Shown in pieces: positions 1-64,000 of a stretch of 64,000 nucleotides of DNA. The notes under the pieces were generated by a model, which did no database searches, had not been told where the DNA came from, and was given only the letters and a program-made list of their open reading frames with translations. Made by a program: the position numbers and the translations under genes. Source of the DNA: Circinella minor (Eukaryota > Mucoromycota > Mucoromycetes > Mucorales > Lichtheimiaceae); contig JAEPRB010000026.1 in the NCBI GenBank assembly GCA_016758965.1, positions 1 through 64,000 on the forward strand, given 5' to 3'. The first letter of the stretch is position 1. Each line of letters opens with the position of its first letter.

Positions 1-100
1 TACATAGTTTAAATCATAAATTCATACAAGATTGATCATAATAAAAATAAATAATGAAAAATATTAATTAAAAATTTTACAATAACTCATTAAACAATAT

Positions 101-140
<40 letters not shown>

Positions 141-149
141 TTTTTTTTT

Positions 150-199
<50 letters not shown>

Positions 200-860
200 A
201 AGAGCAAAAAGATCAGAGAAAACTTTTTTTTAAAAAAAAATTGTGATTTGAGACTTTTTCTTACTAATTTGATAAATCATACTTGTGGAAATGTTACACC
301 TTAGAAAAATAAAAGCAAACATTCCTTAATTCTCAAAGACCAGTTACAAACAAGAAACTAATTATAGTTTTCTGCAGCATGTTAAATATAAAAATGAGTA
401 AAAGATAAATAGAATATGATAATTGTACTATAATTAGAAACCTTATTGTTTATGGTATAACTTTTTATTTCATAGGATTATTGATATTTGCCACTTGATG
501 CTTAATAAGTTCATATACTTACGTATCATATGGTGATAAATAAAATTTATATGAAAAGTAGTGAGAGAATGATATTTTGTTGCTATGTTACGTTATTTAT
601 TTTTACCCTATTTTCTATGACCCTAACATGATGTATATCCTTATTAAAACACTTTGTTTCATTATTTATTAACTAATAATGAAGAACTTCTTGTATTACG
701 AATTATCACTAAAATTTATGCAAAAAAATAAAATAAACTGGTAAAATAACTCCACTTTTCTTGCAAGTAAAAAGTTTATTTTCTGTGCAAAAAAATAGAA
801 AACCAGCAGCTTTTTTTTTTTTTTTTTAAGGAAAAAATTAGAAGCTCGCGATCGCGTTTA
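1..860. other. AT-rich intergenic sequence with giant homopolymer tracts
   Basis: I see no gene here. Positions 102-136 are an unbroken A tract, 137-149 a T tract and 154-197 another A tract of 44, so the block could fold back on itself. It is more likely replication-slippage DNA, and its length in an assembly is unreliable. The rest up to the SMN start codon is AT-rich with a poly(T) run at about 811-827 just upstream of the gene. Confidence 0.7.
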
Positions 861-2029
861 ATGAATTCTAATAAAACGAATACGTTGTCTTTAGATCAAC
901 AAAACAATAATGAATTATATAATGATTTAGATGACCCTACACAAGAAAAATATCAAGTTTGTATTATTTTAATTTGGAAGAAATAAATAGATTTCTTTTT
1001 TTTTTTTTTACTCATTATCTAGAACCTTCTACGTGAAACCAAAAAAAAAATATATAGAATGATAATGAAGATGTATGGCAAGATACAGAATTAATTGACT
1101 ATTGGGATGCTTCATTGAAAGGATATAAAGTAGGTAATAATTTTTTTTTATTATATATAAAAGATAAAACTTTACTGAAAATAATATAATATATAACTAA
1201 TATAGAGTTATCATGATAAGGAAGAAAAAAATCCAGCCATATTAATACCCGCACCAAAAAAACGTCCTATTTCATCAAGGTAAAAAAAAAAAAAAAAATG
1301 AATAATTTGATTTTCTCTTTTAGTCACGTATTTTACTTATAATTTAAATAGTAGGATTAAACAACAACAAGAACAAGAACAAAATGAGGAAAATATTGTT
1401 ACTGGTATGAAACGGAAACGAGTATCTTTTGACTTACAACAACAACAAAAAGAAGAGGAAGAAAAGAATAAACAACAAAATGATAATGATAATACTCTGG
1501 TAGTACCAAATAAAACAACTAAAAATAAAGCTTCTGAAGAAGTAGAAAAAGTAGAAGAAGAAAATGAATATGAGGAAAATGAACAACAAACAACTGAAGA
1601 ATACCAAGATCAAGATCAACAACAGCAACAATATAATGATTATAATAATTATTACTATTATAACCAACAGCAACAACAACAACCTTATCCACAAACGACA
1701 GGTCCTCCACCTCCACCTCCTGTACCACAATCCATTCCAGGAGAAGGTAAAAATAAAAATTAATTATTACTAGAATTCATATATATTTGAAATAGTGTTA
1801 TATAAACTTAAAATCATTATTATTGTTATAGATGAAGCATTTACAAATTTAATTATGGCATGGTATTATAGTGGATATTATACTGGTTATTATCAGGTAA
1901 TAATTAACAGAGAATCACTTTCTTTTTATGGTGGTGGTGGTGGGGAAGGGTAGGGTGAATCAGAGCTTATTCACATCATATAATTATTAATCAATATATT
2001 AGGCAAAATATCGAAGGGCAAGAGATTAG
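861..2029 (+). CDS. smn1: SMN (survival motor neuron) homologue, yeast-type short form
   Basis: Predicted 241 aa from six exons: 861-956, 1058-1129, 1206-1279, 1355-1746, 1832-1896, 2003-2029. The second exon encodes an acidic helix (VWQDTELIDYWDASLKGY) matching the Gemin2-binding segment of SMN. The fourth exon is Gln/Glu/Asn-rich and ends in a proline run. The fifth carries the YG box (LIMAWYYSGYYTGYYQ), the C-terminal oligomerisation helix with its spaced G/Y residues. No Tudor domain is visible between the two, as in the short Smn1 of fission yeast. SMN oligomers load Sm rings on spliceosomal snRNAs, which suits this intron-rich genome. The start is the first ATG of the frame. The NF-X1 gene begins 226 bp downstream on the same strand. 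The two SMN motifs make the family call strong; exact splice sites are inferred. Confidence 0.87.
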
Positions 2030-2254
2030 TAAAAAAAAAAAAAAAAAAATTGGAACTGTGAAATAATAAATAACTTTTTTTACTACGCCTTTTTTTTTAT
2101 TTACTGCGGTTGATTTTGCTGCGGCAGCTTGTTTCAGTCAGTCGGGAAATGATTTTTTCTTTTTTTTTTTTTGGACTATAAATACTCCTCTGCTTTTCAA
2201 AAACTCCTGTCAACCAATTTTTTTCTTTTTAACAATATAAAGACATTTTTTTTT

Positions 2255-3933
2255 ATGGGTGGTGATAATACTACTAATACTGCTACAACAACAACAACAA
2301 CAACAACAAAGGATAATACTACTAATATAGCTAGTAATTCTCAACAGCAACAACAATGTTCTCCTGAACAAGATAAAAGTCACAAAAAAAATAATCGTTC
2401 AAAACGAAAACCTAAATCCGATAAACCTACTACTGCTACTACTACAATAACAAACGATTCTACACCGGGTCCTAGTACTGTTGGTAGAACAGAAAGTACT
2501 AGTGAAACAACGGATAATGCTTCCAAAAAACATCGACGTCCTCGTAAAAGGAATAATAACAAGTCAAATGAACAACAGCAACAAGGATCAGTAGTAACAA
2601 AAGAACAAAAGGATCAGTCTGTTAATCAAGGTGGAAATCAACAACAACAACAACAACAACAACGACAAACGGAACAAGGAGGTGATAATAATAATGTTGA
2701 TAAAAAAAAGAAACAACAACAACAAAAACGAAATCGTCAGCAACGTCGTAATAATGCTACTACTACTACGAACAATGAAAATGGTGAATCAACGAGTAAT
2801 AATAGTAATAATAATACACCTGTTCGACGTAATCCAAAATTTACAAAGAATCGCGCTCAGGGTCAACTTACTGAAACCACAGGTGATAATGACGGTGAAG
2901 ACCATAACACTATTGGACAACAAGAGAGTCAAAAACAACAACAACAACAACAACAACAGCAACAACCATCCTCTTCTAATAATCGAGATAAAGGAAAACG
3001 GCCTAGACGAAGAAATAATAATGAAAATAAAAAGAAAATTGATCCAAAAGATTTAGCAAGTAGTCTTTCACAAGATCTTCGAACTGCATCTTATGAATGT
3101 ATGGTATGTTGGGATATAGTTCGTCAAGGACATCAAACTTGGTCATGTGATTGTTGTTGGGCAGTTTTTCATTTATCATGTATTAAACAATGGGCAAGTA
3201 AATCACTTCAAGGTAAAAATATAATATATATATATATAAAATGATGAATTCACATAATTAAAATTCCAAATAATTAAATTCAAAAATAATTTATATTTTA
3301 GAAACTGAAACAAATAAACCGATTACATCATGGAGATGTCCAGGTTGTCAACATACACGAAAAGCCATACCTAAAGATTATATTTGTTTTTGTGGAAAAC
3401 AACGTAATCCAGATCAAAGTAGATATTTGACACCTCATTCTTGTGGTCAATTATGTAAAAAGAGTCGAAATTGTCCACATGAATGTACCTTGTAAGTATA
3501 TATCTGTTTTTTTTTTTTTTGTGGAAGATAAAAAGGTGAAAAAGAAGACATTTTTTAAAACTAAAATTTGTAATAAATAATTTAGACCATGTCATCCAGG
3601 ACCATGTCCACCATGTAATGCAATGGGTCCTGTTATGTTTTGTTTTTGTGGTGAACATTCTCGACAAACACGTTGTATTGATACGGATTATACAGTACGA
3701 GGATATTCTTGTAAAGAAAAATGTAATGAATTACTTGGATGTGAAAAACATTTTTGTGAAGATGAATGTCATTTAGGTTTATGTAAACCATGTTCTATTC
3801 AAGAAGAACAATTGTGTTATTGTGGTAAAGAAAATCGTAAAGGAACTTGTGGTAGTGGACGTGGTATTATGAGTGGTGATCATCTTGGTTACTATGAATG
3901 TGAAGATATTTGTAATAGGTAATTAAAGAAAAC

Positions 3934-3965
<32 letters not shown>

Positions 3966-6435
3966 CGAATGAAATTTGTGTTTTAATACTTTTATTTATT
4001 TATAGACCATTTGCATGTGGTCAGCATCGATGTCAGAAGAAATGTCATCCTCAAGATACCAAAGAAGTGACTTGTCCATATGATCCATCTATTGTTACCA
4101 CATGTCCATGTGGATCAACGAGTATTTCTTCTTTATTAGTAGATGATGTCAAGAATCGATCTTCTTGTACAGATCCTATACCTACATGTACATCTACATG
4201 TGCTAAACGATTACCTTGTGGTCATACCTGTAATCAAACATGTCATTTAGGTGACTGTCCTCCTTGTGAAGAATTAGTACAAGTCTCTTGTCGATGTCAC
4301 TCATCAACTTTCCAAGCAACGTGTGCAAGTGTTTGTGAAGCAGCAGGAGGTGAACCTCCTTTATGTGATAAAGTGTGTCGTTCTATGCGTAATTGTGGTC
4401 GTCATCAATGTAAATTACAATGTTGTCCTGCTACTAAACAAAAAGGTGGTAAAAAACAATCTATACGTTATACTGGAACTGTTCATGATTGTCCTGAAAT
4501 ATGTGGACGAAAATTATCTTGTGGTATTCATGAATGTAAAGAACCATGTCATAAGGGTCGTTGTAAACCTTGTTTAGGTAATTAATTTAAGTTTTTTTTT
4601 TGGGATTATAATGTTACTGTGAGAGACTAACATATATAATTGTCTTTTTTTAAAATAAATAAAATATAGAAGCAACATTTGATGAAGTGACATGTCATTG
4701 TGGAAGAACACGTTTAGAACCCCCTGTACGTTGTGGTACCAAATTACCTCCATGTCCTCATTCATGTATTCGTGAAGCACCTTGTGGTCACGTGAGACTC
4801 GTACAACATCCTTGTCATGCAGATAGTGAACCATGTCCACCTTGTGTGATGTTAGTAGCAAGAAAATGTGTTTGTGGCAAGACCGAATTGAAAAATGTTC
4901 CTTGTTATCGAGAATCCCCTCGTTGTGGTCGAATTTGTGAAAAACCTCTTAATTGTGGTCGTCATCGTTGTATTAAGACATGTCATTCAGGTCCTTGTAT
5001 TGCAGAAGGAGAGTCTTGCACACAACTTTGTAATGGTAAACGAATGAAATGTGGTCATATATGTAATTCAAAATGTCATGGTACAACCACTTGTCCAGAG
5101 GATCAACCTTGTCAAACCATGATTCAAGTAGCTTGTAAATGTGGTCAAAACGCACTTCAAGTTCCGTGTCACGCGACAAATGAAACAATGGGATCCAAAC
5201 GTGAATTGGATTGTAATGATTTTTGTGCCAAGGTGGAAAGAAATCGTCGATTAGCATCTGCTCTTGAAATTGAACGTGACACAACATCTCCAGCAATCAA
5301 TGCCTCATCGGCTGCTATTTCGGGTAGTGGCAGCAATAATCCTATTATAGGAGGAGGAGAAAATCCGATCCCGACATCAGACGAATTGGGTTATTATGAT
5401 GAAACATTATGTGATTTCTATCTCGAAAATATGAGGTGGTGCAAACAAATGGAAACAATGTTGATCGATTTTATCAATGATTCATCCAAACAAGTACTTC
5501 ATTGTAAACCTATGAAAAGTAGTTTCCGAAAATTCATTCATCGTTATAGTATCCATTTTAATGTTGCTACTGAAGCAGTGGATCCTGAACCTTATCGTAA
5601 TGTTATATTACGAAAAACATTAGGTCGTACCCGTATACCTTCTCCTTTATTATCTTTGGCTGCACATCATCCTTCTATGAATCGACCTCCACATCCGAAT
5701 GCCATCAAACAATTCTCCATACCCAAACAACCTGTGAATGCTTTATGTCTTTCAGATCTTGCCTTTGGTCTTATTCAATCAGAATTGGATATAGAATTAA
5801 CAAGTGCATTTGGTGAAAATTTGAAATTTACTTTGGAATGGTTAACGGATTCAGATGGTGTTTTGGTGATTCCAAATTTGGATCAATATCCAATTGAAGA
5901 AAAGGAACAAGTTGTTTGGCATTTAAAAAAGAAAGCAAAAGATAGTTTATCTACAAGTGGAAATGCAGCGCGTGTCGATTGTTGTTGGGTTGATAAGGAA
6001 GGAAGAATTACTTGGACTGAACGAAAACAATTTCTTCTTCAACAAGATGAACAAAGTCAACAACAACAACAACACCAGGGACGACAATCAGCATCCAATA
6101 ATATTTTTGATGCATTATCATCTACTTCTTCAGATGAAGGTTGGATGCGTGTAGCCAAAGAGACAACAGCATCATCATCATCATCAGGAAATGCTTGGGA
6201 TCAAGAACCTATTATAAAAGAAAAATCAACTATTCCATCATCCTCAGAAGATGCTTGGGATCAAGAACCTATTGTAAAAGAAAAATCAACATTATCGTCA
6301 TCACTCCCATCTACAACCACTATAACTCCATCAACAATCAACAATACTTCTACTACTACTAATAATAATGATACTTCTACAAATCTCATTGGTGAAAATT
6401 CTTCCGATGATTGGGAAGATCTTGGAAACTTATAG
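2255..6435 (+). CDS. NF-X1/FAP1-type zinc-finger protein (RING-like domain, NF-X1 repeats, R3H)
   Basis: Predicted 1272 aa from exons 2255-3212, 3302-3491, 3586-3918, 4006-4577 and 4670-6435. The first 270 residues are low-complexity Q/N/T/K-rich. A RING/PHD-like cysteine cluster (CMVCWDIVRQGHQTWSCDCC and onward) lies at about residues 282-325. A long array of NF-X1-type zinc fingers (CGxHxC...CHxGxCxxC) follows, up to about residue 860. Then come the usual CNDFCAKVERNRRLASAL linker and an R3H-like region near 930-1000. The C-terminus is Ser/Gln-rich and contains two near-identical copies of a block with core AWDQEPI(I/V)KEKST, encoded near 6190-6295. The family includes human NFX1, Drosophila Shuttle craft and yeast Fap1, implicated in transcriptional repression, ubiquitin ligation and rapamycin response; the role here is inferred. 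I chose the ATG at 2255, not an in-frame codon at 2171, because the upstream stretch encodes pyrimidine-rich leader. A final short DDWEDLGNL motif closes the protein. Confidence 0.93.
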
Positions 6436-7150
6436 ATTACTTTCTTTTCATCATTTCATTAAATAAAAAATAAAAAATAAACAATAAACAATAATAATGA
6501 TTTTTTGGTTATGTAATCGCATTTCTTTTTCGACTCCGCAGTTTATGCAACTTTGGCTAATATTTTGGAAAGAAGGGATTAATAATTTATTTTCAATATA
6601 TTATTATTACGACGAGGGTAAATATATATACTTCATTACAAATTTGATTGAAAAAAAGTAATTTAACACCTAAACACCCCCCCTCCTACCCTAGAAGAAA
6701 AGTGATACATTTAATATAATTTAAATTCAAGTTTCATGTCCACGTACGTAAGGTCAATGTATATTTAATTATTTGAAGGTAGAAATTTCCAAGTACGTAA
6801 GAAAGTTGATTTCGTATATAAACATTTTATATTATTAAGTTTTATACTGTTGCCAAGGGAAACCAAACATTGTCATCATTTATCATTAAAATCCCCCCCC
6901 ACCCCCATTTACTTATTCGTAATATCAAAAAAATATATATACAGTTAATTATCCGATGGATTTTAGAAAATGATAGAACAAATTAATTATACAATGTGTT
7001 ATGATATCACCAAAAAAAAAAAAAATATAAACAAAAAAAAAGAAGACAACAAAGAAATATATATATATATAAAAACATGCTTTATTTCTGAAATGTACAA
7101 AATGCTATAAAACTTTTTTTTTTTTCAAAAAAAAAGATAATGAAAAAAAA

Positions 7151-7184
<34 letters not shown>

Positions 7185-7486
7185 AATAATAATAATAGTA
7201 AACTGAATGAGATAAGGTTATATAATGAATAATAAGAATATGGAAAAGGGGGGGGGGATATGTTATGTTATAAGAACAGAGAGAGAGAGAGAGATTGGGA
7301 AAGATAAGGCGAATTCCAAAAGTGGTAAATGAGTTACTTTTTTGTTATTTGTTAGTATTGACTTGTAAATAGGGATTTACAAGAAGGGGAGGGAAAAAAA
7401 AAGGTTATAATGTGTATATATGAATGTATGGAATGAATAAGAGCGAGAGAGAGAGACAGAAAAATCATGATTTTTAAAAAAATGAT
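6436..7486. other. Convergent intergenic region with simple repeats
   Basis: This stretch separates the 3' ends of the NF-X1 and aldo/keto reductase genes. It holds (GA)n tracts near 7156-7182, 7277-7295 and 7445-7457, a poly(C) run near 6893-6905, a poly(G) run near 7249-7257 and an (AT)n tract near 7058-7070. I see no coding sequence. Confidence 0.6.
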
Positions 7487-8541
7487 TTATAAGAAAATAG
7501 GTAAATCCCAACCTTTAATAATTGGATCATTAAATCGAAGACCCATATCAAGTTGATTAATAGCTTGAATATCTTCTTCATCCATCTTCCAATTTAAAGC
7601 ATCTAAATTGCTTTTCATACGTGCAATACTTGTACTTTTAGGAACAACTCCCACATTACGTTCGATTGACCAACGAAGAGCTACTTGACCAGGTGCACGA
7701 TTGTATTTTGCAGCAATTTCTTTAATAACTGGATTTTCAAAGATAGGTTCAACCGATTTGGCATGTTTTAAACCACCTGCAGCAAAAGAGGCGGGTCCAA
7801 AAGAAGAATAAGCTGTAACAGCAATACCTTGTTTTTGAATCCATTTGATATAAGCTTCTTGTTGCATATAAGGATGCGCTTCCATTTGTAATAAGGCAGG
7901 AGGAATACGACAATAAGATAATAAGTCCATCATTAATTGTGCATTAAAGTTGGACATACCAATGTTACGTACAAGACCTTCATCCACTAAAGCTTCCATA
8001 GCAGCCCAAGTAACATGCATAGGAGTACGTGCACGAATAACTTGAGTTTCACCAGGTTGAGTCCATCCAGCAGGATATTTTACATCAAAGGGAACGTGTT
8101 CAAGAGCAACGGGAACTAATGCAATATAAATATATGTTATAAGTAATCATATTAATCATATTATATATATATATATATGCATATTTAATTTTATAACTTA
8201 CAATGAACGAGATACATATCAACATAATCTAAACCCAAATCTTCCAAACTCTTTTTACAAGCCATACGCACATGTTCCTTGGCATGATTAGTACACCAAA
8301 GTTTAGAAATGACAAATAATTCTTTGCGTTCAACTAAACCATCTTTGATAGCCATACGAATACCATCACCGACTTGTTTTTCATTATAATAATTGGAACC
8401 TCCATCAAATAAACGATATCCAACCTTGATAGCATTATAAATAACTTCAGCAGTTTGTTCAGGATCAATTTTGGCGCATCCAAATCCAATTAATGGCATA
8501 CGATCTGAAGAAGGATTAAGAGTAATATATTCAATAGTCAT
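7487..8541 (-). CDS. Aldo/keto reductase, D-xylose reductase type (AKR2B-like)
   Basis: Predicted 322 aa from two exons (8541-8202 and 8115-7487; GTAAGT donor). It is a full-length NAD(P)H-dependent reductase of the xylose reductase group. D46, Y51, K80 and H113 fall exactly at the catalytic tetrad positions of yeast xylose reductases (LFDGGSNYYNEK, VISKLW, YLVHFP). ITAYSSFG-like (VTAYSSFGP) and C-terminal GLRFNDP...LPIFL blocks are typical of that subfamily. The cofactor loop reads VPKSTSIARMKSNL, so the Asn common after KS in yeast enzymes is Thr here. Likely activity is reduction of xylose and other aldoses to polyols in the cytosol. Substrate preference cannot be read from sequence. The start ATG at 8541 precedes the conserved first beta strand by the normal distance. 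Confidence 0.92.
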
Positions 8542-10854
8542 TGTTTTTATTTAAACTTGTTGTTATTGTTATTGTTGTTGTTATAGTAACAATTATAATA
8601 ATAAAAGAAATATTGTTAAGATGTAGAAATAAAGAATAGAATGGAAGGGATGGGGGGGTATTTATATTTTTTTTTTTTTTTAGCAAAAAAACAAGTTTCG
8701 GAAGGAAATGATAATTATTGATAGGTAAAATAGTAATAATAATAATAAAAAAGTACAGAATTTACCTTTTTTAACTTCTTTGACACGGTGTATTTTCGTC
8801 ATGGGGGAGTAGAATTATATTTGGATAACATATCTGGTCAAATCGCCAGAAAAAACAGAGCCATAATAGAAAAATAACCAGGGGATCTGATTTTCTTTTC
8901 CTGGTAAGTCACGCATGAAATTTTAAGTGTGGATCAAACTTGATAAGAAAACGGAAGGGACAGAAATAATAAAAAATAATTAGCTGCGGGTGATTTTTTT
9001 TTTTTTTTTTTTTGTGTGTGAAAAGTATGAGTGAGAGAGACCCCTCTTTTTTTTAGGTGTACACAGAAAAAAAAAACTGCATCATAACATAATAATCATA
9101 AAAAAAAAACAGATAATGATACACACACACACACACACACATGGGGTCGAGTTTATCGATTAAATGGGTTGATGAATGGATATGGGAATTGATTAATATT
9201 TTTTTTTTTGTGAATTCTACAACCCTTCCTTCACATCAAGGTTTATTTTCTACAACCCCTCCCCTTTCCCTGTAATAGTTATCACCCCCCTCCCACCTCT
9301 CCAACTTTCCTTCTCTACACTCTCTATATTATTGTACTACTTTTTTTTTTTTAAGAAAGAGTTTCTCATGGATTAAGTTTTTTTTTGGTTTTCTCACGAT
9401 AGAATCCACATTATACATTACAGAAAACAGTTACTCAGGATGGGTCGTTTCACACAACACAATAGACACTTCTTCTAATCTATTCTTTTTTTTAATCTGA
9501 GTTTTTTTTTTTTATCTGTTGGGCTAAAAAAAAAAAGTTACCGAGGTAAATTTTTTATTGTGTGAAAAGAAGAAGTATCATGTTTCCGGTCAAACCGACA
9601 TTATACCCGAACGATGACTATGTTGGTCCGGTCCTAAAAATGGGAGATCTTCTTTTCAATGTGAATAACTCAAGTCCGACTCGCTTCTCCCCCCCCAAGA
9701 TATGGAGTTTTTTTTTATTTTATTTTGCTGAATAGATCATCATCGAAAAAAAAAATGTAAACTCGCGCCGCAAAAAAAAAAAAAAAAAAACCATAAGTTT
9801 TGGATAACATTAACCCCCCCCATCTAAAACTCTTCCCAAATAATAATTCTATGAAAAACCCATCCATTAATCCCTCCCACATCCATAACACTTGTATAAA
9901 CAATGATATGCAACATTATCGATTTGAAAAAATTCAAAAGTAGTAGTTATTTCCGATTTGATTATATTGTTTATTAAGGAGAATTAGTATGTCATAATCA
10001 AGATGAAATCACGATAATAATCATATATATATATATAATATATATACTAGATATGTAAATTATAATGATGTAGTTGTCGTCATATCCATCAACATATAAT
10101 CACAATCAATCATTTATATATATAGAATAAAATATTATAGTTTTTTGTGTAAAGATCACATGGATTTTACATATGGATTTCAAAATATTTGATAATAATA
10201 ATCGATAACAATAACTTTTTATGAACTACTACTTGGTACTACTTTAAATGTGAATACCCTATATTGCTTATCGATAAATCTTTTTTTTTAAAAAAAAAGG
10301 GAAATCTGGGGAAAGCATAATAATAAAAAAAAAAAAAAGCGGACTTTTTTTTTATTATTATTTACAAAAGAGTTAAACTCCAAATTTCTTATTTCTTATT
10401 TCTTTTCTTTGCATTATTGAAAAAACGTTCGGGCCCATTTTTTGTGTTACAATGGATTTTATAATTAGTTAATACTATTTTAATAAGTCAAAAATGATCG
10501 AACAACTTGAAACTACTCTTCTTTAGCTTAAAAAAAAACTATGAAGACTTATGTTTCAAAAAGAATTGAAACATTAAATAGACACAAAAAGGTCTTAAAG
10601 TTATATATTTTTTTGAGTGTATATTTTAACATAGAGCGGAGTGTTTTTATTTTTTTTTAGCGTTGATGTGGATCCATTATTATTTTTTAATAGGGAGAGA
10701 GGCTGAGTCGAGCAATAGACTCTTTTAGGTGTTTCTATCCCCTCCTCTAGAAAGAGTACCTAGAACGTTTTAGTCTGTTTTTTTTTTTATTTTATTTTAT
10801 TTTATTTTTCTTTTATTTTATCATATATTATTTATTATATTATTATTATTCGTC
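8542..10854. other. Divergent intergenic region, no gene seen
   Basis: About 2.3 kb lie between the divergently transcribed reductase and Opy2-like genes. The stretch contains many poly(A)/poly(T) runs, a (CA)n repeat at about 9121-9140, pyrimidine-rich blocks near 9225-9320 and an (AT)n tract near 10023-10046. The only open frame of note (9715-9903, minus) is built on homopolymers. Promoters of both flanking genes must lie here but I could not place elements. Confidence 0.6.
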
Positions 10855-10869
10855 ATGTCAACATCTGAT

Positions 10870-10903
<34 letters not shown>

Positions 10904-12511
10904 TCACCTGAAAATAACTTTATTTTTTATTATACATATAGTAAAAATTGCACGATTACCTACTCGATTACGACCTCAATTACTACCACAACAATTACGA
11001 CAACGAAAAAACTTGATAAAAAAACGAAATGAATGTCAACCTTCCCATTGTAAACCTCAATGTATACCTACTTGTTCTTCTTCTCAACGTTGTATATTGG
11101 ACGTGATGAAAAAATGTGGTGAATGTCCAGTTTCTCAATGTGTTAGTTTAGCTTCATTGGGTATTTCAACGACTTCGACCCATGGAGATACGAATAATAT
11201 GAATAATAACAGTATTAATAATAATGCCAATGACACAACCACTTTTGTTTCTTCAACAAATACGAGTAATAAAGATAAAACAGGCTTAATTGCTGGTTTA
11301 ACAACGGGTTTAGTTGTAGGTGCAGTTATTGTTGTAGCTATTGCTGGTTTGGTTTATTTTAAACGAAAACGACGTACTCAACAACAACTACAACAAGAAG
11401 AAGAAGAACATCAACAAGGTTTTGATAATCAAGAAAAACGATTAGAAGAACGTGTTCCTACTATTCAAAATATCAATAAATCATTAGGACCTCCTCCAGC
11501 TGCTGCTGTATTACCTGCAACTGCTACTTTACCAACAGATACAACTTTTTGGCCAAAGGTAAATTTATTAATATTTATTGGAAATATTGTATGAGGGTTT
11601 TTTTTCTTGGGGGAGGGGGGAGGGGAGAAATAGGATAAATATATTTATATATTATTATTATTATTATTTAGGAGGTAGCACCACCTTCTCCTCAATCACC
11701 TGTATTTATGGGTAATACACTTCAAATTCCTCGACTTACTACAACACCTAGTTCACCACCACCTACGAGTTCAACATTTACAACTACCATGACATCGCCT
11801 ACTACCATTCGTCAATCACTTAGTTTAATTCCATCTACTACAACATCTTTTTCTGGAATATCATCTTCATCTTCAGCATCTTCTTTTATTCGTCCACCAC
11901 CTCCAATGATGAGTCGATCTTCTTCTGTCAAATTAACAAAATATGATCATCAACGTTCAGAAATAAAACCAACTCTTTATCGTAATCATTTTAATAATGA
12001 AGAAGAAGATGATGATGATGATGAAGATGAAGGTGAAGATCGAGTTCAATTAAGAAGAGCTATTTCTGTTAATAAAAAACAAGGATTATCAAGATCAGCA
12101 TCATTAGGTTCTAAAACATTACAACGACAAAAAACAAAAGGAGAAGCCATACCTATTGTCTATGCACGACCTACTATGGTACGCATTAATACAATTACAA
12201 GAAAAGAAAATGGTATTACTAGAAAAACATCTGTTCGTACCATTATTTCAGATAATCAACGACAAGGACGAGATGAACAAGTAGAAGCAACAGAACAATT
12301 GGATACATTACAACCTTTACAACCCAATGAACGAAGATTAAGAACAGAAAGTTGGAATTCTCAACATAGTATTGCAAATAGTTCACATTCATCTATAGGT
12401 GATGGTGAAATTACTGTTTTTTGGAATTCACCACCAATCAATGATACTCATACTACTACTACTACTACTACTACTACAAGTGCCAATGTTACTACAACTT
12501 TCAACCAGTAA
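10855..12511 (+). CDS. Single-pass membrane anchor protein with Opy2-like N-terminal Cys domain
   Basis: Predicted 490 aa from exons 10855-10870, 10942-11558 and 11672-12511. The first exon is a 16-base micro-exon supplying ATG. A cysteine-rich module (pattern C-x4-C-x3-C-x3-C ... C-x2-C-P-x3-C) occupies roughly residues 36-73. It resembles the Opy2 extracellular domain of fungal HOG-pathway anchors. An S/T/N-rich stalk follows, then one hydrophobic helix (LIAGLTTGLVVGAVIVVAIA) with a KRKRR stop-transfer sequence. The cytoplasmic tail is long, low-complexity and Ser/Thr/Pro-rich, with repeated basic RSxSV/RSASLG sites that look like kinase targets. Yeast Opy2 tethers the Ste50-Ste11 module for osmosensing; a similar scaffold role is inferred, since only the Cys spacing and topology support it. 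No classical N-terminal signal peptide is seen. Confidence 0.62.
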
Positions 12512-15500
12512 TGGCCCAAACTATAATTATAATACTACTACTACTAATAATAATAATAATTACATTACATTTTTTAACCGCTCCCTTTCAACATCATATT
12601 CATTTATTCATCATTATCATTTTTTTTTTATAATAATTATCATTATCCTTTCTTCCTTGCATATATAAACATTTTAACTTCATTACTCCCCTTATTCTTT
12701 TTTCACTTTCTTATTTGATTCATTTATTCTCTTTTTCTCTTTATGTGCGCTGTTGTTGTAGATAAAGAAATAGTGTCTAGTTTATATCATTTTGTCAATA
12801 TATATATATATATATATATTATATAAATAGTTATTTGTTATTATACATAATATAAATAAATAAATAAAAAAAAGAAACATGTATTTCTCCCTTTACATGT
12901 AATATAACGTAACGTTATACTTATTTTTTTTTTCTTATTAATCATACCATAATAAGAAGTAAAGGGGGAGGAAAGAAATCTGAACCTTACAGGACAACAA
13001 CTTTATAATAACAATAAAATTGAGTAATTATTATTATATTAATTACTTTTAAACTGAACATTTTTTTTAAAAGAAAGAGATACTAAGTATGAAGTACAAA
13101 ATGTGAGGTACTGTTGCTCATGATAATCATTTATCTTAGGATCCAGATCAAATTGCTTTTTTTTTTTTACTTAATTCAAAGTTGGTTTTAATTAACCATA
13201 TTGGTCTGGGAGAGACCCTGTATATATACTTTGTGTAACTAAAAACTTGCTCTTCCTACTTCCAACCTCCCCCCCCCAATTAAAATATAGAGGGAGAGCA
13301 ATAACATAATACCATGCGTCAAAGCCAAAAAAAAAAAAAAAATTGATTTATGCTGTGACCAGTAAAATAGAAAATTCTCATCGTTAATTATTAATCTTTT
13401 ACCATCCTATAATTTCTACATTCTAAATATTTCTTTACAGAAAAAACTAATACTAAATTGTTTACGTAGATGACAATTTTTTTTTATTTTATTCAACAAA
13501 TTAAAGTTATTTAACTAATGTGGGGGAGGGGGAGGTTAATATGTGTGCTCTGATTTTTGAAAATGAATTATTTTATTTTGATTATCATAAAATACATAGG
13601 TTGATAATATGAATGATAATAAAACAAAAAAGAAACGGAAATACCCCAAAGTAGAAAAGATAGAAAAGAAAAAACTCGTGTTAAAAGTCTATCATTTTGG
13701 TACGTACTTTTAAAATCAAAAAATATCCTTGATTAAGAATAACATTATATTATCATTGATTAGAATTGATTAACACTGTATTTTCTTATTTTTGTGTACA
13801 TAGTATAAAAACTATAACTTAACTGATGATAGAATTGATAACATCCTTTTACAGAAAACTTGATTAAAAAAAAAACAATACATCATCATTATCATTATTA
13901 TTATTATTTTTTCTTAGTCATGTGAACAGACTGGGGAACTCATGCTGGTTTTTTTTTTTTACAGAAAAAGAAAAAAAAAAAAAAGATCTCAATTATTCAT
14001 TAAATTCTTTTTTTTTTTTTTTTTTTTTGCCCCATAAGAATTTAGAAATATTTTCTTCTACACCTTTTTTGTTTATTAAGATCTGTGCTCGATAGAATAA
14101 TAATGATATGCGATAATTTTGTGTGTGTGTGTGTGTGTGTGCGAATGTTTTTTTTATCTTTTTTTTTTACAAGAACGCGTATTATTCACAAATAGTAATT
14201 TGACAAACCCTATTCTTTGTTAGTTGTTATGGTAACAGACAAGGTTGTACAAAAGGAAGAATCGGAAAAAAAATTTTTGGTAAGATTAGCTGCGCAAAAA
14301 CTTCCATGGTTGCGATTAAACTTTCTGTTTTTTTTTTTTTTTATAAGAAAACAAAGATCATTTTTTAAGTTGAGAGTCGTGGTAAAAAAAAAAAAAAAAG
14401 AGTATTATTTTATGTGTACACGATACAATACTCGGGTATCTTGAAATATATAATATTTATATTATATCATAAATTATTTTCTTCCGAATAAACTCATTGA
14501 ATCTGAATCGATGCTTTTAGAATGATTTTGTATTTTATTATTATGCACCCCATGTGGATTTCAAACGAATTCTCATAAAAGTTTATTTTGTACGTACTGT
14601 ACATCGATATGACATTAAAATTTTATTTATCAATGAAATTTTTTTTTTAAATAGAATGAGTCCTTCATCGAACAATATAGTTTGTATACAAGAGCGAATA
14701 CTATTATATACAATAATTGATGAACTACGTATATAAGATAACAATTATCTAATTAGAAACAGAAGAGGAATAGTTGTCATGACAATGATATTTTATACTT
14801 TGGTTTTCAGTGTTACATTAGGGAAATAGAGTTTGTCGCGTCATGCAAAAAGCTACTTTTTTTTTTCTAATGCTATATAAAACCTTTGGAATAATAAAAA
14901 GATTTTTTGAACTTTGGGTGAACACATTTCAAAGTAATAGAACCAATTGAACAGATATCCATATATTATTTTTTCTTAATGTTATTTATTTTTGCATTGT
15001 CGACGGTTCAAGGCAAATTTAATATTCTTTCAAAAAAAAAAAAAAAAGAATACCTGCTTGTTTTTTCTTTATTATACGTATTAGTTTTGAAAACAAATAA
15101 ATAGGCTGGAATGGAGGGGATTCCTCTATAGTAAAACCTATAATAAAGTAAATGTCTCTTTTTAAAGCATGTTATAAAAGAGTAATTCAATCGAGTCAAT
15201 TGTTTTGTAAACATTTAGACATACATAAAGCATGTATTCTTAAATGACACAAGAAGAAGAACTGTGTATAAATTCGTTTAATAGAACAATATATGTTCTT
15301 GCATTTATTGTTACCATTATAAAATATAAAAATATAAAAATTCTATATGACCAATAAGAATGAATTTATTAGGCCTATTATTATTTTTTTTATCATTTAC
15401 TTATTATATTTGTTACCTATTTATTTTGCTCCGTTATTCCTTTAACGAGAAAAAAAGGGCAAAATAAAAGGAAAATCAAAGAAAGAAAAAAAAAGCTCAA

Positions 15501-16614
15501 AAGAACGCTCTTTATGTTCCCCATGAATATTTAACGTGCAATGGGAAAAAAAGGAGTAAAAAATCTCACAGACACGATGAAGAAAAAAAAAAGGGAAAAA
15601 AAGTTACCCCTTTTTATAACTTTTTTTTTTCCGTGACCGTTATCAAAATTTTGAATTTCCGTAGTGATATGACTTGTTTTTAAATTGATTTCAAATACAG
15701 AGGGCATGTGATTGTTGCCTAGCAACAAGTTTTGCATGAATAAATTATAAAGGGAATGATAAAAAAAAAAGGAAAAAGTTTTGAAATGATTAAAAAGAAG
15801 TACTTCAATCTCGTCTATACCGATTCCAAAATATTTCAATGTCACCAATGGTTTCACAAGGCAACTCCGAAAAAGCACAGACCCCCTTACTGTCACCATC
15901 CTCAGGTTTTTTTTTTTTTTTTTTTTTTGGGAAGAAAAACAAAAAAAAAAAAAAAGTTAAGAATTTATAATATTGATGATCCGTTAAAAAGAATATAAGT
16001 GAGCTTTTTTTTATGTTAGCCTATGGCCTGGATTGATTCCTATTTTATAGCTTTCCTTTACGTAGTTTTAAATATAATATAATCTTTCTTTAAAAGAGGT
16101 ACGTAGTATAAAAAGAAATAGTGTTGAAATGCATAAATGTTATAATAAGTTATTTTTGATTATGCAAAACAACAGCATCCATTACCATGAATGAAAAAAA
16201 ATCATCTCGATTATATTTTTAATTTGAAGGAATCATCTATTATTTGAATATTGGATATTTGAAAATACATTTTCACGACTTAAAATAAGATAGAATAACA
16301 AAAAAATAAAATTACGTACGTATGATATTTCTCGTTGCGTATTTTTACTACTTTTAAAATTTAATATGCAACCAGCGTATAAATAATACCTATTAGCTTT
16401 TGCTATTCTGTTTTTTTTTTTCGTATGCGTCGTATGTATAATGTAAATTATTTCTATACTACTACGAATAGTATAATTATATTATAAGATACGTACAACC
16501 ATTATCTAACTCTTACCACATTTAGAGTTTCTCAATGATTCGCCTTGCTTAAGCATATCACATAAGCTCTTTATGTGCAACATAACTATAATTACACAGT
16601 TCTCATACGATCCA

Positions 16615-16645
<31 letters not shown>

Positions 16646-16856
16646 GCCTCAAGAAGCAGTCGAGTTAATAACTGATAGTAAAGAAGTTTTTGTTTCACAT
16701 GAACTAGAAGAAATAAAAACAATAGTATACAATATTTTATATCCTAATAACATTTAATGTTTGAAATTACTATGATTCCCTCAACATTTAAATAAGAAAA
16801 TCCAATATAATTTATATATAATTTATATATTATTATTATTATTTATTGTTTTGAAA

Positions 16857-16888
<32 letters not shown>

Positions 16889-16914
16889 CGTGTGTATGTA
16901 TGGGGTATTTTTAT
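12512..16914. other. Long AT-rich intergenic region with weak coding-like remnants
   Basis: About 4.4 kb lie between the convergent 3' ends of the Opy2-like and acyltransferase genes. Simple repeats include (AT)n near 12800-12818 and (GT)n near 14121-14141. Two short plus-strand stretches have codon-like composition: about 14226-14320 (EKKFLVRLAAQKLPWLRL) and about 16650-16757, which ends in a natural stop after ELEEIKTIVYNILYPNNI. Neither connects to a longer frame, so I treat them as possible relics and not as genes. Confidence 0.45.
16859..16888. repeat. (GT)n microsatellite
   Basis: A near-perfect GT dinucleotide run lies just beyond the 3' end of the glycerol-3-phosphate acyltransferase gene. 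It is likely length-polymorphic. Confidence 0.9.
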
Positions 16915-18397
16915 TTAATTTTTTTTGTTAAACTCAATAGGTTGATCTTCTTCTTCACGATCACCAGCATATCCTTCATCCTCTACTACTCTCTTTTTTA
17001 TACCATTCACTTGTAAATTATCTGCTGAAATTTCATCATAATCTTCAATTTTAAATAAAGGTCGTTGTTTAAAATTATTATTCTCTTCTGTTGCTGTTGT
17101 AATTGATTTTGTTGTCTCTCCTATGGTTGTCATGCCTTCAACACGGAATCCATCCATATTAGCTGATGCACCAAAACTACTTGTACGACTACGAGGTTTT
17201 AAAGAAGAATCAGATTCACTTGCTGATCCGCGTCGACTTCGACTTGATGTTGGTGTCAAGCTTCCATTAAATCGTCCCAGATAAAATGAATTATCATCCA
17301 TATCGGATGATTCTTCTATACGACCCCAATTAAAGATATTCTTATCATCCAATCCCATACGAACAGCTTGTTGAAAGAATCCACTGGCAATTTTAGGTAA
17401 TTTACTTGGTGTTGCTGATGACCAATTAATAAAACTACTTGAACTTGTACGTCGAACAGGTGCTGGTCGTTTATTGAGTGATGATAGAGTTGCTGATGAT
17501 GAAGATGTAGCCGCAGTAGCTCGTGAAATGTAATCAGCTATAATTATAGTAAATGTTTCATACAATTAATCATATAAATATAAAAATGTGAGATTCATAA
17601 ATTATTTGTTGATTAACACATGTCAAATGCCGAATTTGTGGATTATCTTTTTTTTTTTTAAAAAAAAAACACACACACACACACACTTTCTCTTTCTCTT
17701 ACTTACCATCAAAATCAGTAAATACTTTGGGACCATATTCATTAATTAATTCCGTTATATCATGAGATAATTTTTCACGATTCTTTCTTAAAATTTCAGC
17801 TCCATCTGGATCTAAAATTGACATAACAAGTGGTTGTAACGACCTATAAAATCATTTTTTTTTTGTTTGTTTAACAAAAGAATAGTATAAAATCATACCA
17901 GGTTTTAAAACAATGTAATAATAATAAAAATAACTTACATGAGAATATCAAGACCAATTTCTCCAAAACGAAGACTTGCATACGATACAAATGGTAATAA
18001 TGTCCACGTAGCTAATGGAAGAATAAGTTTCCATTTAATATCCCAACTTGTTTGTAATACAACGACCAACATGATGAAACTGTAAAATGCGTATAATGCG
18101 GGTAATAAAACCAAACCAACAAGTATTTTCCATGTTGCTAAAATATCACGACCAGCAATCTTGACAGTTGAACCTTTTACAGCAGCTAATAAAATAAAAT
18201 AATATTATACATAATAGTGAAAAAGATTAATAACATGGTTTTCATCCCATTCTATTTTAATACAAATTTTTACCTTTGGCCTTTTTATGACTTATAATTT
18301 TAGCAACGATGACAACAGGAAGATTGAGAATTGCTCTAAAAAAAAAAGAAATTAATTAAATTTTTCATATTATTTCATCATTTATTTTCACACACAT

Positions 18398-18429
<32 letters not shown>

Positions 18430-20179
18430 TAAATATTTACCCTGGGAAAGCCCATAATGTGAGAAGAGTAAGAATAAAAATACGTTCCATCAAAAGTGCT
18501 ACAGTTCGTTTTCCACCCAAATCAGTTTTAGACACTTGATGATCTTTGATACCATGGTATTTAATCATTTGATTATAAGCCAATACGCGTTGTTGTAAAT
18601 CAATTACTTTTGGATCATCTTTAAATAAATTATATCCGATCAAGAATCGTCGATTAAGATCTACTACTTGAGATATATGCATTTTTCGATATGCAGGTTT
18701 ATATAATCGTCGTGCTGCTTGAATAAGCTATTGTTTTTTTTTTTAAAAAAAAAATGAATAAAAATGGTCAAATGAAGTACATATGTTCCTCTTCATCCCC
18801 TAAACAAGATAATTATCTCCCCCTCTTATCGTTTTATATATTTACCATAAGTGTTTCAAAACTTCCAGCATTTACTGTAACAGCTTTCAATGCTCCATAA
18901 ATGGTATCAAGTAATTTCCCACATGCTTCACGTTTCGCATCACTTCCCAATTTAAATTTTTCAACCAAATCTTCACTAATTGAAATAGGATTACCAAATT
19001 CAATAACAGCTCTAGAACGGAAACGATGAGCATGAAAATAATTAAGACCTATAAAAATTGTACTTATTAGTTATCTCATACTCTAATTTTTCATTATATA
19101 TATATATATATATATTGTAATATTATCGTATACATTACCAACTGGAACAATCTTGACATCTAATCCAGGAAATTTTGCCATAGCACCTAAGGCCATCAAT
19201 GTGACACCAGCTAAATAGATAAAAAAAAATTAATATTATTATTCTAATTAAACGAGGATGAATTATTATCATTTATATATAATACCTTTCAATGGTAATA
19301 ATTCCGCGCGATCATGACTACCTCCTTCAGGGAAAATAGTAACACATTGTCCTTTGTTTAATTGATCATGAACATTACGATATACGGAGTCCTGCTCCAC
19401 ATGAGGCATACATTTATAAATTGTGCCATCATTCGATGTTAATAATTCCAAAGCCTTGAGTTCTTTAAATTCCTTTTTAATAATCAATTCAGTATCTGAG
19501 ATAATCTCAACCACTTCACTTCTACCAACATTTTTAGGTAAAGTGATAGAATCACGAGGTCGTAATTGGGTTGTAAATTGGGTATCTATGCCAATGATAC
19601 GTAAAGGTTCGGATTTTCGATTCAATAATTGGATTCGTCCTTTTCCGGGGTAAGCTAAATCTTGTGCACGAACAACCGGAACTACAACAATTTTTTTTTT
19701 TTTTTTGTTTCAGATTAATATTATTATATACTCTCTTCTCTATCCTCCCATACTCTCCGTTCCTTGATTTAATGTTTCTCTTTTTTTTTTTACTCGTTTC
19801 CCAAAAAAAGTATATACTTACTGGCATGAATCATTTTAGCAAATGTACCAATCGCTTTTTGATGCATTGACTTTTCAGCAATAATCATTGAAGATCTTCG
19901 ACCACATTCTCGCATTAGGATAAGTGGATCGACAAACTATATATATATATATAAACGTGAACCTCTATTTTTTTTTCCCACATTTAAATTTAAAAAATAA
20001 ATAAAGAAACGTACTTGGTTCGCATGAGGTGCGACAACAAAAATGACAGCACCTTCTTTAGGTACTCTATGTGCTCCTCGTGGTCGTACTTCTCGGAAAA
20101 AGATATCCAACATTAGATTAAAAATCCATAATGCGAGATCATAAGTAAAATTATAAAGCCATTTTTGTAAGAGTGACAT
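16915..20179 (-). CDS. Glycerol-3-phosphate/DHAP O-acyltransferase (Gpt2/Sct1 family)
   Basis: Predicted 768 aa from ten exons: 20179-20015, 19936-19822, 19681-19286, 19210-19139, 19048-18846, 18727-18441, 18335-18274, 18185-17939, 17843-17707, 17537-16915. It is the first committed enzyme of phosphatidate synthesis, acylating sn-1 of glycerol-3-phosphate in the ER or lipid-droplet membrane. The PlsC-type fold is shown by the acceptor-binding block APHANQFVDP (residues 50-59) and the FPEGGSHDR block near residue 210. IPVVRAQD and VPVGLNYFHAHRFRSRA also match fungal GPATs. The His-Asp spacing in the first block reads H-x5-D, not the textbook H-x4-D. Hydrophobic helices occur near residues 395-425 and 440-500. 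The C-terminal 200 residues are Ser-rich and look phosphorylated and disordered, as in yeast Gpt2. The next gene upstream, divergent, is another acyltransferase. Confidence 0.93.
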
Positions 20180-22103
20180 AGTTTTGATATTATATCAAGT
20201 TATATATGAATAATAATAATAATATAAGAGAAAAAAAAAAGGGCCTTTTGTTTTATAAAAGTTTGTTTTGAATTGATAAGAAAGAACCCCTATTTCCTTT
20301 TTTTTTTTTTCTTATTTTTTATTTTTATATTGTGTTGATGTTTTTTTTAAAAAAAAGAAGGCAAAAGTAAAAGAAGAAAGAAGAAGAAAAAAAAAAAAAA
20401 AGAGAGAGAGAAAGACGAAAAAAAAAAAAAGCGTGATTACTTTATTTTGATGAAGTACAAGAAAAAAAAATGATTATTATAAACAATAAGTTTCTTTAAC
20501 ACTCCTTCTATTTTCATAAAATACCTCATCCTCCCTTCGGAACATGATAAGAGGGGCTAAGCTTAATATCTTTTTTTTGATCTATTGTTGGGTAGCTTTT
20601 TTTTTTTGGTGTTTTTTGAATAAGTGGATTAAATTTCCCAACAACAATTATAATAATAACTTATTATCTCACGCCCAAATTTTGTTGTTCATAGGTTGTT
20701 TGTTATGTAGTAAAATATTTTATATTGAATAACATCATGTATATGGTATATAGTACATACGATAATTCGTAAATTGCTTTACCCGATCTCGGATAAACAT
20801 ATTAGTTAATACTGTGTTCAGATCTCAAAAGAGGACCAACTTATTTCATAACCTTATTTAGTATGACATTACTCGTGTCAAACATATAAATATATAATAA
20901 TTTATAAAAAAAAAACCCTGCATTCATATGAAATTTATAGATTATATATATATAACATCTTTTACAATATTTATCAACTTATTAAAACAAGAGAGTTCTT
21001 CTTAATTCATGTCCGTGCATTTTGTTTTTACGAAAAAGTCCGTCTTGTTAACTTTTGTCTTTCTTTTTTTCCGTTTGCTCCGATTTAAAGAAAACCACGT
21101 TAGGAGATCTTTTTTTTTTTTTTTTTTGCATTATCGTTTTCATATGATAATGACAATGTTACAACGCGTCAAAAATAATAATAATTGCTTTTGATATTTA
21201 AAGATAATATTATAGTGTGCAATTTTCTTAGTAAGTTACACCATTCATTTATATTTTCTATTATCATTTAGATAATAATTTAGTTATTTTCATTCATTCA
21301 TGAATATTAATTATTATTATTAAACTATAATGAAGGATGCGACAATATATAAATATATATAGTAACAAATAGGTGTATATGAATTATTATTATTTTTATT
21401 AGCAAAGTCACTGAAGAGAGGAGAAAGGAGGAGAAAGAAAAAAAAAGGGAAAGGTATATACTATGTAGTATAATAAAAATAAAAAGATAGGGTGATCACT
21501 ATTTTATTTTCATCCTTATGCGCATATTTATATTCATGTCAAATCTCTTGTATATTAAAAGGGAATATTTGATATATATTTTTATCAACTATGCAGTAGT
21601 TGATTGAGTTATTTATATACTTTTACTGTGTGGAAATGAGTAATCAATTATCCACGAGTTAAAATATAATAACCCACGTTTCCAGGGGGAATCAAAAGTT
21701 CGTAAATAATGGATAAACAAAATTTTGGTTTCCATAGTAACAGTATCAGTTATGAGAAATAATCTCATTATAGTAATATACTCTTGGTTATCATTGTTGA
21801 CAAAAACTATTGTTTTGTTCACAAGACCTTAATAAATTAAGCAAAAAAAAAAAAAAAAAAATAGTGCGGGGACCCACTAACTTGGGTTAATCCGAAAAAA
21901 AAAAAGATTCATGTGCGTTTTGAAAGTTAACATAAAGATAAAAAAAAAACGTCCTTCCTCTCTCTCTCTCTTTTTTTTCTTTTTCTTTTTCCATATCTTT
22001 GTTTTTTTTTTCTCTCCCTCTTTTGTAAATTAAACCTTTTTCTTTATTTCATATACATATACACAAACTTAAAACTATTTGTAATTTCATTCATACTAAG
22101 CAA
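20180..22103. other. Divergent promoter region between two lipid acyltransferase genes
   Basis: About 1.9 kb without a supported gene. A purine-rich tract (near 20340-20420) sits just upstream of the minus-strand gene, and a pyrimidine-rich tract (CT repeats near 21955-22025) just upstream of the plus-strand gene. Such tracts are common near fungal transcription starts. The short open frames here are homopolymer-driven. Confidence 0.5.
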
Positions 22104-23595
22104 ATGGATCCAACATCATCTAATGAAGAAACAATGCCTTCACTTACTGGGTCACCTACGAGTAGCATTGCCGATGAAGATTTTCTTCAGTTTGAACATG
22201 ACCTTGACATGATTGACGGTTGGACAACCGCTGATTTTGTTTCAGAAAACGATTTTGATATGATTGATATGTTGTCAGCAGCACTTGAACAAGTCACTCA
22301 TCAACTGAACGAAAAACAACGCGAGTTTCGGGCGCGGTCTAGTGAGTGGACTAACAAGACCAAAGATAAAATACGTATGCAAACAACACGATTGGAAGAA
22401 CGACGTGAAAAAATTCAAAGTCGGCTTAAAAAACAATATGATTCTATTAACGAACGAATGAATCGTGACGCAAAGACAGTTCGTTTGAGAGACAAGATTT
22501 CATTTGTTGTAGGTGTGGGTAACGCGTGTGTGTCGCCTGCCTTGGTTGCCCGTTTACCGACGTGGATTCCGTTGTACTACACGGTTCAATCACTTTATTT
22601 GTTATCCTTACGTTACCTCATCTACAAGGTCCGGAAATGGCATTATTTTATCTTTGATTTATGTTATTTTGTTAATGCAATGACGTTGTTATTTCTTTGG
22701 TGTTTCCCTTTTTCAACATCCCTTTTTATTGCTACTTACTGTCTTACAAATGGTCCCGTTGCCTGGGCCATCATCACATGGTAGCGTATCTACAACACAT
22801 CTCGTGAATGTTTATTTTTTATTGTTATGTTGATATTATGTTATTGCTAGGAAGGAGGGAAGGGGGAGAGAGATTATGTTGGATTTACCTCTTTTTCATA
22901 TTGCAATAGACTAGGGAAGTCTTTGTCATCAATAGTATTAAGCTGACATTTTTCCTTTTTAATTTAGGCGTAACTCATTGGTATTTCATTCATTGGATAA
23001 AGTGACATCTGTCTTTATCCATATTTTTCCACCCCTTGTAACATATACCATTCGATGGCTTCCAGAATTAGATTGTTGTAGTACTACGACAAGTACATCA
23101 GGTGCTGCTTATCGAGACATTCGATTCCCCGCTCTCAAAGATTTAGATGAAATGAGTTTCCGCGATACAATGGTGATTTCTACGATCGCTTACATGATTT
23201 GGCAAGCACTTTATTTTGTATTTATTATGGTACGAAGACGGGAAAAGGTTGAATCAGGTTTACGTATGACTTCCTACTCATGGTTACTGGATGACTCGCA
23301 TGGACGTCGTGGTTTGATTCAAAAGGCTTCTTTTATTTTTGGTGCCAAATACAAGATCTACATGTTTATGCTCCTCCAACTTTTATATAATGTCGTAACA
23401 ACCATACCCACGTACTTTTTATACAAGAGTTTTTGGTTACACACCTTTTTTCTCATAGCTATGTTTACAGCAAGTATCTTTAATGGTGCAAGTTTTTATA
23501 TCGAGGTATTTTCAAGACGTTATGTTCTTGAGGTTGAAAAGTTAGTGGAAAAAACAAATGGACACCCACCTGTAAACAAGGCCAAAACCACTTAA
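22104..23595 (+). CDS. Glycerophosphocholine acyltransferase (Gpc1 family)
   Basis: Predicted 434 aa from exons 22104-22780 and 22968-23595. After an acidic N-terminus and a charged coiled-coil-like stretch (about residues 55-125), the protein becomes a multi-pass membrane protein with about eight hydrophobic segments. The signature region HSLDKVTSVFIHIFPP, directly after the intron, and the preceding NGPVAWAIITWRNSLVFHS match the Gpc1/DUF2838 family. The yeast member acylates glycerophosphocholine to lysophosphatidylcholine and so recycles PC deacylation products. The intron is joined inside a Trp codon (TG|G). The partner gene across the divergent spacer makes lysophosphatidate, so both feed glycerophospholipid synthesis, though from different acceptors. 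The family call is strong; subcellular site (ER) is by analogy. Confidence 0.88.
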
Positions 23596-23954
23596 TATTA
23601 TGTATATCAGATATTTAATGGGACGGGATGATTCGGATGGAAAATTATATATATACTTAAATTTTTATTTGGACAAATGGATGGATGTTTTTATAGACAC
23701 AAAGTAGTATACCTCATATATATATATATCATTGTTACTTATTGTACATTTTGTTTTATCATTTTAATTTTTTAATCACATGAGAACTTGAATTTGGGTG
23801 ATTCAGTGAGAAAAAGTAAAAGATATTATTTTAGTAAAAAAAAAAAAAAGCCTAAAAACAATGGTAAATAAAAGTAGAATGCCCAATACGCAAATGAAAA
23901 CACCCATAAAAATAAAAGTAATCATGTGCAAATGGCAGTGGTCATAATAAAAGT

Positions 23955-24259
23955 TTAAGCCATTCCAATATTATCTCCCACAAATCTATTAATATAGAAA
24001 ATAATAATATTACGATAGTTACCTTTGGAAGACACGTTCAACAGTGTTGTCTCTAGACATAAATGAAACAAGAGAGATGAGTGTTATGTATTACTCAATC
24101 CAATATATCTTACATTATATTAGCAATAACAACAGCAGGGATCTCAATGAAATATGAAAAGGTCGAGTTCAAAATACTGAGAATGCCGTAGGTCGAAATA
24201 TAAGTATTATTATTGGATGTAATTATTGGGTCTGAGAATATTGTTTGGGCAAAATTTCA
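23955..24259 (-). pseudogene. C-terminal exon remnants of an unrecognised membrane-type gene
   Basis: Three minus-strand blocks join in phase: 24259-24114, 24052-24023 and 23985-23955, the last ending in TAA. The translation contains a hydrophobic helix (ILNSTFSYFIEIPAVVIANI) followed by DNTVERVFQRFVGDNIGMA. The splice junctions are clean (GTAAGA and GTAACT donors). The most 5' block, however, would start with an in-frame TGA directly after its acceptor, and I could not find the preceding exons. It may be the tail of a decayed gene or of a real gene whose remaining exons I misread. No family recognised. Confidence 0.35.
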
Positions 24260-24373
24260 CTACAAGGAGTAAGATGATCCAGTTATGTGTTGCTTAAATC
24301 ACTCACTTTTAATTAAGGTCAGCTACATTCATGGTATCATACTGATGTAAGTTTTTATTCTGGTCCCTGAAAA

Positions 24374-24729
24374 ATGACAAAATCAACAATTAAGCACGCC
24401 TCGAGCAATTCATCAAATACAAGAAAATATATTAAAAGATCGAAGCATGAGTTCTCCATGCTAGGAGTTGATTTTATGTTTATTTATAAGCATTATCTGT
24501 TCATTTGCTTTTTTTTCCAGCTGAGATGGTTTTATCTGGCCAGTTTATACACTTATATTTCCTTATTATTGCACGCTATGCAATGTGATCCTGGTAAAAC
24601 GTTTTCACTATACGAAATACACACGTGTCCACTTAATTGATGAAGTACTAAATGAATGCCATGATAAAATGCTTAAAGATATGCTTGTCAGAAAGGAACA
24701 ATTAACTGAAATTCTGGTGGATCTCTAGT
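24374..24729 (+). pseudogene. Coding-like relic, plus strand
   Basis: The stretch from about 24526 to the TAG at 24727-24729 reads as one frame with natural-looking composition (for example KYTRVHLIDEVLNECHDKM and MLVRKEQLTEILVDL). It opens directly after a TGA and a poly(T)-CAG acceptor-like site. Upstream, 24377-24470 is also codon-like in another frame. I cannot assign a family. Broken frames beside homopolymers suggest a decayed gene or mobile-element fragment. Confidence 0.35.
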
Positions 24730-25864
24730 TAATATTATTATTTATGTATGTATATTTTCTACATTATGCTCATAAAATATCTTATTACTAAGAATACTCA
24801 CTTCCATAATTTTTCTTCATTATGATTTCTATTACTATGGCTTTTTATTACCAAAAAAATAAAAAATAAAAATATCATTTTCAAAAGAAACGAATCAATA
24901 CACGTCAAATAGTACATAAACTAATCCATATATTAATAAAGAAGATTGTGAAGCACTAGTACTACATATTGGTTGAGTTATCTATATAATACTTGTTATT
25001 TAGAGAATTAGGTAAAGACGCTGTTTATATGGTATTTTTACTGCCATATAACAATGTATGTGTTTCTGGTTTTTTTTACCTTATAGAACAGAATGACAAA
25101 CTCGTTCTTTTTTACTATATATTGGAATATTATTATTAGCAAGTTCTCAGAAATGAAGGAGGTTAGGGGAAGGAGAAGCATGATATGATCAAAAATTTAA
25201 AGAGAGAGAGAGAGAGGGAGAGGGGACCTTCATAATGTTATATTATATAGAAAGCAACATATCACGTCAATCAAATCTAGGATTGACATTCTTTAATATT
25301 GTTATTTTGTGGGGAAACTTTATTTCCCGTGCAAAAAAATCCTCCCCCCCCCCCGAGACAAAAAAAAAAAAGTAAGTGCTATACACAGTTCAATAAGTAC
25401 GTAATCAATTTTCTCCTAGAATTAACAATCTAGCAATCGAATATTTATATCATATTTAGGGACGTGATAATTACTGGAAATTTTGTAATATGATTGACAT
25501 CTTATTAAAATTTTTCCACCATAATAAAAAAACTAACTCTTTCATGAATACCCAATATCATTAAAAACCCTTTATATTCAGTATGTATCTCTTGGAAGTT
25601 TATAAAAAGAAATCACTATTTACTCCAAGTTATCTGGTCAAGAATGATATTGAAAAGTGGATGTTCTCCCAACAAAAAAAAAAAAAGTGGCTCAAAATTA
25701 TTCTATTGAAAGTTATATAATTTTATTTGTTACGTATAATCTCTACGTAATTTGTAGGTTACATTTATGCTTTAATCTAAAGTTAGGATCGAGGAATTGT
25801 AGAGTTAGGTAAGTATCAAACTCGCCATTGAAGAAGCTTTATTAAAATAATTAGTAAACAAAAG
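24730..25864. other. AT-rich sequence, no gene seen
   Basis: This stretch holds a (GA)n tract near 25201-25221 and a C/G homopolymer cluster near 25343-25358. No coding pattern is supported. Confidence 0.5.
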
Positions 25865-27129
25865 TTAGGTCAATCTTGAATCTTTGTATACTACCAACGT
25901 CAATATGATTACTATTGTTAATAATATTTGCACCTGTCGCAAATACCTACCAATGGGATTTTTAGACAGAGGAAAAGTTTGTAGGAAAAAAAAAGGTATA
26001 ATGAAAGCTGTCTGATAATAGCTGGCGCCTAGCTGTATAATACCGAGTAACATATTAATAATGACAGCAACGACATTATCATGCCTCTGACGTTGACCCT
26101 GTGAAAATCTGAAGGTCCTACACAAGAAACAGAATACGTAAAAAATTATAACACAAAGCTCCAATATGCTTTATTCATAGATGAGTAGATATGGTTTTTT
26201 TAGTCGTCTACAAAGCTATAATACTTTCTTTATAAGAATATTACTTGCTTATGCTTAACTATATGCACAAAAAGTTGATTTACCCTTCCTGTGTTTATTC
26301 GATAAAGATTCTGAATGTAGTTCGCCATTTTTAAATGATGCGGTAAATCAATAGGAGGCTTTTGTGAATCATATCATTTAGTGACTTATGTGTCGCTGTG
26401 TATATCGGACTGGAAGGAGAAGTACGATTAATTGTACGTACTGACTTAATCCGATCTTAAGCCCAAAATCAAACGTGGAACATGGTCTATTAGTATATTT
26501 GATACAAAACAGGCCTTGTTTATCTGAGAAGTGAGACACCTAGACTGGATTCAACGCATAAATGTTATGAAGAAAGGAATAAAAGATGATGAACTTGAAA
26601 TCGATAGACTATAATATGTACATTAAGCACTCCATGATATATATTTCGTGGTACAAAAAAACACGGCAATTTATACATACGTACAGTATAAAAGTCAGAA
26701 TCAAATATACCACAGCTATGTATCTCTCATGAAATGACCAAGTAGTTTGTGTGAGTTATTTATAATTACTTTTTATTTAAAGGTGTGTTCATTTCTAAAC
26801 TATGCTGCACCTCTTCTCCGTAGTGGTGCACGATACTCTTATATTGGCCAGACTTTTTTTTTTTTATAAAAAAAAATGATCTATTTTACTGGATTTTGTT
26901 AACCTTCATGTTGTATCTGAATGATTTCATAATACAATTAAAGTACCTTTATAATTCCTCAGATTCAAATCTGTGAAAATATATGACTCAGGACAACAAA
27001 AATTTCTGATATAAATATCCCTATAAAGACATAATACAAAAACCATATTCAAAATGCAAAAAATGTAATGTGTTACAGTAGAGTGTAAAAGTTGATCGTT
27101 GTGGGTATAATTGCAATAATTGAAAAAAC
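25865..27129 (-). other. Probable multi-exon membrane-protein gene or relic, incompletely resolved
   Basis: Several minus-strand blocks look like exons of one hydrophobic protein. 27129-27077 encodes VFSIIAIIPTTINFYTLL, which joins in phase to 27020-26947 (DIYIRNFCCPESYIFTDLN). A block near 26540-26430 includes CIKYTNRPCSTFDFGLKIGL, and one near 26390-26295 includes PPIDLPHHLKMANYIQNLYR. A block near 26121-25954 encodes RHDNVVAVIINMLLGIIQLG, and 25911-25865 ends at TAA. The junctions between the middle blocks do not all keep phase and no start codon was fixed; weak hydrophobic coding continues to about 27.5 kb. I do not recognise the family. It could be a live gene with exons I placed wrongly, or a decayed one. 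Confidence 0.35.
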
Positions 27130-30100
27130 CTACCAACAAGGTAAACCGATATTAACATTCTTTGTTGTAATTTTCTCTCCAGTATTCTGACTCGAAGATG
27201 ATTTTTGATATATCCTTTTACGTACTTTTAAAATATTATATATTGATTTCTTTATACACCCTGCTAAAAACCTGTGTAGCTTATATAATGATGCTGTAAG
27301 TTATTTTACTAAAAGAAAACAATGTTCAAAAGTGTGTCCATATTTTTATTCCATACTTTTCAATCATGGAATTTAAGAAGGTAGTGCCTGTTTTTTTTTA
27401 TTCTCAGATGAGATTTAAACTTTTGTTGTATGTGCGGTTATGATTAGAAGAAATGTTGAGCTAAGTATCAAACAAGTAGAGAATACCTTTCACATTAATA
27501 GTTACCTGTTGTTATGTATGTTTACGAAGATCATAAATTTGTTCAACTATATGCCGATCTTTCGGTTCAAATAATTCGTGGACAAATAATTTTTACATAG
27601 TAACTCATTTTTTTCTATTTATGCGCGTCAAATTCAACAACTTTTAACACTGTAATTGGTCATAATGATTGGCTAAACCTATGAATATAGCGCTCATTAG
27701 ATAGATAGATAGATAGATATGAAATAGTAAAAATGAAATGCTTTTCTAAATGAACTATTATTACAACATTCTTCCTTGGAAACGTTAACTTGTATTGATG
27801 TTCCTTCTATGCAGAAGAATTATGCCTCACATCATAGTCCCATATGTATACTTTAAATCAGTTAAAACGGATACTAAAAAAAAAAAGACTCTTTATTTCT
27901 TCCAAAATTGCACAATAAATAGATTAATTAAATTTTCTTTACGGTGTTGTGTCGAGTAAACCACTCCAATTTAAAAATAATTGTGGCGTGAAAATTCAGG
28001 GACATTATTGATGATCCCTATATTAAGATTTTCAGGCATGATAACTTCCTCAATAGTACTTGTTAAAAGTTAGATATTTGTTTAACTGTGATTATTTGAG
28101 TATTTACTTTTATATAATTAACTCTTCCGATATGCTTTTCTTTAAAATTTCATTATGCATTTCTTATGCATATTTAGCACATGGTATAATCTGTATGATA
28201 ATGAGAAAGGGCAATACAGGATAAGGGATAAAGATAATAGAAACTTTTTTTTTTGGCTTTTAAATGAATTATTATTAGATTCTTTTTTCTGCTTCTTTTT
28301 TTGATGTTAATCCACTATAGATAATAATAGTATATGTGTAATTCAATGTACATTCTATTACTTCTTTTACATAATAAAAAATGGTTTAAACATTCAAATA
28401 TGTTCATTTAAACATTTTTTTATTTGAATATACGTAACACAATTGTAAATTACTTTATCCTCATTTTTTATAGCAAAATCAATTAAGCATAAGTATGTAA
28501 TTTGTATATATAACAATTCAGCAAAAACTGGTTGAAAACGTATCTTATCAGTTTACACTATTTGAAAATATGTATTATATAAGAGAAAAAAATTGCAATA
28601 TGATCAATACGATTATACGTTCATATTAGATTTGTTTTTTTAGTGTGGTATAATTAATTTTACTTATCGTTGTGTAGGCTACATACATTATCTAAGAGTT
28701 TATGAAAGGGAAAGATTAGAACATGCCGAATTTTACTATTCATATTTTTATGTAATATACTCTCTCCTTACATCAACATTGATTTGAAAATGGTGATCGT
28801 AGTAAAAAAAAAATGTTACTACCTTCTTGATAAACTACGACTGAATAAATGAATCATCAGATAAACTTTATTTGAATTTTGTTAATCATCCCACAGAAGA
28901 AAAATTTAATAATAAATTTATTCCATTGTAGAATATTTTATACAGGTGATTAATATCTTTATTATCAATAAATTCTGTGAATGAAGGAGAGATAGAACAA
29001 ATATATACATGTCATTTTAAATTTGCCTCTCTTTCTCACTCTTTTTTTTTTCTCCTAATCATAATTATTAATCAAATATTAGTTGACATATATGTTATCT
29101 AATTATTGTGTACTTATTTATTAATACATATAAATTTTTATCAGACCGACAAGAACCTTTTATTGATACACACATACTCCCGCTTTCTTTTTTCAAGCTA
29201 ATAAGCTACAACGTGAATTGAATAAGGAAATACCTTTTGGGTGGAGGAGGACAAACAAAACGATTTGCAGCTAATATATAAACTATAGAGAAAGGGAGGT
29301 AAAAAATGCTAATGTTAATTGTGTGGAGAAATTAGTGGTAACACAACTAAGAGAAAGCTAAAAAAGAAAAATGGAAACCCTTGAAAATCTATCATTCCAC
29401 AAGATAAATCATTCGGCATTTATGCAATCAAACTGGTTTAACAGGTAGAAGAAAAAAATAAAAACAGGCCAAAAAAAAAAAAAAAAAAAAACTATCATTA
29501 TTTTAGGGGAGCTTATAATATAAGAGCGTGGCAAAATAAAAAGAAAACGGTTATTGAACTGCCAAATGTCAAAAAAAAAAATATATAAATAAAAAAAAAA
29601 GATACTCCTTAAATCCATAAAAAAAAAAGCAATCGAAATTTGTAGATACACTTGCCAATACTTTTCTGCAGATTGCAGCAAGTCGAGAACTTCATAATTT
29701 TTCTCCTGAATAGTAATAAATACATATCTCCTACGTCTTTTTTTTTTCTTTTATTTGGTCGTATTATCGTTTATAAAAATTCACATAAATATACAATACT
29801 TAAATAACGACCACGAGATCTATATTTTTTCTTTTTCTCTTTCTCTAACTTTATGGCGATATCTTTTTTTTTCAACTGGTTTTACATGTGTGGGAATATC
29901 TGTGTGATATTTATGTTGTCAAAGCGGGAACCCAGAATGGGCCTGTACCCATTATTACATTTACCATAAACAATAATTTCTCAAATTTTATTGCTACTCT
30001 ATCTATTGTCGAATTCTTTTATTTTTTTGGGGGGTGAGGTGAGAGGGGTTGGGAGGGGTGATGATGGTATCGATATGCTAATGGCAAGAAAAAGTCTTTT

Positions 30101-30310
30101 TTTATTGGGGGTTGATCGTAACTGTCACTTGAATGATATTTCGAAATAAAAAGGGGAGTAAAAATAAAATATATATTTTTACTTTTTTCTTCTTCTTTTA
30201 CTCTCTATTTTCTTTTGCTTTATAGCCCTCGTATCGTCATACTTTATACTTTCCTTTATTATTTTCTACCATCCTTTCCCTTCCATCACAATTATAAGAT
30301 ATCATTTGCT
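27130..30310. other. AT-rich region with no supported gene
   Basis: A GATA tetranucleotide run (about 27700-27718) and many poly(T)/poly(A) runs are present. Short codon-like stretches occur: minus strand about 29735-29640 (YEVLDLLQSAEKYWQVYLQI after an acceptor-like CAG) and plus strand 29371-29448. They cannot be joined to anything. The promoter of the gene at 30311 presumably lies at the right end. Confidence 0.45.
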
Positions 30311-31075
30311 ATGGTTACTAAAACTCATCGTCAATTGAGTGCCTTATCACTTAAACATGCTTTCGATGACCAACGATCATTTTTTAGTCACGGATTCCAA
30401 AAAATATTCGTACAACCACCTAAATGCATTGTTGATAATGATGATGATGATGCATCTTCATTCTCCTCTGACGAACAATTTTCACCTTCTGTATCTCTTA
30501 CACCTTCTACTTCATCTTATTCAGTACCATCTTCATGGTGTTCTAGTGTAAATGAAGCTGAAATCGAATCTTTGATACTTTCTTTAGGCGTTGTCTTTGT
30601 TTGGTTGCATATTCAATTACAGACCATTATCTTATTACAAGAACCACTTTCGACAACAACCATTTCATCTCTCTCAAAAGTACCATCACTACCAAAGCAA
30701 CAACAATGGTTGTCAATGACAAAAAACACTAATGCTACCATAACAACAAGCACATTTGATCCACAATCTTTTTTACCATCGCGGTACCCAGGTCCAGATA
30801 TGCCACTGGTAAATGATCTTGTGAAAAATCAAGTCAGTATTGAAACATCTGAATTATGGCACAAACATGAACAGTTACCGCGGTATCCATCTTCGCGTCG
30901 CCAGCGATTTAATTATGAGGAAGACAGTGATGAAGAAGAAGCACGCTCAAAAGAACGACAAGCAATTCATAATCTAGCTCAAGATGTGCTGGCATACCTT
31001 GAAGAATCTAATGGAAACGTTGTACCCGAGTTGGAAGCTTTAAGGCCCCAGCTTCAAAACTTTATTGACTTGTAA
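30311..31075 (+). CDS. Unrecognised acidic, serine-rich protein
   Basis: A single-exon frame of 254 aa from ATG 30311; the frame is open further upstream but only from non-ATG codons. The N-terminal part is basic and Ser-rich with a DNDDDDASSFSSDE patch. A hydrophobic stretch (LILSLGVVFVWLHIQLQTII, about residues 98-118) could be one membrane helix. The middle is Ser/Thr-rich, and the C-terminus is charged and likely helical (YEEDSDEEEARSKERQAIHN, then LAQDVLAYLEESN). Codon composition differs clearly from the surrounding AT-rich DNA, which argues for a real gene. I do not recognise a family and infer no function. It is convergent with the alanyl-tRNA synthetase gene. Confidence 0.6.
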   Translation: MVTKTHRQLSALSLKHAFDDQRSFFSHGFQKIFVQPPKCIVDNDDDDASSFSSDEQFSPSVSLTPSTSSYSVPSSWCSSVNEAEIESLILSLGVVFVWLHIQLQTIILLQEPLSTTTISSLSKVPSLPKQQQWLSMTKNTNATITTSTFDPQSFLPSRYPGPDMPLVNDLVKNQVSIETSELWHKHEQLPRYPSSRRQRFNYEEDSDEEEARSKERQAIHNLAQDVLAYLEESNGNVVPELEALRPQLQNFIDL

Positions 31076-31739
31076 ATATCCTAATACCATTTCCATACCA
31101 TTCTTATTTTTGTTATTATTTTTTGTTCTTGTTTTCTTTTTCTTTTTAACAACATATACTCCAACATATACACTACATTAATACGTTTTCATCCCTGATT
31201 CATCCATAATTCACTACTGTATCTTGTCCCTCTCTCTCTCTCTCTTCTCCATTTTTGCATTATTTGATTTTTTTTTTTGTTTTCCTTTCTTTTGCACATA
31301 TTCTTTTCACTTGTTGTCATTGCACATATGTAATGTATTTTGCGCCAATGTAATAAATCACCTTTTTTTGCACAGACTGAAATTTTTCCTTCTTTTTTTG
31401 TATATTTTTTCCATTATTATTAGAAGCATCAAATATAAACAAAAATTGTTACTCCTTAGTGCTTTCTCTTACAGAAAGAGACTCCTCGTTTCGAAAAACC
31501 GCTGTTTCGTAGTAATAAGGGGTTCAGACAGTTTTTTTTTTCCTTTCTTTTTAAAAGAAAATTTATGTTTATCTTTTTTCTCATTTTTACTTTCACTCTA
31601 AAAAAAACAGCAGTATTATTATTATGTACAATTTAAGGGGGGAATGGATCATCATTCTGCTTTTTTTGTTTAAAATTATTGTGGTTCTACTTTTTTTTTA
31701 TCTATCTAATACAATAGCTTTTTTTTTCCCATCCATTTT
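31076..31739. other. Convergent 3' intergenic region, T-rich
   Basis: This spacer lies between two convergent genes and is dominated by pyrimidine-rich DNA. The long open frames on the plus strand are poly-Phe/Ser artefacts of T-rich sequence. It probably holds both 3' UTRs. Confidence 0.6.
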
Positions 31740-36049
<4,310 letters not shown>

Positions 36050-36197
36050 GATTTATATGCTGAGAGATAAAAAAACATGTCAATAATTTCTCTTCTGTCC
36101 TCCTAAAATCTAAGCACTGAAGACGGAGAAATAGAAACAGCCTTATTTATCAGAAAAAATTACGTCATTAAAAAAATATAATTTACATAAAAAAAGC

Positions 36198-36338
36198 CTG
36201 AAGTCAGTGAACAGCATGAAATTTTTTCATGTTAACCAGAAATAAAAAAAAAAAAAAGTACTTACTTCACCCCAGTTATTTGATAAATGAATGCCAGCAC
36301 ATCTTTACTGGCAGTTTTAGTTTTCTTTTATGGCTACT
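36198..36338 (+). repeat. Left terminal inverted repeat of the Fanzor element
   Basis: The reverse complement of this segment matches 41293-41429 at most positions. Matching blocks include CTGAAGTCAGTGAACAGCAT, TTTTTTCATGTTAACCAGAA, TTCACCCCAGTTATTT and GAATGCCAGCACATCTTTAC. Differences are mainly in an A tract (longer on the left) and a few substitutions. Confidence 0.9.
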
Positions 36339-37332
36339 CAGTCGTAATATTGTAATAAAAGTATTTATTTATGTGTATGTATTCAAAAATGTTCAATGCA
36401 TGTTAAAAAAAATATTTTGACAAGTTATATATATACTTTGTATATACATCTTTCTGTTCGCGCGTATGTAGTATAGCTGGGATTATTCATATCGAATAAT
36501 GTGATTATAAAACCAAGCATAATATACTCAAATTGAAAAATAATTTTGTTCATACAAATAATTTGTTTTGAGATGTTCCTGCAATAATTGATTATCTTCG
36601 TTTTAAAATTACTGTGTGCATAAACAAATATTGGTGGACAAATATTTATATTATGTAAATCAAAAACCAGTTTTTAACAATTATCATGATCATCAAAATA
36701 AATACAATTAGTCAATAAAACAAACAATTTCCAACAAAATCCATTATTATTTAGTACGTAGAGATCCAGTGAACTATTAGTTATTCTTTTTACGTCGGTG
36801 CATAGTACGTACAATAAAATAAAAATTATTTCATTTATATATTTATGTTGACGACATCATTGTTACTTTATTTTTGTTTGATGTAATTGAATTGCACTTT
36901 TTCATGCTTATTTCAAGTAAATTTGTTTTGTTCTTTGTATGAGATTACAGACTATTCTTTGTGATCAAAAAAAGCCAGCTATGTTTTAGCGTTTATACCT
37001 ATTTTTTTCAGTTTAATTTTCTGCTTATACAAGCATACAATATGTTTTATTGGACCATCGAAGAATGAAATACTATGGTAAACTCAAAAAGGGAGAACCA
37101 TAGAATTCTTGAGACGCGATTGGTTGCATGTTGAATTATCGACATACAAGCAGTGCTTGTCAACAACGTTATAATTGTGATTATGCTGTAATTAAAATTG
37201 AAAAAGATTAAAGTCCTTATACTGTTATTACTACGTATGGAAAAAAAGAATAACATTTATATACGTAAAAGCAATTTATAGCCGCCACTTCCAGGTTCTT
37301 GGAATTTAGTGAACAGAAGGTTAATTTGTAAA
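36339..37332. other. Non-coding left interior of the Fanzor element
   Basis: About 1 kb of AT-rich DNA between the left inverted repeat and the Myb-like gene. The only open frame (37047-37256, minus) is short and unremarkable. It may hold the promoter of the element's genes. Confidence 0.5.
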
Positions 37333-37749
37333 ATGAGAAGCAGAATTCCTCCTTCAAATTGGCGTGAGTGTGCAAGAGCTGTTAATAACAACATTTCAAA
37401 TTGCCAACGATTTATGTTAAATTATGCGACTACGAAAAAATTATATCGTGGTCGGTGCGACGTCTAGTCAGAAGCATTACATGGTCTGTTACCCCAGGTA
37501 AAACTGTATCACCGACGAATTAGTAATAATAAACCTCTTGACCCTTTTTAATTTTTACTACAGAGAATTCAAGAAGCAAGAAGACACGGAAATTTATGGA
37601 CGAATGATGAAACTGATGTTTTGATTTCTTGCAGAACTAGAGGATATCTTTCCATCATACCAGCTCTTTTATTAGGAAGATCGGTTTCTTCTTGCTCCTC
37701 CAAATACTATCGAATTAAAAATAATATTCAATTTAAAAAGAATCAATAG
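37333..37749 (+). pseudogene. Myb/SANT-like DNA-binding protein inside the Fanzor element, interrupted
   Basis: Two exons (37333-37497 and 37564-37749) read as one frame of about 117 codons from ATG to TAG, broken by an in-frame TAG at 37465-37467 (codon 45). The second exon encodes LWTNDETDVLISCRTRG followed by a short spacer and GRSVSSCSSKYYRIK. This is the W-x(n)-E-x3-L ... GRS-x2-C-x2-Y/R pattern of a Myb/SANT or trihelix-like domain. The first exon has a basic N-terminus (IPPSNWRECARAVNN). Such a protein might bind the element ends; that is an inference. The internal TAG could be a CAG (Gln) codon changed by one C-to-T transition. No other transposon protein lies between it and the Fanzor. 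Confidence 0.55.
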
Positions 37750-38339
37750 TTTTGTATGCGTTGCCTTAAAAATTTGACGTATACCAAATGTACAGAAACG
37801 GTGATACAATTTATGTGAGAGTGATTGAAATATAATAAATCCGAGTGCTACCGAGTCTATATTAACTTATGGCCATGTGAATATTATGTTATTATTTGAA
37901 TAATTCCTTGCAATAGTATCTCTTTTATCATTTTTATTGTTAGTACGTAGAATATACGTTATTATTATTATTAAACAGTTATCAAGTAATAAATATATAA
38001 AAGTATCTCGCGTATTACTATTGATTAGCAACCGAATCAAGTAAAAGCTGTATTTATATATGTATCATAATTTGTATATGTAACATGTGCGTATAAATCA
38101 ATACTGTAGAAAAATATTCATAATATCTGTTGATAGTGACAATAACAATCAAACACTTTTCTTCTACTGTACAATTATTATATTGAATAACAACAGACAA
38201 AAAGTAGTAATCAAAATAACTCTAAATTGGGCAACGTATCAAATCGTGCTTTGCTATTATAATTTATGTTTACTGTTAACATTGCTGAAATTAATAAATA
38301 ATAACTTCCTATTATCTTTCTTTTTTTTTAATCTAATAG

Positions 38340-41294
38340 CAAATAAAATTTACAAGCAGCTTGTGGACCGATCTGATCATCTCCCGAACAATATTATTTC
38401 TATGTTTCCCGCTGCCATCCGTAACAGAGTAATAATTATTGCGCGTAAGTGTCACTTTTTTTTATTACCTAGTACTTTCTCCTATGTTATACTACTCTTT
38501 GTATTTGACGAACCTTTCTTTTCTTTTGCTTTACATCACGCAGAGGACATCATCACGCTTTTCAAACAGCGTTTGCTAATGAAAATGCCCAAAGTATCAC
38601 TGAAAGGCCAAGTAGGGTGTAACATGTAAACGTTTATCAACGATTGCCTGTATATCACATATATTTACTTAACCAATTAGGAGAAAATGGTGTAAGACGG
38701 TGGACTGTACTTCCTGTTGCTAAATATCAGGTGGCTTACATGCCAATCGATCAACGATCACTATATCGTATCTCAAAAATTTATTCGATTCAGTACCCTA
38801 ACGCCCATATGTCCCCTCCCATATCATGGTAAGCATTTTCTATTGCACATATTATTAATATTAAATATATATTTTAAACAGTATCTTCTAATATAAAAGT
38901 TTGATATATGCTATTAGTCACCTAACCCACCTAGAGGATCCCAAGACGACAACATCGATTAATTACAGTTGCTGCCTTTCGTGCACTTTCTTCTGTTCAA
39001 ATAGAACAAATATGGGAGGATATATTCAATTTGAATCATGTTATACCTCGCCGCTGTACATATTGGGAAACTGACGGCAAGTATTCTATATCTAATATAA
39101 GACCTTTTTCAATTATTTTCTTCGAAGCGTAGCAAAAACTAATGAATAGCATGATTGTTCTTTTTAAGTTATAGAAGCCGCTATGTTTCCATCTCAACGT
39201 CGTGAACGGTATTTGTTCAGCAATTATATTGGAACTGATGGTGGTGGGGTGTCATTGACGTTCAGAAGACCAATTTCAACTATCCGTGGCGGTAAATATA
39301 CTGTTTATTACTACATTATTTTGATGTTGTACCACAATGTGTTTACATCCCATTATTTTTTTCAACTTTAATCGAATATGATTTCAAGCAATTGCCACAG
39401 TCCTCCAGAGAAATTATAATATATCCTCCTGATCAATACCTGACAGCATGGCGACGCGGGATGCATCATCTTTCCAAAATTCCCCAAGGATTAACTCAAC
39501 AACGCGCCTCTGACTCTCGCTTAGTATATATTGATCCAGGTACAGTAATAAAAGTGTTTATTGTTACATTGCTATTATTGTGCTTTACCAAAGAGCAAAT
39601 GTGTACTTGCTGTTATTTAAAAATGATCTATACTAATAAAACAAATAGGCATTCGTTCTTTCCTTGGTCACTGCTGTGGATACGCTGGATGCGCTGGAAA
39701 CAGATCATTAGCGCGAACAGCACGCAATAAAGTTGCATAACGGACAGTATCAGTATGTGTTATTTTTTATGTAGTAATAGTAACTAAAACATTAATATAT
39801 TATAATTGACATACATTGATTGCGTATAATATAAATATTTAACATATCATATAATAGAGTCCAATCTTTATCCAAGTGGTCGCAATACAGAGAGCTTGAA
39901 AACCGACGTCAATACGTCGCTGAAGAAACATTACATGGTCGAGAAGCCACCGACTTACATCTGCTTTACCATATGAGGGGATTTGTCCCAGCAACAGTGA
40001 CTACATCTGGAAATTTTATTCAATACATTCGTATGATAGGTGAATTTCATACAGAGTGAGTAGTTTTTTTTTAAAAAAAAAAGTCTATATTGCACGCAAC
40101 ACTTCATAATAGCTAACATTCTTTAATATAGAATATATGAAAACTTTAATTTTCATTACCGCCATCGTGAGATACGTATGCGATATTTCGGAGCACATCG
40201 TAGTGCCTTGAAAATGTCAGTCAACTTACTAATTGGTGTGGATGAACAAAACGATCTATGTATATCATACAGCCACAACTTCCGCCTCAACTCCCTACCT
40301 TTTTCAGACATTCAAAAAAAGAACGTAAAAATCATCGACGAGCAGTTCGTCGAGAACGACGACGACAACCTGGATATGTGCCACCCTTACCGACCATTAT
40401 TGCTTATGGTGACGGTAGGCTTAGACCAAGTATGAGAGGTTATGAACCTACTCTAGTAGAAGTATGTGTTTATTTATATACATTAAAGCATCATATCATA
40501 CAAATTCAGGATTTTTTTTTTATTATTATATAGACATTTCGTGCAGTGTTGGCACGTCGGACTTTAGTTATATTAACTAACGAGTCTTACACAAGTATTA
40601 TGTGTTCTGTATGCCATAATCGTACTGTATCTTTAGTTCATCAAATAGAGATATGTGGATATGTACAAACCATCGGTAAGATAAATCATATTAATTATTT
40701 TTCTTTTTATTCAAGTGAGAAACTAACTCTATTCTTAAAATATAGAAAACAAAAAAAATAAGAAGAACTACTATACTGGAAATAACAGAAAGGGAAGAAA
40801 GATACTTTGGTGGTGTGATGAAGAAAATAATCCATTAACACGTACATCACATTGTCCTGATCGCGTGCGTGCTGGTTTGTATCGTTTCCAACTTGATGAT
40901 TTTTGAAAAAAAAAAAATTACGCTACTATTAAATATTTTGAAAACTAAATTATCATACTTTCTATTCTCTTTTTAAAATAATAATAATATTGTATCATAT
41001 ATAGCTGGTTATAGACGTAATGTATATCTATACTGATGGTGTCGACATTGTGAACAAGGAATTGACGAGAATGGTGAAAATGTATTAGGTCGTGTAATAG
41101 ATAGGGATCTTAACGCTGCAAACAATATTGGACGAGTATTTACAGCTTATATCAATAGCAATGGTGATCCTGACTGAAGACCATTATACCTTCGACGTCC
41201 TGCTAATCAAAACCAACATATTGATGCACAAATGCAAGAAGAAGAAATACTGGAAGGATTACATGAAGGACAAGGAGCACAGGGTGGTGAATAG
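38340..41294 (+). pseudogene. Fanzor (eukaryotic TnpB-family, RNA-guided nuclease), decayed
   Basis: About ten exons can be traced. Early blocks carry RRWTVLPVAKYQVAYM (38696-38743) and FSNYIGTDGGGVSLTF (39217-39264), both typical of Fanzors before RuvC-I. RuvC-I is split by an intron: VYIDPG (ends 39540) joined to GIRSFLGHCC (from 39649). Near 40403 comes TIIAYGDGRLRPSMRG, then after an intron TNESYTSIMCSVC (first CxxC of the zinc finger), a second CxxC (CRHC, about 41042) and RuvC-III RVIDRDLNAANNIGR (about 41092-41136). The frame ends at TAG 41292-41294, at the edge of the right inverted repeat. In-frame stops occur at 38620-38622 (TAA), 39738-39740 (TAA), 41034-41036 (TGA) and 41175-41177 (TGA). 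There are probable frame shifts near 39390 and 40240-40270. N-terminal exons before 38340 are unresolved. One intron starts with a GC donor (39077). Family call is strong; activity of this copy is very unlikely. Confidence 0.87.
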
Positions 41295-41429
41295 TAGCTA
41301 TAAAAGAAAACTAAAACTGCCAGTAAAGATGTGCTGGCATTCATGTATTAAATAACTGGGGTGAAGTAGGTACTTTTTCTTTTATTTCTGGTTAACATGA
41401 AAAAATTCCATGCTGTTCACTGACTTCAG
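41293..41429 (-). repeat. Right terminal inverted repeat of the Fanzor element; candidate guide-RNA region
   Basis: Inverted copy of 36198-36338. It begins at the Fanzor stop codon. In TnpB and Fanzor systems the omega RNA is transcribed from the region at and beyond the nuclease 3' end, out to the element boundary, so this segment is the natural candidate. No RNA structure was computed. Confidence 0.85.
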
Positions 41430-41452
41430 TTTTTTTTTTCTGATAAATAAAG

Positions 41453-42999
41453 AACTCCACATATTCCACTGTCTTTTGCTAAGCAGGTTAAAAAAAAAAA
41501 AAAGAAAGAGTCGCACTACTCAATGAGTTTACTCGAACATATTTTTTGACTCATATAAAAAAAGATTGGCTATTATAAGAATAACATATAACGTGGTTCT
41601 CACATGTTTTTCAATACTGTATTCTTTCTCTTTTATTTTTCTCTATATTATATAATTTATAAGATGATGATGCAATATGAATTAGAAACGAAAACCTGGA
41701 ATCATCTTCTTTAAATATAACCGGGGGACGGACTTCCGGTTAAATTTCACTCATAAAATGTCCGTGCAGAAAGACACAAAACGTTTAGCCTAACACATGT
41801 AATCAAAGTTTCTTCTTTCTTTTGTCTTTTTGTGCTCCCATTACGTCGTGCCTTATTGTACTACCATACCATTAGTTTTCAACTTCTTCATCATTGGTCC
41901 GGAGAAGAATATCCGGTGTTGCACTGCGTAACTAAAAGTGGGGTCAATGATCGTCGTCGAAGCTCATGGATTATTTCAATTTTTATCACATGTATACACC
42001 TCTTTAACTTATACGTCAACCTTCATCATATTAAGAAACTATATGTAAAATATCAATACAAAGCAATTGAAACCAAAAAACCTGGGGTAAAAAGGAACGA
42101 TCTACATTGTTAAATTAACTCAAAAGAAACGAAATTTCTAAGATAAACATTTTTCCTAGCCCGAAAATTACCGGTTCATGGTCCCCCAAGTTTGGAAACA
42201 CAGATTTTTATTTTATTTTATTTTCGTTACTTATTATTGATTGAGATAAGAACGCGTTCACAATTTATGTAAAAAAACTGGTTCACCCGGATGAGTTAGT
42301 AATAACAACAATAACAATGGCTTCTAATACTCTATTAGTCCAATTGATATGGTCACAAGGAACAATTACAGAGATTATTTCTCTTTGGATTTCCGTATAA
42401 TAAGAGTCATACGGAAAGTGATTATCGGAATCGAACAATGTTAAATAAGGAGAACATAAAGGAATAAAAAAAATTTTTATAAAAACATTTTTCAGCAAGT
42501 AAAACCTACGACTATTTAGATCCATTCTTCAAGTTAAGACCTCAAGAATTAGAATGAGGTTAGGAATTTATCTAAAGTAAAACCATTAACTTGCTATTCA
42601 ACTAAGAATTTTTCTATTATATATAAAAATTCCCTTTGATTCTTTATTATAAAGAAGCAACAGCTCTCTCTTTTCTTTTCAACCCTTTCTCCGCAACATC
42701 AACCGACTAATTTTTTTTTTCTACAAAGTCAGCAAAGTAATACCTTTTATCTTACATCCCATTTCTACATATTTTTTTTCTCTTTTCTTTCTCTTCTTCT
42801 TCTCTTCAGGTCTTCCTTTTCTTCTTTAAACCCACCCCTCTCTTCCAACAAAAAAAAAAAACTTTTTTGAAAAAAGAAAAGACGCGTTTATTTTTTATTC
42901 GCTTTTCTTTTTCATTTTTATAAAAAAAAAACAACCTCCCCACTCTTTGTTAACTTTTTAATTTTTACTTTTAATTTTTTTTTTTTTTTGGTGGCTTCT
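41453..42999. other. Intergenic region, possible weak relics
   Basis: The right end is pyrimidine-rich leader of the gene at 43000. Minus-strand 42465-42283 has codon-like composition (YYTEIQREIISVIVPCDHIN) but no start or junction I can support. Nothing else stands out. Confidence 0.45.
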
Positions 43000-45643
43000 A
43001 TGGACGGCAATAATCGTACTACCTCTAGTGATAATTCGGTGTCACCATCAACGCAAACAAGTTCCTTAGCAGCTGCCATTGTTGCTGCAACACTTGCTGC
43101 AACTTCTTCACAAAACAAACAACATTTGCAGTTTTGTGTAAACGACCTTTTACATTCTTCAGATAAAGCTGAATCTTTACTGGAATCGTTAACAACTGAA
43201 CAATTGAATATCATTGAAAAGACATTAAATAAAATCCGAGAGAAAAAGGCACCAGGTAAATCTAGTTTCTGATTCTTCTTTTTTTTTTGGGGGGGGTTCT
43301 ACACCGTTAGATACTCTGAAATATTTTTCTAATATGTATTTTCTTATATATTTAGTAACTCCACCGCAACCGCAACCACAAGAAGAATGGAATAATGCAG
43401 CATCACAAGTAGCTAAAGTATTAGCAGATGCAATATCAGCTGTGGAAACAGATACCACAATTACTGTTAGTAATAATTCAAATAGTGATAAACTTCAAGG
43501 AAAAGGAACGGAAGCGTCGTCACAATTACCACCATCATCATCATCATCATCATCATCACCATCACTGCCACTGTCAAAAACAACAACCACATCTAATAAT
43601 GAAAATAATGCGAATGGAACTGTTTCACATCATGAACCTGTAACGGAAAATCGCGATGGAGTAGAATGGGTCAGCTTTGTGTATTCACATCATCGGATCC
43701 TACGACGATATTGTATTCGAACAGATTTGGACAAGGTTGATATCAGTCAACTCGACGAAAAGTTCAAGCGCGATAATTGCGTGAGTAATGCTGCGTTATA
43801 CAAATCCTCGTTGTGCGAGCGGATAGAATCAGGGAGTGCGTTTTGATAAACGTCTTTTTTTTCTCTTTTATTGTTTTTATATAAGCTCAAAATAATAATA
43901 ATAATTACAAATTGTTATTATTTTGGATTATATATTTTTATTATTGGGGAGGAATGAGATACTTTTTTGGGGAGCGGGATTAGAGGATTTGATATATATA
44001 AGTATACACATACAATTTTTTTGTTAAAGAAAAGTATCACTAATTCAAAAAAAAAATCTTTTTTTTTTTTTTGGAAATTTCAGGTGTATCCACGTGCCAA
44101 CCTTCCGCGTGAAACGTATCGCGGTAATCGATGGGCGTACGAAACTGAATGCAATGTATTGGGATGGAAACTTGCAAGTTTGAATGCAAATGAAATAGCT
44201 GGTAAACGAGGTTTGATCCAACGTGCTGTTGATTCTTACCGGAATCGTTACCCTAGTATGAGGTCAAGACGCGTAGCACGACAGGAAAAGCTATTGAATG
44301 GCACACTCCGAAAACGTAAACATCGTGAATCTGAGAATGATCATGAAGAACCTGCTGACAAGATGCTTAAGTCAACGTCGTCAAATAGTAATAATAACAA
44401 CAACGTGGAGCGATATTTACCAAAAACAATTTCAATTGATGATGGACCTCAAGGTAACAAGTGTCGGATACGAATCAATATTGAGACTGTACCTCTGGAT
44501 GTCATTGATGTACCATTTCGTAGAAGCAATTGTGTATTTCCACGCGCTATTAACATTACATCAACAACGCCTTCAGTATCACAACGCCAACTGGATGAGG
44601 CAAAATGTAATGAACTGGGATGGAAATTGGTATGCGGTGATTTTTTATTTATTTATATAATATGTGCTGTGTAGGGTTTATGTTTGTCTGACAATGTATT
44701 CATATTTATGTTATGCTTCTCCTTTTAGGCATGGTTGAACCCACGGCAACTTGCCAATCGCAAGAGTTTGTTGCAGCGTGTGCTCGATATTTATCGAATT
44801 AAGTTTGCACCCCACCTCAGACCTCGAAAATATGCCTCTCGTATGCCCCCTGCGCCCTTTGCGCCACCGCCACGGTCAGAACAACCACTCAAGCTTACGG
44901 CTGAAACCCTTGCTGCTCAACAACAGCAGCTGGCTGCTCAAGAAAAGCGGCAACAGCGTCGTAAAGAAGAAGATGATGAATCCATTTATAGTGGAACGAC
45001 CGTGTCACTAGATTTTCGCGATTGTTTCTCTCCACCTCCCGAAGTCGCGGATGATCCTACATTCTTTAAGGATATTCCAACATCACCATTACCTAGCCAA
45101 CAACAACCACCACCACCTCAACCACCACAACAATCATCATCATCTTCTACCGTACTGCTTTCTGATTATGCAATTGATGGTTTAATGTTACCTGCTTCAA
45201 GAGGAGATTTGATGTTATGTCAAGGAAACGATAGTCAAGATGTAGTGGCCGCCGCGGCTGCAGCTGCTGCTGCAGCTGCTGCATCAGCTCAACAAGAATA
45301 TTGTGCAGACGATATGAGTTGTCATTTAAGTGTGGAAACAAGTAGTAGTGGTACAATTAGTAGCAACCCATCAAACCATAGTTCACCTCGTCACCAACCT
45401 ACAATGATCGGCATCGTTGATAATGATCTCTATAACGCCACAGAATTTTTAATGGATGGCATGTCATTATTTGGTCAACAAGAATCAGGAAATGATGAAT
45501 TACTCAAACGATATATAGACGAACACGATATTTTTAGCCCATGCGATCCTCATAGTCTTGGTACTGGTAGCATGTCAATGGATGATGATATTGTATTAGG
45601 CTATGACTTATCTACGAACTCTTTGTTAAATCAACTATTCTAA
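43000..45643 (+). CDS. Probable transcriptional regulator with duplicated DUF8032-like domain
   Basis: Predicted 713 aa from exons 43000-43255, 43356-43780, 44084-44629 and 44729-45643. A Ser/Gln-rich N-terminus leads to a conserved block: DGVEWVSFVYSHHRILRRY, then KFKRDNCVYPRANLPRETYR, GNRWAYETECNVLGWKLA and GLIQRAVDSYRNRYPSMRSR. This is the module I associate with fungal DUF8032 proteins. A second, more divergent copy follows: NCVFPRAI, EAKCNELGWKLAWLNPRQLA and SLLQRVLDIYRIKF. An intron interrupts each copy, but at different points: before VYP in the first, and after GWKL in the second. The C-terminal 270 residues are Q-, P-, S- and Ala-rich with acidic patches, resembling an activation region. 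A basic RKRKHRES stretch could be a nuclear signal. DNA-binding regulator is an inference; nothing in the sequence shows a target. Start is the ATG after a long pyrimidine-rich leader. Confidence 0.82.
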
Positions 45644-46000
45644 ATCAAATTTTTACTCTCTTTATTATTATTATATATATATATATGCTCTTTTTCTTTT
45701 CTTTTTTTTTATAATACCTTTTTTTTTTGTAAAACAAAACACACCTACAAACATACATTAACACATATTACACATAACCTCCTTAAAACTTTCATTTTGT
45801 CAATCATTTCATTTTATTTTTATTTTTTACATTCATAATTTTTACCCCAGCTCTTCTTCCTTATTAACAGCAAATCCGTGATCCCGCGTCAATAATTTTT
45901 TTTTCATGTTTTTTGTATATGTATAATAATAACAACAACTCCACAAAAACAAAAAACAAAAAAAGAATACAATTTAAACCACCCATTCGGTTTGAATACT
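45644..46000. other. Short 3' intergenic spacer
   Basis: AT-rich spacer between the 3' ends of the DUF8032-like gene and the GH47 fragment. An (AT)n run lies near 45673-45686. No gene seen. Confidence 0.5.
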
Positions 46001-46634
<634 letters not shown>

Positions 46635-46637
<3 letters not shown>

Positions 46638-46901
46638 CATCTGCAGCGGTGCTGTTAAAACCGCTGTTATGCTAAATTTAACAGCTTCTTTAATTGACAC
46701 TCAGCTCCTGCAGCGGTAGCTGTTACAATGCTGTTAAGTTTAACAGTTGTTAATTTTCACAACTGCTTTGACTTCAAAAAAAAAATTGTTGTAAAATTTT
46801 CTTTCCCAATCAGTATCACCAATTTAACTGTTAGAAAATGTTACACGGACTGTTAATTATGCTAATTCAAAAGTTTGTAACAACCACCGCTGCGGATGGT
46901 C
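46635..46901. mobile_element. MITE-like inverted-repeat element
   Basis: About 267 bp with imperfect terminal inverted repeats: the left end reads GTCCATCTGCAGCGGTG and the reverse complement of the right end reads GACCATCCGCAGCGGTG. Similarity continues for several more bases. A third partial copy of the GCAGCGG motif occurs internally (about 46709). There is no coding sequence. I could not identify a target-site duplication. Its left boundary coincides with the point where the GH47 reading frame stops. Confidence 0.65.
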
Positions 46902-46906
46902 TAATC

Positions 46907-47320
46907 CATTGGAACATGGTAATTTGACTCGCAACGCACTGTAAGGAATTGACCATATGACTGTTTGCACAGTCAAATTGGTCATTCAATAAAGAAAACA
47001 ATAAGCTTCACACTATTTTCCAATCTGCTACAAGAAAGAATCTTAAACAACTCGCGCTAATAGCTTGCAGCAATAAGATTGCTGTAAATCAGTATACAAA
47101 CACCTTTCTATGTCAGGGGAAAGAGGAGAGTGTAGGGAAGCATTGACTATTAGAAAAGGATCGACCACTACTATTGGCCATAACTAAATGGATCAGTTAC
47201 AAAAGCTATTTGACTCAAAAGCTACGTATACTTGACTCAATTCACAAGAGATTTAATAGTTTATTACTTAATGGTGAGACAACAATGTTTAAAAATAAGA
47301 ACAATCCTTTATATGAATAA
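46907..47320 (+). pseudogene. Decayed open frame with three TGA stops
   Basis: One plus-strand frame of 138 codons runs from the right edge of the MITE-like element to TAA 47318-47320. It has natural-looking composition, for example NKLHTIFQSATRKNLKQLAL, KDRPLLLAITKWISYKSYLT and KLRILDSIHKRFNSLLL. It is interrupted only by TGA codons: near 46922, near 46955 and at 47144-47146. A CGA-to-TGA change could explain each. The protein is basic and hydrophobic-patterned and I do not recognise it. Its position suggests a fragment of an old mobile element. Confidence 0.45.
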
Positions 47321-48253
47321 ATTATATTGTCCATTGTTATTGAAACTTTATTTTTCAAGATTTTTACGTTGAAGCGTAACAGTGTGAGCAGGTGATTATC
47401 TTAAAATTATGTGAAACTCATAGTGAAGCAAACAAAGTTGGATGTCTACTCTTTTGTATTGTGACCCTTACATAAACAACTTTTCTTATTTTCTATTTTT
47501 ATACGAATATTTATTCATATAAGAGTATTATCATTACTATTAGTTTTTATCACAAATCAACCGATTGCACAACAACTTAATATAAATATTCCTTAAATAA
47601 TAATTAAATAAATCACATGTAATAGCTGCGTAACATTAAAAAGTTACTGCAGAACAATTGTAAAGATATATAAATCCCAATTTTTTTAAAATTGAGTAAA
47701 AGTCATCAATCTAAAGATAGATAAATCTTTTAAATTAAAAATTATTTTCTATTGCTCACTCAACACCGTATATTGGGTTGTTTTATACATTTATGTGTTG
47801 ACTACTTATTACGTAAATGTAGTATTTGATTTAATAACAACTGAATTTACATTATAAAGACTCAGTAGGTAGAATTACTTGTTGGGAATTTCCTCACTGT
47901 ATTTTATTCCAGGGCTAATACTAAATGTGATTTATACTACCATATTATTTTTATTGTGTATGTGCAAATCAAATTACTGAAGTCGCCGTTTGTAAAAGAT
48001 CTAAATTATAAACATGAATATATACAATAATAATGTAAGGCTATACAGCAATAGTTATGTAGAAAGGATATATGATCGGCTCACTGTATATTTAAAAGAG
48101 CAATTTATACAACAGTATTTTGTGCTTGATAGACCTATTGGTAATAATAATATATAACTAAACTATTGAAAACAAAAAATAATGATGTAATCATAGGTTA
48201 TACAAACAAAAATATCAATGAGGTACAACAATAAAGAAGTTAAATGGGATTGC
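47321..48253. other. AT-rich intergenic region, no gene seen
   Basis: Low-complexity AT-rich DNA without a coding pattern I can support. It ends at the stop codon of the kelch-protein gene. Confidence 0.5.
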
Positions 48254-50877
48254 TTATAAATGCAGGTCTGGTTTAACTGGTGACAACTTTAAACGTTGAA
48301 CACTGTTGTTATCGATTGTAGTGGCGCCATCGGGTTTTCTCCCAGTTCTGTATGGAGGCAACCATAAAGCTAATGAATTGAATATATTATAAATATAGTG
48401 ATTTCAAAAATTATTAAAAATTGAACACGAATTGTAATATCTTTGGTCATCATTACATTTTTAATAGATGTTAATACATGAAGGAAAACATCATGCACGT
48501 ATCTACTATTTACCTTTAAGCGTGTTTGTTGTAAAATGATTTGGCGTACTGGTATTACTATATTCTATTGGTAGTTCGATAATATTTTTATCTTTATACG
48601 CATCATTTTTTATTATATCTTCTCGATTCAATTGTCGTTTTTTGCGCAATACGAAAAACACAATTAATCCAGCAATTATCGAGATCTATAAATGAATTGA
48701 TTTTAAACACATGGTATTTAATATTATGTTTGCTAGTATGTTCCAGGATCACCACTAGTTACAAGTGCGTCTAGTTCTTTGTTGATATATAAATAATGTA
48801 ACTAACTCACTGCAGCAACACAGCCGACTACAATCCCAGCAATTGCACCCACTGTCAGCGATTTATTATCATCATTTGGTGGACTGGCGATTTTTTGTTG
48901 GGCTTCGACTCCTGGGACAGATTCTATCCAAGTATAACTGGAAACATTTAAAACATGTAAATAATTGTTAACTTGTTGATATTCCGAGTCGTTGCATCCA
49001 AAAATGAAAAAAAGACTATCCCCAACAAGAACAGCTAATAACATCATAATATTTGGCAAATAAATTAAAGTCATTCATAATCAGAGTAATAAAACAAACA
49101 TTGGATAACAGGTTAGTTCAAATATGTAAAACGTTGTAAAATAACGTACCAGCATGTCCATATAGTGGTCCACCCTGGTCAACGCCCGGTATTGTATTTA
49201 GTGTGGTGTTGCTCCACGTCATGGTATCGAGATTTAGGATATAAAAATAGTCGCTTACCAAATTAATGGTACCTGTAATGTATTAAGAACAAAGAAAATA
49301 GTTATTACTAATTATGTTTTAGTGCTCAAGCGTGGTATATTTAGTTTATCTCTACCAAATCAAAATCTACCTGTGTCGACTCCTCCATAAATAATAAGTT
49401 CATTGGTATGAGGTTCTGTGAAATATTGATAAGTCTGTCAGTATCAAGGAACAAAAACCCAGCGTGCTATAGTCTATAATGTCTGCATACTACATGATAG
49501 TTGATAAAAATTAACAATATACATACTCAGAGTCAATGAATGGTCTATTCTTCCTGATGGAATAAGTCCTTTGGTGGATATATTATTCCATGTTTCAGTA
49601 TCGGTATCAAACGTCAAAATGTTGTTCATAGGAACATATTCATACCGATAATCATCATATGACACAGGTCCAGGCGGGGCAGTATACATTCCACCGACAT
49701 AGTAAATTGTTTTACCGTCGCTTCCTAACACCGATTTATGATGAAGTCGTATATCAATACTCAATCTTGATAAAGTGGCTTTTGGTGAGCGCCAGTAACG
49801 TGCCTGTTATTTGATTTTTCTTTTACGGTTTAATACTCAAAATATGTTTAATAATATGTAAAATATTTATAAGCTTACATCAAATCGTAGAATCCGAATG
49901 CTCTGGGGAAATATTTCGTCAACCGTTAGATTATCCCCCACAATCCTATACGTACAACATTATTATAATGGGATTAAAAGAAGAATGATAATATATCCTT
50001 AATAGTTATCAACAACCTTTTTATTATCAGTTTTGTGTTTTTATACTAAATACCTTCTTCCTCCACCAACATAAACAAGATCATTCTTAGCAACTGCAGT
50101 ATGTGAATCACTAAAATATTTATAATAAGCAGTAATAAGAATCAGAACATAGCATGCTGTTGTAATAACATTCATTATAGTCGTTTGTTATTAATGCGAT
50201 AACTGTCACTATCGCAATAATAAACAATAAATTTAACAAATAATAATGTTATCTTACTAAAAGTCACGAAGATCATTATCAGTCTCATTTTTCCATATAT
50301 TATTATTAGCATCATACAACACAGATAATTGCTGACCCTTGCTATGTCCACGGCCACCAGTCATTATAAAACTGTTACGGCTCGGTATTACTGCCATTGC
50401 AAAATAATAATTAGGACCTATGTTTATTTCAATTGGTGACCAATTATTGTTTAAAGTACTGACGTTACTAGGCTTAGACACGTCAAGAGAGTAAAAAAGA
50501 CCGGATTGGCTGATCGCTTCGTTTGCTTCATTACCAGAGTCAAATGAATCTGAGTCAGATGGGAGTCTACGAATAGCGCCACCATAACAATATATTTTCG
50601 TACCAAGAAAAACGCAATCTATATAATAACACGTTGTATATAAGCTGTTCATATTTGTAAAAAATATAAGTGGTAAATGTAATACGTAGCGGTTATCGTG
50701 ATGTGATTATGATAATTATTGATCCTTTACGGTTAAAATTAAATGTCTCAAATACTATAAATGTGTATACTTATTATTACATACCATGATGAGCTCTATC
50801 TGAAGGTTTTCAGCTTGAACAAAAAATAAAAAGGTATTTAATACTATAAAGAATAAGCTAGTTTTGCAGAAACCCAT
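48254..50877 (-). CDS. Kelch-repeat type I membrane protein
   Basis: Predicted 524 aa from ten exons: 50877-50771, 50644-50258, 50110-50054, 49945-49879, 49803-49527, 49415-49371, 49272-49150, 49034-48811, 48685-48514, 48369-48254. A cleavable signal peptide (FFIVLNTFLFFVQA, residues 9-22) leads into an extracellular beta-propeller with kelch blades (KIYCYGG, NSFIMTGGRG, DLVYVGGGRR, TIYYVGGMY, ELIIYGGVDT, SLFFIFGC). Each blade has the paired Gly and the following aromatic/Trp position (NIWKNE, ETWNNI, MTWSNT, YTWIES). One membrane helix (about residues 413-444) is followed by RKKR and an 80-residue tail. The ligand is unknown; related mucoromycete proteins are only annotated as kelch or galactose-oxidase-like. 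The first splice junction uses a weak GTATAC donor, chosen because it restores phase; all others are clean. Confidence 0.85.
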
Positions 50878-52500
50878 TTTTATATGGGCGACATAAGAGG
50901 AGCAAAAGAGAAATGAAGAGAGAGAACCGTAAAAAGATATAAGAACCAGATATGTGTGAATACTCCGCTTCCTCATTTTCACTTACACAACATCACTTTT
51001 TCAGATTATCTTAATTGACTGGTTAAACAAGGTTGCTACTGTATTAACTTCTTGTATTCTACATTCTCGACACTAAGAATTACATATGAAAGTATTAAAC
51101 TTCCACTTGCTACTACTTTAACAAGAGTAATATTAGTATTTGATTATTTAGTAGAAAGCTGGCTTTAGCTATTCAGATTATATGTATGCATTATGTTGTA
51201 TTTTCTATTAGTCAATGGTTGTTAAGACTCATATTGTGTTTTTAACAGGTTACTATTTTGATACCAAAATTGATAATCTTGGCTTATATTTGTTACACAT
51301 GGACAACAGCTATATAATCATAACTGTACCTCTATCATTAGGACATACTGAATGTCTCTTTTTCCAAGACTTTTTGCAAGTCAACAAACGGGTGCTTATT
51401 TTGCGCACGATTAAAACCTCAAACCTCGAGCCACCATGTTTTGTTTCACCGCCTGCGCTGCATAGCTCAAACATCACTACTACCTCTTTAAAGAAAGAAT
51501 CTCTAGAATCAGGGCTAGTTCCAAAAGTAAAATTTTACCCATTTTTTCAATTATGTAATTGGTCAAATAACTTCTTAATCTATTTATATTTTCTGGAACA
51601 ACAAACAAATGTACCACGTCAAACATTCTTATACCATGGGAAATTTTCGCAAGGTTCGCGAGGGCTAAGTGTAACAATTATCAGCAAAATGTTCTTTATT
51701 TGGAAATTTGTAAAATGTTGACTTAGGCTATAAACAAATATATAAAATTTTTTTCGAAAGCCGGTCTTTTTTTCTTCCATGCTGGCTTGGGAAAGGTCAT
51801 ACAATGTCAAACGAATCCTACTGTAATTCAGGAAGTTGCTTATCCCCGACGTCGCGTTATTGCTGAAGTGTTTGTTAGTTAGAAAATAAAATAAGTGACT
51901 ACTCATAAAAAGTAACACGTTTCAATCAGTTATTTTAGTGTACTTGATATAGAAATAATCCTCACTAAATCCTGATAAAATCAGGATTATTTTATCTGCC
52001 TACGAATTCTTCTATAAAAGGAAGAAATCGGGTATTTGTTCCTTTTATGTTAGCTGATTTTCAATATTTGCAAAAAAAAAACTGATGTTTGAGACACCCT
52101 AATATACGATACAAGTTTTAACTTGCGTATTTGTTGTCAATGCGTCGTGACGCAACTTTGTGCAGAATAATCAGACTAATAAGAAAACATGTACATGTCA
52201 GAAATGATACCTATAACAATATTTTATAAAGTATTAAATCACCACTTTCTTTACTTTCTGTGAATAAAACTTTTTGCTTGAATCCATAGTATCATTGAAA
52301 AATGAATATTATTTACCGCTGTACATATCATCCCTTCAATTGAAAGCGCAGCATGAGATAAGCAATTTAGAAAAAAAAACGAAAAATTCTTATTTATTTC
52401 ACAAATGGTATAGAAAAGGTTGCATAATGCGCCATAGTTATTATTAACGCGATACTGGAAACGGATAAGACAAAAAAAAATACAAAAAAGAAGTAATGAT
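50878..52500. other. Intergenic region with an unassigned open frame
   Basis: A plus-strand frame at 51215-51721 (168 aa from ATG) is longer than expected by chance but shows no domain, and overlapping minus-strand frames (51918-51480) are open too. Codon-like patches switch frame, for instance plus-strand VIQCQTNPTVIQEVAYPRRR near 51800-51860. I read this as decayed coding sequence of unknown origin and do not call a gene. Confidence 0.35.
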
Positions 52501-53859
52501 CTAGTTTCTGGAACATCCAGTCTTCTTGGTCAACTCAGCTGGACAAGTAACTTCTTTGAAACTGACAGAAGGGTTGTTAGCGTTCTTGAACCAGTTGAAT
52601 CGCCATTTACAACCATCTTGAAGTTCTTTGGGAAGATCTGAGCAGCCAGAAACATCGGTAAGGCCACCGTAACGTTCACCCCAGCCACTGGATGGAGCGT
52701 TCCACTAATAATTGAAATAAGGAAAAAATGTCTTTTAGCATCATGAACGATATATAAATTCCACTCAGCTTAAAATAAACGAGAAGTAATACAATACCTG
52801 CGATTCACAACCATTGAAAATACCAACACCTCCACCAGGAATTTGAATGTCAAAGTGGTTACTACCGAGATCACCACCGGTGTTAGTGACTTGAACGACC
52901 ATTTTCTTGCCTTCAATACCAGCAGAAGAGAAGGTAAGTTCGTAACAACCACAACACCAACCAGCTTCATCTTTACCAGCAATAGAAGCAGCAGCGAAAC
53001 CATAAGACAAATCATCACTGACAGCCCAAGGTTGATTATCGTTACACATGTATGCATTACCACCATTGCATCCGCTCTAATTTTTTTTAGAAAAATAAAT
53101 AAATATTGTCAATGAGTAAATCAAAGAGAAAAAAGGACGTAAGCGATGGGGAATGGGGAATAGAGCGCTGCGATAGAATATGTCAAGTAATATTAGAATT
53201 ATATATATTATGTTTACCTGAGCGTTATTATCAGTTAGTCGGGTGACACCATCAGCTTTACAAGTGCCAACAGGAGCCGAGACGTCAGCCTTGTCAGGCC
53301 AGCTGCACGAGGCTTTGCAGCAATCCCAATAACGAGTAGTTTGGCCTTCACCGGAAGCACCACCTGATATAGCCTTATAGCCACTGCTGCTACTGCTGCT
53401 AGTTTCAGAAGCTGCAGAAGTAGTCGTAGAGGTTTCAGATTCTACTTCAGTAGTAGTAGTTGGCTTAGTAGATGCAGGGGTGGTGGGTTTTGAGGGTTCC
53501 TTACTTGTAGGTGTGGTGGGTTTCTCGGCAGAACCAGCTGTTTAGAAGTAATCAGAGGGATGGTTGTCAATATTATTATTATTATTGTTAGGAGACACAG
53601 AAGTTACACAGTAAATAACGCGTGTAATTGAATTAATAAATTAAAAATATATATTTAATTTACCTGGCAAACATTGTGAATAATATTCATTGCCATCTTG
53701 GGGAGTACATTTTGATCCTTCAACGCAACAAGTGGTACCTTTCCAACCTTTACCACCACATTGACTGTAAAGTGCACCACATTCATCCGAACCACTGTTT
53801 GCAGGAGCAGCGCTAACCAGAGCGACAGCTGCTAAAAGTCCAAGGAAAGTTGTCTTCAT
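52501..53859 (-). CDS. Secreted endoglucanase: CBM1 plus glycoside hydrolase family 45
   Basis: Predicted 332 aa from exons 53859-53664, 53537-53218, 53076-52798 and 52704-52501. Order of parts: signal peptide ([20 protein letters not shown]), a fungal cellulose-binding CBM1 at about residues 26-64 ([19 protein letters not shown]), a Ser/Thr/Pro-rich linker to about 125, then a GH45 catalytic domain. The two catalytic aspartates are visible: D137 in [14 protein letters not shown] and D248 in [13 protein letters not shown]. The GWCCGCYEL and GGCNG-type cysteines of the barrel are all present. The enzyme hydrolyses internal beta-1,4 bonds of cellulose after inversion and acts outside the cell. 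The CBM1-at-N-terminus arrangement is that of Rhizopus/Mucor RCE-type enzymes. The first intron lies at the CBM-linker border, consistent with the CBM being a separable module. A decayed relative lies about 2 kb upstream. Confidence 0.96.
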
Positions 53860-55814
53860 TTTTAGAATAATATACGTACAGTTTTTGATAAACGAATGGG
53901 AAGGGGGGATATATCTAAGAATATATAAAGTGAATTTAAGATTGGCTAACGAAGAAGAAAATTAAAAAAAAAACCTCTTCTCTTTTATAACTTTTTTTTC
54001 GTGTATGATTCTAGTTCTTTAATAATTGCTGTTGGCGTGATAATAGATAACCAGAATTGTTTTACAAAGTCAATATCATGCTCCGACATATATTTTATTA
54101 CACCATATTAATTGGAAGGTGGCCCAGGCATCGAAAAAAACGTTTCTTTTAGATTATCTAATATTGCGACAGCTGTCAATTGTTAATTTCTAATAATTGC
54201 GGTACAATTTCCCAAAATATTCCTCGGGTCCCAGCTGTGGTAATAAAAAACTCTTATTTTAAATTTTCTCCGATTTAAAGAAAATTTCCGCATATTAATA
54301 ATGGTCGCGAACAGCAGCATTGTTAATGGATCACCAATTGGTGTCAGGAAAAATCTGTAATTACATTAAAAGACTATGCGCAGAATTAATATTCATATTG
54401 GGAAAATAAAAATGAAAACAGAAAAAAAAAACTCGTGGGCCGATCAGCCCTGATAAAATAATAATTTATTTCTATTTTATGATAACTCACATCGAGATCT
54501 TAAAGAGACCATCCAAAAGGATCACACAAAGAATTGTCACATGCTATGGATTTTAATCTACATTACTAGTCTTTACATCATCTTATCATTATTTATTTCG
54601 TTGTCCTGACGAGCAATAATACAGTAGCTGTGACTGATTATTCTACTCGTAATAAATATATGTTGGTTGATGGTAAGCTACAGTTCGATATACCATATTG
54701 TCGAGAGGACTTGGTGCGATCGAACTAGACCATATTGACACATCATTCTTCTCATCAATATTAATTTGTTAAAATGAGTGTAATACAGACTTGGGAATAT
54801 TTATGGACCAATACATTCGTTCTGGCAGCTAAACTTTCATGTCACTACTATCTCTATCATTACTGTGCTTTTGATTGTCGCTACAGGAACAAATCTCTCG
54901 CCTGGGAGAAATCGAAGGTAAAAAGTTACGGGATGATGATTCATTTACTGTATTTATCATGAAACTTAGTGCCATTAAAAATTTTCAATTAGTGCAACAT
55001 TTATTTCTTTAGCTATTGACTTCTTCGACAGTTCTTCTTTTTCCTTAAGTAAAAAGTAATACGACAACAGCAGCACCAGTAAAATATACATGTTTATATA
55101 TACGATTTTCTATTATCGTTTTTTCTTATTTTGTCTAGCATAATACTTGAGTTACTGCTCCGGTTTAGCAGCTGGTATACGTTCGATGTAGAGATCCTGA
55201 GAAAATGGTGCTTTTACCCGTATGCTTTTATAAATCGATGGCTTGACGTCAATTTGCTATATATAATTAATATTAAAGGCACACGATCCTTATTTGTCTA
55301 TAGCTGACATAAGTAGACACAGGAAGGATAAGACGTACATAAGGAATACGAACATTTTTTAACGCTGGAGTGTACCTATCTTATCCTAATTCACAATCAA
55401 TTTAGTGAACTGAAATATATCAACCCACCATTATTTGTTTTTTTTTTTTATTATTATTTAAAACATTTCACTAAATATTAATACGTAAATTTTTTATTTA
55501 TTTTACGTATCGACGTATTTTAGAATGTGTAACACGTCTAGTCATATCAGATCTGAGATAATAAAAAAGCAATCACAAATTATATTAACTCATCATTTTA
55601 ATTCTAAAGTTTGATACAATATGATGTTGGATCTACATTATTCCAACCAATTGAAAAGTCGGTTATTTTATATAGCTTGCGATATTTTCAAAGGATGTGG
55701 GTTGCTCTTTTTTTTTTAATGAGAAGAAGGTTGATTGATCATTCCCAATTAATTATAAGCATAGCACTTAAGAAATATTAAGTATAAAAACTATTTGGTT
55801 TCTGAAGCAATCAC
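53860..55814. other. Intergenic region between the GH45 gene and its decayed copy
   Basis: The left part presumably includes the promoter of the endoglucanase. I see no convincing gene; the small frame at 54774-54962 (plus) is not supported by any motif. Confidence 0.45.
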
Positions 55815-56688
55815 TTTTCCCCGCTATTTCAGCTGGGTACCCGACTTTCCCAAAAGTTATTGTAGGGTTAGTAGCATTTTTGAAACAGTTAAATCGTTAT
55901 TTACAAGGAGCTTTCAATTCGCTTGGGAGTTGGGAACAAACGTCAACAGATCTAATACTGTCATGATGTTTACCTAACTGTCAGAAGGAGTAGCTAATTA
56001 ATAATTGAAATTAGAAAAAAAAAAGAATAGTGCTTAATTTTATGCATGATAATATATATAAATTTCGTTTAACATCAAAAAATGAAAGAAACTTACAGCT
56101 ATTAAAGAGGCCTAGATTTTCACTGGGAAATTGAAGGTCAAAATGTTTACCCGCTGACCCACCACCAGTGTCGGTGACCTGGTCAACCGTTCCTTGTCTT
56201 CAATAACGCCTGAGTTAAATGTGAATTATTAACAGCCACAACACCATACAGATCCATCTTTAATGACGGCTATAACTTCAGGAAAATCATAAACAGCTCC
56301 AGCCTGATTATCAATATACACGTAAAGTCCATCACCACTGCATCCGCTCTACCAATAATGATACGTACTGTACCAGAAAGTAAATAGTATAAGTACAGAT
56401 TTGGTTAAGAGTACATAGTAGTGGTGAAAATTGGCAGTGGGCTTATAATAATATAAAAAAAAATGTCATGTTATTATCTGTTCATTAGTATCTATCAATC
56501 TGGAAGAGCCATCAACTTTACAAGAGCTAATAGAATATGTGACATTAGTCTTATGAGACCAGCTGCATAAATCCTTGCAGCAATCCCGGTAATAGGTATT
56601 CGTCCCATTTAGAGCGCGGGAAAAAGTCACAAGACTACGTAGCCAAAACAGCAGCTACCAAAATTTTGAGGAAAGTTGTTTTGATCAT
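55815..56688 (-). pseudogene. Decayed GH45 endoglucanase copy lacking CBM1
   Basis: Every part of the neighbouring GH45 gene except the CBM and linker can be followed in order on the minus strand. A signal peptide starts at ATG 56688 (MIKTTFLKILVAAVLA). Next comes TYYRDCCKDLCSWSHK with the first catalytic Asp retained (about 56592-56545), then CKVDGSSRLIDTNEQ. The GCSGDGLYVYIDNQ exon follows (near 56344-56300), then VWCCGC (near 56245) and finally a C-terminal stretch matching SELKAPCK ... RFNCFKNATNPTITFGKV (near 55930-55838). Stops interrupt it: a TAG just after the signal peptide, a double TAA after WCCGC, and a TAA where the functional gene has Trp. The substrate-loop region near 56150 is also frame-disrupted. 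It is a dead paralogue. Confidence 0.85.
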
Positions 56689-57134
56689 ATCGTAAATATA
56701 TATACAGAAGTATATTTTATGATGCGATAAGAATAGCTTTTGAGTTGACTTCCAAAAAATTAGAAAAGGATAGCCTTCTTATTCTTTTATGACCTCTTTT
56801 TTAACTATTCATTGATTCGTTTTTCTTGTGGTTGATAACGAGACAATGTAAAAAGTATGTGAAATCAACAGTTAGAAAGACACCATTACAAAATACATGA
56901 CATTTACTGATATTAATGCGGCAATATGACACCAGTAGTAGTAAGATTTCTCTAAACGCGAAACTGCTTACATACTTACTGTTTTGCCATAAATTAAATA
57001 ATATTACGTAAGCCACCAGTGTTTTATGATAGCTTTTGGTATATGCCTCTATCATATTTCTCATTATCACTATCACTATGATTATCATTGTCTTTTTCTT
57101 TTATTTAAAAAAATTCTACTACATATTTAATTAG

Positions 57135-57419
57135 AAAGATCATGAAGACAACATCAACCACCATTTTGATAGAATTGAAAAAGCACTGAAATATCTCGGA
57201 CGGATAACGATTCCAGTTACATCGAAAGTACGTAGAAAATTTACAAACAAATAATATCTCATGTCAGTCACTGGGAAGAAACGAGTTAAAAAAAGCGTGC
57301 CGGGTATACTAATTTTTATGGTTCGCCGAAGTATGAAAGAGAAAATAACAACATATCTGCAGGAATTACATAAAAAATTCAATAAACAACCACATTATCC
57401 TATGCATCAATTTCTATAA
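57135..57419 (+). pseudogene. Coding-like relic with one internal TAA
   Basis: After an acceptor-like TTAG the plus strand stays in one frame for 95 codons to TAA 57417-57419, broken once by TAA at 57252-57254. Segments such as NHHFDRIEKALKYLGRITIP and RRSMKEKITTYLQELHKKF look like real protein, basic and helical. I do not recognise the family. The TAA could be a former CAA. Confidence 0.4.
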
Positions 57420-57811
57420 ACTGATATTTTTCATGAAGTCGTCACTTGACGTCCCTTAATTTTCCAGGGCACGAAGCCGCCGGCGGGATAATGATGATGT
57501 TGGGTCACAAGAGTTTTCAATTCCATGTCTCAGATTTTCCCCAGTCGGATTACATCCGATCATTTGCAACGTGAGGCCTGTTGTAAACTTATAAGGTATC
57601 GTTGTATTTGTAATATATATATATATCCATTTGCAGTTCAATGTGATATACTGCTTAGATATATTTTTAATGCAGATTTTATGCATGCTCTGATACAGTA
57701 GACTATATGTTATTGTCTGCGGGCGGGATATAATACTAATTATGAAAAAGTAAGAAAAAATGATAGCAACTATAAAAATTAATTCAAAGTGTTGGCATTT
57801 ATAAAATGGTG

Positions 57812-58054
57812 TTACCCCTCCGTCACAAGCCTTTTTTTCGTTTTTTTGTAAGTACATCTAATGACACTGTAGTTAATGTCATGGGGAATATAAACATGAT
57901 CATTCACCTCAACAAATATAGCACTCATACGACTAAGAATAATACGTAATTTATCTATATACGCATAACGTTTAATGCTAATATAAATACCACTTTGATT
58001 GGCGAACACTTCAAACACCCTTTTTTTATTGCCCCAATACACACACACACACAC
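57812..58054 (-). other. Coding-like minus-strand fragment
   Basis: This 80-codon frame has natural-looking composition (RVFEVFANQSGIYISIKRYA, YIDKLRIILSRMSAIFVEVN, then DHVYIPHDIN). It begins in a (CA)n repeat and has no clear start, so it is probably an exon or relic of something larger. Family not recognised. Confidence 0.35.
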
Positions 58055-58499
58055 TAGGACATACTAGAGATATGTGTTGTGTTAAAACGTTTCAGTAACT
58101 GCATCTAAATACTAATTTCTTGTTACTAAACAAGGCTTTATTTATTGGAGAATAAAGTGTCTTGCTGAGCATCTACAAAACGTTAACAGTGAGCTGCGCA
58201 CATGGCAGTGGCGTTTGTTCTTTTAAATTCTACACCCTGAAGAAAATGATACCGCTTTGGTTTATGACAATTTTTTAATATTCCCAAAAACAAATAATGT
58301 TTTTAGAAATTAAGTAATATGCATGATAAAAATATAAACGCGTGAAATACGTATGTTGTCAAAGCTTCTTGTTTTACATATATATATATAGATTTCCTGC
58401 GAAACAACAACTTTCATTTCTTTTGCTCTTTTTCTCGTTATTCTCTTTTCTCTTTCTATTTTATAGTATTATATAGAAAATAAAAATATACCAAGTGAT

Positions 58500-59120
58500 A
58501 TGTCGAAGCCTGTTTCTATAAAAAATTTCCAACTTCCAATGGCTATCTCAACGATCACATCATCTCCTCATACTACAAATGATGAATCTATGAGTAGTTC
58601 TTCTTCTAGTTGCTCTTCTTCTCCCACCATATCAGAATCACTTCAATATTCTGATAAATATTATTATAATCACCATCGAGACAAACCTCGTTCATTACCA
58701 ACACCTTCGTTGACATCACCACAACGAGAATATCATCCGTATTTTGATGATAGTAAGCCAACCACTTCACCGTCTTCTCCATCTTTACCACTCACAACAC
58801 CACTCTCACTGCAAGAAAGGCGGGAAAGAAACAAAGCAGCATCTGCAAAGTACCGTGCGAAAAAAAATCTACAACATGGTGAAATGAAATCTGTAATTAA
58901 TTCTTTAACCCGAGAAAATGAACTATTGCAACGACAGCTTGACCATATCAGACAAGAAAATAATCATCTCAAGGCAACGTGTGATCGAATTCGGGGGAAA
59001 ATGATGGCAGAAAAAATGTTAAAACGTATGATGGCTGACGATAAACGTAATGTTCGAGAACTAAAGTCAATGCTTCACTTGGAAAATGATGATGACGAGA
59101 ACGAAAACATCGTCTTATAA
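58500..59120 (+). CDS. bZIP transcription factor (Cys3/Met4/Gcn4-like basic region)
   Basis: Single exon, 206 aa, with a good start after a pyrimidine-rich leader. The N-terminal 100 residues are Ser/Pro/Thr-rich. The basic region (about residues 105-125) reads RRERNKAASAKYRAKKN, with the invariant Asn and Arg of the N-x7-R bZIP signature. A leucine-zipper-like heptad stretch follows, with hydrophobic residues at V, L, L, L and I (MKSVINSLTRENELLQRQL). The AAS-A-(K/R)-(Y/F)-R variant is that of fungal Cys3/Met4 and Atf4-like factors, which often regulate sulphur or amino-acid metabolism. The target pathway here is not shown by the sequence. The last 40 residues are basic, then strongly acidic (HLENDDDENEN). 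Confidence 0.92.
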   Translation: MSKPVSIKNFQLPMAISTITSSPHTTNDESMSSSSSSCSSSPTISESLQYSDKYYYNHHRDKPRSLPTPSLTSPQREYHPYFDDSKPTTSPSSPSLPLTTPLSLQERRERNKAASAKYRAKKNLQHGEMKSVINSLTRENELLQRQLDHIRQENNHLKATCDRIRGKMMAEKMLKRMMADDKRNVRELKSMLHLENDDDENENIVL

Positions 59121-62100
59121 AAAACTGTTATTATTATTATTATTAGATAAATAAATTTATGATCACTGTATTATTATTATAACTTTTCCTTCCCATACAC
59201 ACATGGACATGTCCTATCTCCTTTTATTTGCTTGATTTTTCAGGTATTATTTTGTAAAAAAAATACCCCCATCCTTCTCCGTAGTAAAAAAAAAAGAACA
59301 CTACATATATCATATGACTTAACTCAAAAATTTATATCTATGTACTATTCTCCATTTTTTTCTTTTTATAAAACGTTGTATGATTTTTCTTTTACATTAC
59401 TCTATCTATGCGGTCTATTTTTTTCACTTGTATGTTTATATATTTATCTCTTTTTAGTATTCTTCACTGGCGACCCATAGATATACACATTTTTTAAGCA
59501 TCAAATGATGTTCCATTATAACCGAATAAAAAATCTATAATGTTTATTATTATTATTACTTTTGTTTTTTTAATAAAGTGCCACTTTTGATTGCTTAGTG
59601 TTGAAACCAATATAATGGCAAGCTTACATTTTTTTCACTGATATTGAAACAATCAGGATCATAGTAAGTATTACGTCATATTAGCTGTATTATTTACATA
59701 CGCATCTTCTGAAGTTTCAAACACATCTCATAATTTATTTTAATATTTTTGCTTATATATTATATGATAAATGATCGTATATTTATATAAACTTTATTTA
59801 TGCTCAATTATAATACTACTGTGTATAATCAATTAGTAAAAGACGTTGAAGAAAGTAAAGTATCGTATGTATAAATGTATGCCTACGCTATTGTAACATA
59901 TTTTTTTTTGCTATTGTATATGAGTATATAAATAATTTACATTGGATAAACCACAAGGTATTAAACACTAATTTAGAAACAGATAAGTGGTTTGCTTGTT
60001 GCTTGTGTATTGAAAAATAATAAGAATCTTTTTAAACTGTTGAATACAACAAGTAGTAAATTTTGACTTGCAAATTTAAGTTGTCTTTGAGTAAATGGAG
60101 CTTTTTGCAATAACTTAAGAAATCAAATAAAAGAGATTTGATAAGCCTATCCCGTTAATGAAATGTTGAAGAACATTCCAGATTATTGGGAAACCCAGAA
60201 AATATGCAATAAGATACACTATTGTTGCTCCAAACTATCAAATGAATTGCTTTTATTATTATTATTACTTGGGTAATAAGTTCATAATAAAATTTAACAG
60301 TTGCTAATATAACGACAAGTAATATTCAGGACGTTGTATGACAATATTTACGTCGAATTTTTCCCCATGAAACATATTGTAAAGCGATAGCGTAATATTC
60401 AGCAATAATTAAAGAAAAGTACAGTTGTGATATTTGGAAGCAAATATTTCTATATTATACATTATTAATTATATGTATTATTCAAAGAAAGAGTGAAATA
60501 ATAGGTTGTGCCAATATAATCGGAACCAGTTTCATCTGATCGATAATTAAAAATTTTGGGTAGTACAAAACAGTTTAGTATTGTGGTACACAACATGCCT
60601 AGATATGTTTAAGAGTTTACCGGGATCAGTTTCGATTCATTATTTTCTATATACATAACGTTTTGGCTTTAATAACGAGACTTGAAATAGTATTGTGATA
60701 AGGTTTAGAGAATGCTACTTTTAATCATATGTACACAGAAGAAAAATGCTTTTTTTTTCTTTTACCTTTTTTTCTTTACCCAGTTGTTTTCAATCCGCTG
60801 ATGATGTCTCAGTGACACATGTTACATATATAGTTGTGTAAAAGGACAAAATTCAATAGCATCCTGAATCAACAGCAGTACGTCAAATATTCGAAATATG
60901 AAGAAAAAACCCAAAGCAAAAAGTACATACCCAGTTCAACGTCGAGTCGAATTTTTGTTACGCTAATTTTTACGAGTAAATTGATCAGTATTGTTTACTA
61001 CACCAGGGTTGACAGGGTATTTTTAATTGTGTCACTTGGATTTTATCACTCATTGAATATCATAATTATAACACAATAATTATATTGCTCTATGAAATCT
61101 TGTAAAATAATAAAAGCACTTTTATTATTTATAAGGTTGCTTGATTGGAATTGACAGAAACATTTTACCAATTGACTCATTATTGGTGGAAAGGTTGTTA
61201 TGGTGATACGTTGGCAAATAATATCCATGCAAATAAATAACGTGGGTAATTACTCGCACTTTTTTTTTTTAATAATAATCTGGCACATGAATCTTTCGTC
61301 TAGAAATAATAAAAAAAAGGAGAAAAGATTAAGATACTAAAGAAAAGATATATTTTATACTTTTTAATAAAAAAAAATACTTTTAATAGAATTAAAAATA
61401 ATAAAAGTAAACAAAAAACAATGGAAAATAGGAAATAAAAAGTGGCAGTGCAACAGGTAATAATTCTTCAGTTAAAATTACATTCCAAAAACATTTACAT
61501 TTATCAATGACAATAAGAAGAAGAAGAAGAAGAAGAAACCGGTGTAAAAGTTAGACATCATGTCAGGAACGTTCGCGATCCAGACTACTGACTCAAAAGA
61601 GAATATAATAAATTGCGGTGTTTACTTTTTTGTGATCATGAGAAAATAAAATGTCATCTTTTAAAAAAGAAACTTTGGTTTTTCTTACATGACTCAACCG
61701 AAAATAAATAGATTTTAGAATATAAAAATATACAATTCTAAGTTTTATTTTTCAAAAGTAGGTGAATTAAAAAATCCTTTGATATTCTTTTCCCCCCTGC
61801 ATCCGTCATTATTCTTGAATATTGATAATAAAAAGTTAGATATATTCCGACACTCAGCATGTCTTTTTCTTTTTCTTTATAAACAATGTTTTATATAATA
61901 ACTCCTCTTATCAAAAACGATATATAATATATATTTGGTTAATAAACAGAAAAGCAAACAAAAATAAAAAAAAGAAGCTTATCTAAAAAAGACTAGAATA
62001 TAAAAAAAAAAAAAAAAAAAAGAAAAACTTTGTTAATTATATTTTTTTAAGACCAAGAAATGTTATTTTTCTATAATGAACAATGAGTTTTACCCAATAA

Positions 62101-62312
62101 GAAAATTGAATTTTTATTTTTAGTTATTATTGTGTTATGTTTGTACCGTTTTCCAGGAACAAGAAAAAAAAAAGTGCCGCACTTTTACGCAACTTTCTTT
62201 TTACGCTCCTTTTTCCTTTCTTCTTTCTTCAAATTTTTTGTTTTTTAGTTCCTTTCCTTTTTTTCCCTCTTTTTTTTTTGTCGACAAACTTATTCTTCCT
62301 CTTGATCATAAT
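59121..62312. other. Long AT-rich intergenic region, no supported gene
   Basis: Repetitive features include ATT/AAT repeats near 59130-59146 and 60254-60267 and an (AGA)n run near 61516-61538. Open frames are short and homopolymer-based. The right end (62130-62300) is the pyrimidine-rich leader of the lyase gene. Confidence 0.5.
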
Positions 62313-63501
62313 ATGTACTTAATTCCACAGCTAGCAGTTCTCGCATCCAGTCTTTTAGCTATATCATCGGCCCAAAGTCTTTCTAGTCGCGCAAATGAAC
62401 TTGGTCTTAAACAAACATGGACTGCTCCTATGGGTGATGATGGCAGTGCCAACAGTTTTTTGAAAGACCAATGGGGTGTTTCAACTGCCAACTTTTACGG
62501 AAACTCTGACGTCAAGTTTGAAAGTGATCCTATTACCCAGAACGGTACGGTATTGAGTGTAGTTTATCCAGCTGGTTCTTATTCTCCTTCTGGTTCCAAG
62601 TCAAACGATGGTAGTATGGGTGGTGCTGAATTCAACGCAGCTCCTATTGAGGGTAATTTTGATGCTGCACTATTGAGCTATGAACTTGCATTCGCAGAGA
62701 ATTTTGACTGGGTTCTTGGCGGAAAATTACCTGGTCTCTTTGGAGGTAGAATATTTTTTATTTTTATTTCAAGACTAGACCCAAAATTTCTATAATTATT
62801 CGTAATTTAACTTTTTTTTTTGTTGCTCAAAATTAAGGTTCTAGCGACGAAAGTTGTTCAGGTGGAAACGAAGCTGATGGCTCAAACTGTTATTCGATGC
62901 GTCTCATGTGGCGTCAATCTGGTATGCTTAACTTTTTATTATTTTTTAAACAAGCTATTATGATCTCTCTTTTTGTTTCTCGAAATACAGTTCACTTTGT
63001 GTCACACAATACGCTAAACAGCAATCTTTGGATGATAAAATAGGTGCGGGAGAAGCATATGGCTACATCCCCGACAAAAGCATTTGCGGTTCCAGTTCAA
63101 CTCAGTGCAACGACGAATACGGCATTAGCTTTTCTCGTGGTGTTATGTCATTTAAAACGAATCAATGGACTAAATTGGAAATCTACGTCAAGATCAACAA
63201 TGCAACCGCCGATAACGGTGTTCTTCAAGTTTGGCAAGATGGTTCCTTGGTCATCAATCAACAAAAAATTAAATATAGAACTAGTAACGCTATTGCAGCT
63301 TCATCCATTATGTTCAGTACTTTCTTTGGAGGAGGAGACACAAAATATGCTACCCCTGTTGATACTTTTACCTATTATAAAAATATTGAATACAGTGTCG
63401 GGAATCAAGTAGAACTTAGTGATAGTTCCTCTACCCGTGTTACAACCGCTTACTCATTTGTCGCCCTTGCTGCAGTTGCATGTTATTTTGTGTCATTGTA
63501 A
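62313..63501 (+). CDS. Secreted polysaccharide lyase, PL14/PL20-like jelly roll, probably GPI-anchored
   Basis: Predicted 324 aa from exons 62313-62745, 62838-62921 and 63044-63501. A signal peptide (LAVLASSLLAISSAQS) is followed by one beta-jelly-roll domain with the family's core blocks: GGKLPGLFGG, a Cys pair in SCSGGNEADGSNCYSMRLMW, GAGEAYGYIPDKS and VLQVWQDGSLVIN. The extreme C-terminus is a small-residue stretch plus hydrophobic tail (SFVALAAVACYFVSL), suggesting GPI attachment to membrane or wall. The fold matches the polysaccharide lyase family 14-like group, which includes alginate and glucuronan lyases. Mucoromycete walls are rich in glucuronic-acid polymers, so self-wall remodelling is a reasonable guess, but substrate cannot be read from sequence. 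I chose ATG 62313 because the signal peptide begins there. Confidence 0.82.
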
Positions 63502-64000
63502 AAGAATGTGTGTTTATTGATGATTTCCGCCAATTTATGAACTAGCACAAAAAAAAAGACACTACAACAACATCGACACGTAAAGATTACACAAACACAC
63601 GGACACTTACACAAAATTACACGCACGCACGATATACCAGCTCACTTTATCATACATTTACGCATAGCCTTTGTACCTTTATATACGTTATATTATTTTT
63701 GCTAGTACTATTATTTATTTTCTCTTTTATACCGTATTTTACTTCCACTTCTACATCGTCTCTTCTCCTTTAACATCCTTTTACTATTTTCTCATATCCC
63801 TCCTTATTTTCTTGTATGTACTTATCCTGTGTTCTATCACTTTAAATATATCTATATATACTTTACTATAATAATTCATAATGTTTCTTACTGAATGTTT
63901 CTTGATATCCTTCTTGCATCTATACAATCATTGTCTTTTGATTATTATCAATCCTTGAATAAATACATCGTATACGTATATATATGTGTGTATGAGTACA
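63502..64000. other. 3' flank of the lyase gene
   Basis: Presumed 3' UTR and spacer; a CA-rich stretch lies near 63540-63635 and pyrimidine-rich DNA follows. No gene seen to the window edge. Confidence 0.5.

Follow-up and report, generated by a model that had tools for sequence, protein, structure and literature searches.

Fanzor1 families have been reported from Rhizopus (4), Phycomyces (3) and Mucor (10) (Bao and Jurka 2013, PMC3627910). Three of them, ROr-4, PBl-3 and MCi-4 (from Rhizopus, Phycomyces and Mucor, respectively), are described there as MuDr-type Fanzor1 elements that have MuDR-like ends and 9-bp duplications and lack a MuDR transposase of their own, so that such elements have been known in Mucorales since 2013; for the SPu-1 element, the same paper gives one ORF and putative TA duplications (PMC3627910). 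Fanzors have been described by a DPG motif together with a Glu lying six residues ahead of the zinc finger (PMC10711439). In SpuFz1, the metal-coordinating residues are D383, E541 and D606, and published Fanzors take their guide RNA from a region at or past the 3′ end of the gene (PMC10432273).

The stretch of DNA that we analyzed, referred to as the window, comprises 64,000 nucleotides of the Mucoralean fungus Circinella minor (G000:C26:1-64000; assembly of 46.6 Mb in 619 contigs), and very probably contains a dead copy of a Fanzor1-carrying non-autonomous MULE (MuDR-superfamily) transposon. This reading has direct support in the anatomy of the locus, its homology, its catalytic pattern, the left end shared with a MULE, the ~10-bp duplications, past purifying selection and decay. 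The element is a further member of the MuDr-type Fanzor1 group described in PMC3627910, and extends MULE-borne Fanzor1 by a member from Lichtheimiaceae. Compared by description, its family resembles ROr-4, PBl-3 and MCi-4 in being a Fanzor1 of Mucorales in a MULE-type element, and differs from them in its ~10-bp duplications, its weak right-end repeat and its Myb-type gene; neither Myb nor SANT occurs in the main text of PMC3627910. Unlike SPu-1 as described there, the family has many exons and is a MULE-type element.

The element unit occupies approximately 36143-41456 and combines the Myb-type gene with a Fanzor1 pseudogene, as follows (exons are hand-spliced and their ends approximate):

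36143-36338, minus strand: inverted copy of the element's right end, in place of the usual left end (rearranged); from repeats and other copies
37042-37749, plus strand: decayed second gene with three Myb/SANT-like stretches; from tblastn with the gene of another copy, L025
38223-38227, no strand: junction of a ~2.3-kb loss that removed six N-terminal Fanzor exons and the start codon; from comparison with L025
38340-41294, plus strand: Fanzor1 pseudogene, exons E1-E11; from splice sites and frames, and by-eye comparison with gene models P0001 and P0002
38340-38444, 38544-38828, 38918-39076, 39175-39291, 39389-39539 and 39649-39752: exons E1-E6
39858-40055, 40132-40461, 40534-40675, 40746-40907 and 41005-41294: exons E7-E11
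39530-39541, plus strand: RuvC-I IDPG with the predicted catalytic Asp; from translation, core alignment and motif scan
40408-40416, plus strand: GDG of the IAYGDG block, the site of the canonical RuvC-II Glu in TnpB; from translation and core alignment
40582-40584, plus strand: predicted alternative RuvC-II Glu in NESYTSIMC; from alignments and motif scan
40603-40614, plus strand: first zinc-finger CxxC (CSVC); from translation, core alignment and the PF07282 match of the exon
41040-41051, plus strand: second zinc-finger CxxC, past a long insert; from translation and core alignment
41103-41108, plus strand: RuvC-III Arg-Asp of RDLNAANNI; from translation, core alignment and motif scan
41295-41456, plus strand: 3′ untranslated region and element right end, with terminus ...CTGATAAATAAAGAACT; from other copies

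Three-frame translation of 38200-41360 recovered IDPG, GDG, the Glu, both CxxC pairs and RD in this order, all on the plus strand, which bears out the block series that an earlier note had read from the same sequence. The motif set IDPG...E..[TS]S..C..C...C..C...RD occurs once on the plus strand of the window and not on its minus strand, and the same ordered set appeared in 0 of 300 dinucleotide-simulated 64-kb sequences (plus strand only), a control that is post hoc because the pattern was composed from the window sequence itself. In addition, the 409-residue hand-spliced read-through satisfies the published Fanzor1 signature D-X(125,275)-[TS][TS]-X-X-C4 finger-X(5,50)-RD (PMC3627910) through D50, T271-S272, C275/C278/C365/C368 and R386-D387.

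The profile search that the earlier note had proposed was also run. The zinc-ribbon profile PF07282 matched the spliced read-through with E 8.6e-5 and 23.1 bits, under the curated cut-off of 26.3, and matched the NESYTS exon alone with E 1.4e-4, again under the cut-off. P0001, a relative from Circinella umbellata with 57% identity across 90% of the query, clears the cut-off with 30.6 bits; the RuvC-I and GDG blocks are missing from its gene model, which therefore probably also derives from a damaged copy. A second database model, P0002 (INT45_007321, Circinella minor), corresponds by eye to the translation of L025 on contig C153, save for exons that the P0002 model skips. The window sequence alone retrieved no PDB chain at E<=10, and a profile built from four cores (the window, the C. 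minor genes on contigs C441 and C22 presented below, and the metagenome protein P0003) matched PpFz1 (E 8.5e-6, profile positions 179-362) and SpuFz1 (E 1.8e-4). PpFz1, from Parasitella parasitica (PDB 9cf0; PMC11423790), is a Mucoralean Fanzor1 like the window protein and the top solved-structure match of the profile; the window protein differs from it by the long insert between its two CxxC pairs. The NCBIfam TnpB models gave no match to the window read-through, P0001 or the C22 exon, and matches under their cut-offs to C441 and P0003. With hhalign, the read-through aligned to an alignment of two Fanzor-like cores (A4) over the GDG-to-CxxC block, with a probability of 14.7% and E 0.0018. An AlphaFold prediction of P0001 from a two-row alignment gave pLDDT 32.5 and no usable structure, and two scans of viral contigs for relatives returned 13 and 377 pattern matches, none upheld by tblastn.

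The sub-threshold Pfam score of the window, its hand-chosen exons and the weak hhalign alignment could be explained if the series had arisen by chance, or if hand-splicing had given a different zinc-ribbon protein the look of a Fanzor. We consider this scarcely credible, as it is contradicted by the 0/300 simulations (with a post hoc pattern), by database gene models that use the same frames and by the profile match to solved Fanzors. Motif order and the match to PpFz1 and SpuFz1 thus identify the window gene, at the level of sequence, as a decayed Fanzor1, a eukaryotic TnpB, as the earlier note had proposed.

Alignment of the four cores (window, C441, C22 and P0003) showed 24 invariant columns, which include D50 and G52 (IDPG), G234 and G236 (GDG), E268, S272, both CxxC pairs and R386-D387. 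The window has the RuvC-I DPG, its IAYGDG block is devoid of Glu at the canonical position, and its E-SYTSIM-C spacing places a Glu six residues ahead of the zinc finger. This Glu aligns with that of the C441 Fanzor1, which itself aligns with E541 of SpuFz1; the C441-SpuFz1 alignment is weak (E 0.015), and pairs C441 with D383, E541 and D606 once the tag offset is subtracted. Like the Spizellomyces SpuFz1 (PDB 8gkh), the window thus displays DP at RuvC-I, a Glu six residues ahead of CxxC and RD at RuvC-III. Because of the alignment to E541 and the spacing given in PMC10711439, the suggestion that the NESYT Glu is the alternative catalytic Glu stands, and is supported as a prediction.

The copy of Fanzor1 in the window is dead. 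Its reading frame is interrupted by four in-frame stops (TAA 38620, TAA 39738, TGA 41034 and TGA 41175) and by a frameshift near 38935, and its N-terminal exons are deleted: L025:3007-5329 (~2.3 kb) sits between two parts that match the window, and is absent from the window. The several stops already pointed out thus represent part of the damage. A DNA search of the genome gave at least 24 matches on at least 13 contigs, including the window, and counting one contig as one locus we examined 13 loci. None of the 13 has the complete set of 18 exon pieces. In L025, the first 11 pieces (N1-E5) contain no stop in the compared codons, and in L026 the same holds for the last five (E8a-E11), so that each of these copies keeps a different portion of the gene open. 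On G000:C18, near a Fanzor fragment, units of 122 bases with 98-99% identity follow one another in tandem (L036:4608-5422).

In all 35 pairs of copies with at least 90 shared codons, dN/dS ranged from 0.17 to 0.75, which fits a Fanzor1 protein that would have been under purifying selection before its decay; since introns are about as similar as exons among the five copies compared, this signal lies in codon positions alone. Values below 1 among copies, together with the length and many exons of the gene, are also what one would expect if a domesticated host gene, rather than a mobile element, had later decayed. Such an origin is very unlikely, being contradicted by 13 scattered and variously truncated loci, common ends and target duplications. 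The mobile element is thus the reading that we retain, and its ends are considered below.

The right end is found in 9 of the 13 loci and the left end in 5 of them. In the window, inverted-repeat arms are visible at 36189-36338 and 41293-41438, and we considered these long end repeats as the element's own terminal repeats. This possibility was rejected, as other copies reveal a later rearrangement: those in L025, L026 and L035 go on beyond the point matching window position 36340 and reach another left end, which in the five other loci reads GAAC[GT]ACCTTAAACA..., unlike that of the window. On the right, the CCA that follows the terminus CTGATAAATAAAGAACT is part of the target duplication in other copies. 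An alanyl-tRNA synthetase gene adjoins the element (window 34081-34641, minus strand; PF01411, E 8.6e-32); by eye, its start may fall near the element's left edge, and the stretch tried there carried stops.

The left end recurs in opposite orientations at C477:9117 and C477:17137, delimiting an element of ~8 kb (G000:C477:about 9108-17137; L055, L048) that is flanked on both sides by the 10-bp TTATGTTCAT. Between the two left-end copies lies a MULE transposase domain, one of the 30 PF10551 matches in the genome, along with a weak SWIM match (E 0.0031, under the cut-off). Target duplications of MULEs measure about 9-10 bp. For the Fanzor element, four pairs of flanks match over 9-11 bp. In one pair both flanks lie on the same contig, with CCACAGAAAG bordering the C3 copy at left and right; the other three pairs link different contigs: CCATCAATGTG (C203 left, C264 right), CCAAACGGCA (C153 left, C102 right) and CCACTGTCC (C102 left, C166 right). 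Three loci (L026, L030 and L031) carry both ends on the same contig, and of these only L031 has matching flanks of its own; those of L026 match flanks on other contigs and those of L030 match none. For the C45 copy, which has both ends, no matching flanks were found. The end of the C477 MULE is also common to the Fanzor element and to short element-like copies (e.g., C100 and C250).

By eye, the right end resembles the MULE repeat weakly, and left and right ends differ from one another, with weak subterminal similarity. The lack of clear inverted repeats between the ends and the poor match of the right one to the MULE repeat leave some room for a transposon of another class (Crypton-, Helitron- or IS607-like), the MULE-like left end then being a separate nested MULE fragment alongside; MCi-2 elements of Mucor indeed have 11-12 bp duplications and no recognizable terminal repeats (PMC3627910). 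We hold this to be improbable, because the left end is present at 5 of the 13 loci and the matching 9-11 bp flanks, in four cases, join left and right ends, implying that both moved as one unit, and because the size of these flanks agrees with that of the C477 MULE (10 bp). From the left end shared with the C477 MULE and the ~10-bp duplications, the element is thus classified as a non-autonomous MULE (MuDR-superfamily) carrying Fanzor1.

Searches of the genome with the element ends returned 20 left-end and 14 right-end matches, some outside the 13 contigs. Among near-identical copies, two left ends lie next to contig limits (C203, 18 bases from the end; C171, 18 bases from the start) and three right ends run up to them (C159 at its last base, C166 and C264 at their first bases). 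Since CCATCAATGTG is common to the left flank of C203 and the right flank of C264, one insertion spans the gap between these contigs. C203, C264, C102, C166, C159 and C171 all end inside element copies, and flanks of these and of L025/L026 match across contigs. At young copies of the element the assembly is either interrupted or misjoined, and the cross matches of C102 suggest either a wrong joining of copies in the assembly or recombination between copies. As to the related intact copies that the earlier note thought might exist, related copies lie on at least 13 contigs and a complete gene at none of the 13 loci examined; as near-identical copies stop at contig ends, young copies have escaped assembly, and an intact one may be among them.

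The Myb-type gene was seen in the window, in C153, in C102 and partly in C33 among the fetched loci. Its joined stretches from L025 match PF13921 with E 1.8e-8, the first stretch giving the best match; our likeliest guess is that the protein has a putative role in binding DNA at the element. In its living form, the element would have had MULE-type ends enclosing this gene together with a Fanzor1 gene of many exons. We infer, from the left end shared with the C477 MULE, that a MULE transposase would move the element in trans; as the MULE that bears this end, and encodes a transposase domain, sits in the genome as well, the question of a helper becomes testable. Guided cutting of the empty site by TnpB favors retention or copying of its element. 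By the same logic the Fanzor, guided by RNA read from the right end, may cut the emptied or allelic site, repair would then copy the element back into it, and the Myb-type protein would bind the element's DNA. The window copy is now incapable of mobilization in trans, guided cutting or Myb DNA binding.

Several approaches were applied to the guide RNA. An Rfam scan of the window gave no match at the gathering threshold. The 3′ region of the element showed 0 covarying (compensatory) pairs of 38 and no excess stability of folding over shuffles (z -0.22), and its conservation (0.928) is not higher than that of introns (0.894, 0.923 and 0.932). As introns are equally conserved, we dropped conservation of this region as an argument for a guide RNA. 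With no covariation, stability or excess conservation in the 3′ region, it is from the family that we infer a putative guide RNA read from the element's right end.

A wider gain of this analysis is that it points to two other Fanzor-like genes in the genome. A genome search with PF07282 gave two matches, on C441 and C102. The C441 gene (L003, minus strand, about 3480-846) is a different Fanzor1 and apparently intact: its exons read through, with IDPG, DEFKTSRICNIC and RD. Its N-terminus has zinc-knuckle-like stretches with a weak match, and each of two C441 exon queries matched the C441 place only in the genome.

The C102 match led to similar stretches of 7.9 kb at C102 and C22. The C22 gene (G000:C22, L040:2224-7557, plus strand) is open over 1,668 codons in four exons. 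Its C-terminus contains DLG, a candidate alternative Glu (IDEYCSSKLCCHC) and the RuvC-III RD, and scores 20.8 bits with PF07282, under the cut-off. For its N-terminus, the match to XPG_I is weak (E 0.0025, 18.6 bits, cut-off 24.9) and no PDB chain matched by sequence; this part contains APYE and SSDSDLL, which we take to be XPG-like signature stretches. The third exon is a single open frame from the XPG_I match into the region matching P0003 (E 8e-29), and P0003 (1,493 residues), which shares the C22 middle and RuvC parts and has no XPG part, continues as a single protein into the RuvC core; the fusion therefore does not depend on splicing alone. C22 could tentatively be a two-nuclease relative of Fanzor, in which an XPG/FEN1-like nuclease is joined to a Fanzor-like RuvC core, although we regard this as the less probable outcome. 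If it holds, the two parts would share the work, RuvC nicking or cutting at a guided R-loop and XPG trimming the flap. A literature search on XPG/FEN1 with TnpB/Fanzor gave no title on such a fusion among the matches listed, and the main text of neither PMC3627910 nor PMC11423790 mentions XPG.

The second copy of this gene, at C102 (L004/L037), is decayed, with four stops in the aligned codons, and a protein search with its read-through gave no matches. Its RuvC-I Asp is changed to Asn, and we considered whether it represents a nuclease-dead Fanzor; this was rejected, as the C22 copy keeps the Asp and the change in C102 is thus decay. When the two copies are compared, the XPG part has a dN/dS of 0.36 and the RuvC part one of 0.54, and the copies have different right neighbors beyond a sharp boundary.
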